DNA of 64,000 nucleotides from the NCBI RefSeq assembly GCF_000334455.1, contig NZ_BANX01000003.1, forward strand, positions 1-64,000, written 5' to 3'. The DNA comes from Gordonia soli NBRC 108243. Its GTDB lineage: Bacteria > Actinomycetota > Actinomycetes > Mycobacteriales > Mycobacteriaceae. Of this stretch, positions 1 to 64,000 are shown one piece after another. Made by a program: the position numbers and the translations under genes. The notes beneath the pieces are model-generated. The model saw only the letters and a list, made by a program, of their open reading frames with translations, was not told where the DNA came from and ran no database searches. Position 1 is the stretch's first letter, and every line of letters starts with the position of its first letter.

Positions 1-2
1 GG

Positions 3-911
3 TTACTCCCGAACGTAGACACGCAGCGTGACATACGACGTCACGCCTGCCAACAGGATTCCGGTGATGATCAACCACGGAGCCACGAACAAGACGTCGG
101 ACGCACCGATGCGCGCCAGGATGTTCACCCCGTAGAGATCGCGGAGCGCATTGTCGAAGAACACCACCTTGGCCGTGAACAATCCCGCGATGGCGAGAAC
201 GGCGCCCACGAGCGACGCCACCACCGCCTCCAGGAGGAACGGCAACTGCGTGTACCACCGTGTGGCACCGACCAATCGCATGATCGACACCTCGGTCCGA
301 CGGGTGAACGCAGCTATCTGCACGGTGTTGACGATCAGCAGGATCGCGGCGAGGGCCAGCACCAGGGCTATCGCGAACGCCGCGTTGCGCGTTCCGTCCA
401 AGACGCTGAAGATCCGTTTCACCAACTCACGTTGGTCGAGCACGCCGTCGACACCGAGATCCTTGCGGTCCTTGAACTCGTCGAGCACCGTGCCGAAGGA
501 GTTGGAGTCCGACATCCGTACCTTCAGCGACGCCGGGATGGTGCCCTCGCGGATATTATCGGCGATGTCGGGGTTGTCACGGAAGGTCTGCTTGGCGTTC
601 TCGAAGGCCTTGTCGCGGTCGATGAAGGTCACCGACCCGACACCGGGCTGCTTCTCCAGGTCGGTGCGCAGCGTCGAGCACGGCGCCGACTGGCAGTTCG
701 GATCGGCATCGGAGACGGCGTCGTTGAGGAAGAACTGCATCTCGACACGGTCGAGGAAGATCTTCTGACTCTTGTCCGCCATCTGGATCACCAGCAGACC
801 GCCGCCGAAGATGCCGAGGGTGATCGCCGTCGTCAGGATCATCGCGATGGTCATCGTGACGTTGCGGCGCAGTCCGTTGAGAACCTCGCTGATGATGAAG
901 TTCGCTCGCAT
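3..911 (-). CDS. ftsX: Cell division protein FtsX
   Basis: Membrane partner of the FtsE ATPase. FtsEX couples ATP hydrolysis in the cytoplasm to activation of peptidoglycan hydrolases outside during septation. The 302-residue protein has the family layout: a short cytoplasmic N-terminus, TM1 (about 20-42), a large outer domain (about 43-175) with a Cys pair at 73 and 78, and three C-terminal TM segments (about 176-199, 223-247, 272-297). The motif TRRTEVSIMRLVGAT after TM2 is the conserved coupling region of FtsX. It starts at an ATG 55 bp after the ftsE stop on the same strand, so ftsE-ftsX form one transcription unit. The reading frame is complete at the window edge. Confidence 0.95.
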   Translation of the reverse strand: MRANFIISEVLNGLRRNVTMTIAMILTTAITLGIFGGGLLVIQMADKSQKIFLDRVEMQFFLNDAVSDADPNCQSAPCSTLRTDLEKQPGVGSVTFIDRDKAFENAKQTFRDNPDIADNIREGTIPASLKVRMSDSNSFGTVLDEFKDRKDLGVDGVLDQRELVKRIFSVLDGTRNAAFAIALVLALAAILLIVNTVQIAAFTRRTEVSIMRLVGATRWYTQLPFLLEAVVASLVGAVLAIAGLFTAKVVFFDNALRDLYGVNILARIGASDVLFVAPWLIITGILLAGVTSYVTLRVYVRE

Positions 912-966
912 GCTCGCTCAGGTGTCCTTTACCGGGTCGGGGGTCGGGTCGTCCGTCGGGCGGGCG

Positions 967-1653
967 TCAGCCGATCCCGTACACACCCTGCGGGTCGTTG
1001 CGGACCAGTCGGCCGTTGTCGAACTCGAGCACTCGCCGGCGCATGGCGTCGACGATGTGGCGGTCGTGGGTCGCCATCACCACCGTGGTGCCCCGACGGT
1101 TGACGCGGTCGAGGACGTCGACGATCTCCTCGCTGGTCTCCGGGTCCAGGTTTCCGGTCGGCTCGTCGGCCAGCAGCACCAGCGGCCGGTTGACGATGGC
1201 GCGGGCGATCGCCACACGCTGCATCTCACCACCGGACAGCTCGGTCGGCATACGGTCGGCCTTGCCCGCGAGACCCACGTAGTCGAGCACCTCCGGGACC
1301 ACGCGTTTGATGGTCTGCGGCGACTTGCCGATGACCTCGAGTGCGAAGGCCACGTTGTCGGCGACCGACTTCTGCTGCAGCAGCCGGAAGTCCTGGAACA
1401 CACAGCCGATCGACTGGCGCAGTTTCGGCACCGTTCGACCACGCAGTCGGTTCACGTGGAACTCGCCGACGTAGACATCACCCTCGGTGGGCCTGTCCTC
1501 TTTGAGCAGCAACCGGAAGAAGGTCGACTTGCCGGAACCAGACGGTCCGATGAGGAACGCGAATTCGCCCTTCTCGACCTCGAGGCTGAGGTCGGAGAGC
1601 GCTGGTCGGCTGGAAGCCTTGTACTTCATCGTGACGTTGTCCAGCTTGATCAC
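967..1653 (-). CDS. ftsE: Cell division ATP-binding protein FtsE
   Basis: ABC-type ATPase that works with FtsX in the divisome. Visible motifs: Walker [10 protein letters not shown] (about 36-44), Q-loop region CVFQDF, signature LSGGEMQR, Walker [13 protein letters not shown] and switch His in [10 protein letters not shown] chose the GTG at 1653 ([12 protein letters not shown]) instead of an upstream start because FtsE proteins begin at this position. It gives 228 residues, close to the mycobacterial protein as I remember it. A TACACT -10-like hexamer lies 8 nt upstream of the GTG (1662-1667), so a near-leaderless transcript is possible. Confidence 0.95.
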
Positions 1654-1737
1654 GGTGAGCCAGTGTAACCACGGCGGCTGAGAACCACGTTCAGGCACGA
1701 CCCGGCATGTCTTCGCCCAGGTCAAGCCGTCTGGCGA

Positions 1738-2322
1738 TCACCGTCGAGGCGTCGAGGTCTCCGACGGATACGGCAATCCGAGATTCGGTAGCGGCACGCC
1801 GGGCAGACCGGGAACCGTGGTCGGTGTCGACCGCGAACCCGTCTGCGGTCCTTGGTCGCCGACGTCGGGTTCTCCCGTCGCGCCACCGGCTCCGGACTCG
1901 TCCGAGGTGCTCGGCACCGACGGCGACGACGACGACGACGATGTCGACGTCGGTGAGGTGCTCGACGGCGTCCACGTCTCCGTCGGTGTCGGTGTGGTGC
2001 GCACCGGGGTCGGACGCTGCGGTGGCTCGACGACGCCGTACCGCTCCGAGGTGTACCCGTAGAGGGCGAGCATACCGACGAAGGCCACGACCAGGATGAA
2101 CGTGCTCGTCCGGATCCGCGTACGCCACAGATGACGCCAGTCGCGTCGGGGCGGATCGGTGTGCTGGTCGTCGGCCGCGGCGTCGGTCACCGTGGGGATC
2201 TCGCCGGTCGGGGTCTCGTCCGGCGGCGGCACCGAGCCGGCCGACGGACGGATGTTGCGGGTGGGCGGCGTCGGATCGTCGGGCCGCGGGGTCTCGCCGG
2301 GTGGCTGGGTCGGGTCACTCAC
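1738..2322 (-). CDS. Ser/Thr/Pro-rich single-pass membrane protein
   Basis: I do not know a function. The 194-residue protein has a Pro/Asp/Thr-rich cytoplasmic N-terminus, one TM segment (TFILVVAFVGMLALYGY) and an outer low-complexity tail of Thr, Pro, Ser and Gly, including a run of six serines. This suggests a cell-wall-spanning, possibly O-glycosylated stalk. The GTG start at 2322 overlaps the mscS stop as GTGAGTGA, which supports translational coupling and sets the start. Its place between mscS and ftsE matches a proline-rich membrane protein at the same position in mycobacteria (Rv3103c type, from memory), so a role near the division machinery is possible but unproven. Confidence 0.8.
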   Translation of the reverse strand: MSDPTQPPGETPRPDDPTPPTRNIRPSAGSVPPPDETPTGEIPTVTDAAADDQHTDPPRRDWRHLWRTRIRTSTFILVVAFVGMLALYGYTSERYGVVEPPQRPTPVRTTPTPTETWTPSSTSPTSTSSSSSSPSVPSTSDESGAGGATGEPDVGDQGPQTGSRSTPTTVPGLPGVPLPNLGLPYPSETSTPRR

Positions 2323-3280
2323 CGGACTCACCCCCGGTTCGGTCGAAGCCGCTGCGTTCGAGAGTGGCCGGGGGCGCCGAGCCGGACTCGACCTCGCGAC
2401 CGGGTGCGACGGTGATCCCCTCGATCGCCAGGGCACGCACGATCCTGATCCGCAGGGCACGACTGATCTCGAACTGCTTGCCGGGCAAGGTGCGGGCGAC
2501 CATCCGGACGGTCACGGAGTCGAGCTCCAGATCGATGACCCCCAGTGGCGCCGGCGCATCGAGCAGAAGCCGGTGCAGGGCGGGGTTGTCGAAGAAGTCG
2601 CGGCCGACCTGCTCGAGGACCTCGTTCGCCTTCGCGATGTCGGCCTCTGCCGGGATCGGGACGTCGACCACCGCCCGCGCCCAGTCCTTGGAGAGATTGG
2701 TCGCCTTCACGATCTGCCCGTTGGGAACGGTGACGACCTCGCCGTCACCGGTGCGCAGCTTGGTGATGCGCAGGGTGACGTCCTCGACGGTGCCCTCGGC
2801 CGGTTCGGTGCTGCCGACCACTGCGAGGGTCACCACGTCGCCGTAGCCGTACTGCTTCTCGGCCACGATGAAGAACCCGGCGAGCAGGTCCTGCACCACT
2901 CGCTGCGCGCCGAATCCGAGCGCGGCACCGAGGACGGCGCTGGGCCCGACGAGGCCGGTGATCGGGACACCGAGGACTCCGAGGATACGGATCCCGCAGA
3001 CCAGCGCGACGATGATGATCGCTGCCCAACAGACCACCTGCACCACTGCGCGCCGGTGTTTCGCAGCCTCGGACTGCACGATGTTGTCCTGGGCGTCGAA
3101 CTTGCGATCGACACGCTCGGCATAGCGGTCGCCGCCCCAGCGCAGGACGCGGACCATGAGGAGGGCAGCCAGCACCCACAGGACGATCTCCAGCCCGCTG
3201 GTGGCCAACCATCGGAACAGACGGTCGCCGCCGGTCCCGCTCAGGTCGAAGGCGAGGACGTCGATCTCACGCATCGGCAT
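2315..3280 (-). CDS. mscS: Mechanosensitive ion channel, MscS family
   Basis: Small-conductance mechanosensitive channel that releases solutes on hypo-osmotic shock. The 321-residue protein has an N-terminal TM (about 27-45), a second TM (about 83-105), and the pore helix with the Gly/Ala-rich pattern [22 protein letters not shown] that lines MscS pores. The beta domain follows, with [26 protein letters not shown], the strongest family signature. The ATG at 3280 overlaps the end of prfB (an alternative ATG lies at 3274). Its stop overlaps the next gene by 8 nt. The run prfB-mscS-membrane protein-ftsE-ftsX therefore reads as one operon. Confidence 0.92.
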
Positions 3281-4412
3281 CAGCGGTGGCCATCCTCCAC
3301 CTGATACCCGCCTCGATGAACTCGTCGATGTTCCCGTCCAGGACCGCGGTCGGATTGTTGTTCTCGACGCCGGTCCGCAGGTCCTTCACCATCTGGTACG
3401 GGTGCAGGACATACGAGCGCATCTGGTTGCCCCAGCTGGAACCGCCGTCGCTCTTGAGGGCGTCGAGCTCGGCGCGCTCTTCCTGGCGCTTGCGCTCGAG
3501 CAACTTGGCCTGCAGGACGCGCATGGCCGCCGCCTTGTTCTGCAGCTGGCTCTTCTCGTTCTGACACGTCACGACGATGCCGGTCGGCGTATGGGTCAGC
3601 CGCACCGCCGAGTCGGTGGTGTTCACCGACTGTCCGCCGGGGCCCGACGACCGGTACACGTCGACGCGGATGTCGGTCTCGGGGATGTCGATGTGGTCGG
3701 TGGTCTCCACCACCGGCAGGATCTCGACCTCGGCGAACGACGTCTGCCGCCGACTCTGGTTGTCGAACGGGCTGATCCGGACCAGGCGATGGGTGCCCTG
3801 CTCCACCGACAGGGTGCCGTACATGTACGGCGCCTTCACGGCGAAGGTGGCGCTCTTCAGGCCGGCCTCTTCGGCGTAGGAGGTGTCGTAGACCTCGACA
3901 CCGTAGCTGTGCTGTTCGGCCCACCGGATATACATACGCATCAACATCTGGGCCCAGTCGGCGGCGTCGACACCGCCGGCGCCGGAGCGGATGTTGACCA
4001 GGGCGTCGCGCTGGTCGTATTCACCCGCCAACATCGTCTTGACCTCCATGGCCTCGATGTCGGCGCGCAGGGAGGCGCGTTCGGAGTCGGCGTCGGCGAC
4101 CGCCTCGGTGCGCGCGTCGCCCTCTTCGGCCTCGGCGAGTTCGTAGAGCACCGGGAGGTCGTCGAGCCGCTGCCGGAGTTCGCTGACGCGTCGGTACTCG
4201 GCCTGCGCGTGGGACAGTTCGCTGGTGACCCGCTGAGCGTGTTCCTGGTCGTTCCACAGTTCGGGGTCGGATGCCTGCATCTCGAGTTCGTCGATCCGAC
4301 GACGCAGCTCCTCGAGATCGAGCACCTTCTCCACGGTGGTCAGGGTGGAGTCGAGGGATTCGAGATCAGTGGTCGCGTCGGGATGCACGGTGTTCAAGGA
4401 TACCGATCGCAT
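3267..4412 (-). CDS. prfB: Peptide chain release factor 2
   Basis: RF2 recognises UGA and UAA stop codons and triggers peptidyl-tRNA hydrolysis on the ribosome. The GGQ catalytic motif is in [18 protein letters not shown], and the RF2 core [17 protein letters not shown] is present. The ATG at 4412 has a GGGAG Shine-Dalgarno about 9 nt upstream and gives 381 residues. A GTG at 4388 (VHPDATTDL) matches the usual mycobacterial N-terminus but has no Shine-Dalgarno. The frame is continuous, so the programmed +1 frameshift that autoregulates RF2 in many bacteria is absent, as is common in actinobacteria. Confidence 0.95.
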
Positions 4413-4480
4413 CGACCGCTTCTCCCGGACGGCGTCATCGGGCTGCGTGATCGCGCGGCCGAGGTGCGCCGGGTGCGAAC

Positions 4481-4885
4481 TCAGGCGGGCGGGCGCGGAC
4501 CGGTGTCCTCGGCACCGATGGGCGGCGGCGGGGGCAGCTCGCCGAACTGCCATGAGGTCGAGGCCTTGCCGGGCTTGTAGACGACGGCGAGGTCGGCACC
4601 GATCTGCGGCCACGGATCGTTCTCGCCGACGACGAGCGTCCCGTAGACCTCGGCGGGCTGCGTCTGCGGGCCGTTGATGGTGCCGGAGATGGTGCAGAAG
4701 CGCTCGCCCTTCTTGTCGCCGTGGTCGGGTCGGTCGCTGACACCGGTCACCGTGAAGGTGCCCTGGACGAAGGAACCGGCGCGCCCGCCGCCGAGCGGTC
4801 GCGGCGAACGCCCACGCTGCCACTGGAAGACGAGGACGACCACGAGCACGGCCAGGATCAGACTGAATGCCACCGCGGTCCACAT
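4481..4885 (-). CDS. Small single-pass membrane protein, unknown function
   Basis: I do not recognise a family. The 134-residue product begins [20 protein letters not shown], a clear TM or uncleaved signal segment, followed by a basic stretch. An outer domain follows that contains [17 protein letters not shown] and ends in a Pro-rich tail ([13 protein letters not shown]). A second possible ATG lies 21 nt upstream at 4906. That start would overlap the divergent hisN start codon within a shared CATG. It lies 68 bp upstream of prfB on the same strand, so it may be the first gene of the prfB operon. Confidence 0.7.
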
Positions 4886-4891
4886 GCCCAG

Positions 4892-4904
4892 TACCCTACC
4901 GGTC
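4892..4904 (+). promoter_or_regulatory. Leaderless promoter of hisN
   Basis: TACCCT (4892-4897) fits the actinobacterial -10 pattern TANNNT. It is separated by exactly 7 nt from the hisN ATG at 4905. There is no Shine-Dalgarno in the gap, so transcription probably starts at the A of the ATG. Confidence 0.6.
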
Positions 4905-5708
4905 ATGTCCGATTCGGCCGGTGCGATCGACACCCGCGACGACCTCGAGCTCGCGCTGTCCCTCGCGGACTCCGCCGACGCGCTCACCATCCAACGCTTC
5001 GGCGCCGTCGACCTGCGCGTCGACGACAAGCCCGACCTCACGCCGGTGACCGACGCCGACCTCGCGTGCGAACAGCTCATCCGCGAGCGCCTCGCCGCCC
5101 GTCGGCCCGGTGATGCCGTGCTCGGCGAGGAGTTCGGAGGCGACCAGTTGCTCGAAGGCCGCCAGTGGGTGGTCGACCCGATCGACGGGACGAAGAACTT
5201 CGTCCGAGGCGTACCGATCTGGGCGACGCTGATCGCCCTGCTCGTCGACGGCGTGCCGACGGTCGGCATCGTCTCGGCCCCCGCACTGCACCGACGCTGG
5301 TGGGCCGCAGCCGGTTCCGGCGCCCACGCTACCGTGGACGGCGGGATGCCGCGGCGCCTGCAGGTCTCCGGGGTCGGGGCGCTCGGCTCGGCCAGCCTGG
5401 CGTTCTCGAGTCTGTCCGGGTGGGCCGACCGCGGCATCCGCGACAGATTCATCGCGCTGACCGACGAGGTCTGGCGGGTGCGCGGCTACGGCGACTTCTA
5501 CAACTACTGCCTGGTGGCCGAGGGAGCGGTCGACGTCACCGCCGAACCCGAGGTCTCCCTCTGGGACCTCGCCCCGCTCGACATCATCGTCCGGGAGGCC
5601 GGTGGACGCTTCACCGACCTCTCGGGTTCCGAGGGGCCGGCCGGCGGCAGCGCGGTGGCCTCCAACGGTCAGCTGCACGACGACGTGCTCGGCGCCCTGC
5701 GCGGCTGA
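4905..5708 (+). CDS. hisN: Histidinol-phosphatase, inositol-monophosphatase-like fold
   Basis: Removes phosphate from histidinol phosphate in histidine biosynthesis. It belongs to the Mg-dependent inositol monophosphatase superfamily. The metal-binding motifs are all visible: GEE (about 74-76), the signature [11 protein letters not shown] (Asp at 91 and 94) and a C-terminal [15 protein letters not shown]. At 267 residues it has the family's length. The start is set by a leaderless promoter. Upstream of fadE24-fadE23 the arrangement resembles mycobacterial Rv3137/Rv3139/Rv3140, and the Rv3137 product is the histidinol-phosphatase (recalled). A general monophosphatase role cannot be excluded from sequence alone. 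Confidence 0.85.
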
Positions 5709-5739
5709 GCGACAACAGATCCCGGCGACCGCCGGACCG

Positions 5740-6399
5740 TCAGATCTCGGTACCCGACTCTGTCTCCAGGATCTTCAGCTCGGTGGCCGGGTCCTTCATG
5801 TCGCCGAGCCGCGCGTAGTGCACGCCGGTGCCCGCATCGGACAGCACTGCCTGATGGATCGGCACGGCGACTCGCGGCGCCATCGCCCGCAGGTAGTCCA
5901 CCGACTCGCTGAGCTTCATCCACGGCGCCGCCGACGGCAGCGCGAGCACGTCGATCCGCTCGAACGGGATGTAGAACGAGTCGCCCGGATGCATGAACCG
6001 TCCCGGACCGTCGGCGGTGCCGAGGACGTAGGCGACGTTGTCCACGACCGGGATCTCAGGATGGATCACCGCGTGCCGTCCGCCGGTGATGCGCGTGCTG
6101 ACCGACTTGATGGCGAACTCCGCGCCGCTGTGCGCCGCCGTCCACTCCCCTGCGACCCGATCACCGTTGAGCTGCTCGGTGGTCTGCGGGTCGGCGTAGA
6201 GCACCGCATCCGGATTCGCCGACACCAGATCGGGCAGTCGATCGACGTCGACGTGATCGGGGTGCTGGTGGGTGATCAGGATGGCGTCGAGACCGTCGAT
6301 GCCCTCGAATCCGTTGGAGAGGGTGCCGGGGTCGAACAAAATGCGAGTCCCGTCGAGCTCGACCAACAGGCAGGAATGACCGAAGTGGGTGATCTCCAT
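5740..6399 (-). CDS. MBL-fold metal-dependent hydrolase
   Basis: Member of the metallo-beta-lactamase superfamily, of the compact UlaG/YtkL-like type. The 219-residue protein opens with MEITHFGHSCLLVELDGTRILFDPG and has the metal-binding motif HQHPDH (about 44-49) after ILIT. Further His residues that complete such sites occur later (AAHSGAE; MHPGDSFYIP; PIHQAVLSD). Substrate unknown; family members act on lactones, phosphoesters or thioesters. It is convergent with hisN across a 31-bp gap and has no close operon partner downstream. Confidence 0.85.
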   Translation of the reverse strand: MEITHFGHSCLLVELDGTRILFDPGTLSNGFEGIDGLDAILITHQHPDHVDVDRLPDLVSANPDAVLYADPQTTEQLNGDRVAGEWTAAHSGAEFAIKSVSTRITGGRHAVIHPEIPVVDNVAYVLGTADGPGRFMHPGDSFYIPFERIDVLALPSAAPWMKLSESVDYLRAMAPRVAVPIHQAVLSDAGTGVHYARLGDMKDPATELKILETESGTEI

Positions 6400-6443
6400 G
6401 CATCCACTCTGTCACTCGGGAACCGGGCCCGACGGCTGTCGGC

Positions 6444-6935
6444 TCAGGTGATGTCCGGGAAGAGACCCCATCCGGCGACGACGTCGGCGATCCGGAGGAC
6501 CCCGTAACCGATCCACACGGTGAGGACGACCAGGGCGACCTTCGCCACGGTCCGATGTCGAAGTCGCGCGACCAGCGTCGTCTGGCCGGTGACGAGCGCG
6601 ACGAACCCGACCGCCGCGACCGCGATCACGGTGGTCAGCAGCAACGGGCCGAAGACGTTGAAGGCGAACGCCTGCCCGACCTCGCCGTGGGCCAGCGCCA
6701 CCCAGCTCCGCGTCAGCCCGCAGCCGGGGCACGGCAAGCCGGTCATCCGACGGAACGGACACAGCTCCGGACCATGCGCCACCGCGTCCGGGCTGAGCGA
6801 CGCGGCCACGCCGACTGCCGCGACGCCCGCCAGGACCAGCCCCCCGGCCGCCCACCGCGACGGCCCGACGACCGACGGATCGGGGCGACGGGGGGCATCG
6901 GCGACGCCCGGTGCACCGGGGTGGTGAGAAGACAC
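6444..6935 (-). CDS. DUF2752 membrane protein
   Basis: The 163-residue protein carries the DUF2752 signature CPFRRMTGLPCPGCGLTRSW between TM segments: an N-terminal TM, then two after the Cys motif. No biochemical function is established for the family; the spaced cysteines suggest a metal or disulfide site. I set the start at GTG 6935 (VSSHHPGAPGV) because TACGCT (6942-6947) sits 6 nt upstream, the leaderless pattern. A longer frame from a TTG at 6989 would run towards the fadE operator region. It is divergent from the fadE operon. Confidence 0.82.
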   Translation of the reverse strand: MSSHHPGAPGVADAPRRPDPSVVGPSRWAAGGLVLAGVAAVGVAASLSPDAVAHGPELCPFRRMTGLPCPGCGLTRSWVALAHGEVGQAFAFNVFGPLLLTTVIAVAAVGFVALVTGQTTLVARLRHRTVAKVALVVLTVWIGYGVLRIADVVAGWGLFPDIT

Positions 6936-6993
6936 CAGACCAGCGTAGATGGGACGGTGCGACCGTTGTGTCCCACGAGTGCGTGACAAGCTC

Positions 6994-7032
6994 CTTACCG
7001 GAGAGTAAGGTCAGTTCTTACTACCGAGTAAG
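6994..7032. promoter_or_regulatory. Twin 16-bp palindromic operators upstream of fadE24
   Basis: Two inverted repeats of the form CTTAC-N6-GTAAG occur at 6994-7009 (CTTACCGGAGAGTAAG) and 7017-7032 (CTTACTACCGAGTAAG). Their centres are 23 bp apart, about two helical turns. The first extends to 18 bp with flanking C/G. They lie 50-90 bp upstream of the fadE24 start. Such paired sites are typical of a TetR- or GntR-type repressor; the regulator is not encoded nearby. Confidence 0.75.
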
Positions 7033-7081
7033 ATCGGTGTCGAAGATCGACCTCGTCAGAGAATTCGTCAGAGAAACAGTG

Positions 7082-8461
7082 GTGAACATGACAACGCACA
7101 CCGAACCGCGCGACACCTCCGCCGTCGGCAAGAACCCTCGTCGCCGTAACGCCATCGGCACCGCGATGCGGGTGCTGACGACCGTGACCGGTTCCGAGTT
7201 CGCGGACAAGTACAAGATCCGTGAGCCGCTCAACCGGATCGCGTACCAGGGCACCAAGACAGGCTTCCAGACCCTCGGTGCGGCCAACCGCGCGTTCAAG
7301 GCGGCCCAGGGTGGCGGCTCGGGTGAGCCCAAGCGTCTCACCACCACGCCGAAGGGGTACTTCAACCTCAACCCCGACGACGAGCAGCAGATGATCGCGG
7401 AGACCGTCCGCGAGTTCGGGCAGGAGATCCTGCGTCCCGCTGCCTACGACGCCGACAACGCCGCCGCCGCACCCGAGGACATCCTCAAGCGCTCGGCCGA
7501 GCTCGGCGTCACCCTGATCAACGTCCCCGAGGACTTCGAGGGCGCCGCCACCGAGCGTGGCGTGGTCACCAACGCGCTGGTCGCCGAGGCGATGGCCTAT
7601 GGCGACATGGGGCTGGCGCTGCCTCTGCTCGCACCGTCGGGCGTGGCGACCACCCTGACCAACTTCGGCAGCGATGCACAGCAGCGCACCTATCTGCCCG
7701 ACTTCGCGAGCGAGAACGTGCCGCAGTCGGCGGTCGTCATCGCCGAGCCACGTCCGCTCTTCGACGCCTTCGCGCTGGAGACCAAGGCCACCCGCGTCCC
7801 GAGCGGCTACCGCCTCAACGGTGTGAAGTCGTTCGTCCCGGCCGCCGGTTCGTCCGAGCTCTTCATCGTCGGCGCTCAGCTCGACGGCCGCCCGGCGTTG
7901 TTCCTGGTGGAGTCGGACAGCAAGGGCCTCATCGTCGAGGCCGATCCGGGCATGGGTGTCCGCGCCGCGGGCATCGGCCGAATCCTGTTGCAGGACGTCG
8001 CCGTCCCGACGACGGCGCTCATCGGCGAGTCCGAGGGTGACGAGGCGTTCGCCGCCTACCGCGACGTGGTCCGTCTGTCCCGACTGGGATGGTCGGTACT
8101 GGCCGCCGGCACCGCGAAGGCAGTCCTCGACTACGTGATCCCCTACGTCAACGAGCGTGAGGCGTTCGGCGAGCCGATCTCGAACCGTCAAGCCGTCGCC
8201 TTCATGGTCGCCACCATCGCGACCGAGGTCGACTCGATCCGCCTGGTGACGCTGCGCGGTGCCGCCCGCGCCGAGCAGGGCCTGTCGTTCGCCCGTGAGG
8301 CCGCGCTGGCCCGCAAGCTGACCATCGACAAGGGTCTGCAGATCGGTCTCGACGGCATCCAGCTCCTGGGTGGCCACGGCTTCACCAAGGAGCACCCGGT
8401 CGAGCGGTGGTACCGCGACCTGCGCGGTGCCGGTATCGGCGAAGGCGTCGTCGTCCTCTGA
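7082..8461 (+). CDS. fadE24: Acyl-CoA dehydrogenase, FadE24-like
   Basis: FAD-dependent acyl-CoA dehydrogenase of fatty-acid beta-oxidation. The 459-residue protein has an extended basic N-terminus, then the dehydrogenase domains: N-terminal helical (EQQMIAETVREFGQEIL), central beta (VVIAEPRPLFDAFAL) and C-terminal helical ending GIQLLGGHGFTKEHPVERWYRDLR. GTG 7082 has GAGA 7 nt upstream; ATG 7088 is an alternative. It forms an operon with the next dehydrogenase. In mycobacteria the pair fadE24-fadE23 is conserved, and the two products may form a heteromeric enzyme, as other paired actinobacterial FadE proteins do (inference). Confidence 0.9.
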   Translation: MNMTTHTEPRDTSAVGKNPRRRNAIGTAMRVLTTVTGSEFADKYKIREPLNRIAYQGTKTGFQTLGAANRAFKAAQGGGSGEPKRLTTTPKGYFNLNPDDEQQMIAETVREFGQEILRPAAYDADNAAAAPEDILKRSAELGVTLINVPEDFEGAATERGVVTNALVAEAMAYGDMGLALPLLAPSGVATTLTNFGSDAQQRTYLPDFASENVPQSAVVIAEPRPLFDAFALETKATRVPSGYRLNGVKSFVPAAGSSELFIVGAQLDGRPALFLVESDSKGLIVEADPGMGVRAAGIGRILLQDVAVPTTALIGESEGDEAFAAYRDVVRLSRLGWSVLAAGTAKAVLDYVIPYVNEREAFGEPISNRQAVAFMVATIATEVDSIRLVTLRGAARAEQGLSFAREAALARKLTIDKGLQIGLDGIQLLGGHGFTKEHPVERWYRDLRGAGIGEGVVVL

Positions 8462-8495
8462 CGACCTCCGGGACACTCACCGAAAGACGATCACA

Positions 8496-9719
8496 ATGAG
8501 CATCAATCTGGAGCTTCCCAAGAAGCTGGACACGACCATCGATCAGGCCCACCAGGCCGCGGCCGAGATCTTCCGTCCGATCTCCCGCAAGTACGACCTG
8601 CGTGAGCACGACTACCCCGTCGAGCTCGACACGCTGGCCAGCCTGTACGACGGTCTGGCCGAGGCAGGTCAGGCGGGCGCAGGCGCCGACGGCGGGCGCA
8701 GCCAGGAGAAGAAGGGCAAGCCGAAGCCCGAGGGCACCGTGGTCAACGGTGGCAACATGCAGTCGGTCATCAACACGATGGAGACCTCGTGGGGCGATGT
8801 CGGCCTGATGCTGACCATCCCCTACCAGGGCCTCGGCAACGCCGCGATCGCCGCAGTCGCCGACGACGAGCAGCTCAAGCGCTTCGGCAAGGTGTGGGCT
8901 GCGATGGCCATCACCGAGCCCAGCTTCGGCTCCGACTCGGCGGCCGTCTCGACCACCGCGACCCTCGACGGTGACGAGTACGTCCTCAACGGCGAGAAGA
9001 TCTTCGTCACCGCCGGCTCACGCGCCACCCACATCGTGGTGTGGGCCTCGGTCGACAAGAGCCTCGGGCGTGCCGCGATCAAGAGCTTCGTGGTGCCGCG
9101 CGAACACCCGGGCGTCGAGGTCGCACGCCTCGAACACAAGCTCGGAATCCGGGTGTCCGACACCGCCGTGATCCGGTTCGAGAACTGCCGTATCCCCAAG
9201 GAGAACCTCCTCGGGTCGCCTGAGGTCGACACCAAGAAGGGCTTCGGCGGGGTCATGCAGACCTTCGACAACACACGCCCGATGGTCGCCGGCATGGCGG
9301 TCGGTGTGGCACGAGCGTCGCTCGAGGAGCTGCGTCGGGTGCTCGAGGAGGCAGGCGTCGAGATCGACTACGACAAGCCCGCCGCCGACCAGCACGCAGC
9401 TGCCGCCGAGTTCATCCGCATGGAGTCCGACTTCGAGGCCGCCTACCTGCACACGATGCGGGCGGCCTGGATGGCCGACAACAAGCAGCCGAACTCACTC
9501 GAGGCGTCCATGTCCAAGGCCAAGGCGGGACGCACCGGCACCGACATCACCAACAAGACCGTCGAACTGACCGGCACGCTCGGGTACTCCGAGCGTCTGC
9601 TGGTGGAGAAGTGGGCCCGCGACTCGAAGATCCTGGACATCTTCGAGGGCACCCAGCAGATCCAGCAGCTGATCATCGCGCGGCGCGTACTGAACAAGAG
9701 CAGCGCCGACCTGAAGTGA
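8496..9719 (+). CDS. fadE23: Acyl-CoA dehydrogenase, FadE23-like
   Basis: Second acyl-CoA dehydrogenase of the operon (407 residues). The FAD/substrate-binding signature MAITEPSFGSDSAAVST is intact. The C-terminal domain has GTLGYSERLLVEKWARDSKILDIFEGTQQIQQ, and its glutamate in IFEGTQQ is the usual catalytic-base region of short/medium-chain enzymes. It starts at ATG 8496, 34 nt after the fadE24 stop, behind a GAAAG Shine-Dalgarno. It is followed by a strong hairpin terminator. Cotranscription puts it under the same twin operators. Confidence 0.9.
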   Translation: MSINLELPKKLDTTIDQAHQAAAEIFRPISRKYDLREHDYPVELDTLASLYDGLAEAGQAGAGADGGRSQEKKGKPKPEGTVVNGGNMQSVINTMETSWGDVGLMLTIPYQGLGNAAIAAVADDEQLKRFGKVWAAMAITEPSFGSDSAAVSTTATLDGDEYVLNGEKIFVTAGSRATHIVVWASVDKSLGRAAIKSFVVPREHPGVEVARLEHKLGIRVSDTAVIRFENCRIPKENLLGSPEVDTKKGFGGVMQTFDNTRPMVAGMAVGVARASLEELRRVLEEAGVEIDYDKPAADQHAAAAEFIRMESDFEAAYLHTMRAAWMADNKQPNSLEASMSKAKAGRTGTDITNKTVELTGTLGYSERLLVEKWARDSKILDIFEGTQQIQQLIIARRVLNKSSADLK

Positions 9720-9749
9720 GCTGACGGCTCGAGAAGCACCTCTCACAGG

Positions 9750-9790
9750 GCCGAAGGACCCGGGCGCACATCGCACCCGGGTCCTTCGGC
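9750..9790. terminator. Bidirectional hairpin between fadE23 and prpE
   Basis: An 18-bp stem with one mismatch: left arm 9750-9767 (GCCGAAGGACCCGGGCGC) and right arm 9773-9790, with a 5-nt loop. It lies between convergent genes and can serve both strands. Confidence 0.85.
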
Positions 9791-9808
9791 TTATCAGGTC
9801 TGTGCCGC

Positions 9809-11686
9809 TCAGCCGCGCAGTTGTTCGGCCAATGCATCCAACACCGCAGCGTCCTCGATGGTCGACGGCACGGCATAGTCCTCGTTATCGGCTATCTGCC
9901 GCATGGTCTTCCGCAGGATCTTGCCCGAGCGGGTCTTCGGCAGAGCGGCGACAACTGTCACGTCCCGGAAGGTCGCGACCGCACCGATCTCGTCGCGCAC
10001 CTTCGCGACCAATTCCGATCGCAGGGTGTCGGGCTCGATCTCGACGCCTGCCTTGAGGACCACGTATCCGCTGGGCCGCTGCCCCTTCAGCTCGTCGTGG
10101 ATGCCGATCACCGCACACTCCGCGACCGCGGGGTGCGTGGCGACCACCGCCTCGATGCTGCCGGTCGAGAGTCGGTGTCCGGCGACGTTGATGACATCGT
10201 CGGAGCGGCCGAGGACCACCACGTAGCCGTCGGCGTCGATGTAGCCGGAGTCGCCGGTGAGGTAGTAGCCGGGGAAGGCGTCGAGGTAGGACGTGCGGAA
10301 TCGCTTCTCGTCGCGCCAGAGTCCGGCGAGCGTGCCCGGCGGGAGCGGCAGGTCGATCACGATCGTCCCCTCCTGGTCCGGGCCGACACGATTGCCCGCG
10401 GCATCGAGGACCCCGACCCGATACCCCGGCACGGGAACCGTCGGCGATCCGGCCTTGATCGGCATCGGTTCCAGGCCACGGAGATTCGCGACGATGGCCC
10501 ACCCGGTCTCGGTCTGCCACCAGTGGTCGACCACCGGTACGCCGAGCACCCGCCCGGCCCATTCGAAGGTGTCCGGGTCCAGCCGCTCCCCCGCGGCGAA
10601 CAGGGTGCGGAGCGAGGAGGTGTCGTACTTCGACAGCTCGACGGCCTCCGGATCGACCTTGCGGATGGCCCGGATCGCGGTCGGTGCGGTGAAGAGGGCG
10701 TTGACGCCATGGTCGGCGATCACCCGCCAGAAAGCCCCGGCGTCGGGGGTGCCGACCGGCTTGCCCTCGTACATCACCGACGTCGCGCCGACGAACAGCG
10801 GCGCGTAGACGATGTACGAGTGCCCGACCACCCAGCCGACATCGGACGCCGTCCACCAGGTGTCGCCCGGATGGATGTCGTAGATGTTGGCCATCGACCA
10901 GGTCAGCGCGACCGCGTGACCGCCGTTGTCGCGGACGACGCCCTTCGGCCTACCCGTGGTTCCCGACGTGTAGAGGATGTACAACGGGTCGGTCGCGGCG
11001 ACCGGCACCGGCTCCGCCGGAGTGGCTTTCGCGATCTCGGTGTCCCAGTCGAGCCAGCCGTCGACGTCGGCGGCCGACCCGGAGACCTCCGGGCGGTCTT
11101 TCACCACGACCGTCGGCGATGACGCGGCGAGGTCGATGGCCGCGGCGACGATCGGCAGGTAGTCGACGGTTCGCCCCGGTTCGAGTCCGCCCGACGCGGT
11201 GACGATGGCGACCGGTTCGGCATCGTCGATACGCGCGGCCAACTCCTTGGCCGCGAACCCACCGAACACCACCGAGTGCACCGCACCGATCCGCGCGCAG
11301 GCCAGCATCGCGACGGCCGCCTCGGGGATCATCGGCAGGTAGATCACCACGCGGTCGCCCTTCGTGACGCCCTGCGCCAGCAGCACTCCGGCGAACCGGG
11401 CGACCTCGTCGAGGAGTTCGGCATAGGTGATGTGACGCTGTTGTCCGGTCATCGCCGAGTCCCAGATCAGGGCTGTCCGAGCGCCGTGACCGGCGACGAT
11501 GTGGCGGTCGAGCGCGTTCACGGAGGTGTTGAGCTCGGCGTCGGGGAACCACCGGTAGATGGGTGGGTTCGAGTCGTCCAGTGCGGTCGTCGGTGGCGTC
11601 ACCCAGTCGACAGCCTGTGCGGCGTCGAGCCAGAAGTCCTCGCGGTCGTCGACACTGCGATCGAACTCGTCCCGATAGCTGCCCAT
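9809..11686 (-). CDS. prpE: Propionyl-CoA synthetase (acetyl-CoA synthetase family)
   Basis: AMP-forming ligase that activates propionate (or acetate) to its CoA ester. The 625-residue protein has the ACAS N-terminal domain, the adenylation loop LYILYTSGTTGRPKG, the HWWQTETGW motif and the C-terminal lysine motif LPKTRSGKILRKTM, where acetylation controls this family. YYLTGDSGYIDADGYV carries the hinge Asp. The start MGSYRDEFDRS follows an AGAGGGG Shine-Dalgarno. The PrpE assignment rests on overall pattern (WTASDVGWVVGHSYIVYAPL); acetyl-CoA synthetase is the alternative. Propionyl-CoA links to odd-chain fatty acid or sterol breakdown, which fits the neighbouring fadE genes. Confidence 0.85.
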   Translation of the reverse strand: MGSYRDEFDRSVDDREDFWLDAAQAVDWVTPPTTALDDSNPPIYRWFPDAELNTSVNALDRHIVAGHGARTALIWDSAMTGQQRHITYAELLDEVARFAGVLLAQGVTKGDRVVIYLPMIPEAAVAMLACARIGAVHSVVFGGFAAKELAARIDDAEPVAIVTASGGLEPGRTVDYLPIVAAAIDLAASSPTVVVKDRPEVSGSAADVDGWLDWDTEIAKATPAEPVPVAATDPLYILYTSGTTGRPKGVVRDNGGHAVALTWSMANIYDIHPGDTWWTASDVGWVVGHSYIVYAPLFVGATSVMYEGKPVGTPDAGAFWRVIADHGVNALFTAPTAIRAIRKVDPEAVELSKYDTSSLRTLFAAGERLDPDTFEWAGRVLGVPVVDHWWQTETGWAIVANLRGLEPMPIKAGSPTVPVPGYRVGVLDAAGNRVGPDQEGTIVIDLPLPPGTLAGLWRDEKRFRTSYLDAFPGYYLTGDSGYIDADGYVVVLGRSDDVINVAGHRLSTGSIEAVVATHPAVAECAVIGIHDELKGQRPSGYVVLKAGVEIEPDTLRSELVAKVRDEIGAVATFRDVTVVAALPKTRSGKILRKTMRQIADNEDYAVPSTIEDAAVLDALAEQLRG

Positions 11687-11735
11687 GACGCCCCTCTTCC
11701 GACTGCCGCTTCACTGCTGTGCGCGCAACGGTAGG

Positions 11736-11984
11736 TCACTCCAGATAGTTCTCCACCACATCGGCCGAACGGACCTGCGCGTCGTCGGGATTCTCGCCCG
11801 CGTCACGACGGGCCTGTCGCTGGCGCAGGAGGTCCCAGGACTGGTCGAGGGCGACCTCGAGTTCCTTGAGTCGCGCGTTCTCCTCGTCGGCGCTGATCTC
11901 GCCGCGGCCGAGTTTGGCACGCAACTCGTGCTCCTCGGCGATCAGCTGGGTGATGTGGTCATGGATCGACTTGTCGGCGGCCAT
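11736..11984 (-). CDS. DUF2630 small coiled-coil protein
   Basis: The 82-residue, highly charged and mostly helical protein starts MAADKSIHDHITQLIAEEHELR and matches the actinobacterial DUF2630 family, whose function is unknown. It probably forms a helical hairpin or coiled coil. TACCGT (11991-11996) lies 6 nt upstream of the ATG, so the gene has its own leaderless promoter inside the 3' end of the upstream membrane-protein gene, which it overlaps by 26 bp. It is 49 bp upstream of prpE on the same strand. Confidence 0.85.
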   Translation of the reverse strand: MAADKSIHDHITQLIAEEHELRAKLGRGEISADEENARLKELEVALDQSWDLLRQRQARRDAGENPDDAQVRSADVVENYLE

Positions 11985-12408
11985 GAGACCACGGTAGTCG
12001 CGCAGCCCACGCCGAGCCCCGGAACACGGCGAAGATCAGCACCCACACGACAGCGATCGCGACCGTCAGTCCGATCCAATAGTTGCGGTCGGCGACGGTC
12101 GGGTTGGCGGGCGCCGACCCGATGAGCCGAGGGAGCACGACCGGCACGGCGAGCAGGAGCAGGACGTTGGTGTTGGCGAGGGAGGTCATCAGCGGAACCC
12201 ACCACCGTGTGGGCGTGCTGCGTCGGATCAACCAGGCGACGCCCAACGCGATCGGCGCGAGGACCGCATCGTGCGCCGCGAGTCCGAGAGCCAGCCACAC
12301 GACGATGGACAGCTGCTCGGCTGTCGGGAACTGCCACATAAGGCTGACCCCGTAGATGATCGACGCGAGGCCGATCAGCACGAGAACCGCCCGAATCGCG
12401 GTCGACAT
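11959..12408 (-). CDS. Four-TM integral membrane protein, unknown function
   Basis: The 149-residue protein has about four hydrophobic segments (residues about 5-22, 36-58, 77-98 and 113-133). I do not recognise a family. The ATG at 12408 overlaps the stop of the molybdopterin oxidoreductase gene as TGATG, so the two are translationally coupled. It may anchor or serve that enzyme. It is the last gene of the glycosyltransferase/oxidoreductase operon before the independent DUF2630 promoter. Confidence 0.75.
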   Translation of the reverse strand: MSTAIRAVLVLIGLASIIYGVSLMWQFPTAEQLSIVVWLALGLAAHDAVLAPIALGVAWLIRRSTPTRWWVPLMTSLANTNVLLLLAVPVVLPRLIGSAPANPTVADRNYWIGLTVAIAVVWVLIFAVFRGSAWAARLPWSHGRRQVDP

Positions 12409-13589
12409 CAACTCACCTCGATCCTCGCGAGCCACTTCGTCTGCATCACGCCGGGAAGGTTCGGTGCGATCAATCGGCACGGATACCCGTGGTCGAGATC
12501 GAGTCGTTGACCGTTGACCGCGAGCGCGATCAGGGTCTTGGGATCGCGTACATGACCTCCGGGCACGTCACTGACGGCATAGGCCCCACGCTCGAGTGAG
12601 ACCATCCGTGCACCGTTCGCGCCGCTGCGATCCACGAGTGCGACCAGATCCGACAAGCGCACGCCGGTCCAGGTCGCCTCGGCGCTCCACCCCTCCACAC
12701 AGGCGATCGGCAAGGCGACCGTGTGCTGTGGAAGCGCCGCGAGCTCCGCGTGAGTCAACACCCGCTCGATGCCCGGCCCGACGATCCGGAGACGATAGGC
12801 GGGGTCGGTCGCAGCTTCGACGATGCCGGCCTGGTCGGCGGTACGGTTCACCGGCAATCCCTGCGGCCCGTCCCCGCTCCTCGGCGCAAGGACGGCGAGG
12901 CGTCGCAGCGGTGTCACCGTCTGGCCCGCCGTCACCACCGCTGCCACCCCCGCAGCTGCCCAGGCGCTCCGCACGACGGTCCGCCGCGACACCAGCCGGC
13001 GCTCGTGATCGGGGGTGGCGCCGTCGTCGGCGTCGCCCTCCTCGCGCACGGCACCGGGATGCACCGGGCCGCGTTCGTCCTGCTCGCCACCCCGACGCCG
13101 CCCGGCATCGAGGGCATCGCGGATGATCGGCAACTTGACCGCGACGTGCACCACGATCGAGCCGACGACGACGTAGGCCATCGCATGATGGGTGGTGGTG
13201 AAGAAGAATGTCCACGGGTACCAGTGCGCGGTGTTGAACAGGCCGGTGACCAATTGGAAGATGGTTGCCGCGACCAGAACGGCGATCGACAGACGTTCGA
13301 GTAGTCGCGCCGGCGACCCGATCACCGGGCGTTCGAACAACTTCGGGTAGACCACAACGAGTTTCGCGAGGAGAAGAGGGATCGCCATGACACCGGTGAT
13401 CACGTGGGCACCCTGGGTCACCCGATACAGCCAGACCGGACGACTCGGCCACCAGAACCAGTCCGGCGGATGCTGAATCCAGTGACTGAGGATGCCGGTC
13501 ACGAAGCAGACCGCGACACAGAGCCCCAGGGCCAGACCGATGTGGGTGGTGACCCGCCGGTCCCGAAGGCTGCTCGAGGCCGCGGTCAC
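12408..13589 (-). CDS. Molybdopterin-dependent oxidoreductase with N-terminal cytochrome b-type membrane domain
   Basis: A 393-residue fusion. Residues about 15-155 form four TM helices with many His (36, 62, 122, 134/135, 148), the pattern of a b-type cytochrome. A fifth TM (about 205-222) follows a basic stretch and should place the C-terminal half outside. The C-terminal domain resembles the sulfite oxidase/YedY (MsrP) molybdopterin fold, with the metal-ligand Cys at about 297 in LPIACVEGWSAEATW and a later GYPCRLIAPNLPG. The layout recalls MsrP plus MsrQ in one chain, so it may reduce or oxidise an extracytoplasmic substrate using quinone electrons (inference). GTG 13589 overlaps the methyltransferase stop as GTGA. 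Confidence 0.8.
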   Translation of the reverse strand: MTAASSSLRDRRVTTHIGLALGLCVAVCFVTGILSHWIQHPPDWFWWPSRPVWLYRVTQGAHVITGVMAIPLLLAKLVVVYPKLFERPVIGSPARLLERLSIAVLVAATIFQLVTGLFNTAHWYPWTFFFTTTHHAMAYVVVGSIVVHVAVKLPIIRDALDAGRRRGGEQDERGPVHPGAVREEGDADDGATPDHERRLVSRRTVVRSAWAAAGVAAVVTAGQTVTPLRRLAVLAPRSGDGPQGLPVNRTADQAGIVEAATDPAYRLRIVGPGIERVLTHAELAALPQHTVALPIACVEGWSAEATWTGVRLSDLVALVDRSGANGARMVSLERGAYAVSDVPGGHVRDPKTLIALAVNGQRLDLDHGYPCRLIAPNLPGVMQTKWLARIEVS

Positions 13590-14239
13590 ATCCGCACCAT
13601 CTCGGCGACCTGCCGGTCGGCGACCTCCCACACCGTCGAGATCGTCAGCCCCGCACGTGCTCCCGCACGTTCGGCACCGAGCAATCCCACCCGGGCCCAC
13701 CGGAACCACGGACCGGCCTCACCCGCCGCCTCCACCCGCACCGTGTCGACGGCGACATGTTCGATGTCGGGGGTGAGCTCCACCAGCACGGTGCCGCCGA
13801 CGGCGACAAGACTCGCGGCGCGGCCGAGAATCCGCTCCGGATCCCCGTCGATCCCGACATTCCCGTCCACGAGCAGCACACGATGCCACCGCCCTTCGCC
13901 CGGCAGTCGGTCGAAGATGCTGCGGCACAACGCGGGTGCGCCGCACTGCCGTGCCATGTGGATCGCGGTGCGCGAATGGTCGACTCCCAAGACCATGATG
14001 TCGCGCAACGCGAGCGCGGCGAGGAATCGCCCGGGACCGCAACCGAGATCGATGGTCGGACCGGAGCACCGCGAGGCGACGGCGTCGTCGAAACACCGGT
14101 CCCCGATCTCGCCCGAGGCCCCGAGCCAGCGCGTCACCGGGAGGTCGACGACCGTCCCGTCCTCCCGGCGGAGGCTGCTCGACTCGCCCACAAACGCGCC
14201 GTCGAACATCCCGACCGTCTGTTCGTCATCCGGCCGCAT
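13586..14239 (-). CDS. Class I SAM-dependent methyltransferase
   Basis: The 217-residue protein has motif I TIDLGCGPGRFLAAL, an acidic end of strand 2 (VLGVDHSRTA) and motif II region RVLLVDGNVGIDGDP, so it binds S-adenosylmethionine. Substrate unknown. Its start overlaps the DUF2064 gene by 14 bp and its stop overlaps the oxidoreductase start. It is therefore part of the GT2-DUF2064-methyltransferase-oxidoreductase operon and probably modifies the same product as its neighbours. Confidence 0.88.
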   Translation of the reverse strand: MRPDDEQTVGMFDGAFVGESSSLRREDGTVVDLPVTRWLGASGEIGDRCFDDAVASRCSGPTIDLGCGPGRFLAALALRDIMVLGVDHSRTAIHMARQCGAPALCRSIFDRLPGEGRWHRVLLVDGNVGIDGDPERILGRAASLVAVGGTVLVELTPDIEHVAVDTVRVEAAGEAGPWFRWARVGLLGAERAGARAGLTISTVWEVADRQVAEMVRM

Positions 14240-14921
14240 CGTGCGCGATCCTCTGATCCCCGAGCAACTTGGTCAGAGCACCGACGAATTCACTGTCGGC
14301 GGTGCACCATCCGGCCACTCGGTCGACGTCATCCGGCACGTCGACGTCCGTGTGTGCGCCCAGATGGGCGACCCGGAGACCCGAGGCCCGCAGCGCGCCC
14401 TCCGTCTCCGAGGCGGTGTCGGCCTGCGACATCCGGATCGACGGCAGCAGCTCCGACCCGACACCGTCGTGGAGACCGAGCGCCCACCAGCCACCGTCGC
14501 AAGCCGGCGCCAGCACGGCGTCGACACCGGGGGCGGCGAGTCGTTCCACGCCGGCGGCCATCTCGTCGGCACCCACCTGCGGGGTGTCCATTCCCACTTG
14601 CAGGACGGTGTCCACGCCGAGTTCCACCGCGTCGCGGTGAGCATTGGCCAACCGGGTACCGAAGTCGTCGCCGCGCTGCGCGATCACCCTGCAGCCGGCG
14701 AGTTCGGCACTCAGCTCGTCGCCGCGCACGCCGTCGCTGAGCCGACCGGTGCACGCGACCACCACCGAGGCCTCTCGGACCGCTCGTGCCGCGCGGAGGG
14801 TGTCGAGAAATGCGGCAGCCGCCAGGTGCGCGGCGCCGAGCGCGCCGAACCGCGGAATGAGCCTGGTCTTCGCGCGACCGGGTACCGGAGCCTTTGCGAC
14901 GATGAGGATTCCGGCGCTCAC
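14226..14921 (-). CDS. DUF2064 / TIGR04282-type glycosyltransferase-like protein
   Basis: The 231-residue protein begins SAGILIVAKAPVPGRAKTRLIP, the signature of DUF2064, a nucleotidyltransferase-like GT-A fold related to CofC. It is annotated elsewhere as TIGR04282, a family often found beside a GT2 partner. TLQVGMDTPQVGADE holds the metal-binding Asp region. It overlaps the GT2 gene as ATGA and the methyltransferase by 14 bp. The same GT2-DUF2064 pairing occurs in mycobacteria (Rv0539-Rv0540, recalled). It probably transfers or activates a sugar; the donor is unknown. Confidence 0.85.
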   Translation of the reverse strand: MSAGILIVAKAPVPGRAKTRLIPRFGALGAAHLAAAAFLDTLRAARAVREASVVVACTGRLSDGVRGDELSAELAGCRVIAQRGDDFGTRLANAHRDAVELGVDTVLQVGMDTPQVGADEMAAGVERLAAPGVDAVLAPACDGGWWALGLHDGVGSELLPSIRMSQADTASETEGALRASGLRVAHLGAHTDVDVPDDVDRVAGWCTADSEFVGALTKLLGDQRIAHDAAG

Positions 14922-15574
14922 GGCAGCGCCGCCAGGAAGTCCCGACCTGCCCGCCAGGAGCCGACCACGGAGCCGGAGACCTTCGAGCGTCCCGCGGTCC
15001 GGGGCCGGTAGGTCACGTCACACTCGACCACTCGCAGTCCGTACTCGGCGGCACGCACCAGGAGCTCGACCGGATAACCCGACCGCCGATCTCGGATGTC
15101 GAGTCCCAGCAGCACATCTCGCCCGATCGCACGCATCGGCCCGATGTCGTGCACGTCGATTCCATGGCGCCGACGGAGCCGCCACGCGACACCGGCCGAA
15201 CCGAGCCGGGCATGCCATGGCCAGGTCGACGCGCGATCGGGCCGTCGTCGCCCGACCGCGAGATCGGCGCCAGCATCTAGGCCATCCAACAACATTCGGA
15301 GCTCGCCGGGTCGCATCGACCCGTCACCGTCGATGATGCAGACGACCGGCCGGCGGGCCGCGCGAGCGCCCGCATCGACGGCGGCGCCGTAGCCGGGGCG
15401 CGGTTCACGGATGACGGCTGCCCCGGCACGCGCCGCGACCTCGGCGGTGGGGTCCGACGAACCGTTGTCGACGACGATCGTCTGCATCCCGTACGGGACC
15501 TCCTGCACCACAGCTGCGATCGAACCCGCCTCGTCGCGACAAGGGATGATCACCGACACATCTTCCGGTCTCAT
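14918..15574 (-). CDS. GT2 family glycosyltransferase (polyprenyl-phosphate sugar synthase-like)
   Basis: The 218-residue single-domain GT-A enzyme has VSVIIPCRDEAGSIAAVV, the nucleotide-binding IVVDNGSSDPT, the metal-binding DxD-like CIIDGDGSM and the acceptor-side RRSGYPVELLVRAAE. The family includes dolichyl-phosphate mannose/glucose synthases. No C-terminal TM is present. The ATG at 15574 is 7 nt from TAGCGT on the minus strand, a leaderless start. It is the first gene of a five-gene operon running to about 11.96 kb. Context suggests transfer of a sugar to a lipid carrier for envelope glycosylation. Confidence 0.85.
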   Translation of the reverse strand: MRPEDVSVIIPCRDEAGSIAAVVQEVPYGMQTIVVDNGSSDPTAEVAARAGAAVIREPRPGYGAAVDAGARAARRPVVCIIDGDGSMRPGELRMLLDGLDAGADLAVGRRRPDRASTWPWHARLGSAGVAWRLRRRHGIDVHDIGPMRAIGRDVLLGLDIRDRRSGYPVELLVRAAEYGLRVVECDVTYRPRTAGRSKVSGSVVGSWRAGRDFLAALP

Positions 15575-15687
15575 GCTTTTCACGCTAGGACGCCGGACGC
15601 GAGGATGGTGGCCGAGACCGATGACGGAACTGTGACGTCCTGTCACGGTGGCATCGCCTCGTTGCGTCCGGGCATAGGTTGGATTGT
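15575..15687. promoter_or_regulatory. Divergent pair of leaderless promoters
   Basis: On the minus strand TAGCGT (15582-15587) lies 7 nt before the GT2 ATG at 15574. On the plus strand TAGGTT (15675-15680) lies 7 nt before GTG 15688. The two -10 elements face away from each other within 113 bp, so one regulator could control both operons. Confidence 0.6.
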
Positions 15688-17070
15688 GTGAGTGACACCG
15701 CGACGCGTCCTGAACCCGTCGAGGACCCGTTCCTCGACGACGCCGACCCCACCTCACGGATCACCTGGCGCCGTGACCTGGTGTGGGTCGGTGGCGCGAC
15801 AGCACTGGTGGCGCTGGCTGCGATCGTCCCCATCGTCATGGGCGATGACCTGCGCGGCCGCATCTTCGCCGATGCTGCACCGTTGTTCGGCCGGTGGCTG
15901 CCGCATATGGGACCAGGCACCATCCCGGCTGTCGTCATCGGAGTGGCGGCCGTCGTCGTGCTCCCGATCCAGGCACCGACGCTCCGATGGGGCCGGCTGC
16001 TGGTCGTCATCTCCGGCGTCGCAACGATGTGGACATTCGCACTCGCGCTCATCGACGGCTGGCAGCGCGGGATGGCCGGCCGACTCACTCGGCCGGACGA
16101 GTACCTCGCCGAAGTTCCTGGAGTACACGACATCCCGGCCACCCTCGAGGGATTTGCCGGTCGGATAGTCGATTTCGGTCCCGAGTCGTGGACAACGCAT
16201 GTGTCGGGCCACCCGCCCGGCGCGTTGCTGACGTTCGTCTGGCTGGACCGGTTGGGCCTCGGCGGCGGAGCCTGGGCCGGGGTGTGGTGTGTGCTGGTCG
16301 GGTGCAGTGGCACCGCCGCTGTTCTGATCGCCCTCCGGCGGCTCGGCGCGGAGGACTGGGCGCGTCGGTGCGCACCGTTTCTCGCACTCTTCCCCGGGCT
16401 GGTCTGGGTCGGTGTCTCCGCGGACGGAGCGCTGATGGGCGTGGCCGCCTGGGGTGTCGCCGCGCTCGCGGTGTCGGCGACAACCTCATCACGCCGGGCC
16501 TCAGCCATTGCGGGCGTCGTCGCCGGAGTGATACTCGGCTGGGCGATCTTCCTCAACTACGGCGCCGTGCTGATGGGCTTCGTGGCGCTCGCCGTGCTGA
16601 TCGCCGCGCGGAGTGCGCGGCCGCTGCTGTGGGCGATACCCGGCGCTCTGGCAGTGGTCGCGGTGTTCTGGGCCTACGGGTTCTGGTGGTTCGACGGCTA
16701 CTTCGCCGTCGTGGAGCGCTATTACCAGGGGATCGCGTCGACCCGCCCGTTCTCGTATTGGGGCTGGGCCAACTTCGCGGCGACCCTGTGCGCTCTCGGT
16801 CCCGCCGCGGCGGGAGGAATCGGACGACTGTGCCGACGCTCGATCTGGACGCGTCCCGCCGCGCTGCTGGCGATCGGTGGGGTGCTCGCGATCCTCGCCG
16901 CGGACGTGAGCGCACTGAGCAAGGCGGAGACCGAACGCATCTGGCTTCCCTTCGGTCTGTGGGTCATGATCGCGACAGCGCTCCTGCCCGCACGACATCA
17001 GCGATGGTGGTTGTCGGCCCAGGTCGTTCTCGCCCTCGCGGTCAACCACCTGGTGTTAACGTATTGGTGA
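15688..17070 (+). CDS. Polytopic membrane protein, GT-C-like candidate
   Basis: The 460-residue protein has about 10-12 TM segments. An outer loop after the second or third TM contains ESWTTHVSGHPPGALLTFVW, and an acidic DGYFAVVERYYQGIAS lies further on. The large loop with charged residues between TMs recalls GT-C (ArnT/PMT-type) transferases that use polyprenyl-linked sugars, but no diagnostic motif is certain. The homologue I recall in mycobacteria is Rv0541c, next to the same GT2/DUF2064 pair. The GTG start follows a leaderless promoter. The two-component system follows 19 nt downstream. Confidence 0.7.
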   Translation: MSDTATRPEPVEDPFLDDADPTSRITWRRDLVWVGGATALVALAAIVPIVMGDDLRGRIFADAAPLFGRWLPHMGPGTIPAVVIGVAAVVVLPIQAPTLRWGRLLVVISGVATMWTFALALIDGWQRGMAGRLTRPDEYLAEVPGVHDIPATLEGFAGRIVDFGPESWTTHVSGHPPGALLTFVWLDRLGLGGGAWAGVWCVLVGCSGTAAVLIALRRLGAEDWARRCAPFLALFPGLVWVGVSADGALMGVAAWGVAALAVSATTSSRRASAIAGVVAGVILGWAIFLNYGAVLMGFVALAVLIAARSARPLLWAIPGALAVVAVFWAYGFWWFDGYFAVVERYYQGIASTRPFSYWGWANFAATLCALGPAAAGGIGRLCRRSIWTRPAALLAIGGVLAILAADVSALSKAETERIWLPFGLWVMIATALLPARHQRWWLSAQVVLALAVNHLVLTYW

Positions 17071-17089
17071 AGTGGGAACGGTGGCACTC

Positions 17090-17779
17090 ATGCACATCCT
17101 GGTGGCCGACGACGACCCCGTCGTCGCCGACGTCGTCCGGCGATACCTACAGCGTGACGGCATGGACGTCGTCGTCGTGGCATCCGGCGCGGAGGCGCTG
17201 GCCGAGATCGAGCGCTCTCCCATCGACCTGGCAGTCCTCGACGTGATGATGCCCGAGGGCGACGGGATCGAGGTCTGCCGCACCATCCGCGCGAGCGATC
17301 ACCCCGACCTGCCGGTCATCATGCTGACAGCGCTCGGTGACGCCGACGACCGTGTGCTGGGTCTGGAGACCGGTGCGGACGATTACCTGGCGAAGCCGTT
17401 CAGCCCCCGTGAGTTGAGCCTGCGAGTCCAGTCCGTGTTGCGTAGGGCCGGAACACATGTCGGCAACGGGGTGGACACGGTCACCGACGGCGACGTCCAT
17501 GTCGACGTGCCGGCGCGGGAACTCTGGGTGGGCTCGCAGTCGGTGTCGACCACCAAACGCGAGTTCGATCTCGTCACCTTCTTCCTCGCGCATCCCGACG
17601 TCGTCTTCTCCCGCGACGAACTTCTCGAGAAGGTGTGGGGTTGGACAGTCGGCGACCTGTCGACCGTGACCGTCCACGTCAAGCGGCTGCGCGCAAAGCT
17701 CGGCGACGCCTCGCAGATCGACACGGTGTGGGGGCAGGGGTACCGCTGGACGAGCACGGCCGGGGCGACCGATGCCTGA
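17090..17779 (+). CDS. OmpR-family response regulator
   Basis: A 229-residue two-domain regulator. The receiver domain has the acidic pocket DDD (7-9), phospho-acceptor Asp at about 51 (LAVLDVMMPEGDG), Thr at about 80 and Lys at about 102 (LAKPFSP). The C-terminal winged helix ends VTVHVKRLRAKLGD...VWGQGYRW. ATG 17090 lies 19 nt after the membrane-protein stop, with GGGAA upstream. Its stop overlaps the kinase start by 8 nt. It probably reports envelope status to the adjacent glycosylation cluster. Confidence 0.92.
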   Translation: MHILVADDDPVVADVVRRYLQRDGMDVVVVASGAEALAEIERSPIDLAVLDVMMPEGDGIEVCRTIRASDHPDLPVIMLTALGDADDRVLGLETGADDYLAKPFSPRELSLRVQSVLRRAGTHVGNGVDTVTDGDVHVDVPARELWVGSQSVSTTKREFDLVTFFLAHPDVVFSRDELLEKVWGWTVGDLSTVTVHVKRLRAKLGDASQIDTVWGQGYRWTSTAGATDA

Positions 17780-18800
17780 GAACCTCCGGATGCTGCTCCT
17801 CGCGATCGCGTGGACCGCCCCCGTGGTGTTGATCGGTGCGGGAATAGTGGTGTGGGCCCGCCGCATGCCGCTGGTCATCAGCATGGTCGCCATGGTGCTG
17901 ATCCCGTTGGCCGCCACCTTCGTCGGCGTCTTCGGCGTCAGCGGCCTGATGTTCACCGAAGACCTGTGGAACACCGTTGCCGTGCTCGCCGCGGTGTCGC
18001 TGGTGACCATCCCCGGGGCGCTATGGCTCGGACGGTTCCAGGCGCGACGCACAGTGTGGGAGCGCAAGATGCGCGAACAGGAACGCGCCGCGGAGCGTTC
18101 CCGCCGCGAACTGATCGCCTGGGTCAGCCACGACCTGCGCACCCCGCTCGCCGACATCAAGGCCCTCGCCGAGGCGCTCGCCGACCGTGTGGTCACCGAG
18201 CGGACCGAGGTCGCCGAGTTCGCCGATCAGATCGACCGCAACGCGATTCGGCTGTCGCAGATGGTCGACGACCTCTTCGAGATGGCCCGCATCAACGCCG
18301 GGGCTCTCACGCTGGACCTCGAGGCCATCGATCTCCGTGAGGTCGCCGACGAGGTCGTATCCGCGAACGCCGGCGCCGCCGCACGGGCCGACGTCTCGCT
18401 CACCGTCTGCCCACTCCCCGATCCGCTGATGGTGGAGGGCAGTTCGTCGGCCCTGTCCCGAGTACTGACCAACCTCGTCGTGAACGCCATCGCGCACACC
18501 CCGCCCGGTGGTGAGGTCACCGTGACGCTGAACTGTTCCGACCGTCGCGCACAGGTGAGCGTCGCCGACACCGGTGTGGGGATCGCCGACTCCGACCTAC
18601 CGCGGATCTTCGAGATCTCTTACCGCGGCACCGCTTCGCGCACACCCGTCAACGCGGCGGGGATGCCGGTCGGATCAGGAATGGGGCTCGCCATCGCGCG
18701 CGGGCTCGTCGACGCACACGCCGGAGCCATCGCGGCACGAAACAACGTCGACGGCGGTACCCGGTTCGACGTGACCATCCCGTTGATCACCCCGGCCTGA
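17772..18800 (+). CDS. Sensor histidine kinase
   Basis: The 342-residue kinase has three short TM helices at its N-terminus (about 8-28, 33-55, 66-86) and almost no sensor loop, so it may sense membrane state or a partner protein. A basic linker leads to the H-box ELIAWVSHDLRTPLADIK with His at about 120. N-box LTNLVVNAIAHTPPGG, G1 VADTGVGIADSDL and G2 GSGMGLAIARGLV follow, so it should be active. It overlaps the response regulator by 8 nt and is convergent with the epimerase gene across 22 bp. Confidence 0.92.
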   Translation: MPENLRMLLLAIAWTAPVVLIGAGIVVWARRMPLVISMVAMVLIPLAATFVGVFGVSGLMFTEDLWNTVAVLAAVSLVTIPGALWLGRFQARRTVWERKMREQERAAERSRRELIAWVSHDLRTPLADIKALAEALADRVVTERTEVAEFADQIDRNAIRLSQMVDDLFEMARINAGALTLDLEAIDLREVADEVVSANAGAAARADVSLTVCPLPDPLMVEGSSSALSRVLTNLVVNAIAHTPPGGEVTVTLNCSDRRAQVSVADTGVGIADSDLPRIFEISYRGTASRTPVNAAGMPVGSGMGLAIARGLVDAHAGAIAARNNVDGGTRFDVTIPLITPA

Positions 18801-18822
18801 CGCAACACAGTCGACTGGTCGG

Positions 18823-19881
18823 TCAGCGATAGGCCCGTTCGACCGATTCGCGCAACGGCTCACCGGCGAACCGGGCGATCCCGACCTCGGGCATCGTCGA
18901 GGCACGGAACCCCAGCTCGGCTTCGGCCGCAGCGGGATCCGCGACGACGTGACGCACATCGGACACCCGGTGTTCGCCGGTGACGATCGGCGGTGGCCCA
19001 CCTGCTGCCTCGGCAAGGATCGTCGCGACCTCGCCGATCGCGATCGGTCGACCCGAGCAGATGTTGAACGCACGAAACGACTCCAGTGACCGATCTTCGA
19101 TCGCGGCGAGGTTCGCCCTGGCCACATCGTCGACGTGCACGAAGTCCCGCATCTGTCGTCCGTCCTCGAACACCTTCGGTGCACGGCCGGAAGCCAGTTG
19201 GGAGCGGAAGATCGAGGCCACCCCGGCATATGGTGTGTCGCGCGGCATCCCCGGCCCGTACACGTTGTGGTAGCGCAACGCGGTCACCGAGCCGCCGGTC
19301 GCCAGCGCCCAGGCACGGGCGTAGTACTCCTGGGCCGCCTTGCTCGCCGCGTAACTGCTCTGCGGCGCGATCGGCGCCTCCTCACCGGTGAGTGCCCAGT
19401 GCAGACGTTCGCCCGACGGGAGTCGATGGTCGAACAATCCGGCCGCCAGATCCTCGCGACGACGCTGGGGGACGACGTCGGGGCGGTGGCCGTCGGCGGT
19501 CCGGTGAGACCCCATCCCGTACACGACCATCGACGACGCCAGGACCAGCCGGTCGCATCCCGCCCGGTACATCGACGCCAATAGTTCCGCTGTCGCCAGG
19601 TCGTTCTCCCGCGCGAAGCGGGGTGCGTCGGACGCATCGACACCCGCGCCGACCATCGCCGCCTGATGGCACACCACGTCGACACCGTCGAGCATCGCGC
19701 TCATGGTGTCCGAGTCGGCGACGTCGGCCTGATGCACACCGGGTGGGTGCTGAGCGTGTTCGCCGTGCGCCGCCGCCAACATCGAATCGATGCCGATCAC
19801 GTCGAAGCCCGCGTCGCGCAACTGGGCGAGGATGCGGCCGCCGATGAATCCCGCGGCGCCGGTGACGAGTACGCGGGTCAT
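18823..19881 (-). CDS. NAD-dependent epimerase/dehydratase (GalE3-like)
   Basis: Extended short-chain dehydrogenase acting on a nucleotide sugar. The 352-residue protein has the Rossmann motif GAAGFIGG (8-15), Asp of IGIDSM, the catalytic SS-M-VYG region (about 116-122) and YAASK with Tyr 177 and Lys 181. The substrate could be UDP-glucose/galactose or a related sugar; the GalE3 label rests on recalled mycobacterial synteny (Rv0536 after Rv0535). ATG 19881 overlaps the stop of the MTA phosphorylase gene as ATGA. It may supply the sugar used by the neighbouring glycosyltransferases. Confidence 0.85.
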   Translation of the reverse strand: MTRVLVTGAAGFIGGRILAQLRDAGFDVIGIDSMLAAAHGEHAQHPPGVHQADVADSDTMSAMLDGVDVVCHQAAMVGAGVDASDAPRFARENDLATAELLASMYRAGCDRLVLASSMVVYGMGSHRTADGHRPDVVPQRRREDLAAGLFDHRLPSGERLHWALTGEEAPIAPQSSYAASKAAQEYYARAWALATGGSVTALRYHNVYGPGMPRDTPYAGVASIFRSQLASGRAPKVFEDGRQMRDFVHVDDVARANLAAIEDRSLESFRAFNICSGRPIAIGEVATILAEAAGGPPPIVTGEHRVSDVRHVVADPAAAEAELGFRASTMPEVGIARFAGEPLRESVERAYR

Positions 19882-20747
19882 CGGGGTACCGCTCCCCCGG
19901 CCGCGACGATCCGGTCGGGATCGTGGTCGGCCGCAGCGCAATCGCAGTCCCCGCCGGGGTCGAGGTTCGCGACGGCGTCCCGGAGTCGGTCCGCGAAGAT
20001 CGGGAGGCCACGTCGGAACTCTGCGAAGACCTCCTCGGCCGTCACACCGCCACCGGCGTCGACCCCGGCATCGAGGTCGGTGACGAGACAGGTCGTCGCG
20101 TAACAGAGCCGGAGTTCGCGGGCGAGGACCGCCTCGGGATGTCCGGTCATGTTCACCAGCGACCAGCCCTGTCCGGCGTACCACCGACTCTCGGCACGGG
20201 TCGAGAACCGAGGTCCCTCGATCACCACCATCGTGCCGCCGTCGACGATCCCGTCCGACGCGAGCACTGCTCGTAGGTCGGGACAGTACGGATCGGCGAA
20301 CGACACGTGGACCGGGCCGTCGGGCGAGGGGAAGCCGGATCGGTCGAAGAATGTCTGTGGTCGCCCGTGCGTCCGATCGACGAGTTGATCGGGGACGACG
20401 ATCGTGCCGGCGGGCAATCGCGGTGTCAGGCTGCCGACCGCACACGCACCGAGTACCCGCCGCGCGCCCGACGCCCGCAGAGCCCACATGTTCGCCCGGT
20501 AGGGCACCTCGTGGGGCAGGTATTCGTGGCCGCGACCGTGCCGCGGCACGAACACCACTCGCCGTCCCGCGATCACTCCACTGGTCAGCGGCGCCGATGG
20601 ACGTCCGAACGGCGTGTCGACGTCCAGTTCGGTCGTGGCTGCGGCGTCGTCGAAGAAGGAATAGAGTCCCGTGCCGCCGATGATGCCGATCGCCGGGCCG
20701 TGTTCCGGTGCGCGGTCACCGTCCAAGGCGGTGTCAGTTGTGGTCAT
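19878..20747 (-). CDS. S-methyl-5'-thioadenosine phosphorylase / purine nucleoside phosphorylase
   Basis: Phosphorolytic cleavage of methylthioadenosine or a purine nucleoside in purine and methionine salvage. The 289-residue PNP/MTAP-family protein has IGIIGGTGLYSF, the phosphate-binding PRHGRGHEYLPHEVPYRANMWAL, VVIEGPRFSTRAES and the base-binding NMTGHPEAVLAREL. An insert near the C-terminus has CDCAAADHD. The start is ATG 20747 behind GAGGG, with GTG 20750 directly before it. The start of the next gene overlaps it. It is divergent from the copper ATPase. Confidence 0.88.
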   Translation of the reverse strand: MTTTDTALDGDRAPEHGPAIGIIGGTGLYSFFDDAAATTELDVDTPFGRPSAPLTSGVIAGRRVVFVPRHGRGHEYLPHEVPYRANMWALRASGARRVLGACAVGSLTPRLPAGTIVVPDQLVDRTHGRPQTFFDRSGFPSPDGPVHVSFADPYCPDLRAVLASDGIVDGGTMVVIEGPRFSTRAESRWYAGQGWSLVNMTGHPEAVLARELRLCYATTCLVTDLDAGVDAGGGVTAEEVFAEFRRGLPIFADRLRDAVANLDPGGDCDCAAADHDPDRIVAAGGAVPR

Positions 20748-20846
20748 CACCCTCGATACTGCGCGCGAGGTTCGGCGTCGTCAGCCGCATCGTGCAAAGG
20801 GTCACCCTTTCGTCATCATCGGGCGACCGGCACACTCGTCGTCTCG

Positions 20847-20873
20847 ATACCCCCTAGGGGTATAGTCGCTCGC
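20847..20873 (+). promoter_or_regulatory. CsoR-type copper operator overlapping a leaderless promoter
   Basis: The palindrome ATACCCCCTAGGGGTAT (20847-20863; 7-bp arms around CTA) has the G/C-rich form of CsoR/RicR copper-repressor sites. It overlaps the -10 element TATAGT (20861-20866), which is 7 nt from the ATG at 20874. Repressor bound here would block polymerase directly; copper would release it. Confidence 0.8.
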
Positions 20874-22949
20874 ATGGAGACCACCCACATGCATCACCAC
20901 GACGCGGATCACGGCGAACACGCGGACGACTCACACGCGGGTCGCGAAGCACACGCAGGTCACGGTGGCCACGGGGGGCATGGCGGACACGGCGACCACG
21001 TCGCCCAGTTCCGCCGACTCTTCTGGATCATGCTGGTACTCGCGATCCCGGTCGTCGGGTTCAGCTCGATGTTCGCGATGCTGGTCGGCTACGAACTCCC
21101 CGACCACGGGTGGACCACCTGGATCTCACCCGCGGTCGGCACCGTCGTCTACGTCTGGGGCGGACGCCCCTTCCTGACCGGTGCGCTCTCCGAACTCCGT
21201 GCACGCGCGCCCGGCATGATGCTCCTCATCGCCCTCGCGATCACCGTCGCCTTCGTCGCCTCGTGGGGGGCCACCCTCGGCATCCGCGACCACGAGCTCG
21301 ACTTCTGGTGGGAACTGGCGCTTCTGGTGGTCATCATGCTGCTCGGACATTGGATCGAGATGCGGTCCCTGGCACGCACGACCTCGGCGCTGGACTCGCT
21401 GGCGGCGCTCCTGCCGGACCAGGCCGAGAAGGTGGTCGGCGATGAGATCGTCGCCGTCGCACCCGCAGATCTGGCCGTCGGTGACGTCGTGGTCGTCCGG
21501 CCCGGCGGCTCGGTGCCCGCCGACGGTCGCGTCGTCGAGGGATCGGCCGACGTCGACGAGTCGATGGTGACCGGCGAATCCCGTTCGGTGCGTCGAGGTG
21601 TCGGCGATCAGGTGGTCGCCGGCACGGTGGCCACCGACTCCGGGCTGCGCGTCGAGGTGACCGCCATCGGCGACGACACGACTCTCGCGGGCATCTCGCG
21701 GTTGGTCGCCGACGCCCAGGCATCGTCGTCACGCGCACAACGCCTCGCCGACACCGCGGCGGGCTGGCTGTTCTGGTTCGCACTCGGCGCCGCGGTGATC
21801 ACCGCGGTGGTGTGGTCGGCGATCGGCATGCCCGACGAAGCAGTGGTCCGCACCATCACCGTCCTGGTGATCGCGTGCCCGCACGCATTGGGTCTGGCCA
21901 TCCCTCTCGTCGTCGCCATCGCGACCGAGCGCGCGGCCCGCGGCGGCGTGCTGATCACCGACCGACTCGCGCTGGAGGCGATGCGGACCGTGGACACGGT
22001 GCTGTTCGACAAGACCGGCACGCTGACGACGGGCACGCCGACCGTCACCTCGGTCGCCACCGCCGACGGCGTCGACGAGACCACCGTCCTCCGCTTGGCT
22101 GCGAGTGCCGAGAGCGACTCCGAGCACCCGCTGGCCAGGGCCGTCGTCGCGGCGGCGACCGACCGCGGCATCGAAGTGCCTCGTGCCCAGGACTTCTCGC
22201 CGAGTCCGGCGGTCGGGGTGACCGCGACGGTCGAGGGCGTGACGGTGTCGGTCGGCGGACCCCGCGTGCTGGCCGACGGACTGACCGAACTGGCGGCGGT
22301 CGAGGACTGGCGCGCCGACGGCGCGATCATCGTGCATGTCGTTCGCGACGGAGTGGTCATCGGCGCACTCGGTCTCGCCGACGCGGTGCGTCCCGAATCC
22401 CAGGCGGCGGTCGATGCCCTGCACCAGCGCGGCATTCAGGTCGTGATGATCACCGGTGACGCGCAGGCGGTGGCCGACAAGGTCGGAGCGGAGGTCGGGG
22501 TCGACCGGATCTTCGCCGGCGTCCGTCCCGAGGACAAGTCGGCGACCGTCGAGGGTCTGCAACGTGAGGGTCGGCGGGTGGCCATGGTGGGTGACGGTGT
22601 CAACGACGCTCCCGCCCTCGCCGCCGCCGACGTCGGCATCGCGATCGGCGCGGGCACCGACGTCGCGATCGCCTCGGCCGGAGTGGTGTTGGCGAGTTCC
22701 GATCCCCGGTCGGTGCTGTCGATCATCGAGCTGTCCCGAGCCACCTACCGCAAGATGAAGCAGAACCTCTGGTGGGCAGCCGGATACAACCTCATCTCGG
22801 TACCGCTCGCCGCCGGGGTGCTCGCCCCGGTCGGTTTCGTGCTGCCGATGAGCGTCGGCGCGATCCTGATGTCGGCGTCGACCGTCGTGGTGGCCCTCAA
22901 CGCACAGCTGCTGCGCCGGCTCGACCTGCGCCCCGGCGCGAATCCGTAA
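20874..22949 (+). CDS. copB: Copper-exporting P1B-type ATPase, CPH subgroup
   Basis: The 691-residue heavy-metal ATPase begins with a His-rich cytoplasmic tail (HHHDADHGEH... GGHGGHGGHGDH) in place of a CxxC domain. The membrane metal site is CPHALG (335-337), the mark of the P1B-3 CopB group, which exports Cu(II) or Cu(I). Actuator VTGES, phosphorylation DKTGT (Asp about 379), HP motif SEHPLA and GDGVNDAPALAAADVGIAIG are all present, so it should be active. The CsoR-type operator at its promoter supports copper. No chaperone or csoR gene is adjacent, so the regulator acts from elsewhere. Confidence 0.92.
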   Translation: METTHMHHHDADHGEHADDSHAGREAHAGHGGHGGHGGHGDHVAQFRRLFWIMLVLAIPVVGFSSMFAMLVGYELPDHGWTTWISPAVGTVVYVWGGRPFLTGALSELRARAPGMMLLIALAITVAFVASWGATLGIRDHELDFWWELALLVVIMLLGHWIEMRSLARTTSALDSLAALLPDQAEKVVGDEIVAVAPADLAVGDVVVVRPGGSVPADGRVVEGSADVDESMVTGESRSVRRGVGDQVVAGTVATDSGLRVEVTAIGDDTTLAGISRLVADAQASSSRAQRLADTAAGWLFWFALGAAVITAVVWSAIGMPDEAVVRTITVLVIACPHALGLAIPLVVAIATERAARGGVLITDRLALEAMRTVDTVLFDKTGTLTTGTPTVTSVATADGVDETTVLRLAASAESDSEHPLARAVVAAATDRGIEVPRAQDFSPSPAVGVTATVEGVTVSVGGPRVLADGLTELAAVEDWRADGAIIVHVVRDGVVIGALGLADAVRPESQAAVDALHQRGIQVVMITGDAQAVADKVGAEVGVDRIFAGVRPEDKSATVEGLQREGRRVAMVGDGVNDAPALAAADVGIAIGAGTDVAIASAGVVLASSDPRSVLSIIELSRATYRKMKQNLWWAAGYNLISVPLAAGVLAPVGFVLPMSVGAILMSASTVVVALNAQLLRRLDLRPGANP

Positions 22950-23037
22950 AGGACTCGTACTCGGTAGTTTTCGGCAACCAGGATTGTCGGTGGTCGGCGG
23001 TAGCGTTCGGGTTGATCCTGAGTCTCGTGGGGTCGTC

Positions 23038-24390
23038 ATGTCCGCTGTCGTTTCACCGCCTGGGCTCGCGCCTGTTGCTGCTGTCTCCGTTGCGGTGTCA
23101 CCGTCATCTGATGCCCCGTTGTTCGATGGCGCGGTGGTGGCGGAGTTGTCGGATGGTGAGTTGTGTACGCGGGTGGTCGGGTACGCGGGTCAGATGGCGG
23201 CGTTGACGGCCCGGTTTCTGGAGTTGCTGGCCGAGTTCGATCGGCGTCGCGCCTGGAGTGGGGAGGGGATCGTCTCGTGTGCGCAGTGGTTGTCGTGGCG
23301 GGTCGGGCTCTCCCTACGCACCGCCCACGACCACGTTCGGGTCGCACACGCACTCTCCGAGCTCCCGATGATCGCAGCAGCGTTCGCGGCTGGGCGACTC
23401 ACATATTCGAAGGTGCGGGCATTGATCCGGGTCGCGACGCCCGAGCGGGACGCCGAACTGCTCAACCTCGCCATGAACGCGACAGCAGCACAGGTGGAAC
23501 GGCGGTGGAGGTGGAACGACGACGGCACGTTGTCGGTGACGCTGCGACTCAGCCCTCTCGACGGGGCCCGGTTCTTGGCCGGCGCGGTACGGGCAGAGTA
23601 CGAACGCACCCGCGTCGACGGCGACCCCGACGTTCCGCCGAACGCCCCATCACACGACGAACCCTGTCCGCCGCAGCGGCGTGACCTGTGGCGACACGTG
23701 CCGGCCGAGATCGCCCCGGCGGTCATCGCGATGGCCGACACCATCCACGACCTCGTCGACATCCCCGAGACCGCACCCGGTGCGGAAATCCTCATCCACA
23801 CCCACGACGATGTAGTCGCTGGTGTTGCGCCAGTCGTCGATGCGTATCTCGATGACGGACCGGCGATGGCCGATGCCGAGCTCGATGAAGCACGGTGTGG
23901 AGCGGCGGTGCGCGACATCCGATCACGGCGCGACGGTGCGATCCTGTGGTGGGGGCGTAAACGTCGGGTACCCAATGCTGCCCTGGTCAGGATCATCACC
24001 CAGCGTGATCGGGGATGTCGCCATCCCGGCTGCGGACGCACCCGCTACCTACACATCCACCACGTGCGAGCGTGGTCGGCCGGTGGCCGCACCGACCCCG
24101 ACAACCTGATCCTGCTGTGCAGCACCCACCACCGGGCGCTGCATCGCGGCGAATTCTCGATCACCGCACTCGCACTGCAACAGTTCAGCTTCCACCGCCC
24201 CGACGGCACCCTCATCGACACCGCACCACCAGTGACCGCACCCACCAGCTGGACACCCGACCCCACCATCTCGGCCACCGCCACCACCCCCACCGCCGGC
24301 GGACGCCTCGACCTCGGCTACACCACCGAAGTCCTCACCGCGATCTGCGCCTGGAAAGCGCAGCACTCGAGCATGGTGCAGGCCGCCTGA
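23038..24390 (+). CDS. DUF222 / HNH endonuclease domain protein (13E12 repeat family)
   Basis: The 450-residue protein has a helical DUF222 domain (about 40-300) and a C-terminal HNH nuclease motif, RDRGCRHPGCGRTRYLHIHHVRAWSAGG ending in LLCSTHHRALH. These proteins are abundant, repeated and often mobile in Mycobacteriales; their target is unknown. ATG 23038 follows GGGG; an upstream in-frame TTG at 22984 is less likely. TAGCGT at 23001-23006 may be the -10. Its stop is followed after 1 nt by the 21-bp repeat that bounds the next insert, which suggests this gene's 3' end is an insertion target. Confidence 0.85.
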   Translation: MSAVVSPPGLAPVAAVSVAVSPSSDAPLFDGAVVAELSDGELCTRVVGYAGQMAALTARFLELLAEFDRRRAWSGEGIVSCAQWLSWRVGLSLRTAHDHVRVAHALSELPMIAAAFAAGRLTYSKVRALIRVATPERDAELLNLAMNATAAQVERRWRWNDDGTLSVTLRLSPLDGARFLAGAVRAEYERTRVDGDPDVPPNAPSHDEPCPPQRRDLWRHVPAEIAPAVIAMADTIHDLVDIPETAPGAEILIHTHDDVVAGVAPVVDAYLDDGPAMADAELDEARCGAAVRDIRSRRDGAILWWGRKRRVPNAALVRIITQRDRGCRHPGCGRTRYLHIHHVRAWSAGGRTDPDNLILLCSTHHRALHRGEFSITALALQQFSFHRPDGTLIDTAPPVTAPTSWTPDPTISATATTPTAGGRLDLGYTTEVLTAICAWKAQHSSMVQAA

Positions 24391-24391
24391 A

Positions 24392-24412
24392 GAACGTTCC
24401 GCGGAACGCCGA
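24392..24412. repeat. 21-bp direct repeat, left copy
   Basis: Identical to 25063-25083. It contains the palindrome CGTTCCGCGGAACG and ends in CCGA. It begins 2 nt after the HNH gene stop. Together the copies bound a 650-bp insert; a further GTTCCGG motif lies just inside. Confidence 0.85.
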
Positions 24413-24445
24413 AAACGTTCCGGCATGAGTGGCACGTGATGACGA

Positions 24446-25036
24446 TCACCGTTCAGGATCCTTGGCTTCAGTGCCCACAAAGTACTTGAAAGGCATGTCG
24501 TCGCGATGCCGTCGAAGCCAATTGTCGGGCGATCCCCAAGTGGAAGCGAAGTAGAGCGCCAACAGGAGTCCGGCATAGACGAGACCCAGGACGAGATATC
24601 CAAATCCCGAGCCAATTTCGCCGCTAACCCATTTCCCAACAGCGTTGCCAAAACCCACGAGGATGCCGAGCACGCATAAAGCCGCACCTCCGACGGAGGC
24701 GTACTCCTTGACTGACTGACGAATCGCCCCCCGGCCTCGGAGTTGCTGCTGGATCGGAGCCTCCTCGGCACTGACATCTTCGTGCGGTACGTCCTGGGCC
24801 GACTGTTCAGACGACAGGGAGGCGCCCACTGGCGTTGTCAGCTGACGAAGCCGGATCTCGATCTGAATCCAGAGTTCCGTTCTCACTTCCGAGTCGTCAG
24901 GCAGGTCCTTCCAGATCTCCACGTAGGTCTTAAGGGCGTCGTGCGGTCGCTGGCGATTGTTCCAAATGACCGCGACGGCCGCGACGATCGCAGCGAGGAT
25001 GTAACCGCCAGCCGTGACCCACGGGTTCGTTTGCAT
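24446..25036 (-). CDS. Hypothetical membrane protein on a repeat-bounded insert
   Basis: Not recognised. The 196-residue protein has an N-terminal TM (about 9-25), a charged cytoplasmic stretch (about 26-105) and two TM segments (about 113-133 and 143-165), then a short basic tail. Base composition and codon use are less GC-rich than both neighbours (for example AAA, TTT and AAG runs), which suggests recent acquisition. It is the only gene between the 21-bp direct repeats. No transposase or integrase accompanies it. Confidence 0.65.
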   Translation of the reverse strand: MQTNPWVTAGGYILAAIVAAVAVIWNNRQRPHDALKTYVEIWKDLPDDSEVRTELWIQIEIRLRQLTTPVGASLSSEQSAQDVPHEDVSAEEAPIQQQLRGRGAIRQSVKEYASVGGAALCVLGILVGFGNAVGKWVSGEIGSGFGYLVLGLVYAGLLLALYFASTWGSPDNWLRRHRDDMPFKYFVGTEAKDPER

Positions 25037-25062
25037 GGCAAGCAGTTTGTCATGTTCCGCTG

Positions 25063-25083
25063 GAACGTTCCGCGGAACGCCGA
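25063..25083. repeat. 21-bp direct repeat, right copy
   Basis: Exact copy of 24392-24412, lying 4 bp before the HxlR gene stop. Just inside it lies GTTCCGCTGGAAC, another near-palindrome of the same type. Confidence 0.85.
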
Positions 25084-25087
25084 CCGC

Positions 25088-25447
25088 TCAGTGCGGGACG
25101 TACGCCTCCCGGCCGTGAACTTCGGTGATGTGGTCGATGTATCGGGTTCCCCAGGCGCCCAGCGGTTCCAGGGCGGCGTACAGCTCGCGGCCGTTCGGGC
25201 TCAGCGAGTACTCGACCCGCGGCGGCACCTCGGGATAGATCTCGCGATGCACCACACCGTCGGCCTCGAGTTCGCGCAGCGACTGGATGAGCATCTTCTC
25301 GGTGATGCCCGGCACGAGCCGCTTCAGCTCGCCGTAGCGCTGGGTCCCGGTCGAGAGAGCCCAGAGAATGCCCGGCTTCCACTTGCTGCCGATGACGTCG
25401 GCGGCTGCGTCCAGGCCGCAGGTGTACGGGGGAAGTCGTCGTGCCAT
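25088..25447 (-). CDS. HxlR-family transcriptional regulator
   Basis: The 119-residue winged-helix protein has the HxlR hallmarks: an N-terminal Cys (PPYTCGLDAAADVIGSKWKPGILWAL) that often senses thiol or aldehyde stress, then LKRLVPGITEKMLIQSLRELEADGVVHREIYPEVPPRVEYSLSPNG. The ATG at 25447 is chosen because TACTGT (25455-25460 on the minus strand) is 7 nt away, a leaderless start. It is divergent from the imine-reductase-like gene, its likely target. Confidence 0.9.
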   Translation of the reverse strand: MARRLPPYTCGLDAAADVIGSKWKPGILWALSTGTQRYGELKRLVPGITEKMLIQSLRELEADGVVHREIYPEVPPRVEYSLSPNGRELYAALEPLGAWGTRYIDHITEVHGREAYVPH

Positions 25448-25534
25448 GACGTCGACAGTAGCTCGCATCGTGCGGAGTTACTGAGAAAAAAGTCGGTACT
25501 TACCGTTTCGCGATCCAGGGAGCATGGTGAGGAC
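25448..25534. promoter_or_regulatory. Divergent HxlR/reductase promoter region
   Basis: On the minus strand TACTGT (25455-25460) serves hxlR. On the plus strand TTACTG (25478-25483), a 17-bp spacer and TACCGT (25501-25506) form a promoter for the reductase gene. The TACTTACC stretch (25497-25504) inside it resembles half of an HxlR operator. Confidence 0.5.
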
Positions 25535-26446
25535 ATGACCACGTCGCAGCCGACCGTCCCTGTCCCCGACTCCACCACCTCCGACGTCGCCGTTCTCGGC
25601 CTCGGCGCCATGGGCACGGCTCTGGCCGACGCTCTGCTGGACGCCGGGCGATCGGTGACGGTGTGGAACCGTACGCCGACCAAGACGCAGCCACTCGCCG
25701 CACGAGGGGCAACAGTGGCGCCGACCCCGGCTGACGCGGCCGCGTCTGCACCGGTGGTCATCGCCTGCCTGCTGAACCATCAGAACGTGATGGACGCCCT
25801 TGTCGACGTATCGCAGACGGACCTCTCCCCTGCCGCACAACCGATCCTGGTCGACCTGACCACGACAACACCCGCCGAAGCCCGTCGAACCGCCACCGCG
25901 GCAGCCGAAGCGGGCCGGCGACACCTCGACGGTGCGATCATGGCCATCCCGTCGATGATCGGCCGACCGGAAGCAGCGATCCTCTACAGCGGTGATCCCG
26001 AGGTCTACACCGAGGCCGAGCCGACGCTGCAGATCCTCGGCACGTCACGACATGTCGGCGGCGAACCGGGTCTTGCCTCGATCCGCGACCTCGCACTGCT
26101 CTCCGCGATGTACACGACCTTCGCGGGCTTGCATCAGGCTGTCGCACTGGCGGGTTCGGCCGGCATCACTGCTGCCGACCTGGTGCCGGAGCTCGCCGCC
26201 TTCGTCGGCGCGATGGTGCCGTCCATCCAGAAGGATGTCCCGGCGTTCGACTCCGGCGACCACACGACCGTCGGCCAAGACCTCGTGTTCACCCGCAACG
26301 CCGTCGATCTCATCGTCCGAGCCGCCCGCGAAGAGGGTCGGGAACCGTCCGTGTTGACCGCGGTGCAGAACGTGGTCGCCGGTGAGGTGGAGCGCGGGCA
26401 CGGGCACCTCGACACATCCGCGATGATCGAGGCCTTCCGACGCTGA
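25535..26446 (+). CDS. NAD(P)-binding 6-phosphogluconate dehydrogenase/imine reductase-like protein
   Basis: The 303-residue beta-hydroxyacid dehydrogenase-superfamily enzyme has the Rossmann motif VAVLGLGAMGTALADALL and NADP-preferring WNRTPTK. The C-terminal helical domain (GLASIRDLALLSAMYTTFAGLHQA; DTSAMIEAFRR) is of the imine reductase type. Substrate unknown. It is divergent from the HxlR gene, which suggests stress- or substrate-induced expression. A second, truncated copy of its last 22 codons, differing by silent changes apart from the junction codon, lies 10 kb away at 36499-36568, on the far side of the defence island. Confidence 0.82.
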   Translation: MTTSQPTVPVPDSTTSDVAVLGLGAMGTALADALLDAGRSVTVWNRTPTKTQPLAARGATVAPTPADAAASAPVVIACLLNHQNVMDALVDVSQTDLSPAAQPILVDLTTTTPAEARRTATAAAEAGRRHLDGAIMAIPSMIGRPEAAILYSGDPEVYTEAEPTLQILGTSRHVGGEPGLASIRDLALLSAMYTTFAGLHQAVALAGSAGITAADLVPELAAFVGAMVPSIQKDVPAFDSGDHTTVGQDLVFTRNAVDLIVRAAREEGREPSVLTAVQNVVAGEVERGHGHLDTSAMIEAFRR

Positions 26447-26528
26447 CCGGCGGGAGCGCGGCCGTCGGTGCCCGAGAAAAAACTTCGGCCCCCGATCGAC
26501 ATGCGATCGGGGGCCGAAGTCCTCGTAG
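26376..26528. repeat. Left copy of island-flanking duplication (candidate attL)
   Basis: A 153-bp segment that matches 36498-36648. Its first ~70 bp are the 3' end of the reductase gene, with mostly silent differences between copies. Then comes a diverged spacer of about 28 bp. The last 54 bp (26475-26528) are identical in both copies and hold a terminator hairpin plus CCTCGTAG, whose last three bases are the 3' end of the tRNA gene in the right copy. Confidence 0.85.
26482..26520 (-). terminator. Intrinsic terminator of the defence operon (left copy)
   Basis: A perfect 17-bp stem (arms 26482-26498 and 26504-26520, loop ACATG). On the minus strand it is followed by TTTTTT, so it stops transcripts coming from the island operon. 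It is the duplicate of the initiator-tRNA terminator. Confidence 0.85.
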
Positions 26529-26601
26529 TCCTCGCTGGCGCCAAGGCCAACACCCCAAGATCCAATGGACATCGAGCTGACCAGGCACAATCCAAACAAC
26601 A

Positions 26602-26772
26602 CGTCTCCGATCGCGGGTCACGGAGCAGCTGCGGCGCGACGTCGTTCGGCTGTACGAAGGCGGCATGACGAGTCGCGCGGGTGCCGAGCAAGTCGGACTA
26701 GGGAGAACGACAGTACTGAACGTGCTTAGGCGGGAAGGCGTCGTGATTCGACCGCATGGAGCGAGCTACTAG
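26602..26772 (+). pseudogene. Truncated helix-turn-helix fragment, recombinase-like remnant
   Basis: An open stretch without a start codon, closed upstream by TGA at 26578. It encodes about 56 residues including TEQLRRDVVRLYEGG, AEQVGLGRTTVLNVLRREG and VIRPHGASY, ending at TAG 26770-26772. The pattern is a C-terminal helix-turn-helix like those at the ends of serine recombinases and some transposases. It overlaps the helicase stop by 4 nt on the opposite strand. It is probably the remains of the integrase or resolvase that brought the island; a small unrelated HTH protein is the alternative. Confidence 0.5.
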
Positions 26773-28472
26773 CCGACAAGGGGTGCGGCGCCCTGCGGCC
26801 TGATGATCGCCACTTGGTGTCGTGCACGAGTGATACCTACTCGCAGCAGTCGTCTCGCCGCCGCTCGTTGCGCCTCGGTGTCGGTGTCGCGGAAGAAGCC
26901 CCCCTGGTACTGCCCTTCGACAAGCAGAACGCCATCAAACTCCTTGCCTTTTGCCTTGTGGATAGTCATGAGCACGCAACCGCGTAGGTCGCGCTGGTCG
27001 GACTGAAGCCGACCTGCCTCGAGCGCACGGCGTACCAAGTCGATGGCGCGGCCGTAGCTGCCGCGAAGGTCCCATGCCGACGCAAGTCGGCTTCCGATCT
27101 CATCGGTTGCTCGGAAGAGCCGGACGAACCTGGCGTTGGCCAGCAGATCCGACAAATCGTTCCCAGCTGCCAACAGATCACGCGCGTGTAGCCAGTCCTG
27201 TGCAGGATCACCCTGAAGCACCAGACCGCTGTCGTATGAGGCGGCGAGAGCCTTGGCGCTCGCGAGCCGCTGCGTCTCACCTCTGCGCGCCCGATCTGCA
27301 GCAGTTCGGTACCGCTCGCTGGTCTGACGAGCGGCGTTGCTCGCGTTAGCAGCGTTCTTCGCATCGAAATAATCGGCGATGCGGTCGAAGGTCTGGCCGA
27401 GTGCCACCTCCTTGGGGCAGCCCGGCCATTCGAGAATCGAAGCCACTACCAGGGCAGCCGCTGCCGTGAGGTCGGCGTCCCACAATACGTCGTGCTCGAC
27501 GGGTCTGATCGTCTGGCCGTTGAAATTGTGCTCTTGCGCAAGGATCATCGACAGCTTGCCGACGAGCGCGTTCGTTCTGGCAAGTACGACGACGGAGGGA
27601 TGAGCGATACCCGCCTTGCGGAGCGAGCCGAGCATCCAGACCACACCAGCGTGAACGGTGCTGTCGAAAGCGTTCGCCCAGTATGCGCGCGTGATCACGT
27701 CTTTGGTGTCTGGCAAAGGTCGGTTTATCAGTACGGCGTTGGCGTAATGCAGGATGCCAGCGTTAGGACTTCGATGGTTCTCCCCGCTGAGATCAAACTC
27801 GGCGGGGCCGAGGTGGGCGCGCAGGTGATTAAGGCGCTCCGGATCTACCCTTGAGTCATAGTCGAAGATCCGCTGATCAGGGTCGGCCATAAACACAGTT
27901 TTCGACCGCTCTGAGAGCGTCCGAACAAGCGCCCACTGTGCGTCGTCGGTGTCCTGGAACTCGTCCAGGATGACCACGGGGTACTTATTGGCGAGTAGCG
28001 ATGCAATCGATGCGCTGCCAGCAACGAGTTGGGCGGCAGCGGCTGCGAACTGCCCGAACACGTAGCGGCCTTCCTCCCGTGCCAGGCGTTCGATCTCGGT
28101 GCCCCAGTCTCCTTCGAAGACCGCTTTAGAGAGGTTCTCGTCGCCGGGATAGACGATTCGCGGAGCATGTCCGGTGAGCAGTCGACCATGCGCGCGCAAA
28201 ACCTCCATCGCGAACGCGTGGTAGGTGCGCACCGCGATTTGCCGACGCTCTTCCGAACGCAAAGTATCGCGACACCGGATCTCAACCTGCCGGACGGCAG
28301 CCCGAGAGAAACTGAGGAAGAGGATCTCCTGGCCAGGCTGCAGGACGGGAAGCATCGCTTGGGCTTTCAGAAGCGACAGCGTGGTCTTGCCGGAGCCGGG
28401 GCCGCCGAGTACCAAGACGGGGCAATCGTGGTCCACGGCTCCCTGGGCAGTCTCGGAGAGCTGCAACTCCAC
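26769..28472 (-). CDS. gajB: UvrD/Rep-like helicase, Gabija GajB-type
   Basis: Superfamily 1 helicase of 567 residues. Walker A LVLGGPGSGKTTL (about 21-32), motif II VVILDEFQDTDDAQW (about 166-180), motif IV-type SGENHRS, motif V VLMTIHKAKGKEFDGVLLV and motif VI LLRVGITRARHQVAII are all present. It starts at GTG 28472, 5 nt after the OLD-family gene stop. A UvrD-like helicase directly after an OLD ATPase/TOPRIM gene is the definition of Gabija anti-phage defence, in which GajB is thought to sense or process DNA ends and nucleotide levels. It is somewhat longer than the ~500-residue prototype. It is the last gene of the island operon. Confidence 0.8.
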   Translation of the reverse strand: MELQLSETAQGAVDHDCPVLVLGGPGSGKTTLSLLKAQAMLPVLQPGQEILFLSFSRAAVRQVEIRCRDTLRSEERRQIAVRTYHAFAMEVLRAHGRLLTGHAPRIVYPGDENLSKAVFEGDWGTEIERLAREEGRYVFGQFAAAAAQLVAGSASIASLLANKYPVVILDEFQDTDDAQWALVRTLSERSKTVFMADPDQRIFDYDSRVDPERLNHLRAHLGPAEFDLSGENHRSPNAGILHYANAVLINRPLPDTKDVITRAYWANAFDSTVHAGVVWMLGSLRKAGIAHPSVVVLARTNALVGKLSMILAQEHNFNGQTIRPVEHDVLWDADLTAAAALVVASILEWPGCPKEVALGQTFDRIADYFDAKNAANASNAARQTSERYRTAADRARRGETQRLASAKALAASYDSGLVLQGDPAQDWLHARDLLAAGNDLSDLLANARFVRLFRATDEIGSRLASAWDLRGSYGRAIDLVRRALEAGRLQSDQRDLRGCVLMTIHKAKGKEFDGVLLVEGQYQGGFFRDTDTEAQRAAARRLLRVGITRARHQVAIIRPQGAAPLVG

Positions 28473-28477
28473 GCCAC

Positions 28478-30337
28478 CTACTCCTCGGGCTCTGCAGCAC
28501 CGGCCCCCGGCGCTGCAGTGTCGTCGTCCAGTATCAGTTCAGGCTCGTCCTGGAGCTGTTCGTTGATAGTGAGGAGCGCGTCCCGAATGAAAGCTGGTAG
28601 ATCGGCCTCGGTCTCACACTGCTCGATGAGTGTGCCGGTGTATCCGAAGCCAAACGCATCGCCCTTGCGAGCCTTCAGCACCTTCACTGCCAACTCGGCC
28701 AAGTCGTCATCAGCAACCCGCTCGGCCACGTAGGGATGGCTTGACGGATAGTCGTCGCGCTGCACGACTTCGTCGAGGAAGCTCCGCAACACACGTGTTG
28801 AAACCTGCTTCACCAGGATCTGCTCGATGCCGGTCTCCGGCGACTCCCAGAACTCGTCGAACGACTTGATGTTCTCAGCCGCGTCCGCTGCATCAGGGGC
28901 GTTCAGCTTGTCTCGCATGCCATAGACCCGCTTGCCAAGCGCCTTGAAGATCGGGGCGTACCGCGGCACTTCGCGGTCATTTCCTGCATTGAAGAGGGTG
29001 ACGCCGGTGAGATCAACGTGCGAGTAATCGTCACGGACCTGCTCGAGCGCCGATGAGACGGCGTGCACGGCAACCATCTCCGTCTGACCCTCAAGCACAA
29101 AGACCGCCCGACTCAGGATCGCCTCTGCAAACTGGCGGCGCTGCGTGCGGTATGTCTTAGGCTTGACGCTCGTCGTGTCGATCGGTGCGCCGGAGAATGT
29201 ATTCCCATCGCGCGACAGGATCACTACGTTCTCCGGATCGAACTGCTCGATGACGTAGGGCGAATGGGAGGTGACAATCGACTGTCCCATTTGCTGCACC
29301 ACGTACTTCGTCACGCGCCGCTGGGTGTGAGGAGGAAGGGCGATCTCGGGCTCCTCCATCACGAAGATGACCGACTGGTCTTCCTTGAGGTCCGCGATGA
29401 TCGTCAGCAACGCGAAGACCAGCAGGTTGATCGAGCCAGTGCCCTGCTTGGTGAACGGTACTGAGTGGTTGCTCGGTTGTGTCGCAACGAAGAGTCGGAC
29501 GACTTCACGCAGGTGCTCACGTGTGAGATCTGATGCGAAGAAAGCCGCTGCGTTCTCACTAGGAGCCAGGTTGACAAACTTACCGAGTCGCGTGCGAATG
29601 TTCTCCCGGATGATCCTAAGTTGTTCGATCTCTCCGATGGCCGGATCGAGGTTCTGCAGCGCGCCAAGCGCATCCCGCCACATCTCCTCCGCGCCCTCAC
29701 CGCCTAGCCTGAGTAAGGAGTCGAGCAGCGAACCGCGCTGCAGACTGAGCGCACGAGATCCGGTGCGCAGCGCTCGCAAGAAGATGAAGCCGCAAACCCG
29801 CTTGTGCAAGCGGCTGAACTGCGCGCGGCCCGCGCCAAGTGATGCGCGCTCGTCTTCGTCAAGATCGTCGAGTTCGGGCAGCGGATGATCAAAGAACGTG
29901 TCCCCGATGAAGTCGTCTTCCTCGCGGTCATATCGTCCAATGAAGATCACGGGCAGCGCCCAAACGGTGCCGTCGCCGTCGGCGGATTGGATACTGTCTG
30001 GCTCCTCGTCGATGAACGAAAACGTCTCGTCGTCCCATCGCCGGACGTGCTGGAAGAACCGACGCAACTGTTCGTCCGATAGGTCAGTGAGCACGACGCG
30101 AATACGTATCTCGCGGGGGTCGCCCTCGCCACCAATGTAGTCGCCGTGAGAGAAGTCGTGCTCGTCGATGACGGGGCGACGATAGAGACGTTCTGGCCCC
30201 AATACCAGCTCCAGTGCCTCGCAGACCGTCGACTTCCCGATGTTGTTTCCGCCCACGAGCAGGGTGTGCTGCTGGAACAGCACGTGTCCCGCCACGATTC
30301 CGCGGAAGTTCTCGATTTCGACCTGCCGAACCCTCAT
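28478..30337 (-). CDS. gajA: OLD-family ATPase/TOPRIM nuclease, Gabija GajA-type
   Basis: The 619-residue protein has an N-terminal ABC-like ATPase split around a long insert: Walker A GGNNIGKST (29-37), Walker B SVIFVMEEPEIALP (322-334) and switch His in VTSHSPY (357). A C-terminal TOPRIM-like domain begins RAVFVLEGQTE (Glu 416). The second TOPRIM motif reads VYGMRDKLN (about 471-479), where DxD is expected, so one acidic residue seems missing. Start ATG 30337 (MRVRQVEIENFRG) has AGGGA about 9 nt upstream and matches OLD N-termini; a start at 30454 would overlap hsdR. Class 2 OLD plus helicase equals Gabija. The role is degradation of invading DNA. Confidence 0.8.
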   Translation of the reverse strand: MRVRQVEIENFRGIVAGHVLFQQHTLLVGGNNIGKSTVCEALELVLGPERLYRRPVIDEHDFSHGDYIGGEGDPREIRIRVVLTDLSDEQLRRFFQHVRRWDDETFSFIDEEPDSIQSADGDGTVWALPVIFIGRYDREEDDFIGDTFFDHPLPELDDLDEDERASLGAGRAQFSRLHKRVCGFIFLRALRTGSRALSLQRGSLLDSLLRLGGEGAEEMWRDALGALQNLDPAIGEIEQLRIIRENIRTRLGKFVNLAPSENAAAFFASDLTREHLREVVRLFVATQPSNHSVPFTKQGTGSINLLVFALLTIIADLKEDQSVIFVMEEPEIALPPHTQRRVTKYVVQQMGQSIVTSHSPYVIEQFDPENVVILSRDGNTFSGAPIDTTSVKPKTYRTQRRQFAEAILSRAVFVLEGQTEMVAVHAVSSALEQVRDDYSHVDLTGVTLFNAGNDREVPRYAPIFKALGKRVYGMRDKLNAPDAADAAENIKSFDEFWESPETGIEQILVKQVSTRVLRSFLDEVVQRDDYPSSHPYVAERVADDDLAELAVKVLKARKGDAFGFGYTGTLIEQCETEADLPAFIRDALLTINEQLQDEPELILDDDTAAPGAGAAEPEE

Positions 30338-30413
30338 GCCAGCGCTTCCCTGATCAAGCAGCGTCTCGCGAAAACTCGGCACTTCAATTGCACTTGCTCC
30401 CAGCTGTTTTTCC

Positions 30414-33400
30414 TCACTGGTCGCCTCCAGTGCCCAGCCCGAAGAACCGCTCAAAGAACGCGGCGAGTTTCTGGATCACACGCTGCTTCTTCTCGCCATG
30501 ACCGCCGCCACTCGCGAATCGGGACACAGGAGGCAGCACCTTGGTGATCGCGGTGCCGGTAGTGCGTAGCGCGCCATCGCGGAAGGCCGTCTCGACGAAG
30601 TCGCGCGTGTTGTCGGCACGGAGGTTCTCGTCCTCGATGATCTTGGCCAGCTCAGCTTCGCGCTTGGCCGCGATGAATGCCTGCCACTCTTCGTCGATCG
30701 CTCCGTCGACCGATACCGAGTCGACGAAGTCCTCAATGAGGTCCTTCTTGTTGCGCAGGGTGGGGCTGGCGTCGACCGCGCGAGAGATCTCAGCACGGAT
30801 CTCCTTGTCCTGGCCATCGCCGCCGTGCTCCTCGCGGTACTTGGCGACGAGCATAAGGATGTAGTCGACGTTGATCTCGACTTGCTTGATCAGCTCGACC
30901 TCGAACACCACGTCGTCGTTGATCAGCTCTTTTTCGGCGTCGGTACCTTTGCGGAACTCGGCGTAGAGGTCGAGGTAGACACTGCGGTAGTCCTGCCCCT
31001 GGCGTTGAGTCAGGATCTCGTTGCCGGCGAAGTCGTCAAACGAGGTGAGGATGTTTTCGAGCCGCAGGATCTGCCCGAACAATGCGATGAACTCCTTTTG
31101 CGCATCCTCGCCGACGATCGGCTGTCCAAGCGGAAACGCCGACAGCATCTCGTTCACCTTCTCGGAGTACTCGCTGTAGTACTCCCCGTACGGCTTGAGA
31201 ATGACCACACCGCGTGCGTCCTTGTTGCCGAACAGCTCCAGCGCCTTGTTGGTGGCGTCTTCGAGGTCGCGGAAGGCCACGATGTTGCCGTAGGTCTTCA
31301 CTGAGTTCAGGATGCGGTTGGTGCGGGAGTACGCCTGGATCAAGCCGTGCGCGCGCAGGTTCTTGTCCACGAACAGGGTGTTCAGCGTGGTTGCATCGAA
31401 CCCGGTGAGGAACATATTGACCACGATCACCAGGTCGAGCTCGCGATTCTTCAGCCGCTGTGACAGGTCTTTGTAGTAGTTCTGGAACTTGTCGGCGCTG
31501 GTGTCGTAGCTGGTGCCGAACATCTCGTTGTAGTCGATGATCGCGTCTTCGAGGGCCGAGCGTGCGTCGGTTGGGAGGTCGTCGGTCTCGAAGCCCTCGT
31601 CATCGATGATTCCGCCGTCGACAGCTTCGTTGGCGCCGTAGGAGTAGATGAGCCCAATCTTGAGGCGCTTATCGGCGGCCAGGTTCTCCTGTTCCCACTT
31701 CAACACGTTGTAGTAGATGCGCGCTGCCTGGATCGAAGCAGTAGCGAAAATGGCGTTGAAGCCGCGCACTCGTTTCCGTTCGCGCAGTGCTTCGGCTTGG
31801 CGGCGTGTGCGTGTCGCCTGCGGCACATTGGTCACGACAGAGTGTTCGTAGCTAGATGATCGCTTCGTCTTCTGGTCGAAGTGCTCCAACGTGTACTTGA
31901 CGATCTCACCGATGCGGCGCTCGTCCTGCAGCGCTTTCTCCCGGTCGATCGCCGAGACCTGCTTGTCGTCGGGGTTACCGACCTTGATCGTGTTGATGTA
32001 GTCGATCCGGAACGGCAGCACGTTCTTGTCGGTGATCGCGTCGACGATCGTGTAGGTGTGCAGCTTCTCACCGAAGGCCTGCTCGGTGGTTTTGAACTGC
32101 GGGTTGCCGCCGCTGCCACTGTTCTCGGCGAAGATCGGCGTGCCGGTGAAGCCAAATAGGTTGTAGCGCTTGAAGGCTTTAGTGATGTCGGTGTGCATAT
32201 CACCGAACTGCGAACGGTGACACTCGTCGAAGATGATCACGACGTGCTCGCCTGTGATCGCGTGATTCTTGTTGGCCTTGATGAAGGTCGAAAGCTTCTG
32301 GATCGTGGTGATGATGATCCGGGCGGTTGGGTCTTCGAGTTGCTTCTTCAGGACGCCCGTCGAGGTGTTGGAGTTCGCTGCACCTTTCTGGAAGCGGTCG
32401 TACTCGCGCATCGTCTGATAATCGAGGTCCTTGCGGTCCACGACAAACAACACTTTTTCCACGCTCGGTAGTTTCGAGGCGAGGTGTGCCGTCTTGAACG
32501 ATGTCAGCGTCTTGCCCGAGCCGGTGGTGTGCCACACGTATCCGCCGGCCGCGACGGAGCCAAGCTGCTTGTAGTTCGTGGCGATGTCGATGCGCTGCAA
32601 GATTCGCTCGGTCGCCACAATCTGGTACGGACGCATGACGAGCAACAGCCGATCGGCAGTCAGCACGCAATAGCGGGTCAGGATGTTGAGTAGCGCGTGC
32701 TTGGCAAAAAAAGTCTTCGCAAACGACGTCAGGTCTTGGATCGGTTTGTTCTGCGCATCCGCCCACCAGGAAGTGAACTCGAACGAGTTCGACGTCTTGC
32801 GACCCTTGCTCGGCTTCTGCCCCTCCTTGAGGTGCTGACTACGAGTCGTGTTCGAGTAGTACTTCGTCAGCGTTCCGTTGCTGATGACGAACAGCTGCAC
32901 GTATTCAAACAGCCCAGAGCCCGCCCAGAAGCTATCGCGCTGATAGCGATTGATCTGGTTGAACGCCTCGCGGATGTCGACACCACGCCGCTTGAGCTCG
33001 ATGTGCACCATCGGCAGACCGTTCACCAGGATGGTCACGTCGTAGCGGTTGGCGTAGCGCCCTCCCGCGCTGTCCTCGTCGGCAGGATCGGCTCGGTCAA
33101 CCTCGTACTGGTTGATGACCTGCAGCCGGTTGTTGTGGATGTTCTGCTTGTCCAGGAGCGTGATGTTCTTGGTTGAGCCATCGTCACGCTTGAGGACCTG
33201 GACATGATCCTCCTGGATGCGCACCGTCTTCTCCGCGATGCCGTCGTTCTTCCCGGTGATCTTGTTCTCGAAGAAGTCAGTCCACTCCGCATCCGAAAAC
33301 GTAATCTGGTTCAACGCCCCTAGCTGCGTACGGAGGTTCGCCACCAACTGCGCTTCAGAAGAGATCGCGAGGTACTCGTAGGCTTGCGACTCCAGCAGGT

Positions 33401-33536
33401 TGACTAGCTCACGCTCCAGCGCAGCCTCGGACTGGTACGCAGCCTCCGACGTTGCGTCCGGCACATACTCGGCGACGACCGTACTCTCTGCCGAGACAGC
33501 GATCGGGTCGTACTTGCGTGGCGTCGCCTCACTCAT
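30414..33536 (-). CDS. hsdR: Type I restriction enzyme, endonuclease/translocase subunit HsdR
   Basis: Motor and nuclease of a type I restriction-modification complex. It translocates unmodified DNA and cuts at a distance. The 1040-residue protein has the PD-(D/E)xK nuclease (Asp about 166; IELK with Glu 180 and Lys 182), then SF2 helicase domains: Walker A WHTTGSGKT (about 335-343), DECH box (437-440) and FGFTGTPIF. Its sequence pattern resembles the EcoR124I (type IC) group. ATG 33536 overlaps the hsdS stop as ATGA. It is followed after 76 nt by the Gabija-type gene on the same strand. Confidence 0.93.
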   Translation of the reverse strand: MSEATPRKYDPIAVSAESTVVAEYVPDATSEAAYQSEAALERELVNLLESQAYEYLAISSEAQLVANLRTQLGALNQITFSDAEWTDFFENKITGKNDGIAEKTVRIQEDHVQVLKRDDGSTKNITLLDKQNIHNNRLQVINQYEVDRADPADEDSAGGRYANRYDVTILVNGLPMVHIELKRRGVDIREAFNQINRYQRDSFWAGSGLFEYVQLFVISNGTLTKYYSNTTRSQHLKEGQKPSKGRKTSNSFEFTSWWADAQNKPIQDLTSFAKTFFAKHALLNILTRYCVLTADRLLLVMRPYQIVATERILQRIDIATNYKQLGSVAAGGYVWHTTGSGKTLTSFKTAHLASKLPSVEKVLFVVDRKDLDYQTMREYDRFQKGAANSNTSTGVLKKQLEDPTARIIITTIQKLSTFIKANKNHAITGEHVVIIFDECHRSQFGDMHTDITKAFKRYNLFGFTGTPIFAENSGSGGNPQFKTTEQAFGEKLHTYTIVDAITDKNVLPFRIDYINTIKVGNPDDKQVSAIDREKALQDERRIGEIVKYTLEHFDQKTKRSSSYEHSVVTNVPQATRTRRQAEALRERKRVRGFNAIFATASIQAARIYYNVLKWEQENLAADKRLKIGLIYSYGANEAVDGGIIDDEGFETDDLPTDARSALEDAIIDYNEMFGTSYDTSADKFQNYYKDLSQRLKNRELDLVIVVNMFLTGFDATTLNTLFVDKNLRAHGLIQAYSRTNRILNSVKTYGNIVAFRDLEDATNKALELFGNKDARGVVILKPYGEYYSEYSEKVNEMLSAFPLGQPIVGEDAQKEFIALFGQILRLENILTSFDDFAGNEILTQRQGQDYRSVYLDLYAEFRKGTDAEKELINDDVVFEVELIKQVEINVDYILMLVAKYREEHGGDGQDKEIRAEISRAVDASPTLRNKKDLIEDFVDSVSVDGAIDEEWQAFIAAKREAELAKIIEDENLRADNTRDFVETAFRDGALRTTGTAITKVLPPVSRFASGGGHGEKKQRVIQKLAAFFERFFGLGTGGDQ

Positions 33537-34762
33537 GCTGCGACCGCCTTAAAGGTCAGCAACTTGTCCCGGTAGTACTCGTACTGCTTGCGGCGAGCCG
33601 TCAGCTCAGCGGGAAGTCCAGCGCTGAGATCGTTCACGAGGGAGTTAAACTTATCGAGTGTGGAGACAATCCGACCCTGATCCTCGACACTCGGAACAGG
33701 AATCGAAATCTTAGCTAGGCCGGAAGCAGACAGCCGCTTAACCTTACCTCGCGCGACATGGTTCGCCTTCTGCGAATGGAAGTCACCGGTCTGCACCGCG
33801 TACGCCACATACTTCGGACTCAAATCCGACGTGAACGAGAAGGTATCGTCATGCACGGCGACAGAGCCTTCCCCCAACCACGCAACCGCTTTGCCCACAT
33901 CTTCAACCGTCTCGCCGACGCCCGCGAAAATCACGTCGCGAGGCTTGGCGAATCGCAATTGAGGGGACAGCTCAGATCTGACTTCTCGCACCGCCTCCGA
34001 TGCTGACACACCGTAGTGGGTGTAGATCTCGCCATAATGAATACTGGGTATGCCAGACTCGACGACGTCATTCTTTGTGAATCGACGTCCACGGACGAAC
34101 GTTCCAAGTTCACCCATTTGGACCTTAGGCCCGTCCGCGGCTGCCACGAGCGAATCCCGATAGAAGGCGTACTGGCGGCGGCGAGCTTCCAGCTCTGCCT
34201 CCAGCTCTGCCTCCAGCTCTGCCTCCAGCTCCGTGAACTGATCTAATGTCCGCACAATCTCCCGCTGGACTTCGATAGGCGGTACGGGAATTCGATAGGA
34301 CCTGACACGGTGATCGGTGATCGAGGGGTAGTTTCCTTCAACCTGGTTCGCTTCAACGTATCGCCGGAAGACATCTGCGCCAAGGATATGAGCTAGGAAA
34401 TTCGTGAGGACGATAGAGGTATCCGGCCGCAGCACACAGTAGCCTGTGCTTGCGATCTGCCCGTCATACTCAGCAGGGATCACCGCCCATCGCATTTGCG
34501 CGGGGCGTGTGGTTGCGAAAATCACATCCCCCGTGTGCAAAATCTGCTGTGCGCGACTTGGAGCGTTACTTGAAGTGATGGATACCGTCTCACCGATCCT
34601 GCGCGTCACGCGGTCCACGGAACTTAGATCGATATACCGGAACTCGTCGTCACCCGCGTTGGCCCATTTGATATTGGAGCTTTTCGCAGCGACTTCGCCC
34701 ACTGACTTAAATTCGACGCCCTCAGGTGCTAGCTCCGCGATCAGTTCATCGAGTCGACTCAC
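33533..34762 (-). CDS. hsdS: Type I restriction enzyme specificity subunit HsdS
   Basis: DNA-recognition subunit that sets the methylation and restriction site. The 409-residue protein has two target recognition domains (about 15-170 and 225-370), each followed by a conserved helix (REIVRTLDQFTELEA...RRRQYAFYRD and GRIVSTLDKFNSLV...ARKQYEYYRD). The central spacer helix holds four ELEA units encoded by a 12-bp tandem repeat. In EcoR124I the number of such repeats (TAEL) sets the spacer length of the recognised sequence. GTG 34762 overlaps the hsdM stop as GTGA. The recognition sequence cannot be read from the protein. Confidence 0.92.
   Translation of the reverse strand: MSRLDELIAELAPEGVEFKSVGEVAAKSSNIKWANAGDDEFRYIDLSSVDRVTRRIGETVSITSSNAPSRAQQILHTGDVIFATTRPAQMRWAVIPAEYDGQIASTGYCVLRPDTSIVLTNFLAHILGADVFRRYVEANQVEGNYPSITDHRVRSYRIPVPPIEVQREIVRTLDQFTELEAELEAELEAELEARRRQYAFYRDSLVAAADGPKVQMGELGTFVRGRRFTKNDVVESGIPSIHYGEIYTHYGVSASEAVREVRSELSPQLRFAKPRDVIFAGVGETVEDVGKAVAWLGEGSVAVHDDTFSFTSDLSPKYVAYAVQTGDFHSQKANHVARGKVKRLSASGLAKISIPVPSVEDQGRIVSTLDKFNSLVNDLSAGLPAELTARRKQYEYYRDKLLTFKAVAA
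34184..34231 (-). repeat. 12-bp tandem repeat in hsdS (ELEA x4)
   Basis: Three exact units of GAGCTGGAGGCA (minus strand) plus a fourth with two changed bases encode ELEA-ELEA-ELEA-ELEA between the two target-recognition domains. Slippage by one unit keeps the frame and would change the spacer helix by four residues. Confidence 0.9.
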
Positions 34763-36324
34763 TTCGCGCTCTCCAGGTCAGCAACGATCTCATCGATCGA
34801 TGCGCGAAGCTCCGCCTGACGGGCGACGATGCGGGCGATATCAGCGTTGAGGGCAGTGATGTCTACGACCTCACGAGTGTCTTTGGCTTCGACGTACGAC
34901 GGTATGGCGATGTTGTAGCCATTTGCCGCGATATCTTCGTTCGAGATGAGTTTCGTGAAATGGGCGACATTGGCCCGATTCTCGAAAGCACCGAGAATGG
35001 TCTGCGCGTGGTCGGGAGTGAGCTTGTTTTTGTTACCGATGCGCTTGAACTCTGCCGATGCATCGACGAACAGCACACTATTGTCCTTCTTAGACTTCTT
35101 CAGCACGATGATGCATGTCGCAATCGTGGTGCCGTAGAACAGATCTGGCGGCAGCTGTATAACGGCGTCGACGTAGTTGTTGTCGATCAGGTACTTCCGG
35201 ATCTTCGCCTCCGCGCCCCCGCGGTAGAGCACACCTGGGAACTCAACGATCGCCGCCGTGCCGTTGACTGCTAGCCACGACAGGATGTGCATGGTGAAGG
35301 CCAAGTCGGCCTTGGATTTCGGCGCGAGTACGCCTGCAGCAGCGAATCGTTCGTCGTTGATCAGGAGCGGGTTGGCGTCGCCTTCCCATTTGATCGAGTA
35401 GGGCGGATTGGAGACGATCGCCTCGAATGGTTCGTCGTCCCAGTGTGCGGGATCGGTCAGTGTGTCACCGTGGGCAATGTCGAACTTCTCGTAGTTCACA
35501 TCATGTAGGAACATGTTGATGCGAGCGAGGTTGTAGGTGGTCAGGTTGATTTCCTGGCCGTAGAAGCCGCCCACGTTCTCTTTGCCGAGCACCTTGGCGA
35601 ACTTGAGCAGGAGCGATCCGGAGCCGGCTGCCGGGTCATACACCCGGTTAACCCGCTTCTTACCCGCGACGGTGATTTTTGCCAGCACCTCGGAGACTTC
35701 TTGCGGCGTGTAATACTCACCACCCGACTTGCCAGCCTGGGAGGCGTACATCTGCATGAGATACTCGTAGGCATCGCCGAAAAGGTCGATCGAGTTGTCT
35801 TCGAAGTTTCCGAGCGGAAGGTCCCCGATTGCGTTGAGCAACTTGACTAGCTTCTCGTTGCGTTTGGCGACGGTGTTGCCGAGCTTAGAGCTATTGACGT
35901 CGAGGTCGTCGAACAGGCCCTTGAGGTCGTCCTCGCTGTCGGTGCCAACCGCCGAACCTTCGATGTTTTTGAATACCCGCTCAAGGGTCTCGTTTAGGTT
36001 GACATCTCGCGCCGCGCGTTCCCGGACGTTCTGGAAAAGCTCAGACGGCAGGATGTAAAAGCCTTTTTCGTCGACAGTATCTTTGCGTCCGAACTCAGCA
36101 TTCTCGTCGTCGAGTTTCGGATAGTCGAAATCCGCGTCTCCGGCTTCGTGTTCCAATCCATTTAAATAGGCGGTGAGATTCTCGGAGATGAATCGATAGA
36201 ACAGCATGCCGAGCACGTAACTTTTGAAGTCCCAGCCGTCCACACTTCCACGGAGATCATTAGCAATGCGCCAAATGGTCTTGTGTAGTTGATCACGCTG
36301 TTCCTGTGACGTCTTCGGTGACAT
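34759..36324 (-). CDS. hsdM: Type I restriction enzyme methyltransferase subunit HsdM
   Basis: Adenine-N6 methyltransferase subunit of the type I system. The 521-residue protein has an N-terminal helical HsdM domain (QLHKTIWRIANDLRGSVDGWDFKSYVLGM), SAM-binding motif I VYDPAAGSGSLLL (about 228-240) and catalytic motif IV NPPYS (about 306-310). ATG 36324 has a GGAAGG Shine-Dalgarno 5 nt upstream. It is the first gene of the island operon hsdM-hsdS-hsdR-gajA-gajB. A consensus TTGACA -35 box (36364-36369, minus strand) lies about 40 bp upstream, though no good -10 follows it at 17 bp. Confidence 0.95.
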   Translation of the reverse strand: MSPKTSQEQRDQLHKTIWRIANDLRGSVDGWDFKSYVLGMLFYRFISENLTAYLNGLEHEAGDADFDYPKLDDENAEFGRKDTVDEKGFYILPSELFQNVRERAARDVNLNETLERVFKNIEGSAVGTDSEDDLKGLFDDLDVNSSKLGNTVAKRNEKLVKLLNAIGDLPLGNFEDNSIDLFGDAYEYLMQMYASQAGKSGGEYYTPQEVSEVLAKITVAGKKRVNRVYDPAAGSGSLLLKFAKVLGKENVGGFYGQEINLTTYNLARINMFLHDVNYEKFDIAHGDTLTDPAHWDDEPFEAIVSNPPYSIKWEGDANPLLINDERFAAAGVLAPKSKADLAFTMHILSWLAVNGTAAIVEFPGVLYRGGAEAKIRKYLIDNNYVDAVIQLPPDLFYGTTIATCIIVLKKSKKDNSVLFVDASAEFKRIGNKNKLTPDHAQTILGAFENRANVAHFTKLISNEDIAANGYNIAIPSYVEAKDTREVVDITALNADIARIVARQAELRASIDEIVADLESAK

Positions 36325-36497
36325 ACGTGCCTTCCCCCGCAGCTCTCGGCTACTCAATGTCTGTGTCAAGATCACCCAGTCCGACCGCGGACACACTTGA
36401 GCCGTCGGAGCCATCGCGATCAGCATGCCAAACGGATCGGACGGTTCGGGCTCGACGCGCGGTAACAAGAACCCGAAACGACACTTGCACCACCAAA
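36325..36497. other. Right-end island DNA and hsdM promoter region
   Basis: About 170 bp without a gene between hsdM and the right flanking repeat. The only signal I see is TTGACA on the minus strand at 36364-36369. No integrase, excisionase or RNA gene is visible. Confidence 0.4.
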
Positions 36498-36648
36498 TCG
36501 CCGGTGAGGTGGAGCGCGGGCACGGACACCTCGACACATCCGCGATGATCGAGGCGTTTCGGCGCTGACCGTCGAACGCGCACCTGTCGGTGACAGAAAA
36601 AACTTCGGCCCCCGATCGACATGCGATCGGGGGCCGAAGTCCTCGTAG
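36498..36648. repeat. Right copy of island-flanking duplication (candidate attR)
   Basis: Matches 26376-26528. It encodes the last ~22 codons of the reductase (IAGEVERGHGHL... MIEAFRR stop) with synonymous changes such as GGA/GGG, GCG/GCC, TTT/TTC and CGG/CGA. A diverged spacer follows, then the identical 54-bp core (36595-36648) reaching the last three bases of the initiator tRNA gene. Confidence 0.85.
36602..36640 (-). terminator. Intrinsic terminator of the initiator tRNA gene (right copy)
   Basis: The same 17-bp stem as at 26482-26520, followed on the minus strand by TTTTTT. It lies 5 nt after the tRNA 3' end, so it ends the tRNA transcript. Confidence 0.85.
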
Positions 36649-36719
36649 CGGGGACAGGATTTGAACCTGCGACCTCTGGGTTATGAGCCCAGCGAGCTAC
36701 CGAGCTGCTCCACCCCGCG
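36646..36719 (-). tRNA. Initiator tRNA-fMet (CAT)
   Basis: The cloverleaf is complete: acceptor CGCGGGG with CCCCGCT, D-arm GAGC/GCTC, anticodon stem CTGGG-CTCATAA-CCCAG, T-arm GCAGGTTCAAATCCTGT. Initiator marks are visible: a mismatched C1-U72 pair, three consecutive G-C pairs in the anticodon stem, and an A11-U24 pair. CCA is not encoded. The gene is transcribed towards the defence island. Confidence 0.95.
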
Positions 36720-36731
36720 TTGGTGAACACA

Positions 36732-36761
36732 ACGTTACACGCACGGTCACCCCAACTCCAA
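36732..36761 (-). promoter_or_regulatory. Promoter of initiator tRNA
   Basis: TTGGAG (36756-36761) and TAACGT (36732-36737) on the minus strand, 18 bp apart. Transcription would start a few bases before the tRNA 5' end at 36719. Confidence 0.5.
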
Positions 36762-36847
36762 ATCGGTATCCGTGATGGCACCCACAACGCACTGAACTGC
36801 GAAAACGATTGTGATCGCGCACACTTCGGCGTCGGGACCGGCTGGCC

Positions 36848-38095
36848 TCAGCGGGCGTGGACTCCCATCAATCCGGCCAGCTGTTGTGCCAACGGGTTCA
36901 GATCCAGACGATCCGGGTCCTTCTTGGGTGTCGAATCCCACGGCTGGGTGAACGCCGGGTTCGCGTACGGCGCGCGGGCGGCACCGCGCACCGACGTCGG
37001 GTTGCCGAAGGGCACCGTGCATCGTGCGGCGGTGTTGAACGGGAAGTCGTCGTAGCGGAGGTCGAAGGTCGGGTCGCGCTTCTTGATGGCCGCGATCATC
37101 GCGTTGGTCGACTCGTACCCCTGCGTGCAGGCCGGCGGGTTGTTCGTCTCGAGGACGGTCCCGAAGTGGATCTGGCCGTCTCCGCGCGCCGGGGAGTGCG
37201 CACTGGCCGAGAGGCTCGCCAGCATCGCGAGCGTCGGGCCGGTGACGAATGATGTGGGCGCGATCTCGCGGACGGTCCCCGCCAGTTGCTTGACGACCGT
37301 CGACAGGTCCGGCCCCTGCTCCCGCACCAGGGCCGAGATCTGGGTCGCCGACGCCGTGCCGGTCGTCAGGAGTCGACGCAGGTCCGGGTCGGACGACGCC
37401 AGCTGAGCGGTGACGAGATCGATGTTGCGCGACCAGGTCAGGATCGCGTCGGACTGGTCCGCCTGCGTCGCCAGCACCACATCCGAGTTCTGGATCAGCG
37501 AGAGTGTCGACGGCAGGTTGTCGACACCCGCCTGCGACAACTTGGACAGCGAGTCCGTCAGCCGGGTCAGGTTCTCCCCCTGGCCGTTGAACGCCTTTCC
37601 GAGTTCGGTGATGACCGTCGACAGGTCGTCCAACGGGATGGACGACGTGAAATCGATCGCCGAGGCGACGACATCCTGCAGCGGCGGCGGCACCGACGAC
37701 TTCGTGATCACCGACCCCGTCCGCAGGAACGGGCCATCGGTGGAGGTCGGTTGCAGGTCGAGGTACTGCTCGCCGATCGCAGATCGGTTCGCCACCACCG
37801 CGGTGGCAGACGCAGGGATGTCGGGCCCGCCGGAGTCGATCTCCAGGTGGACGTCCACCCCGGTGCGGGTGAGCTGCAGGTCGGTGACCCGGCCGGCGGC
37901 CACACCCTGATAGGTGACCTCGGCGTTCGGGAAGATGCCGCCGCTGTCCGGCATCGACACGGTCACCCGGTGCACGCCGATACCCACCATGTTGTCCACG
38001 CGCACGTAGCGGACGGCCGCATACAGGGTGGCCAACAGACCGATGACGATGACGACGGCGATCTGGATACGCGCGAGGCGACTCAGCGGTGGCAT
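36848..38095 (-). CDS. MCE-family (MlaD-domain) lipid transport protein
   Basis: The 415-residue orphan member of the MCE family, with no yrbE permease or other mce genes nearby. It has an N-terminal TM/signal anchor (AVVIVIGLLATLYAAVRYV), the MlaD domain (about 40-115) with VTYQGVAAGRVTDLQ, a long helical region and a C-terminal tail. Cys residues in ACTQGY and ARCTVP may pair. Such proteins form hexameric tunnels for lipids across the envelope; it may plug into an MCE complex encoded elsewhere. It starts at ATG 38095 after GTGGG. A TATGCT -10 candidate lies at 38114-38119 (minus). A CRP-type site lies about 100 bp upstream, in the divergent region. Confidence 0.85.
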   Translation of the reverse strand: MPPLSRLARIQIAVVIVIGLLATLYAAVRYVRVDNMVGIGVHRVTVSMPDSGGIFPNAEVTYQGVAAGRVTDLQLTRTGVDVHLEIDSGGPDIPASATAVVANRSAIGEQYLDLQPTSTDGPFLRTGSVITKSSVPPPLQDVVASAIDFTSSIPLDDLSTVITELGKAFNGQGENLTRLTDSLSKLSQAGVDNLPSTLSLIQNSDVVLATQADQSDAILTWSRNIDLVTAQLASSDPDLRRLLTTGTASATQISALVREQGPDLSTVVKQLAGTVREIAPTSFVTGPTLAMLASLSASAHSPARGDGQIHFGTVLETNNPPACTQGYESTNAMIAAIKKRDPTFDLRYDDFPFNTAARCTVPFGNPTSVRGAARAPYANPAFTQPWDSTPKKDPDRLDLNPLAQQLAGLMGVHAR

Positions 38096-38186
38096 CAGAG
38101 CCCACTTTCTTGCAGCATAGGACTAGGCAACCCTACATAGCTGTGCTGGTGACAGCGCTAAGCGGCCCGCCACAGTGATCGCTTAC

Positions 38187-38216
38187 TGTGATGTTTGTCA
38201 CACGTAGGCGTATACT
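38187..38216 (+). promoter_or_regulatory. CRP/GlxR site and -10 element
   Basis: TGTGATGTTTGTCACA (38187-38202) is an exact match to TGTGA-N6-TCACA, the cAMP-receptor consensus. TATACT (38211-38216), a near-perfect -10, follows 8 bp later, placing the site centre near -28 relative to transcription start. In this position the protein could act on RNA polymerase directly or repress. The site also lies upstream of the divergent MCE gene. Confidence 0.75.
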
Positions 38217-38249
38217 GCCTGCTATTCGACCACCGACGGAGGAGTCCCC

Positions 38250-38534
38250 ATGGCGCTGCACATGCCCCATCACGAGAGCCACGGCAACCATCCGATGAGC
38301 GTCGTCGGCTACCTGCTGGTGCTCAGCGGGTTCACCGCGGCGGCTCTCTGGCTGGTGTTCATGGCGGGCGGACACGTGGTGCCGGCCATCCTGTTCGGCA
38401 TCCTGATGATCGCGGCGTTCACGAGTGCCGTATCGATCTTCGTGTCACTGATCCACCGCAACCACCACAGCCCCGTGCTGCCCGACAACACACCGCAGGA
38501 ACTCGACCGCTACATGCTCCGATACCGGCGCTGA
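38250..38534 (+). CDS. Small two-TM membrane protein
   Basis: The 94-residue protein begins with a His-rich stretch (ALHMPHHESHGNHPM), has two TM helices (about 17-40 and 44-67) and ends in a soluble tail LPDNTPQELDRYMLRYRR. The function is unknown; the His-rich end suggests metal or cytochrome-oxidase association. GGAGGAG 6 nt upstream is a strong Shine-Dalgarno. Expression probably answers to cAMP through the CRP-type site upstream. A strong terminator follows. Confidence 0.8.
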   Translation: MALHMPHHESHGNHPMSVVGYLLVLSGFTAAALWLVFMAGGHVVPAILFGILMIAAFTSAVSIFVSLIHRNHHSPVLPDNTPQELDRYMLRYRR

Positions 38535-38575
38535 GCGCCGCGCACTCCCCTCATTCGGCCCCGAGGTGCGGAAGA

Positions 38576-38612
38576 CGCAGGGCCCTCCGGTGATGCACCG
38601 GAGGGCCCTGCG
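38576..38612. terminator. Bidirectional 17-bp hairpin
   Basis: A perfect inverted repeat with arms 38576-38592 and 38596-38612 and a 3-nt loop, between the convergent small membrane protein and UPF0182 genes. Confidence 0.85.
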
Positions 38613-38626
38613 TTCGTCGGGTGGTG

Positions 38627-41614
38627 TCAGTTCACGCCTGGAAGCGTCTCGTACTGCGAGACGGCCTTGTTCAGCCGATCGAGTGCCTCGCCGTACGCCT
38701 TGAAGTCACCCTTCGACTGGGCCTCCTTCAGCGCCGACAACGAGTCACCGATCTCGCGGACCGCGGCATCGCGCTCCGGGCTGCTCGGCTGCCCGTTGCC
38801 CGACGGCGGCGTCGTCGTACCACCCTGCGTCGGCGGTTGGTTCGCATCCGGCGCTCCCTCCACCGGCGGCGAGCCACCCTCGGGGGTCGTCGCAGCAGCC
38901 GGGTTGATCCCGACCTGACGCAGCGACTCCGCGACGGTCGGCGCGTAGCCCACACGTCCCTGGTAGTAGACCAACACGCGGTACAGCTTCGGGATCGCCG
39001 AGTCGTCGGTCTTGGACTGCGTGTACATCGGCTCGATGTAGAGCAGGCCGTTGCCACCGACCGGGAGCGTCAGCAGGTTGCCGTATGTCACCCTGGTCGT
39101 GTCCTCGACCTGCTTGCGGTCCGAGGCGACCGGGCCGGCGCTCTTCATGTTCTCCTGCGCCTGCTGCGGACCGACGGTCTGACTGGTCGTCGGCAGCGTC
39201 TTGACGGTGATCTGGCCATACGTGTCCGGATCGGACGACGCGGTCATGTAGGCCGACAGGAAGCGGCTGTTCAGACCGTTCATCACCGTGGTCAGCTGGA
39301 ACTCGGCCTTGTCGCCCGAGCCCTTCGGATTGGCCGCGGTGAAGTAATACGGCGGCTGGCTCAATCCCTGCTGGGTCGCATCGTCCTTGGTCGGATCACT
39401 GGGGATCGACCAGAAGTCGTTGCTGCGGAAGAACGTTCCCGGATCGTCGACGTGGTACTTCGAGAGCAGCGCACGCTGGATCTTGAAGAGGTCCTCCGGG
39501 TAGCGGAGATGATCGAGCAGATCGGCCTTGCGGTTGAGCTCGTCACGCGACTTCACCGTGCCCGGGAAGACCTTCATCCACGTCTTGAGCACCGGGTCGT
39601 TCTGATCGAACTGATAGAGCTCGACCTTGCCGGTGTAGGCGTCGACCGTCGCCTTGACCGAGTTGCGCACGTAGGAGACCTGGCGGTTCACCTGTGTACG
39701 GCCGGTCTGGCCCTGGTTGAGCTCCTGCGCATCGGCAGTGGCGTCCTGCAGCGATGTCCGCTGCGCGTACGGGTAGTTGTCGAGGGTGGTGTAGCCGTCG
39801 ACGATCCACTTCACCGAACCGTCGGCCATGACCGCCGGGTAGGTCTTGGAATCCACCGTCAGCCACGGCGCGACCTTCTTCACACGGTCCCGGGGATCGC
39901 GGTTGTAGAGGATCTTCGAGTTCTCGTTGACCGCTCCCGACAGCAGGATGTTCCGCTCGGTGTACTTGACCGAGTACAGCAGCCGGTTGAACCAGTTGCC
40001 GAGCGAGACACCCGAGTCGGCGGTGTAGGTGTAGTTGCGGCCGTCCTCGTCGTACTCGCGGTCACCGTCGGTGGAACCGACGATCGCGTAGTCCGGGTTG
40101 ACCTTGGAGATCAACTCGCCGAAGTAGATCCGCGGCTGGGTCACCTTGATCGGCGCGTTCTGCTTGTAGGCGTCGGTCTGGTAGTTCTCCAGGTCGCTGA
40201 CCTCGAACACCGGCAGGCCGCCGCGGTCGCTCTCGGCATCCGAGGACGCCTCGTCGACGGTGTTGGCCGGCGCGGCGATGAAGCCGTTCCCGTGTGTGAA
40301 GACGGTGTGCTTGTTGATCCAGTTCTGCTGGTTCTGGTCGAACCGGCTCGGATCGAGTTCACGCGCGGCGACGATGTAGTCACGCTTGTCGCCGTCGACG
40401 GTGTAACGGTCGACCGCCAACTGCGAGGGGAACCCGTAGAAGTTCTTGAGCTTCTGGCGCTGGGTGAACGCCGGCTCGATGACGTTCGGATCGAGGATGC
40501 GGATGTTCGACAGCGTCGCCGCATCGGAGTTGACCGCAGCCGAGTTCGCCGCCTGCGCGGTCCAGTTCCGCTCGTAGGTGACGTCCTGACCGTCGACGAT
40601 CCGGTATGCCTGTTTGGTCGCCGTCAGGTTGCGGGCTATGTACTCCTGCTCCTTCTGGGCCGCGTTCGGCTTGACCGAGAACTGCTCCATCACCAGCGGC
40701 CATCCGACACCGATCAGCAACGCCGACAACAGCATCAGCACGGTCGCGAGGGCCGGGACACGCAGGTCGCGCAGCACCACACCGGCGAAGAACGCCACGG
40801 CGCAGATGATCGCGATGGACATCAGGATGAGCTTGGACGGCAGCACCGCGTTGATGTCGGTGAAGCTACCGCCGGTGAAGATCTCCTGCTTTCGCTGGCT
40901 CGACAGCAGCGAGTACCGGTCGAACCAGTACGCGACGGCCTTGAGTGCGAGGAAGGTTCCGGCCAGCAGCGCCAGTTGGATACGCGCCGCGGTGGTCATC
41001 GACCCGCCGCCGCTGCCGCCGAGGCGGATTCCGCCGAACACGTAGTGGGTCACCAGATTCGACACGAACGCGACCACGACGACGACGAAGAGCAGGTTCA
41101 GCAGGAATCGGTAGAACGGCAGGTCGAAGGCGTAGAACGAGACGTCGAGACCGAACTGCGGGTCGGTGACTCCGAACTGCTCGCCGTGCAGGAACGTCTG
41201 CACGGTGGCCCACGACCCCTGCGCGACGAGGCCTGCGACGAGGCCGATGAGGATCGGCGGCACCAGGCCGAACCAGCGCACGCGCCCCATCACGGTGGCG
41301 CGGTAGCGCGCCAGCGGATCGTTGGGACCGCTGGCCGGCACGAAGACCGGGCGAGATCGATACGCGGCTGCGATCGCGCCGAAGATGATCCCGCCGACCA
41401 CCACCGAGGTGGCGAGGAACAGGATCACCCGGGTCCAGGTGATGGTCGAGAAGACGCGCGTGTAGCCGAGGTCGGAGAACCACAGCCAGTCGGTCGCGAT
41501 CCCCACCAGGCGGGGACCGACCAACAGCAGCACCAGGATCGCGACACCGACACCGATGGCGATCTTGCTCCTGCGCGACAGAGTCGGCAGTCCCGACGGT
41601 CCGCGTACGCCCAC
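38627..41614 (-). CDS. UPF0182 family large membrane protein
   Basis: The 995-residue protein matches UPF0182 (mycobacterial Rv3193c type) along its length. Seven or so N-terminal TM segments (about 14-300) are followed by a large outer domain with HTVFTHGNGFIAAPANTV, KILYNRDPRDRVKKVAPWLT, DGYTTLDNYPY and YPEDLFKIQR. The C-terminus is Pro/Gly/Thr-rich and then charged. Function unknown; conservation in mycolic-acid bacteria suggests an envelope role. I set the start at GTG 41614 (VGVRGPSGLP) because GGAGA lies 9 nt upstream and the N-terminus aligns with the mycobacterial protein from memory. GTG 41623 is the alternative. Confidence 0.92.
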   Translation of the reverse strand: MGVRGPSGLPTLSRRSKIAIGVGVAILVLLLVGPRLVGIATDWLWFSDLGYTRVFSTITWTRVILFLATSVVVGGIIFGAIAAAYRSRPVFVPASGPNDPLARYRATVMGRVRWFGLVPPILIGLVAGLVAQGSWATVQTFLHGEQFGVTDPQFGLDVSFYAFDLPFYRFLLNLLFVVVVVAFVSNLVTHYVFGGIRLGGSGGGSMTTAARIQLALLAGTFLALKAVAYWFDRYSLLSSQRKQEIFTGGSFTDINAVLPSKLILMSIAIICAVAFFAGVVLRDLRVPALATVLMLLSALLIGVGWPLVMEQFSVKPNAAQKEQEYIARNLTATKQAYRIVDGQDVTYERNWTAQAANSAAVNSDAATLSNIRILDPNVIEPAFTQRQKLKNFYGFPSQLAVDRYTVDGDKRDYIVAARELDPSRFDQNQQNWINKHTVFTHGNGFIAAPANTVDEASSDAESDRGGLPVFEVSDLENYQTDAYKQNAPIKVTQPRIYFGELISKVNPDYAIVGSTDGDREYDEDGRNYTYTADSGVSLGNWFNRLLYSVKYTERNILLSGAVNENSKILYNRDPRDRVKKVAPWLTVDSKTYPAVMADGSVKWIVDGYTTLDNYPYAQRTSLQDATADAQELNQGQTGRTQVNRQVSYVRNSVKATVDAYTGKVELYQFDQNDPVLKTWMKVFPGTVKSRDELNRKADLLDHLRYPEDLFKIQRALLSKYHVDDPGTFFRSNDFWSIPSDPTKDDATQQGLSQPPYYFTAANPKGSGDKAEFQLTTVMNGLNSRFLSAYMTASSDPDTYGQITVKTLPTTSQTVGPQQAQENMKSAGPVASDRKQVEDTTRVTYGNLLTLPVGGNGLLYIEPMYTQSKTDDSAIPKLYRVLVYYQGRVGYAPTVAESLRQVGINPAAATTPEGGSPPVEGAPDANQPPTQGGTTTPPSGNGQPSSPERDAAVREIGDSLSALKEAQSKGDFKAYGEALDRLNKAVSQYETLPGVN

Positions 41615-41851
41615 GTGACCCACTCTCCAAAGTTCTCATACCGGGCACCGCCCCGGCGCGGACACGATCGCCAGACGGACCGTGTGATGCGCACCCCACT
41701 GTACTGGCGACGGTTCCGCCGGAACCGCCCCGTCACCTGCTCGGCCGCACAGCGCCCGTCGAGGAGGGGTTGGCTCTCCAACGGTTCCGACCCCCATCCG
41801 GTTCCCGACCTCGAATCGGACACCACCGCGGCCGCCCGGCAAGATGGCGGT
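41615..41851. other. Divergent intergenic region
   Basis: 237 bp between UPF0182 and the PPA1309-like gene. CAAGAT (41840-41845) is 6 nt before the GTG at 41852 and may be a leaderless -10. I see no other clear site. Confidence 0.4.
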
Positions 41852-42484
41852 GTGACCGATCCGAACCCACCGGCCGCGGCCGGGCAGCCCCTGTCCCCCG
41901 ATGCGCTCGGGTCGGCGTTGCGCGACGTCGTCGAGTACGTCGACACCGAGGGCTGGGGTCGCCGACCGAGCCTCTTCGCTCTGGTCCCGACCGCACTGCT
42001 CAGGCAGACCCAGCCCGATCTGATCGATGACCAGGACACCTCCGAGCTGAGTCCCATCGCGCAGGACCCACCCGCCGACGATGCACGGCTGGAAGACGAT
42101 GCACGGCTGGAAGAGGTGCTGGCGACGACGACGTGGCCGCCGACGGTCGTCGGCTGCGTCCTGGTCCAGGAGATCGTGGTCCTGCCACCCGAGGCGGAGG
42201 CCGACCTGGACTCGGCATTCGAACCGCTGCTGGCCGATCCGGCCGCGGCCGACACCGCGGCACGCGACGCCGCGCGGAGCCATCCGGGGAGTCGGGCGGC
42301 CCGACTCGCCGTGGGTGCGCTACGCGACGGGCGGACGGTCAGCGTGCTGCAGTTGCGGCCCGGGGACGACGAGCCGCCACGCGAGCCCGGCACGCCTGTC
42401 GAACTGCTCACGCATCCGGAACTTGCGCCCAATCTGGTCGCCGCGTTGTCGGCGACCCTGGAGCACGCCGACGATCAGAACTGA
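41852..42484 (+). CDS. PPA1309-like acidic protein, unknown function
   Basis: A 210-residue, Asp/Glu/Ala-rich soluble protein of a small actinobacterial family (I recall it as PPA1309). Recognisable stretches are LRDVVEYVDTEGWGRRPSLFALVPT, TWPPTVVGCVLVQEIVVLPPEAE and GRTVSVLQLRPGDD. A short duplication gives ADDARLED-DARLEE. It may contribute to quality control with its proteolysis neighbours, but there is no direct evidence. It is convergent with the Lon/PDZ protease gene. Confidence 0.75.
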   Translation: MTDPNPPAAAGQPLSPDALGSALRDVVEYVDTEGWGRRPSLFALVPTALLRQTQPDLIDDQDTSELSPIAQDPPADDARLEDDARLEEVLATTTWPPTVVGCVLVQEIVVLPPEAEADLDSAFEPLLADPAAADTAARDAARSHPGSRAARLAVGALRDGRTVSVLQLRPGDDEPPREPGTPVELLTHPELAPNLVAALSATLEHADDQN

Positions 42485-42516
42485 CGCGAGCCGAATCCGA
42501 GCCGGCCGTAGGCCTG

Positions 42517-43557
42517 TCAGCAGTGCGGGGCCGGCCGACCCGCGCCGATGTCGTCGAGCGCCGACAGGGCCGAGTCGAGCGTCGTCACCTTGACCAGTTC
42601 GAGCCCGTCCGGAGCGTCCCCGGTGGCCTCTGCGCAGTTGCGGTCCGGGACGAGGAACACCGTCGCCCCGGCATCGCGCGCCGCCCGGGTCTTGTGGGTG
42701 ATGCCGCCGATCGGGCCCACCTGACCGTCGTCGGTGATGGTCCCGGTGCCGGCGATGAACTTTCCGTGGGTGAGTTCGCCGGGACTCAACCGATCGATCA
42801 CGGCCAGCGACAACATCATCCCCGCGGACGGTCCGCCGATGTCGCCCACGTTGTAGTCGATCTTCAACGACGGGTCGCCGTTGACGACCTCCGGGGTGAC
42901 GCCGAGGTAGCCGACCTTCGGGTCGTCGGGACGGGAGCCGAGAGTGACGGTCACCGTCTGACGGACGCCGTCGCGGACGATCTCGACCGGCAACTGCGAC
43001 TTGGGTACCCGCCCGCGCACCGCGGCCTGCATCTGCGCAGAGGTGGACACCGGAGTCCCGGCCACCGCGACGACCTGATCACCCGGACGCAGGACCCCGG
43101 TGGCCGGACCGCCGTCGGCGACCACACCGACGACCAGCTTCGTAGGGCGACCGAGATGGCGCAGCGCCGCGATGGTGGCCGAGTCCTCCGACCCCGTCAT
43201 CTGCTGCTGGTTCTCCTGGCGCACCTGATCGGCGGTCTGATCCGGCGGGAACACCTTCTCGCGCGGCTCGAGCGTGTAGGTGCCCGACATCCACATCCCG
43301 ATCGACTGGAACAGCGACAGCCGATCGGTGACCGAGACCGTCGTCAGGTTCAGATGGCCGGTGGTGGGGTCGGTCGGCGCACCCTGGATGTCGACGACCG
43401 GTGTCTTGTCGACCTCACCGAGGGTGTTGACCGTCGGTCCGGGTCCGAGCGCGACGTAGGGGACCTGCACCGAGGTCCCGACGAGCAGCAGCGCGACGAA
43501 CACCAGCACGGTGACGGCGACCGTCGCGATCCGACGGTGTCCGGCCTGGACTCTCAT
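42517..43557 (-). CDS. Membrane-anchored PDZ/Lon-like serine protease
   Basis: The 346-residue protein has an N-terminal TM (about 9-30), a PDZ domain (about 125-205: GGPATGVLRPGDQVVAVAGTPV) and a C-terminal Lon-type proteolytic domain. The catalytic dyad is visible as Ser 244 in GDIGGPSAGMMLSL and Lys 289 in GGITHKTRAARDAG. The site faces outside, so it degrades or processes secreted or membrane proteins. Its mycobacterial counterpart is Rv3194c (recalled). ATG 43557 lies 7 nt from TAGGGT on the minus strand, a leaderless start. Confidence 0.9.
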   Translation of the reverse strand: MRVQAGHRRIATVAVTVLVFVALLLVGTSVQVPYVALGPGPTVNTLGEVDKTPVVDIQGAPTDPTTGHLNLTTVSVTDRLSLFQSIGMWMSGTYTLEPREKVFPPDQTADQVRQENQQQMTGSEDSATIAALRHLGRPTKLVVGVVADGGPATGVLRPGDQVVAVAGTPVSTSAQMQAAVRGRVPKSQLPVEIVRDGVRQTVTVTLGSRPDDPKVGYLGVTPEVVNGDPSLKIDYNVGDIGGPSAGMMLSLAVIDRLSPGELTHGKFIAGTGTITDDGQVGPIGGITHKTRAARDAGATVFLVPDRNCAEATGDAPDGLELVKVTTLDSALSALDDIGAGRPAPHC

Positions 43558-43696
43558 TCCGCTCACCCTAACGGAACCGCGGTCCGGGTCCGCCGCGACG
43601 GGCGTGAGCCTGCCCGACAGGCGGATTGAGCCGACTACGCTCAAGGCGAACACGGGATCCGAGCTGATCACACCGTCCGGCCGGTACCGTGGGGAC
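43558..43696. promoter_or_regulatory. Divergent leaderless promoters of two protease genes
   Basis: TAGGGT on the minus strand (43565-43570) is 7 nt from the Lon/PDZ ATG. TACCGT on the plus strand (43685-43690) is 6 nt from ATG 43697. No shared operator is obvious. Confidence 0.6.
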
Positions 43697-45232
43697 ATGA
43701 GCGATTTGCCCTTCGGATTCTCGTCGTCCTCGGACGGGGACGACGACAACGACCGCCGCAACAAGGGCGGCGATGACGGGCGCGGTTCGGACCCCGGCTC
43801 CGGCGGTCCGCAGAACCCGTTCGGGTTCGCCACCGGCGGAGAGGGTTTCGACCCCAACGCACTCGGCCAGATGTTCTCCCAGCTGGGCAACATGTTCAGT
43901 GGCATGGGTTCGGGCATGAGTGGCGGCTCCGGCGGCGGCCCGGTGAACTACGAGGTGGCCGCCAATCTGGCGCGTCAGCAGATCGGATCGTTCACGCCCG
44001 TCCTGGACAAGGAGACCACCGCCGTCACCGATGCGGTGCGCCTGGCCGACGTCTGGCTCGACGACGTCACCACGCTGCCCGGCGGGGTCCGCAAATCCGT
44101 CGCGTGGACCCCGGTCCAGTGGCTCGAGGAGTCACTGCCGACCTGGAAGGTCCTGTGCGATCCGGTCGCCGGTCAGCTGGCCCGCACCTGGGAGCAGAAC
44201 CTGCCGCCCGAGGCAGCGCAGTTCGCGGGCCCGATGATGGGCATGCTCACCCAGATGAGCGGGATGGCCTTCGGCACCCAGCTCGGCCAGGGACTGGGCC
44301 AGCTCGCCAAGGAGGTGCTGACCTCCACCGACATCGGCCTCCCCCTGGCACCCGAGGGTGTCGCGGTGCTGCTGCCGGAGGCGATCGCGACCTTCGCCGA
44401 CGGTCTGGAACAGCCCGCACAAGAGATCATCGTCTTCCTGGCGGCGCGCGAGGCCGCGCATGTCCGACTCTTCACGCACGTGGGATGGCTGCGACAGCGC
44501 CTGCTGTCGACGGTCGAGGAGTACGCCCGCGGCATCAGCATCGACTTCTCCGGGATCACCGACCTCGCAGGCGGCGTCGATCCGCAGCAACTGCTGTCCG
44601 ATCCGTCCAAGCTCGAGGAGCTCATGAGTTCGTCGGCGTCCTTCGAGCCGCAGACCACGCCCGAGCAGAAGGCCGCACTCGCCCGGCTCGAGACCTTGTT
44701 GGCCTTGGTCGAGGGCTGGGTGGAGCAGGTGGTCTCGCGCGCCCTCACCGACCGCATCCCGAGCACCGGCGCACTGACCGAGACGATGCGCAGGCGTCGC
44801 GCCTCGGGCGGGCCCGCCGAGCAGACCTTCGCGACCCTCGTCGGCCTCGAACTGCGGCCCCGGAAGGTGCGTGAGGCGTCGGCGCTGTGGAGTCAGCTCC
44901 TCGAGGCCGGCGACATCGACACCCGTGACGGGGTCTGGGCTCATCCCGACCTCATGCCCGACGGCGAGGACATCGACAATCCGGCGGGTTTCATCGACCG
45001 CGTCATCGGCGGCGGCGTCGATGCCTTCGACGATCCGATCGCGCAACTCGAGAAGACCTTGGCCGCAGAGCGATCCGCGGCCGGCGACGACGCGACCGAT
45101 CAGGGTTCCACCGACCAGGCCGCCGACGACAAGGGCTCCGAGGACAAGGGCCCCGAGGACAAGGGCTCCGAGGATCCCGGCGAGGACACCAGCGAGAACC
45201 CCGACGACGGGGACGGCACGACACGCTCCTGA
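43697..45232 (+). CDS. DUF2342 zinc-dependent metalloprotease-like protein
   Basis: The 511-residue protein has a low-complexity Asp/Gly-rich N-terminus (about 1-80), a helical DUF2342 core and an acidic repetitive tail (KGSEDKGPEDKGSED). The core motif AAREAAHVRLFTHVGWL stands where a metalloprotease motif is expected (E-x-x-H, not classical HExxH), with EEYARGI following. The family is conserved in Actinobacteria (Rv3195 type). Divergence from a membrane Lon/PDZ protease suggests shared proteostasis work. Catalytic activity is inferred from family naming only. Confidence 0.85.
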   Translation: MSDLPFGFSSSSDGDDDNDRRNKGGDDGRGSDPGSGGPQNPFGFATGGEGFDPNALGQMFSQLGNMFSGMGSGMSGGSGGGPVNYEVAANLARQQIGSFTPVLDKETTAVTDAVRLADVWLDDVTTLPGGVRKSVAWTPVQWLEESLPTWKVLCDPVAGQLARTWEQNLPPEAAQFAGPMMGMLTQMSGMAFGTQLGQGLGQLAKEVLTSTDIGLPLAPEGVAVLLPEAIATFADGLEQPAQEIIVFLAAREAAHVRLFTHVGWLRQRLLSTVEEYARGISIDFSGITDLAGGVDPQQLLSDPSKLEELMSSSASFEPQTTPEQKAALARLETLLALVEGWVEQVVSRALTDRIPSTGALTETMRRRRASGGPAEQTFATLVGLELRPRKVREASALWSQLLEAGDIDTRDGVWAHPDLMPDGEDIDNPAGFIDRVIGGGVDAFDDPIAQLEKTLAAERSAAGDDATDQGSTDQAADDKGSEDKGPEDKGSEDPGEDTSENPDDGDGTTRS

Positions 45233-45342
45233 CGGCGCGGCCGACCACACAATCACCCGAGCGGCAACTGCACCATCCACAGACCGTCGCAGCTGTGTAC
45301 AGCCGGCGTGGCCTATCGCGTCCGATGCTGCAGTGTCGGCGC

Positions 45343-46329
45343 ATGGCACACCGATCCATGCCGTCGACCGATCCGCCGCCCGTCCGAGCCGCGGGAGCCG
45401 GAAACCTACCGACGATGCTGCCCATCCTCCGGCCGGGTAGCCCCGTCGTCGTGCGTCCGGACAACTCCATCCATGTCGGCGCCGACCCCGATCGCAGTCT
45501 GCGGATCACCCTCGCCCGACCAGAGTCCGCCGAGGCGGTCGCGACGCTGATCCGATCGCTGCATGCCCCGAGATCCACTGCCGACGTCGTCCGGGCCGCC
45601 CGACGGATCGGACTGACCCGACGCGACGTCGCCGACCTGGTGGGTCAGCTCGTGGCCGCGGACAAGACGATGCCGGGGATCGGCGCGGCCACCCGCCGAC
45701 TCCGGGTCCGGGTTCACGGGCGGGGCCCACTCGCCACGCTGCTGGCCACTTCCCTGGACGAGGTCGGCCTGCCGATCCGACGATCGGCCCTGCGTCCGGA
45801 CGGACTCGCCGGTGGCGACGACCCGTGGGCCGCCGATCTGGTGGTGCTCACCGACTTCCTGGTCCACGACCCGATCGTGGTCGCCGCGCTGTCGGCGACC
45901 AGGAGCCCGCACCTGCCCGTGCGCGTCCGGGACGGGATCGGCATCGTCGGCCCCCTGGTCCTGCCCGGCGCCTCCAGCTGCCTGCGCTGCGCCGACCACC
46001 ATCGCACGGCCCTCGACCCCGGCTGGCCGCTCCTCGCCGCTCAGTTGCTCCGCCGCCCCGGGTACGCCAGCGCCGCCACGATCCGCGCGACCGCCGCCCT
46101 GGCCCACGAACAGATCGAGCAACTGGAGACAGTCCGCTCGGAGTCGTCCGCGACAGCGGGTTGCGCAGGGTCACCGGGTTCAGGAGGTTCGGGAGGCGCC
46201 GGTGTCCCGCCACCCCAACTGATCGGTCACGCCCTCGAATTCCACCCGCGTCCGGCGCGACTGCGGATGCGTCGATGGCCACCGCATCCGCTGTGCGAGT
46301 GCGGTGTCGCCCTGCGCGATGCCGGGTGA
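45343..46329 (+). CDS. SagC/ThiF-like cyclodehydratase-family protein without a YcaO partner
   Basis: The 328-residue protein resembles the leader-peptide-binding, E1-like component of azoline (TOMM) peptide maturation. It has an N-terminal winged-helix-like region (STADVVRAARRIGLTRRDVADLVGQLVA), then a Rossmann-like part with VVLTDFLVHDP. SSCLRCADHHRTALDPGWPLLAAQLL follows, and a C-terminal HPLCECGVALRDA gives the Cys pairs that bind structural zinc. A Gly/Ser linker precedes the last Cys pair. No YcaO gene, precursor peptide or dehydrogenase is nearby. The homologue in mycobacteria is Rv3196 (recalled). The start is uncertain: ATG 45343, 45358 or 45414. Confidence 0.65.
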   Translation: MAHRSMPSTDPPPVRAAGAGNLPTMLPILRPGSPVVVRPDNSIHVGADPDRSLRITLARPESAEAVATLIRSLHAPRSTADVVRAARRIGLTRRDVADLVGQLVAADKTMPGIGAATRRLRVRVHGRGPLATLLATSLDEVGLPIRRSALRPDGLAGGDDPWAADLVVLTDFLVHDPIVVAALSATRSPHLPVRVRDGIGIVGPLVLPGASSCLRCADHHRTALDPGWPLLAAQLLRRPGYASAATIRATAALAHEQIEQLETVRSESSATAGCAGSPGSGGSGGAGVPPPQLIGHALEFHPRPARLRMRRWPPHPLCECGVALRDAG

Positions 46330-46418
46330 TCGCGCAGTCGCCGCCGATGCGCTGGTCGGGTCACCGCTGTCGGGTCACGACCGGCGGGTCATCTATCCTG
46401 GGGCGGGGAAAGGAAACT

Positions 46419-47735
46419 ATGGCCGACATCACTCGGGGGCAGGGTCGACGCAATGCGAAACTCGCGTCGCTGCCCATCGGAATGGCTGGCCGCGCGGCCG
46501 CAGGACTGGGCAAGCGCATGGTCGGCAAAGACAGGGACGAGGTCAACCAGGAGTTGATGGAGCGTGCCGCCGAGCAGCTCTTCGCCGTCCTGGGTGAACT
46601 CAAGGGCGGCGCCATGAAGGTCGGACAGGCGATGTCCATCATGGAGGCGGCCATCCCCGACGAATTCGGTGAGCCGTTCCGCGAGGCCCTCACCAAACTG
46701 CAGGCCGAGGCTCCGCCCATGCCGGCCGACCGGGTCCACAAGGTCCTGGATCAGCAGCTCGGCACCAAATGGCGTGAGCGTTTCCGCGAGTTCTCCGACG
46801 AACCAGCAGCGTCGGCCAGCATCGGACAGGTGCATCGCGCCGTCTGGTCCGACGGTCGCGAGGTCGCGGTCAAGGTGCAGTACCCGGGCGCCGACCACGC
46901 GCTCAAGGCCGACCTGAAGACCTTGTCGCGCATGTCGGGTCTGCTGCAACGTCTCTCGCCGGGCACCGACGTCAAGGCGATGATGGACGAGCTCATCGAC
47001 CGCACCGAGGCCGAACTGGACTACCTGGGCGAGGCCGACAATCAACGCGCCTTCGCGAAGGCATTCGACGGTGACCCCGACTTCGTGGTCCCGAAGATCG
47101 TGGCCAGCGCTCCCAAGGTGGTGGTGTCGGAATGGTTGGACGGCACCCCGCTGTCGAAGATCATCACCTCCGGCGACAAGGCGACCCGTGACGACGCCGC
47201 CGCCAAGATGGCGACTTTCGAGGTGAGTTCGCCGTTCCGGGTGGGCCTCCTGCATGGTGACCCGCATCCGGGCAACTTCTTCATCGCCTCCGACGGTCGG
47301 TTCGGTGTGCTCGACTTCGGGGCGGTCGGCCACTACCCCGACGGCCTCCCGGCAGAAACCGGCCCGATCCTGCGACTGGCCCGCGACCGCAGGTACGAAG
47401 AGCTGATCGAGCTGATGGTGCAGACCGACTTCATCCGTCGGTCCCACAAGGACAAGGTGTCGCCCGCCGACATCGAGGCCTACCTGAAGCCGTATGTCGA
47501 TCCGCTGTACACGGAGTCGTTCCACTTCACGCGTAAGTGGCTGCAGCGTGCGGCGGGCAAGGCGACCGACGTCCGCGGTGAGGTCTACAAGACCTCACGC
47601 AATCTGAACGTGCCGAAGCACTATGTGATGGTGTTCCGAGTGCTGGCGGGCTGCGTCGGCATCGCCGCGCAGCTCGAGGCCGACGCCCCGTACCGCGCCA
47701 TCATGGAGAAGTGGGTGCCCGGGCTCGCGGACTGA
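46419..47735 (+). CDS. AarF/ABC1/UbiB-family atypical kinase
   Basis: The 438-residue protein has the family's KxGQ motif (GAMKVGQAMSIMEA), Ala-rich loop AASASIGQVHRAVW, catalytic Lys VAVKVQYPG, LLHGDPHPGNFF and metal-binding LDFGAVG. UbiB-type proteins use ATP to support lipid or quinone metabolism; in mycobacteria the gene next to whiB7 (Rv3197) has been linked to macrolide tolerance (recalled). ATG 46419 follows AGGAAA, and TATCCT (46394-46399) is a good -10. It is convergent with whiB7. Confidence 0.88.
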   Translation: MADITRGQGRRNAKLASLPIGMAGRAAAGLGKRMVGKDRDEVNQELMERAAEQLFAVLGELKGGAMKVGQAMSIMEAAIPDEFGEPFREALTKLQAEAPPMPADRVHKVLDQQLGTKWRERFREFSDEPAASASIGQVHRAVWSDGREVAVKVQYPGADHALKADLKTLSRMSGLLQRLSPGTDVKAMMDELIDRTEAELDYLGEADNQRAFAKAFDGDPDFVVPKIVASAPKVVVSEWLDGTPLSKIITSGDKATRDDAAAKMATFEVSSPFRVGLLHGDPHPGNFFIASDGRFGVLDFGAVGHYPDGLPAETGPILRLARDRRYEELIELMVQTDFIRRSHKDKVSPADIEAYLKPYVDPLYTESFHFTRKWLQRAAGKATDVRGEVYKTSRNLNVPKHYVMVFRVLAGCVGIAAQLEADAPYRAIMEKWVPGLAD

Positions 47736-47794
47736 TCTCGCAGTCCGCGGTACCCGGGCACCGTTCCCTTCACCATCCTCAGGCGGGTCTTGCT

Positions 47795-47846
47795 CTCGGC
47801 CGTCAGGCCGCATTCTTGCCCTCGGCCCTCAGGCCGCATTCTTACG
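47795..47846. repeat. 26-bp tandem duplication at the 3' end of whiB7
   Basis: Units 47795-47820 and 47821-47846 share CTCGGCC-TCAGGCCGCATTCTT and differ at a few bases. Both contain the last codons (N-A-A) and TGA of whiB7, so the second unit is now untranslated. Confidence 0.8.
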
Positions 47847-48152
47847 CGGCCGTCCACGCGGACGCTTGCGCGCGATGACGACCCCGCGGTCGAAAATCTC
47901 GCCTCCCCACACGCCCCACGGCTCGGCCCGATCGAGGGCCGCCCGAAGGCATTCGGCCCGCAACGGGCAGTCGATGCACATCGACTTGGCGCGCTCGAGG
48001 TCGCGCGGATCGTCGGCGAACCACAGGTCGGGGTCGGCCACGCGGCAGGGGACGTCATCGAACCGGCTGGTCGCCAGGTCGACATCCTCCGGACGCGGGG
48101 ACTGTGCCCCGACCTCGGGAAGGCAGGGTTCGAGAACGCAATTCGCAGTCAC
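47829..48152 (-). CDS. whiB7: Redox-sensing antibiotic-resistance regulator WhiB7
   Basis: Iron-sulfur transcription factor that joins the primary sigma factor and activates intrinsic antibiotic-resistance genes. The 107-residue protein has the four cluster cysteines (about 36, 59, 62 and 68, the last three as CIDCPLRAEC), the sigma-contacting GVWGGEIFDRG (80-90) and the AT-hook RPRGRPRK (97-104) that defines WhiB7. GTG 48152 has GGAGA 5 nt upstream. It lies behind a leader of about 480 nt with an upstream ORF and a hairpin terminator, matching the known attenuation of this gene. Confidence 0.95.
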   Translation of the reverse strand: MTANCVLEPCLPEVGAQSPRPEDVDLATSRFDDVPCRVADPDLWFADDPRDLERAKSMCIDCPLRAECLRAALDRAEPWGVWGGEIFDRGVVIARKRPRGRPRKNAA

Positions 48153-48262
48153 TCTGATCTCCACATCTGCTCGTGATTGTCGGTGTTGTCGCACCCGAGC
48201 CCTGATGTGTGCGGTCCCTCGTCGGAGTCCGTCCGGGAGGACGTGATCGAGGAGTCCACATG

Positions 48263-48302
48263 AAAAGGGCCACGGGTTCGCCGATGCGATCGCCCGTGGC
48301 CC
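48263..48302 (-). terminator. Attenuator in the whiB7 leader
   Basis: On the minus strand GGGCCACGGG (48293-48302) pairs with CCCGTGGCCC (48267-48276), followed by TTTT. It stands 17 nt after the upstream ORF and 110 nt before whiB7. Ribosome stalling on the upstream ORF would alter its folding. Confidence 0.8.
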
Positions 48303-48319
48303 GAAGTCGAATAGTCCTG

Positions 48320-48538
48320 CTAGATCAGGAGACTTCGAGTCTGAACGGGGAATCGCTGCGGCACTCGCCCGGCTGCCTGCTCCGGTGCTACGAAAGCGGC
48401 GGCGCAATGCAGCGGCATCGGGTGCGCGAAGATCGCTTCGTTCCAGGAGCGATCGGGTCGGATGACGAGGTCTGCACCGAGATGGCGCTGCGAGGCGGCA
48501 GCCGTAGCCGTGCCGACGAACTTCGTGATTCCGTTCAC
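48320..48538 (-). CDS. whiB7 upstream leader ORF
   Basis: A 72-codon ORF with an excellent Shine-Dalgarno (AAAGGAG, 7 nt before GTG 48538). It begins VNGITKFVGTATAAASQRHL and ends QTRSLLI just before the attenuator. In mycobacteria a translated upstream ORF senses ribosome-targeting drugs and controls read-through into whiB7. Position, Shine-Dalgarno strength and the hairpin support the same role here. The peptide itself has no recognised domain. A longer in-frame start at 48583 (MSFSVKKIEPERSG) is possible but lacks a comparable Shine-Dalgarno. Confidence 0.7.
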   Translation of the reverse strand: MNGITKFVGTATAAASQRHLGADLVIRPDRSWNEAIFAHPMPLHCAAAFVAPEQAAGRVPQRFPVQTRSLLI

Positions 48539-48637
48539 TGATCCACTCCTTTCTGGCTCGATCTTCTTCACCGAAAAACTCACTCGCGCTGGTCCGGTTC
48601 GGACGCACGTGGAAGCTTCCCCGTACTGACGACAATC

Positions 48638-48666
48638 AGACTAAGGGCTCCCGCAAATGGGCACAA
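48638..48666 (-). promoter_or_regulatory. whiB7 promoter with AT-rich upstream element
   Basis: TTGTGC (48661-48666) and TAGTCT (48638-48643) on the minus strand are 17 bp apart. AAAATAGG directly before the -35 is the AT-rich element expected for WhiB7 autoactivation through its AT-hook. Predicted start is near 48631, giving a leader of about 480 nt. Confidence 0.7.
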
Positions 48667-48744
48667 CCTATTTTCTACCTGCGGTTTCGCAGATCGTCCG
48701 GTCGAACGACATCCGCTCGGACCCGAACCGGGACACCGACCGCG

Positions 48745-50835
48745 TCAGCCGCCGGAGGTCCGCACGATCTCGAGGACGTCGTCGCCGTACTGATCCAGCT
48801 TCTTCGCACCGATACCCGGGATTGCCACCAACGAGGAGACATCCGACGGTCGCTGCTCGGCGATCGCCACGAGGGTGTTGTCCGAGAACACCACATAGGC
48901 CGGCACGCTCTGTTCCTTGGCCTGGTCCCGGCGCCATTCCTTCAGCGCCACGAGCAGGTCCTCGTCGAGGTCGCTCGGGCAGTTCTCGCACCTCCCGAGC
49001 AACGCGGCCGTCTTGCCGACCAGACGGGTCCCGCACACACGACAGGTGGGACCGCGGCGGGGCTTCGACGGTGCGGCCACGATCGACGCGGGCGAGTCGT
49101 CTGGCACCAGGTCGGCGACGAAACGTGAGCGGCGACGCCCCTTTCGCCCGCCTTCGTTACGCGAGAGCGCCCACGAGAGGTGCAGGTGCTCACGCGCGCG
49201 CGTGACGCCGACGTAGAAGAGCCGTCGCTCTTCTTCGATGGCCTCCGGTGAGTTGTTGATCGCCTGATTGATCGGGAGCGAGCCGTCGGTCAGACCGATC
49301 AGGAACACCGCATCCCATTCCAATCCCTTGGCCGCGTGTAGCGACGACAAGGTGACACCCTGCACGGTCGGTGGATGCCTCGCCTCGGCCCGCGCGGACA
49401 GCTCGGCGACGAGATCACGCAGGGTCAGGTCCGGGTGCTCGGCGGTGAGGTCGCCGGCCAGCACCTCCAGGGCGCGCAGCGACTCCCAGCGGGCCTTGGC
49501 CTGTGCACCTTCGGGTTCGGCGTCGGTCAGACCGAGCGGGGCGAGCACCGCGCGCACCAGGGTCGCCACGTCGGCCTCGGCGGGCAGGTCGTCACGCTGG
49601 GCGGCCTGGGTGAGCTGTCGCATGGCCTGCCGGATCTCACTCCGGGTGAAGAACGCCTCACCACCGCGCACCTGATAGGGGATACCGGCCTCGGTGAGCG
49701 CTTGCTCGTGGTTCTCCGACTGGGCGTTCACGCGGTAGAGGATCGCGATCTCGGCCGGTGGGGTGCCACGGTTGACGAGGCGCTTGATGGCCGCGGCCAC
49801 CGCCGTCGCCTCGGCCGGTTCGTCGTCGTACTCGGCGAACTCCGGCGCCGGACCCGGCGGCCGCTGACCGACGAGCTTGAGACGGGTACCGGCGATCCGG
49901 CCGCGAGCGGCCCCGATCACGTCGTTGGCCAGCGACACGATCTGCGGCGTCGACCGGTAGTCGCGTTCGAGTCGCACCACCGCGGCCTCCGGGAAACGCC
50001 GTGAGAAGTCGAGCAGGTAGGTCGGGGTCGCCCCGGTGAAGGTGTAGATGGTCTGGTTCGCGTCGCCGACCACGGTGAGGTCGTCCCGCTCCCCCATCCA
50101 GACGTCGAGCAGTCCCTGCTGAACAGGGGTGACGTCCTGGTACTCGTCGACGACGAAGGACCGGTACCGCAACCGGAACTCCTCGGCGATGGCGGGATCG
50201 GTCTGCAGGATCTGGGTGGTGTAGATCAGCAGATCGTCGAAGTCCAAGAGCCGGTCGCCGTCCTCGGAGACCTTGGCGTCCTCGTAGCCTGCGTAGACCG
50301 CGGCCACCTTGGCCGGAGGTGCCGGAGTGTCCCGATGGCCGGTGGTGACGGCCTGCACATAGCCCTCGGGTCCGATGAGTGATGCCTTGGCCCACTCGAT
50401 CTCCGACGACAGGTCGCGCAGCGTCTCGGTGGTGGTGTCGAGGCCAGCGCGGCGCGCGGCGCGCGAGACGATGGGGAACTTGTTGTCCATCAGTTCCCAC
50501 GACGCATTGCCGAACACCTGCGGCCAGAAGTACCGCAGCTGACGCATCGCCGCCGCATGGAAGGTCTGCGCCTGCACCGTGTTACCGGGTCCGCTGATTC
50601 CCAGCGACCGCAGGCGGCCACGCATCTCACCGGCCGCGCGCGCGGTGAACGTGACCGCGAGCACCTGCCCGGCCGAGACCTGACCGGTCTCGATCATGTG
50701 CGCGATGCGCCGCGTGATCGTACGGGTCTTGCCGGTACCCGCGCCCGCGAGCACACACACCGGACCGCGCGGCGCAGTCACCGCGGCGGACTGCTCGGGA
50801 TCGAGGCCGTCGAGGATCAGGGAGTGGTCGGGCAT
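48745..50835 (-). CDS. uvrD2: ATP-dependent DNA helicase UvrD2
   Basis: A 696-residue SF1 3'-5' helicase in DNA repair. Motifs include Walker [13 protein letters not shown], motif [59 protein letters not shown] and [14 protein letters not shown]. The mycobacterial UvrD2 additions follow: a four-Cys zinc element (CRVCGTRL...CENCPSD) and a C-terminal HRDC domain ([15 protein letters not shown]... [20 protein letters not shown]). ATG 50835 lies 6 nt from GATAGT, a weak leaderless -10. It lies upstream of whiB7 on the same strand. Confidence 0.93.
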
Positions 50836-50901
50836 CGGTTCACTATCCCACCCGGCACCGACGTCCACGGTCCTCGGGCACCGGCGGCTGGGGACAGAAG
50901 T

Positions 50902-51153
50902 TCAGACGCCGAGCTTGACCTTCACGTCGGCGATCGACGGATTCGTCGCGGTGGTGCCGTCGGCGTAGAGGACGGTGGGCACCACGTGGTTTCCGCCGTT
51001 GACACTGCCGACGAACTCCGCGGCCTCCGGGTTCTGCTCGATGTCGATCTCGTTCCAGGTCAGGCCGAGGGACTTCAGACCGGTCTTCAGGCGTGCGCAG
51101 TACCCGCACCAGGTGGTGGTGTACATCGTCAGCGCATGCGACTCGTTGCTCAT
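50902..51153 (-). CDS. mrx1: Mycoredoxin-like glutaredoxin-fold protein
   Basis: The 83-residue thioredoxin-fold protein has the redox motif TTTWCGYCARLK and the cis-Pro loop VVPTVLYADG. It matches mycoredoxin-1 (mycobacterial Rv3198A), which reduces S-mycothiolated proteins in bacteria that make mycothiol. This fits the assigned order. ATG 51153 (MSNESHALTMY) is preferred over ATG 51162. Its position between nudC and uvrD2 is conserved in relatives as I recall. Confidence 0.88.
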   Translation of the reverse strand: MSNESHALTMYTTTWCGYCARLKTGLKSLGLTWNEIDIEQNPEAAEFVGSVNGGNHVVPTVLYADGTTATNPSIADVKVKLGV

Positions 51154-51202
51154 GTCAGCCATAACATCACGCCGATGCTGCCGATTCCCGGCACGAGGCG
51201 CC

Positions 51203-52153
51203 TCAGGCCACACCCTCGCCGGTCGCCCAGGCGTTGATCAGGGCCCGCGCGATCGAGATCGATCCCGGGAGCCGGAGCGCCGGGGAGTCTGGGCCGGTGT
51301 CCACTGCGGGCGAACCGTCGCCCCGGATCCAGGAGGCGTCGCCGTCGGCCAGAGCCGCCAGCACCTCGTCGCGGGTGAACCATCGGGCGTCGCCGATCTC
51401 TCCGTCGAGGAATCGCAGCGGCTCGGCCGGATCGCCGATCGCGGCGAACCCCAGCATCAGCGAGCGCGGGAACGGCCACGGCTGACTGCCGAGGTATCGG
51501 GGTTCACGGACGGTGATGCCGACCTCTTCGTGGACCTCGCGGATCACGCACTGCTCCAGCGACTCCCCCGGCTCGACGAAACCGGCCAGTGTCGAGAACC
51601 AGCCGTCGGGCCACACCGCCTGTCGTCCGAGGAGGACGCGATCGGCCCCGTCGTGCACGACGGTGATGATGGCCGGGTCCGTGCGCGGGAACTCGTCCGC
51701 CCCGGTCTCCGGATGACGGCGGACCCAACCACCGCGGGCCGGCGCGTTCGCCGCCCCGTCGATCGGTGAGAACGCTGCGGTCGCATGCCAGTTGAGGATG
51801 CCGAGGGCGGTGGCCAGCAGGCCGGCCTCATCGGGATCGAGCTTGTGGGCGCCGCGCCGGGCATCGTCGGACTCGCCGTCGACGGAGCCGACGCGCAGGG
51901 TCCAGAGGTCGGTGCCGCCGTGCACGGCGAGGAAGACCGCATCTGCCGGTGGAGTCGATCCGAAGTCCGCGGCCGGCGACCATCGCAGGGCACCGGTCTC
52001 GGTGACCGGGTAGCGCCCCGAGGCGTCGATCGGCAGGACACGGGCCGTCGGCCAGCCGGATCGCATCCGCTCCGGTTCGTCGCGGATCTCGTCTGCGCGG
52101 TCGAACGTCGCGCGGGACAGCAGCGGTGGTTGGTCGAAGACGAAGTGGGCCAT
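51203..52153 (-). CDS. nudC: NAD(+) diphosphatase NudC
   Basis: Nudix hydrolase that cleaves NADH/NAD and can remove NAD caps from RNA. The 316-residue protein has a family N-terminal domain, the Nudix box GFVEPGESLEQCVIREVHEEVGI and the NudC-specific SQPWPFPRSLMLGF. The segment where many NudC proteins carry a four-Cys zinc ribbon reads ATAAFSPIDGAANAPARGGW and contains no cysteine. ATG 52153 is used; a GTG lies two codons earlier. It lies between the channel gene and mrx1 on the same strand. Confidence 0.9.
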   Translation of the reverse strand: MAHFVFDQPPLLSRATFDRADEIRDEPERMRSGWPTARVLPIDASGRYPVTETGALRWSPAADFGSTPPADAVFLAVHGGTDLWTLRVGSVDGESDDARRGAHKLDPDEAGLLATALGILNWHATAAFSPIDGAANAPARGGWVRRHPETGADEFPRTDPAIITVVHDGADRVLLGRQAVWPDGWFSTLAGFVEPGESLEQCVIREVHEEVGITVREPRYLGSQPWPFPRSLMLGFAAIGDPAEPLRFLDGEIGDARWFTRDEVLAALADGDASWIRGDGSPAVDTGPDSPALRLPGSISIARALINAWATGEGVA

Positions 52154-52200
52154 GGGCACCAGCCTGTCACCCGCACCCGACGGACGTCGCGGGGCATGCC

Positions 52201-53268
52201 TCAGTCGGATGCGCCCTTACGGACGTAGAGGAGCCGATCCCCGGCCTCGATCTGCTCGACCTCGCTGTCGTCGACGCGGTGCAGGACTCCGTTGCGGACC
52301 ACGCCGAGGACGATGTCGCGGGTGTGGGAGGGCGAGCCACCGGTCTCGGTCGGGTCGACCTCGCGCTCGGCGATCGCGTAGCCCTCGTCCGGGGTGAGGA
52401 GGTCTTCGATGACCTCGACGACCGACGGCGTCAGGGTGGCGATACCGAGCAGCCGACCGGCCGTCTCCGACGACACGACCACCGAGTTGGCACCCGACTG
52501 TCGCATCAGGTGGGTGTTCTCCGACTCCCGGATCGACGCGACGATCTTGGCCCGGGGGTTGAGTTCTCGCGCCGTCAGGGTGGCCAGGACCGCGGTGTCG
52601 TCACGGCTGGTGGCGATGACGATGCTCGATGCGTGATGGACCCCGGCCAGACGCAGGATGTCGGATTTGGTCGCATCGCCGCGGACCGTGACGAGGTTGT
52701 CGGCGGCTGCGGCCTCGAGCACGGCGGCATCGGAGTCCACGATGACGATCTCGGCGGGCTTGATGCCGTCGCCGATCATGGCGTCCACCGCGGTGCGGCC
52801 CTTGGTGCCGTACCCGACGACGACCGTGTGATTGCGCACGCTGTTCCTCCAACGCTGGATCTTGAGGGCCTGTCGTGAGCGCTCGGTGAGCACCTCGAGG
52901 GTGGTACCGATCAGCACGATCAGGAACAGCACCCGGAGCGGGGTGATGATGAGCAGGTTGATCAGGCGGGCCGTCGGCGTGAGCGGCGTGATGTCGCCGT
53001 AGCCCGTCGTCGACAAGGTCACCGCGGAGTAGTACAGCGCATCCAGGAACGAGAGGTCGTTCTCCTGGACGTCGCGGTACCCGTCGCGATCGAGGTAGAC
53101 GATGACCGCGGTGAAGAAGAGTGCGACCAGGGCGAACACCACGCGGCGACCGATCGCGCGACCGGGGCTCTGCTGGGTCTCCGGGATCCGGATGACACCG
53201 ACGAGTGCGTGATCGGGACGCTCGGACAGTTCCTCCGACGCCAGGCCGCGTCGCAGACGATGTCGCAT
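52201..53268 (-). CDS. Two-TM potassium channel with RCK (TrkA-N) domain
   Basis: The 355-residue protein has TM1 (about 41-61), the pore loop with selectivity filter STTGYGD, TM2 (about 102-125), then a cytoplasmic RCK/TrkA-N domain beginning VVVGYGTKGRTAVDAMI with the acidic IVDSDAAV, and a TrkA-C lobe. It is a ligand-gated K+ channel of the MthK/Kch type. Mycobacterial counterpart Rv3200c (recalled). ATG 53268 lies 39 bp after adnB, so it may be in that operon. Confidence 0.9.
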   Translation of the reverse strand: MRHRLRRGLASEELSERPDHALVGVIRIPETQQSPGRAIGRRVVFALVALFFTAVIVYLDRDGYRDVQENDLSFLDALYYSAVTLSTTGYGDITPLTPTARLINLLIITPLRVLFLIVLIGTTLEVLTERSRQALKIQRWRNSVRNHTVVVGYGTKGRTAVDAMIGDGIKPAEIVIVDSDAAVLEAAAADNLVTVRGDATKSDILRLAGVHHASSIVIATSRDDTAVLATLTARELNPRAKIVASIRESENTHLMRQSGANSVVVSSETAGRLLGIATLTPSVVEVIEDLLTPDEGYAIAEREVDPTETGGSPSHTRDIVLGVVRNGVLHRVDDSEVEQIEAGDRLLYVRKGASD

Positions 53269-53307
53269 CAGCCGGTCCGCCGTTCGCTCACAAGAGTGGA
53301 ATCTAGC

Positions 53308-56300
53308 CTATCTGGCCAGCAGTGCAGCGAGAGCCGGTTCATCGAGGAGCACATCGGGTTCCAGTGTGTGCCCGTCCCGCACGTAGTGGAAGGCGGCCCG
53401 CACCCGTTCCGGCGGGACGCCGGCGAGTTGCGCCCACGCGAGGCGATAGGCCGCCAACTGCACGGCGAGCGACGAACGCCGGGCCGGTTCCGGGACCGAG
53501 CCGGTCTTCCAGTCGACCACGATCCATCCGCCGTCGGGTTCGGCGAAGACGGCGTCGATCCGGCCGCGGACGACGGTCCCGCCGATGACCGTCTCGAACG
53601 GGACCTCGACCTCGGCCGGGGTGCGATTGGCCCACGGCGAGGCGAGGAAGGCGTCGCGCAGGGCGTCGAGGTCGGCGTCAGGACTCGCGGTCGCGTCGGC
53701 CGCACCCGGCAGCTCGTCGATGTCGAGCAGCCGGGTCGCTCCGAACCACCGCTCGAGCCAGGCGTGGAAGGCGGTGCCGCGACGTGCGATCGGATTGGGG
53801 CGGAACGGGGTCGGTCGCCGGAGCCGCTGCGCGAAGACCTGTTCGTCGGAGTCGAGTTCGACGAGCTGGCTCACCGACAGGTGGGTCGGCAACTCGACGT
53901 CGACCAGCGCCTGGTTGCCCTGGTGGTGCTCGGCGAGCAACGCAGCGACCTCAGCGCGCCAGGCCTTCACCTCGGGATCGCCGTTCTCGTCGGCGGACGC
54001 CGGGTAGGCGTCGGTGGCCGGTTCGGCGAACAACGACGGCGCATCCCGGGCGGCCAGTGCGTCGAGCACCAGTCGGGCGCCGCGCGCGGTGGCGTCCCGC
54101 CGGCTGCCCAGCAGGTCGCGTGGCCACGGGGCACGGATCACCTGTTCGGCGAGTGGATTCGTCGCACCGTCGGGTGGGTCGTCGGCCAGGACATCGACCA
54201 CGAGGCCCTCGGAGTCCGTGGCCGGATCGTCGATCGCGGTGACGACGATGTCGCGGATCTCATCGAAGAAATCACTGCCGCCACGCGGTTTGTCACCGCT
54301 CTCCGACCACTGGTGCGCGGAGACGAGCAGCGCCTCCTTCGCCCGGGTCAAGGCGACGTAGAGGAGCCGGCGATCCTCTTCCAGCCGACGCTGCGCAATC
54401 GCCTCCTTGTGCTCGGTCAGCGCGTTCTCGAGTTCCTTGCGGTCGCCGACGGACTCCAGCGACAGTCGTGGGAAGCCCTCGGCGGTGTCGTCGGCGAGAT
54501 CGCCGCGGAGATCGGCGGGCAGTTCCTTGGAGCTCCCCAGCCAGGTGCCCTCGTTGCGTCCTCCCGGGAAGATCCCCCGGCACACGTGCGGCAGGGCCAC
54601 CACGTCCCACTCGAGTCCTTTGGCCGCATGCACGGTGAGGATCTGCACGCGCTGTTCGGCGACCTCGATGCGGCCTTGTTCGAGTCCTTTCTCGATGGTC
54701 TCCGCGGTGTCCAGGAAGGCGAGCAGTCCGGGCAGGTTGGCGCCGGGCCGATCGGCATAGCGGGTCACGTACTCGGCGAAGGCGTCGAGGTGTTCGCGTC
54801 CGGTGATCGCGCCACGCATGCGCCGGGCGCGGATCTGCGCCTCGACCCCCACCCCGATGGTGTGCTCGACGTCGGCGACGAGTTCAGGCAACGGCTGCCC
54901 GATCCGCCTGCGCAGCGACTCCAGTTGCGCACCGAATGCTCGGATGCGCGCGAACCCCTCCGGGCTGTAGCGCTGCGGCTCACCGGGATCCACGATGGCG
55001 TCGGCGATGCCGGCGCGGTCGACGATCTCGGTCGGCAGTGCGGCATCGAGTGCGGCGTCGAGTTCTTCGCGACTGGTCACCACGCCGCTGGAGATGGCGA
55101 ATTCCTCGGCGGCGAGTTCGGTTGCCCGCCGCCACAGTGCGGCGAGATCCGCGGCACCCAACTGCCAACGCCCTCCGGTGAGCAGCCGCATCGCGGCGGT
55201 CCCCGCCATCGGATCGGCGATCAGCCGGAGGGTGGCGACGATGTCCTCGATCTCGGGCACGTGCAACAGACCGCCGATGCCGACGACCTCCGCGGGAATC
55301 CCCCGCCGTTCCAGCTCGGCGGCGATCGGGGCCGAATCCTCGTTGCGGCGCACCAGGACCGCGGTGGTCGGTGGCGCCGTCCCCTCCTCTTCTGCGCGTC
55401 GATAGTGCTGTTCCACGTGATCGGCGATCCAGGCGCGTTCGTCGACGACCGTCTCGGTCAGCGCGAGATGCGCGGTGCCCTGCGGGGCGCCCGGCCGCGA
55501 TCGCAGGACGCTGACCGGGATGCCGCGTCGCCGCAGTTCCTCGGACGTCTCGTTGGCCAGCCGCAGAGCGTTCGCCGAGTTGCGCCAGCTGGTCAGCAGT
55601 TCCAGACGGTCAGCGGGTGACCCGTCGGCCTTCGGGAAGTCGGTGGTGAAGCGGGGCAGGTTGGCCGCCGACGCTCCACGCCATCCGTAGATGGACTGGA
55701 TCGGGTCGCCGACCGCCGTCACCGCGACGGTCCCCGCCGGGCCGGCGCCCTTCGATCCCCCGGCACCAGAAAGAATTCGACCGAACAGTGTGGACAACAG
55801 GATCCGCTGCGAATGGCCGGTGTCCTGATACTCGTCCAGCAACACCGCCCGCACCGACCGTCGCTCCTCGTCGGCCACCTCGGGATGTTCGACGACCAGT
55901 CGCGCGGCCATCGACATCTGACTGCCGAAGTCCAGCGCCGACTGCTGGCGCATCGCCTCGACGAGCGCGAGCACCATCGGGATCAGTTCGCGCCGTTCGT
56001 CGATCACGTCGCTGACCTTGAGGAGCGCCTGCGTGGGGGCATCACGCTGGCGCGGCCCCTTGGGCAGCGTCTCGATCAGCCGTTGCAGGTCGTCACCGCT
56101 GTGTCGCAGGTCCTCGACGTCGACGAGGTGTTCGGCCATCTCGGAGTACAGCTTGAGCACTGCCTCGGTGACGCCGGCGGGCACCTTTGCGGTGTCGAGT
56201 TCCTCTGGCCAGCTCGACACGACCGAGAACGCCAACTGCCACAGTTCGGTCTCCGACAGCAGGGTCGACGACGGTTCGACCGGCAGCAGGAGACCGTAGT

Positions 56301-56685
56301 CGGCGATCAGCCGTCCCGCGTAGGCGTGATAGGTGCTGACCTCGGGGTCGGCGCTGCGCAGGCGGGATGCCAACGCGCCGTCGGGGTCCCAGTGCAGCAA
56401 CGCGGGCGAACCGGCCAGCATCGAGAGACGGCGTCGGATCCGGGCCCCCAACTCGCTGGCGGCCTTGCGGGTGAAGGTGAGACCGAGGATCTCCTCCGGG
56501 CCGACCATGCGATTGGCGACGAGCCACACCACCCGGGACGCCATCGTCTCCGTCTTGCCCGCACCGGCACCCGCCACCACGAGCACCGGCTCCATCGGCG
56601 CCTCGATGACCGCCACCTGTTCCGGTGTGGGCGTGGGCAGTCCGAGGGCGGCGGCCAGCGAGGTCGCCGAGATCCGGTCAGTCAT
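53308..56685 (-). CDS. adnB: AdnB, motor-nuclease subunit of the AdnAB double-strand-break resection complex
   Basis: The 1125-residue protein has an N-terminal UvrD-like motor (Walker A VVAGAGAGKTETM; motif [55 protein letters not shown]) and a C-terminal RecB-type nuclease, with the catalytic motif GWIVVDWKTGSVPEPARRSSLAVQLAAY. AdnAB resects broken ends in mycolic-acid bacteria, taking the RecBCD role; AdnB carries the lead motor. It starts at 56685, overlapping the adnA stop by 8 nt, so the two are cotranslated. Confidence 0.93.
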   Translation of the reverse strand: MTDRISATSLAAALGLPTPTPEQVAVIEAPMEPVLVVAGAGAGKTETMASRVVWLVANRMVGPEEILGLTFTRKAASELGARIRRRLSMLAGSPALLHWDPDGALASRLRSADPEVSTYHAYAGRLIADYGLLLPVEPSSTLLSETELWQLAFSVVSSWPEELDTAKVPAGVTEAVLKLYSEMAEHLVDVEDLRHSGDDLQRLIETLPKGPRQRDAPTQALLKVSDVIDERRELIPMVLALVEAMRQQSALDFGSQMSMAARLVVEHPEVADEERRSVRAVLLDEYQDTGHSQRILLSTLFGRILSGAGGSKGAGPAGTVAVTAVGDPIQSIYGWRGASAANLPRFTTDFPKADGSPADRLELLTSWRNSANALRLANETSEELRRRGIPVSVLRSRPGAPQGTAHLALTETVVDERAWIADHVEQHYRRAEEEGTAPPTTAVLVRRNEDSAPIAAELERRGIPAEVVGIGGLLHVPEIEDIVATLRLIADPMAGTAAMRLLTGGRWQLGAADLAALWRRATELAAEEFAISSGVVTSREELDAALDAALPTEIVDRAGIADAIVDPGEPQRYSPEGFARIRAFGAQLESLRRRIGQPLPELVADVEHTIGVGVEAQIRARRMRGAITGREHLDAFAEYVTRYADRPGANLPGLLAFLDTAETIEKGLEQGRIEVAEQRVQILTVHAAKGLEWDVVALPHVCRGIFPGGRNEGTWLGSSKELPADLRGDLADDTAEGFPRLSLESVGDRKELENALTEHKEAIAQRRLEEDRRLLYVALTRAKEALLVSAHQWSESGDKPRGGSDFFDEIRDIVVTAIDDPATDSEGLVVDVLADDPPDGATNPLAEQVIRAPWPRDLLGSRRDATARGARLVLDALAARDAPSLFAEPATDAYPASADENGDPEVKAWRAEVAALLAEHHQGNQALVDVELPTHLSVSQLVELDSDEQVFAQRLRRPTPFRPNPIARRGTAFHAWLERWFGATRLLDIDELPGAADATASPDADLDALRDAFLASPWANRTPAEVEVPFETVIGGTVVRGRIDAVFAEPDGGWIVVDWKTGSVPEPARRSSLAVQLAAYRLAWAQLAGVPPERVRAAFHYVRDGHTLEPDVLLDEPALAALLAR

Positions 56686-59600
56686 CGGTCACCGCCTTGC
56701 CGGGCAGCTTCGCCGGGCAGCTGGTCGCCAGCTGGCAGTGTCCACAGCCCGGATTCGGTGTCGCGGCGAACACCGGGCCGACACTGGCGCGGGCGGCGCC
56801 ACGCACGATGCCGGTCCACTCGTCCAAGAGCTCGGCGGTCAGGGCGGGCTGGATGCGTTCGGCCGCACCGGTGGTCTTGTTGGACGTCGCGACGTAGACC
56901 AGGCGTCCGCCGCCGGGCTCGACGCCGTCACGCTCGCCCGGCAGTCCTCCCAGTGCCACAGCCAGCTGGTACGCGGCCAGCTGGGCGTGTTGCTCGGCAT
57001 CGGCCTTGGTCGCCGCGGTCTTGCCCGTCTTGACGTCGACGACCACCGGACGGCCCTGCTCGTCGCGTTCGAGTCGGTCGATGCGGCCGCGCAGGCGCAC
57101 CGGGATGTCGTCGACGGCTCCGGAACCGTCGGGATCACCGGGCGCGGGCACCAGGGCGTCCACGTCGGTCTCGACCCCGACCTCGGTGAGATCGGATCGC
57201 GAGACCCGCAGCCATTCACGGAAGTTGACCAACATTCCCTCGGCTCGCGCGAGTTCGCGATGTGAGTACCAGGGCACCCCCGTGTCGACCCGATCCCAGA
57301 TCTCGCGGAGTGCCGCCGTCACCTCGGCGTGGTCGAGCGTGCCCGCGACCGCCTGTACCAGCGTGTGGACCAGGGTCCCGGTGAGAGCCGGAGCACCGTC
57401 GCCGTCACGACCGCCGTGCCGCTCGAGCACCCAGCGCAGCGAACACCGGGTCAATGCTTCGACATTCGACGGACTCAGCGAGACGGGACCGCGATCGGGG
57501 GTCCACAGCGGCGAGTCGGTGCTGGGACCGCCGAGTCCGAACCAGTGCGAGGGATGCGCGCCGGGGATGTCGGAATCGGCCAGTTCGGCGAGCAGACCCG
57601 CGGCGGCGATCGCGCGCTCGTCGACATCGGGCATGCTGTCGGCATCGGGCACGCCGTCGGCGTCGGGACCCACACCCGCGACGACCGCCGCTCGCAGCGA
57701 GGCGACCAGCGACGGCAGCGACAGCACGCGGTCGACGCCGGGATGCAGCGGGACCTCGTCCAGCGGCGCGTCCGGCAACGCGTCGGTGACCGGTCCGGCG
57801 ATCTCGTCAGGTGCGAGTCCTGCCCTGCGGGCGGTGACCTCGGCGATCTCGGGCACGAACCGCGAGGGCGACGAGTCGCCGCTGCCGTCCTCGACCGCGG
57901 TGACCAGGAGTCGGCTCCGTGCGCGAGTGCACGCCACCAGCAGCAGCCGACGCTCCTCGGCCAGCGCGACGGCACCGCGCGCGACGGTGTCGACGGCGTC
58001 GGGATTCATCCCGTCGAGCAGATCGACAAGGGCGCCGGTGCCCAGAACGCTGCCCCGACTCCGGAGCGACGGCCACAATCCGTCGAGCACCCCGGCGACC
58101 GTGACCACCTCCCATTCACGGCCCGACGCAGCGTGCGCCGAGAGGATCGTCACGGCCTCCCCACGGGCTGTGGGGGTGCGGCTCTCGCGTGGGATCTGCA
58201 GTTGCGTCAGATAGTGGACGAACTGTCCCGGGCCGGCGGCCGGCAACGTGTCCGCGAAGGCGGCCGCGGCCTCGAAGACGGCCATCACCGCGTCGAGGTC
58301 GCGGTCGGCCTGTTCGCCCGCCGGGCCACCGCGGAGCGCGCTCGCCGACCAGCGGCGCTCCAGTCCGCTGGCCTGCCACGCCGCCCACAACGTCTCCTCG
58401 AGTCCGCGCCGTGACGACGAGACGCGGTGTGCCGCACCGATCACGTCCACGACCCGCCGGAGCGGTGTCGCCTCGGCCTCGGTCAACGCGGCCAGGTATC
58501 GGTGCGCCACATCGGGATCGAGGATCGCGGCGCGCAGCGAGGTGAGCGAATCGGCGTCGATGTCCGCCTTCTCGTCGCTGCGACGCACCCCGCGACGGAG
58601 CCGACGCATCGCCCCTGGATCGGCGCCACCGATCGGCCCCGACAGCAGGGTGACCACCTCGTCGATGCTCAGCGCATCGGGACTCACGGCATCCGGGCTC
58701 ACGGGGTCGGGGGCGGGGCTCGCGGCGTCGACGGCCGGGACGCGGTCGCCAGCGTCGCCGTCCACCGGCCGGGCCGCACGCTCCCGGCGGGCGTCGACGA
58801 CCCGGAGCACCAGCATCAACGCCACGACCGCGCGCTGTCTGTGCAGCGGCAGGTCGCTGGTCGGCGTGGTCACCGGCACGCCCGCCGATCGGAACGCGCG
58901 CCGTAGTGCGGGTAGGGCGAGCGACACCGATCGGACGATCACCGCCATCTGCGACCACGGCACGCCGTCGAACAGGTGGGCCCGCCGGAGGAGGTCGGCG
59001 ATCGCGGTCGCCTCCTTGGCCGGCGAGCTGAAGACGGCGACGTCGGCGCCACCGACGGTCGATCGGTGTGGATAGTCGGCATCCGACCGGGCGACATGCG
59101 CCGCGGGCGTCGGGTAGGCGTGCGGTCGGGCACCCGGGAGCCGGGTGGCGAGCATCCGCCCGATGTCGTTGATGGCCGCGGTCCCGCGATGGTCGACGTC
59201 GAGGACGATGTCGCGCGGTGAACCGGTCTCGGCCAGTCCGTCGGCGAAACGCGGACTGGCGCCCCGGAACCCGTAGATCGACTGGTCGGTGTCGGCCGCG
59301 ATCACCGTGGAGTCGGTACCGGTGCCGATCAACGTGACCAGTTCCGCAGCCTGCGGGTCGAGATGCTGGGCGTCGTCCACGAGCAGATGCCGGATCCGGC
59401 GACGCTGCGCCGCGAGCAACTCGGGATCGGTGGCGAAGGCCGACAGCGCGGAGCCGACGAGTTCGGCCGCGTCGACGGCCGGCGCGGAGGCCGTGGGCGC
59501 ATCGAGTCCGACCGCGCCACGGAGCAGCATCGTGTGCTCGTACTGGGCGTAGGCGTGGCCGGCCGCGACCCACTCCGGGCGCTTGTGCCGTCGTCCGAGG

Positions 59601-60280
59601 GTGCTCAGTTCTTCTGGGCCCACACCACGTTCGGCGGCGCGCATGATGAGGTCGCGCAGGGCCTGGGCGAATCCGTCGGTGCCGAGCGCCGGTCGGAGAC
59701 GCGACGGCCACTGCGGTGCGCCGTCCTCGATGTCGCCGGCGAGCAGCTCGCGCAGGATCACATCCTGCTCGGACCCGGTCACCAGTCGCGGCGGCGGGTT
59801 GCCGTGGACACTCGCCTGCAGCCGGAGCACGGCGAAGGCGTAGGAGTGGACCGTCCGGACCAACGGCTCACGCAGCGCACCTCCCAGAGCACCTCCGGCT
59901 GACAGGACGCGGCGGGTGATCTCCTCGCGCAACCGGGTGGCGGCGTCGCGACCCGACGCCAGCACGAGCACCGACTCCGGATCGATCGCGGGGTCGGTGA
60001 GTCGGGCGACGGCGGCATCGACGATCAGCGCGCTCTTGCCGCTGCCGGGGCCACCGTGGACGCGGTAGGGCCGCCACGCCGAGTGGTCACCTTCGGGGAT
60101 GTCTTCCGCATGGCCGGCCCGCCGCGGATCGAGGACGACCGCGACCTCCGGGGGCCACATCCGATCCGACACGGGACCGTCCGCGGCCCCGACGAGACGC
60201 GTGCGCAGCGCGGTACCCGACGGCTGTCGGGGAGCGCGGGGCGCGGGAGTCGCGTCACGTCGAGAGGGCATGGACTCCAT
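56678..60280 (-). CDS. adnA: AdnA, helicase-nuclease subunit with Fe-S cluster
   Basis: The ~1200-residue partner of AdnB. The motor has Walker A VHGGPGSGKSAL, motif II HLLVDDAQHLDPQAAEL and TDQSIYGFRGASPRF. SAHAASGREWEVVTVAGV and VACTRARSRLLV follow. The C-terminal RecB-type nuclease has VVVDVKTGKTAATK and QLAAYQLAV. An Fe-S cluster is indicated by Cys in LTRCSLRW and the late CGHCQLATSC, as in AddB-type nucleases. The start is uncertain (ATG 60280 or 60271, or further in at VSDRMWPPE). It is divergent from the HAD gene. Confidence 0.9.
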   Translation of the reverse strand: MESMPSRRDATPAPRAPRQPSGTALRTRLVGAADGPVSDRMWPPEVAVVLDPRRAGHAEDIPEGDHSAWRPYRVHGGPGSGKSALIVDAAVARLTDPAIDPESVLVLASGRDAATRLREEITRRVLSAGGALGGALREPLVRTVHSYAFAVLRLQASVHGNPPPRLVTGSEQDVILRELLAGDIEDGAPQWPSRLRPALGTDGFAQALRDLIMRAAERGVGPEELSTLGRRHKRPEWVAAGHAYAQYEHTMLLRGAVGLDAPTASAPAVDAAELVGSALSAFATDPELLAAQRRRIRHLLVDDAQHLDPQAAELVTLIGTGTDSTVIAADTDQSIYGFRGASPRFADGLAETGSPRDIVLDVDHRGTAAINDIGRMLATRLPGARPHAYPTPAAHVARSDADYPHRSTVGGADVAVFSSPAKEATAIADLLRRAHLFDGVPWSQMAVIVRSVSLALPALRRAFRSAGVPVTTPTSDLPLHRQRAVVALMLVLRVVDARRERAARPVDGDAGDRVPAVDAASPAPDPVSPDAVSPDALSIDEVVTLLSGPIGGADPGAMRRLRRGVRRSDEKADIDADSLTSLRAAILDPDVAHRYLAALTEAEATPLRRVVDVIGAAHRVSSSRRGLEETLWAAWQASGLERRWSASALRGGPAGEQADRDLDAVMAVFEAAAAFADTLPAAGPGQFVHYLTQLQIPRESRTPTARGEAVTILSAHAASGREWEVVTVAGVLDGLWPSLRSRGSVLGTGALVDLLDGMNPDAVDTVARGAVALAEERRLLLVACTRARSRLLVTAVEDGSGDSSPSRFVPEIAEVTARRAGLAPDEIAGPVTDALPDAPLDEVPLHPGVDRVLSLPSLVASLRAAVVAGVGPDADGVPDADSMPDVDERAIAAAGLLAELADSDIPGAHPSHWFGLGGPSTDSPLWTPDRGPVSLSPSNVEALTRCSLRWVLERHGGRDGDGAPALTGTLVHTLVQAVAGTLDHAEVTAALREIWDRVDTGVPWYSHRELARAEGMLVNFREWLRVSRSDLTEVGVETDVDALVPAPGDPDGSGAVDDIPVRLRGRIDRLERDEQGRPVVVDVKTGKTAATKADAEQHAQLAAYQLAVALGGLPGERDGVEPGGGRLVYVATSNKTTGAAERIQPALTAELLDEWTGIVRGAARASVGPVFAATPNPGCGHCQLATSCPAKLPGKAVTDD

Positions 60281-60339
60281 CGAATCACGCGGGGCCGACA
60301 GCGCGACGATGCTCCCGGGCAGATAGCTGCCGGTCTGGC

Positions 60340-60351
60340 TAGGCTTCGACG
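60340..60351 (+). promoter_or_regulatory. Leaderless promoter of the HAD gene
   Basis: TAGGCT (60340-60345) lies 6 nt before ATG 60352. No Shine-Dalgarno is present. Confidence 0.6.
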
Positions 60352-61005
60352 ATGGAGATCCGCGGGATCGTGTTCTTCGACATCGATGGAACGCTGATTC
60401 CGTCGATGTCCAGCGGCAGCTTCCTTGCATCTCGGCTGGGGCACCAGCGGCAACTCGATCGGGCCGAGCGACGCTATGCCACCGGCGAACTGACCAACGA
60501 ACAGGTCAGCGTCATCGATGCCAAGGGGTGGCGCGGCGTCCGCACGGCGGTCGTCGATCGCTGGCTCGACGACCTCCCCTTGATCTCGGGCATCGAGACA
60601 GTGGTGGCCTGGTGTCGGGACAAGCGGGTCGAGCCGGTCCTGGCTTCGCTGGCCTGGCAGCCCGTCAGCAACTCGATCGCCCGGCGCCACGGATTCACGC
60701 CCAACGGCGGACCTCGCGTCGGTGTCACCGACGGCGCATTCGACGGCACCGTGGCCGAGCACTTCGACGAGTACGACAAGCGCGACAAGGCACTCGAACT
60801 CGCGGCTGCACGGGGTGTGCCACCCCTTCGGTGCTGCGCCGTCGGTGACAGTCGGTCGGACATCCCACTGTTCGACGCTCTCCCGAGTTCGCTCGCTCTC
60901 AACGCCGGAACGGTCGCACAAGACGCTGCCACTGACACCCTCGACACCACCGATCTCATCGACATGTTGCCCTGGCTGGAGGCGTGGATCCGTACCGTCG
61001 GCTGA
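60352..61005 (+). CDS. HAD-superfamily phosphatase (SerB-like, HAD-IB)
   Basis: The 217-residue hydrolase has motif I VFFDIDGTLIP (nucleophile Asp about 10), a helical cap, and motif IV AVGDSRSDIPLFDAL. The Lys/Arg motif region is YDKRDKALELAA. HAD-IB enzymes include phosphoserine phosphatase; the small size and context do not fix the substrate. It is divergent from adnA, 71 bp away, and precedes the hydrolase gene on the same strand by 42 bp. Confidence 0.85.
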   Translation: MEIRGIVFFDIDGTLIPSMSSGSFLASRLGHQRQLDRAERRYATGELTNEQVSVIDAKGWRGVRTAVVDRWLDDLPLISGIETVVAWCRDKRVEPVLASLAWQPVSNSIARRHGFTPNGGPRVGVTDGAFDGTVAEHFDEYDKRDKALELAAARGVPPLRCCAVGDSRSDIPLFDALPSSLALNAGTVAQDAATDTLDTTDLIDMLPWLEAWIRTVG

Positions 61006-61047
61006 GCCCATCGGCCCGCGGCTCCCGGGTAGGGCACGATTGATGCC

Positions 61048-61908
61048 ATGCCGCCGCTCAACACCCACGTCTTCGGTCCGGCCGCCGACGGCCCCGACCG
61101 TGTCCCGACCGTGCTCGCGCTGCACGGGCTGACCGGACACGGGCGCCGGTGGGCGGGGCTGGCCCGCGATCACCTCGCCGACCTGCGCATCGTGGCCCCG
61201 GATCTGCTGGGGCACGGTCGTTCTCCCTGGCAGCCGCCGTGGCGAATCGCCGATCACGTGGCGGCGGTGTCCGACGTCGTCGATGCCCACATCCCCGAGG
61301 CGGATCGCCCCTTCGTGATCGTGGGGCACTCCTACGGCGGTGCGATCGCCATGCATCTGGCCGGTCTGCGACCCGACATCGTCCGCGGATTGGTGTTGCT
61401 CGACCCCGCCCAGGGACTCGATCCCGACTACGCGCTCGAGGTCTCCACGTCTGCACTGGAGCACTGGGACTACGACGACGCCGCCGAGGCGCGGTCGGCG
61501 AAGCGCGCGGAAGGATGGGCAGAGGTCCCCGACGAGGTCCTCGAGGCAGAGATCGTCGAGCATCTGATCGACCGGCCCGGCGGCCGGGTCGGCTGGCGGG
61601 TCAGTCAGCCGGCCGCGGCGACGTCGTGGAGCGAATTGTCGCGGCCCGCGGTGCTGCCGCCTGCCGGCATCCCGACCAGCATCGTCGTCGCCGACCGCGT
61701 GCAACCGGCTTTCGTGCGCCCCGACTTTCTCGATGCGATCGCCGCGCAGCGCGCCGACTCGGTCGAGGTGGTGCACGCCGATTGCGAACACATGGTGCCG
61801 TTCCTGGAACCGGAACTCAGCGCCCGACTGATCCGGACGATGGTGGGTGTCCCGGCCGGCGACACACCGACAGTGGGTTCCAGGGATTCCGGGGGTTCCG
61901 GGAGATGA
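61048..61908 (+). CDS. Alpha/beta-hydrolase, LipV-like
   Basis: The 286-residue serine hydrolase has the oxyanion-hole HGLTGHGRRW, the nucleophile elbow VGHSYGGAIAMHLAG, a likely acid Asp in SIVVADRVQP or later, and His in ADCEHMVPFLEPELSA. The position between adnA and an alkyltransferase-like gene matches the mycobacterial lipV locus (Rv3203, recalled). A short-chain ester is the likely substrate. Its stop overlaps the next start as ATGA. The C-terminal tail has a Gly/Ser-rich repeat. Confidence 0.85.
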   Translation: MPPLNTHVFGPAADGPDRVPTVLALHGLTGHGRRWAGLARDHLADLRIVAPDLLGHGRSPWQPPWRIADHVAAVSDVVDAHIPEADRPFVIVGHSYGGAIAMHLAGLRPDIVRGLVLLDPAQGLDPDYALEVSTSALEHWDYDDAAEARSAKRAEGWAEVPDEVLEAEIVEHLIDRPGGRVGWRVSQPAAATSWSELSRPAVLPPAGIPTSIVVADRVQPAFVRPDFLDAIAAQRADSVEVVHADCEHMVPFLEPELSARLIRTMVGVPAGDTPTVGSRDSGGSGR

Positions 61909-62207
61909 CCGCGGTCACGGAGGAGGAGGTCGAAGCGGTCCGTGCCCTGGTGGCGGCGATCCCGGAGGGCAAGGTGACGACCTACGGCGATCTGGCCGGG
62001 GCGGTCGGACTGTCGAGCGCGCGGATCGTCGGCTGGATCATGCGCACCGACTCCGCCGATCTCCCGTGGCACCGAGTGGTCCCGGCCTCTGGTAAGCCTG
62101 CGCCGCATCTCGTCCACCGACAGCTCGAAGAGCTCCGTGCCGAAGGCGTACCGATCCGGGACGGCAAAATCGCACTCCGCGAATGTCGCTGGGCCATCGA
62201 GGGATAG
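61905..62207 (+). CDS. Alkyltransferase-like protein (ATL), MGMT fold without the acceptor Cys
   Basis: The 100-residue protein equals the DNA-binding C-terminal domain of O6-methylguanine methyltransferase: VTTYGDLAGAVGLSSARIVGWIMR and DLPWHRVVPASGKPAPHL. The active-site Cys of the PCHRV motif is Trp 55 here (PWHRV), the mark of ATL proteins. These bind O6-alkylguanine, flip it and pass it to nucleotide excision repair. It is coupled to the lipV-like gene by ATGA overlap. Confidence 0.9.
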   Translation: MTAVTEEEVEAVRALVAAIPEGKVTTYGDLAGAVGLSSARIVGWIMRTDSADLPWHRVVPASGKPAPHLVHRQLEELRAEGVPIRDGKIALRECRWAIEG

Positions 62208-62245
62208 CCCCCCGACGCCCCACACAGCCGACAGCTGACAGTGCG

Positions 62246-62989
62246 TCAGCGAGACACCGATCGGCGGTACGGACTCACCGCCGCGCGCATCCGGGTGATC
62301 AACAGGTCGACGATCCGTCGATCCGCACCGAGCGGCTCGGACACGGCGTCGGCGCCGTAGCCATGCAGACGTTCGTGGAACAGCCCCGGCGCGAGGAGAT
62401 GACTCGCGATCACCACCCGGCGACCGGGTCGGCGGACCCGGGCGACGACCTCCGGTACCGACGGGGACGCCGTGGCGATGAAGCCGACCTCGACCCGTCC
62501 CCCGATCAGACCCTCGAGATGGCGTGCCGCGAGATGGACCTCGGCACAGGCGTTCTGGTCCGACGACCCAGCAGCGGCGAGGACCACTGCGTCGCCCGGC
62601 CGCCAGCCGGCCTCGATCAGCCGTCTGCGGGCGACCTCGGCGATCATCGGGTCGGGTCCGAGGGCGCGGGTCACGATCGTGTCGCCGCGGCCGGCATCGA
62701 TCACGTGCCGCGGGATGTCGGAGAGCACGTGATAGCCCGATGCCAGGAAGGCGGGGACCAGAACGGCCGGCCGATCGACGTCGGCGATCACCTCGGCCGG
62801 GTTCGGGCCGAGGACGTCGACGAACGCGACCCTGGTCGGACCGATCCGCTCTCCCACCGCCTCGGCGATCCGCGCGATCAGCTCCACGCCGTGTGGGTTG
62901 CGGGTTCCGTGCGCGACCAGGACGGGACCCACATCCCGGAGTCGGTCGCCGACAGCCGGACCGGTGATCTGGTTGTGCGGCAGCATCAT
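62246..62989 (-). CDS. CbiX/SirB-like sirohydrochlorin chelatase
   Basis: A 247-residue class II chelatase that inserts Fe or Co into sirohydrochlorin for siroheme or cobalamin. Both repeats are visible: VGPVLVAHGTRNPHG with the metal-ligand His, and PAVLVPAFLASGYHVLSDIP with the second His. The second half has SSDQNACAEVHLAAR and VVIASHLLAPGLFHERL. Its start overlaps the stop of the upstream HemD-like regulator as ATGA, which ties it to tetrapyrrole metabolism. Confidence 0.88.
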   Translation of the reverse strand: MMLPHNQITGPAVGDRLRDVGPVLVAHGTRNPHGVELIARIAEAVGERIGPTRVAFVDVLGPNPAEVIADVDRPAVLVPAFLASGYHVLSDIPRHVIDAGRGDTIVTRALGPDPMIAEVARRRLIEAGWRPGDAVVLAAAGSSDQNACAEVHLAARHLEGLIGGRVEVGFIATASPSVPEVVARVRRPGRRVVIASHLLAPGLFHERLHGYGADAVSEPLGADRRIVDLLITRMRAAVSPYRRSVSR

Positions 62990-64000
62990 TCGTCTCCATC
63001 CGCATCGTATTCGAGGTCGACCGCCAGACGATAGCCGCGCTTGACCACGGTCTGGATCATCTTGGCGTCACCGAGTGCCGAGCGGAGCCGCGCCATTGCG
63101 ACCTCCACGGCGTGGGTGTCGGAACTGTCACCAGGCAGGCCGGCCAACAGTTCCTGCCGCGAGACCACCCGCCCCGGCATGGCGGCAAGGATCTTCAGCA
63201 ATGCCAGTCCGGTCGCCGACAGATCGCGCACCTCGCCGTCGACCACCACCGCCTGACCGCGGATCGCGGTGTCGTGACCGGCGATCCGCAGATCGTGACT
63301 TCGACGGGGCAGTTCCTCGGTGATCAACCGGGCCAGGGCACCGAGCCGGAACCGTCGGGGGTACGAGGTCGGGATCTGCAGGGCCTCCAGCGGACCCGCG
63401 GTCACCGACCCGACGCACATCACCGGCACGGTGGTGCGCAGTGCGTGGATGAACGGCTGCAACCGCCCGAGTTCCTTGGCCCGGGTCAGGATCGACGCCG
63501 CGGCCGGGGCACTGGTGAAGGTGATGGCATCGAGGTCGCCCTTCACCACCGCCCAGATCATCTTGTCGATCGCGTCGACGTCGGGGTGCATGTGCCAGCG
63601 ATAGACCGGGAGCGGCACCACGATGGCACCCGCGGCCCGCAGCACGGCGCAGAAGTCGGGCAACGGCTCCCATTCGGATGTCGCGCCGTGCAACTGCACC
63701 GCGATGCGCACCCCCTCGACCCCCTCGTCGAGCAGTCGGTCGAGGACCTCCGACGACGATTCGCTCTCCGGCGACCACTCCTCGCGCAGCCCGGCCGCGC
63801 GGATCGCGCCCTTCGCCTTCGGTCCGCGCGCGATGAGCCGACTCCGGCCGAGGGCACCGATCAGGTCCTCGGCGTTGCCCCATCCCTCGGCCGCCTCCAT
63901 CCAGCCGCGGAAGCCGATCCCGGTGGTGGCGACCATGATGTCTGCCGGCTCGGCGATGAGATCGGCGGTCGTCCGTTCGAGCTCGGTGTCGTCCGCCAGC
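62986..64000 (-). CDS. Uroporphyrinogen-III synthase-like / winged-helix fusion regulator (5' end outside window)
   Basis: Partial gene; the frame stays open to the window edge (LADDTELERTTADLIAEPADIMVATTGIGFRG at the N-terminal side). About the first 220 visible residues form a HemD-like fold (LIGALGRSRLIARGPKAKGAIRAAG; AITFTSAPAAASIL; VMCVGSVTAGPLEA). The last ~95 are an OmpR-type winged helix (RDLSATGLALLKILAAMPGRVVSRQELL... VAMARLRSALGDAKMIQTVVKRGYRL). The fusion suggests a regulator that senses a tetrapyrrole or has kept synthase activity. It is coupled to cbiX by ATGA overlap. Confidence 0.85.
   Translation of the reverse strand, partial: LADDTELERTTADLIAEPADIMVATTGIGFRGWMEAAEGWGNAEDLIGALGRSRLIARGPKAKGAIRAAGLREEWSPESESSSEVLDRLLDEGVEGVRIAVQLHGATSEWEPLPDFCAVLRAAGAIVVPLPVYRWHMHPDVDAIDKMIWAVVKGDLDAITFTSAPAAASILTRAKELGRLQPFIHALRTTVPVMCVGSVTAGPLEALQIPTSYPRRFRLGALARLITEELPRRSHDLRIAGHDTAIRGQAVVVDGEVRDLSATGLALLKILAAMPGRVVSRQELLAGLPGDSSDTHAVEVAMARLRSALGDAKMIQTVVKRGYRLAVDLEYDADGDE

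Follow-up and report, generated by a model that had tools for sequence, protein, structure and literature searches.

In the model of PMC12407980, Gabija acts on linear DNA without RecBCD, the loading of RecBCD being described there as protecting DNA ends from the system. GajB is presented as a sensor of DNA termini in PMC10681800 and PMC11514479, both of which cite Cheng 2023 for this point. The published models disagree in part, as the nucleotide-depletion model is disputed in PMC12407980, while PMC10681800 describes a purified Gabija complex for which neither DNA binding nor unwinding was seen. The abstract of PMC12407980 describes as unknown the means by which Gabija distinguishes foreign DNA from that of the host. 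As for the class 2 OLD proteins, a set of Glu, Glu, DxD, Thr and Glu residues is given as absolutely conserved in PMC6755086, in addition to a catalytic Lys.

In this work, we analysed a window of 64,000 nt (the whole stretch of DNA considered) from Gordonia soli NBRC 108243, in which a Gabija pair is joined to a type I restriction-modification (R-M) system. We favour, at somewhat less than even confidence, viewing this locus as an inserted cassette whose hsdMSR and gajAB genes probably form one transcript and in which Gabija would serve as a second line behind restriction. The five genes are all on the minus strand, in the order hsdM (34759..36324, 521 aa), hsdS (33533..34762, 409 aa), hsdR (30414..33536, 1040 aa), gajA (28478..30337, 619 aa) and gajB (26769..28472, 567 aa). 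The hsdM/hsdS and hsdS/hsdR pairs overlap by 4 nt each, and gaps of 76 nt (30338..30413) and 5 nt separate hsdR from gajA and gajA from gajB, respectively. This order, strand and spacing agree with the preliminary description, and profile searches bear out its naming of a type I R-M system and a Gabija-type pair.

The type I system is complete according to Pfam, NCBIfam and PADLOC, its three genes coding for the expected domains. HsdM is a type I N6-adenine methyltransferase by profiles (Pfam N6_Mtase, 373 bits, and HsdM_N; NCBIfam hsdM equivalog, 713 bits), and HsdS, the specificity subunit, harbours two stretches of Pfam Methylase_S and matches PADLOC Specificity_I. The restriction/translocase subunit HsdR comprises HSDR_N, SWI2_SNF2 and T1R_D3-like domains (PADLOC REase_I, 1138 bits) and has a C-terminus of the EcoR124 type (EcoR124_C). 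A repeat search and translation revealed 12-bp tandem repeats in hsdS (34185..34231, minus strand) that code for a repeated E-L-E-A unit. The hsdS gene of EcoR124 similarly has 12-bp repeats coding for a repeated four-residue unit, and the R-M system of the island is closest to such EcoR124-like (type IC) systems.

By profile comparison, the gajA-gajB pair belongs to Gabija. GajA, with an OLD-type ATPase and a TOPRIM domain (Pfam AAA_15 and OLD-like_TOPRIM), matches PADLOC PDLC00086 with 788 bits, and the gene directly downstream codes for an SF1 UvrD-like helicase (Pfam UvrD-helicase) that matches the GajB profile PDLC00104 with 655 bits. Profile-profile comparison by hhalign gave a probability of 98.9 for GajA against four GajA-like proteins from plasmids, and of 99.5 for GajB against the GajB-like partners of these four. 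The possibility that the pair lies outside Gabija was rejected, since both PADLOC and hhalign put it inside. The best PDB matches of a profile of the island's GajA are GajA chains (profile E 1.2e-15), and the solved GajA is distant from it by sequence (phmmer E 3.3e-6).

The TOPRIM site of this GajA is altered. Glu416, Glu420, Gly445, Asp476, Glu505 and Lys558 are invariant among 24 aligned sequences. The second Asp of the DxD motif is missing in all 24 sequences of the subtype, in which the first one (Asp476) is kept; the second is replaced by Leu in the island's protein and by Pro, Gln, Phe or Leu in its relatives. In the four GajA-like plasmid proteins, a T-D-N-D motif is invariant. As the profile match ends at residue 477, later positions were read by motif. 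The position of the class 2 Thr corresponds, by this reading, to Gly503, so that the site departs from the strict class 2 OLD signature while keeping both Glu residues, Glu505 and Lys558. Single changes at class 2 active-site positions are described as tolerated in BpOLD (PMC6755086), and a loss of activity of the altered GajA therefore does not follow.

The layout indicates that the five genes probably constitute one operon, and hence one transcript. A consensus scan detected neither a promoter-like nor a terminator-like site in the 76-nt hsdR-gajA gap, and this gap folds no better than shuffled sequences (z 0.41). The scan, whose sigma-70 consensus may not be that of the host, yielded two promoter-like sites in the region, each of them plus-strand, and neither promoter-like nor terminator-like sites are more numerous than expected by chance. 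A transcriptional break between hsdR and gajA, which the preliminary description had singled out for checking, was thus rejected, as no signal for it was found. An alternative start of gajA at a TTG codon (30454) is possible; the Met corresponding to the ATG at 30337 is the start in 24 of 24 aligned relatives, whose starts were picked at the tblastn match. Downstream of gajB, repeat search and folding identified a hairpin terminator closing the operon (26482..26520, minus strand), with a 17-bp stem followed by a U run (-41.1 kcal/mol, z -7.3), in keeping with the shared terminator proposed earlier. The consensus scan misses it, probably because G-T pairs extend the stem into the T run. The lower GC content noted previously was also borne out, with 55.5, 56.7, 59.0, 60.4 and 62.4% for the genes from hsdM to gajB, versus 0.67-0.73 in most other 2-kb windows outside the island and 0.63-0.67 in those adjoining it.

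Both ends of the locus carry the marks of an insertion. Its limits, 26475 and 36594, are the starts of an exact 54-bp repeat found at either end, and these coordinates therefore span the whole insertion of 10,120 bp. The identical 54 bp form the final part of longer direct repeats of 153 bp on the left (26376..26528) and 151 bp on the right (36498..36648). The left one comprises the terminator and the final 71 bp of the gene next to the island (25535-26446, plus strand), which presumably codes for a 6-phosphogluconate-dehydrogenase-like protein. In the gene part of the two repeats, there are four synonymous and no non-synonymous differences in 23 codons, which suggests that both copies were once working gene ends. 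The repeats would fit integration at the end of a gene by an element that brought along a copy of that gene end.

The right end of the island adjoins a tRNA-Met (CAT) gene identified by ARAGORN (36645..36719, minus strand), next to which lies a second hairpin terminator (36602..36640, minus strand; -39.6 kcal/mol, z -7.5). The tRNA region was matched in all 59 genomes of the genus, the island's own included. The flanks listed were those of loci containing a 19-base string of the tRNA without mismatch, and the ones that we inspected by eye have hairpins of other sequence at the same place; the right copy is therefore probably the tRNA's own terminator. It is the likely source of the left duplicate, which probably came to end the gajB operon in this way. 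DNA searches of the 58 other genomes of the genus gave no match to the 829 bp on the left of the island, so that no empty site was seen in these relatives.

Direct repeats that flank an insertion at a tRNA or at the end of a gene characterize integrative elements, and the island has such repeats; no integrase gene of its own was found in it. We detected only a resolvase-type helix-turn-helix remnant of 58 codons (26596..26772, plus strand), convergent with gajB, whose Pfam HTH_7 match (E 8.5e-5) narrowly misses the curated cut-off. This remnant sits immediately inside the left end of the island. A genome-wide search for tyrosine-type recombinases (Pfam Phage_integrase), which left serine recombinases aside, gave no match on the island's contig (C58) and matches on contigs C22, C34, C41 and C42.

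We examined 47 gajAB loci, the island included, 45 of which have at least 3 kb of upstream DNA. R-M genes or a remnant are present in a same-strand array leading into gajA in eight of these 45 loci (7/44 without the island), and no recognised R-M gene precedes gajA in the other 37. The R-M types differ. Type III mod-res genes followed by dolA-dolB and gajA are found in Gulosibacter (L013), Arachnia (L014) and genome G1066 (L073), and a type III mod-res set lies 26 nt from gajA in Novosphingobium (L019); these type III sets differ between L013/L073, L014 and L019. In Nesterenkonia (L012), the R-M part is a type IIG enzyme, with a helicase gene and a gene for a T5orf172-domain protein between it and gajA. 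Genome G1112 (L097) harbours an HsdR gene 15 nt from gajA, with genes for CBASS-family E1-E2 proteins and a phospholipase upstream; neither hsdM nor hsdS was found in the 4.7 kb upstream of this HsdR gene, where the contig begins. Finally, in Specibacter (L015), an HsdR C-terminal remnant of about 50 codons is 4 nt from gajA, and 45 of its residues align with the L097 HsdR at 51% identity. The Specibacter remnant adjoins two tRNA-Ala genes. Two borderline cases were not counted as R-M: in L009, the gene for an HSDR_N-domain protein lies 261 nt upstream, and in L072, a gene 291 nt upstream codes for a large helicase that also has a weak match to methyltransferases.

Among the nine nearest relatives, an identity group with GajA at least 77% identical (the island, L011-L015, L023, L024 and L073), six have R-M genes or a remnant upstream, the island included. 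L023 and L024 have dolA-dolB and no recognised R-M gene, and nothing was recognised upstream of gajA in L011. Eight of the nine form a supported set in the GajA tree (100/94), with L015 just outside. On this tree (46 rows), the R-M label needs four changes, whether gains or losses and with L015 scored as lacking R-M; at least three of them are forced by supported branches, and 3 of 500 shuffles gave as few as four. An R-M front end followed by a Gabija tail thus recurs, with interchangeable R-M parts, and the presence of different R-M families in the same place points to several joinings. A one-off hsdR-gajA junction was rejected, as relatives carry other R-M types in that place.

The surroundings of gajAB are rich in defence genes on both sides. 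We scanned ORFs of at least 200 aa within 5 kb of gajAB, leaving out for their size 7 of the 121 ORFs downstream and 9 of the 137 on the upstream side, all in viral-contig loci; of the remaining upstream ORFs, 20 were covered by separate scans and 108 by PADLOC. Among the matches listed (families being the best 25 of 84 downstream and the best 25 of 45 upstream, so that R-M families number at least those stated), the 114 downstream ORFs include one gene for a type II methyltransferase and, among various defence genes, those of DISARM and CBASS, and the 108 further upstream ORFs include Dodola, RmrA, Septu-type and AbiE-type genes. Recognised R-M operons are mostly 5' of gajAB, in a comparison that was not blind, as the R-M queries were taken from the upstream matches themselves. 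As for Dodola, dolA-dolB genes lie 5' of gajAB in L013, L014, L023, L024 and L073, and neither gene has a match in positions 18001-46000 of the window. A dolB remnant in the 76-nt hsdR-gajA gap was considered and rejected, since the similarity amounts to no more than a few bases.

The GajA family is present in 2 of 396 genomes of the phylum and 1 of 59 of the genus, and in 3/249, 5/249, 5/151 and 4/221 genomes of four other families, counts that include the own or centre genome and in which several loci found earlier are repeated. It also occurs in 16 plasmid records, three of which (H4, H15 and H16) were left out of the fetched loci, in 15 genome-collection loci and in 9 viral-contig loci, and has no match in phage records at E 1e-10. 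HsdR proteins like that of the island were found in 11 of 396 phylum genomes, its own included. The preliminary description had asked how often an OLD-UvrD pair follows hsdR: none of 11 hsdR relatives (those of the 10 other phylum genomes and one in genome G452) has gajAB nearby, in fetched downstream DNA of about 2 kb (L045) or more. This led us to reject the idea that hsdR and gajAB have been a fixed unit since ancient times. Of the 44 further gajAB loci whose upstream DNA is long enough, none has the exact hsdMSR-gajAB pairing, which is unique within the data searched. The exact hsdR-gajA pair is rare, but the joining of R-M to Gabija recurs with type IIG, type III and other HsdR partners.

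If Gabija does work behind restriction, HsdMSR would decide between self and non-self by methylation and cut unmethylated DNA, and GajB would then encounter the free ends left by cutting. GajA and GajB together would prevent the rejoining or copying of DNA that has been cut or that enters in linear form. Host DNA would be spared mainly since it is methylated and hence uncut, and its ends would also be held by host repair enzymes, making any direct reading of methylation by GajA unnecessary. We favour this role because restriction makes ends and Gabija is proposed to act on ends, and the repeated placement of near relatives behind other kinds of R-M hints that the two systems work together. Nevertheless, co-transcription does not show co-working, and as RecBCD is described as shielding ends (PMC12407980), a host proficient in RecBCD might also protect those made by restriction. 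The defence genes found near gajB (DISARM, CBASS, one type II methyltransferase) are, moreover, expected of any defence island. Nearly as likely, and ranking close behind the second-line role, is that independent systems came to lie behind one promoter on one mobile island, with packing and common regulation favoured and no mutual effect of their proteins. The 37 of 45 loci without a recognised R-M gene before gajA, from which it follows that this Gabija subtype does not need R-M, are in line with mere co-inheritance, as are the many unrelated defence genes on both sides of gajAB, the insertion with direct repeats at a tRNA gene, and the varying GC content of the island's genes (55.5-62.4%), which fits assembly from parts. 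Yet the occurrence of several R-M types at one and the same position 5' of gajA, across short gaps and in six of the nine nearest relatives, appears to be more than scattered neighbours would suggest. A bolder version of the second-line role, about which we are doubtful, is a composite defence in which interchangeable front ends of types I, IIG and III would pick foreign DNA and their cuts would hand it to one altered-TOPRIM Gabija subtype, restriction supplying the self/non-self decision that Gabija lacks.

It appears unlikely that GajAB is kept beside R-M as a guard or backup triggered by phages that block restriction or RecBCD-type enzymes, as PARIS would suggest by analogy, and we know of no anti-restriction trigger of Gabija. 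Such a role would nonetheless match the description of PARIS as detecting Ocr, an anti-restriction protein, and of BREX loci as often carrying OLD-type effectors read as backups (both in PMC12839542), and phage proteins that exclude RecBCD are described as licensing Gabija (PMC12407980). The preliminary description had proposed instead a direct role for type I methylation, which could shield host DNA from the Gabija nuclease or license that nuclease. The presence of hsdM and hsdS in the same operon as gajA, together with the methyltransferases brought by other R-M partners of gajAB, would agree with this. However, those methyltransferases are of types I, IIG and III, which differ in DNA recognition, so that no single methyl mark can be required, and the HsdR gene of L097 has no hsdM or hsdS before it, though the contig ends there. 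We consider this reading unsupported and the least likely of all, indeed very improbable, given the different types of the partner enzymes and the lack of any such partner at most gajAB loci.

The joined elements, type I R-M and Gabija, were already known, whereas the joining of this gajAB subtype to R-M is probably new: no report of an R-M/Gabija joining was found among the titles and abstract openings listed, in a search that left supplements and most subscription papers outside. A Gabija group repeatedly joined to differing R-M types offers a direct test of whether restriction cutting activates or aims Gabija. If it does, systems counted separately in defence surveys would be parts of a single machine, with the altered TOPRIM site as a naturally occurring variant worth studying.

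Compared with Gabija of the Bacillus cereus VD045 type, the island has the same arrangement of an OLD ATPase-TOPRIM gene followed by a UvrD-like helicase gene, but the second Asp of its DxD motif is a Leu and the pair is joined to R-M genes. It resembles EcoR124-like type I systems in its hsdM, hsdS and hsdR genes, the latter with EcoR124_C, and differs from them in that gajAB follows hsdR, an arrangement seen in 0 of 11 hsdR relatives with fetched DNA. The arrays of L013, L014 and L073, which combine type III R-M, Dodola and Gabija, likewise end, on the 3' side of their R-M genes, in the same gajAB subtype (84-92% GajA identity); in them, however, type III mod-res replaces hsdMSR, dolA-dolB intervene, and dolB and gajA overlap by 4 nt. 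BREX loci with OLD/TOPRIM backup effectors, as described in PMC12839542, likewise place an OLD-type ATPase-nuclease in a methylation-based operon, but they are PglZ systems, whereas the island combines ordinary R-M enzymes with a GajA-GajB pair.

Among the near relatives of the window's locus, dolA-dolB and gajAB form a four-gene array in Gulosibacter (L013), Arachnia (L014), genome G1066 (L073) and two further loci (L023 and L024), with the Dodola genes immediately 5' of gajA and a dolB-gajA overlap of 4 nt. A type III restriction-modification system precedes some of these arrays and not others. Between L073 and L013, the res, dolA and dolB genes are 95-97% alike, whereas mod is only 60% alike, and to judge from these sequences it looks as if the recognition part of the methyltransferase had been swapped. 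Downstream of gajB, three near relatives, L013 (13631-14452), Specibacter (L015, 13732-14445) and L073 (12460-13227, with the locus turned to gajA's strand), encode a related protein of a family without assignment; its L013 and L015 copies had no match in Pfam, nor did the L013 copy in PADLOC.

The islands of L015 and L024 have tRNA-Ala(GGC) genes nearby (at 9686-9835 and 7502-7575, respectively), and hence insertion linked to tRNA genes may be common for the gajAB subtype of the window. By eye, a frame resembling a resolvase helix-turn-helix was also seen just upstream of gajA in two Actinomyces loci (L016 and L025), which recalls the helix-turn-helix remnant within the window's island.

In a plasmid record from Robbsia andropogonis (L079, 9001-12579), the annotation joins gajA and gajB into a single open frame that codes for 1192 aa, which is a natural fusion. 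In genome G1112 (L097, 652-7933), gajAB shares one array with the genes that precede it: CBASS-family phospholipase and E1-E2 genes, and a solitary HsdR.

In the window, hsdS contains 12-bp tandem repeats (34185-34231) that code for repeated E-L-E-A between its two recognition domains, and their number may set site spacing. Spacer repeats are found in EcoR124, and those of the window resemble them.
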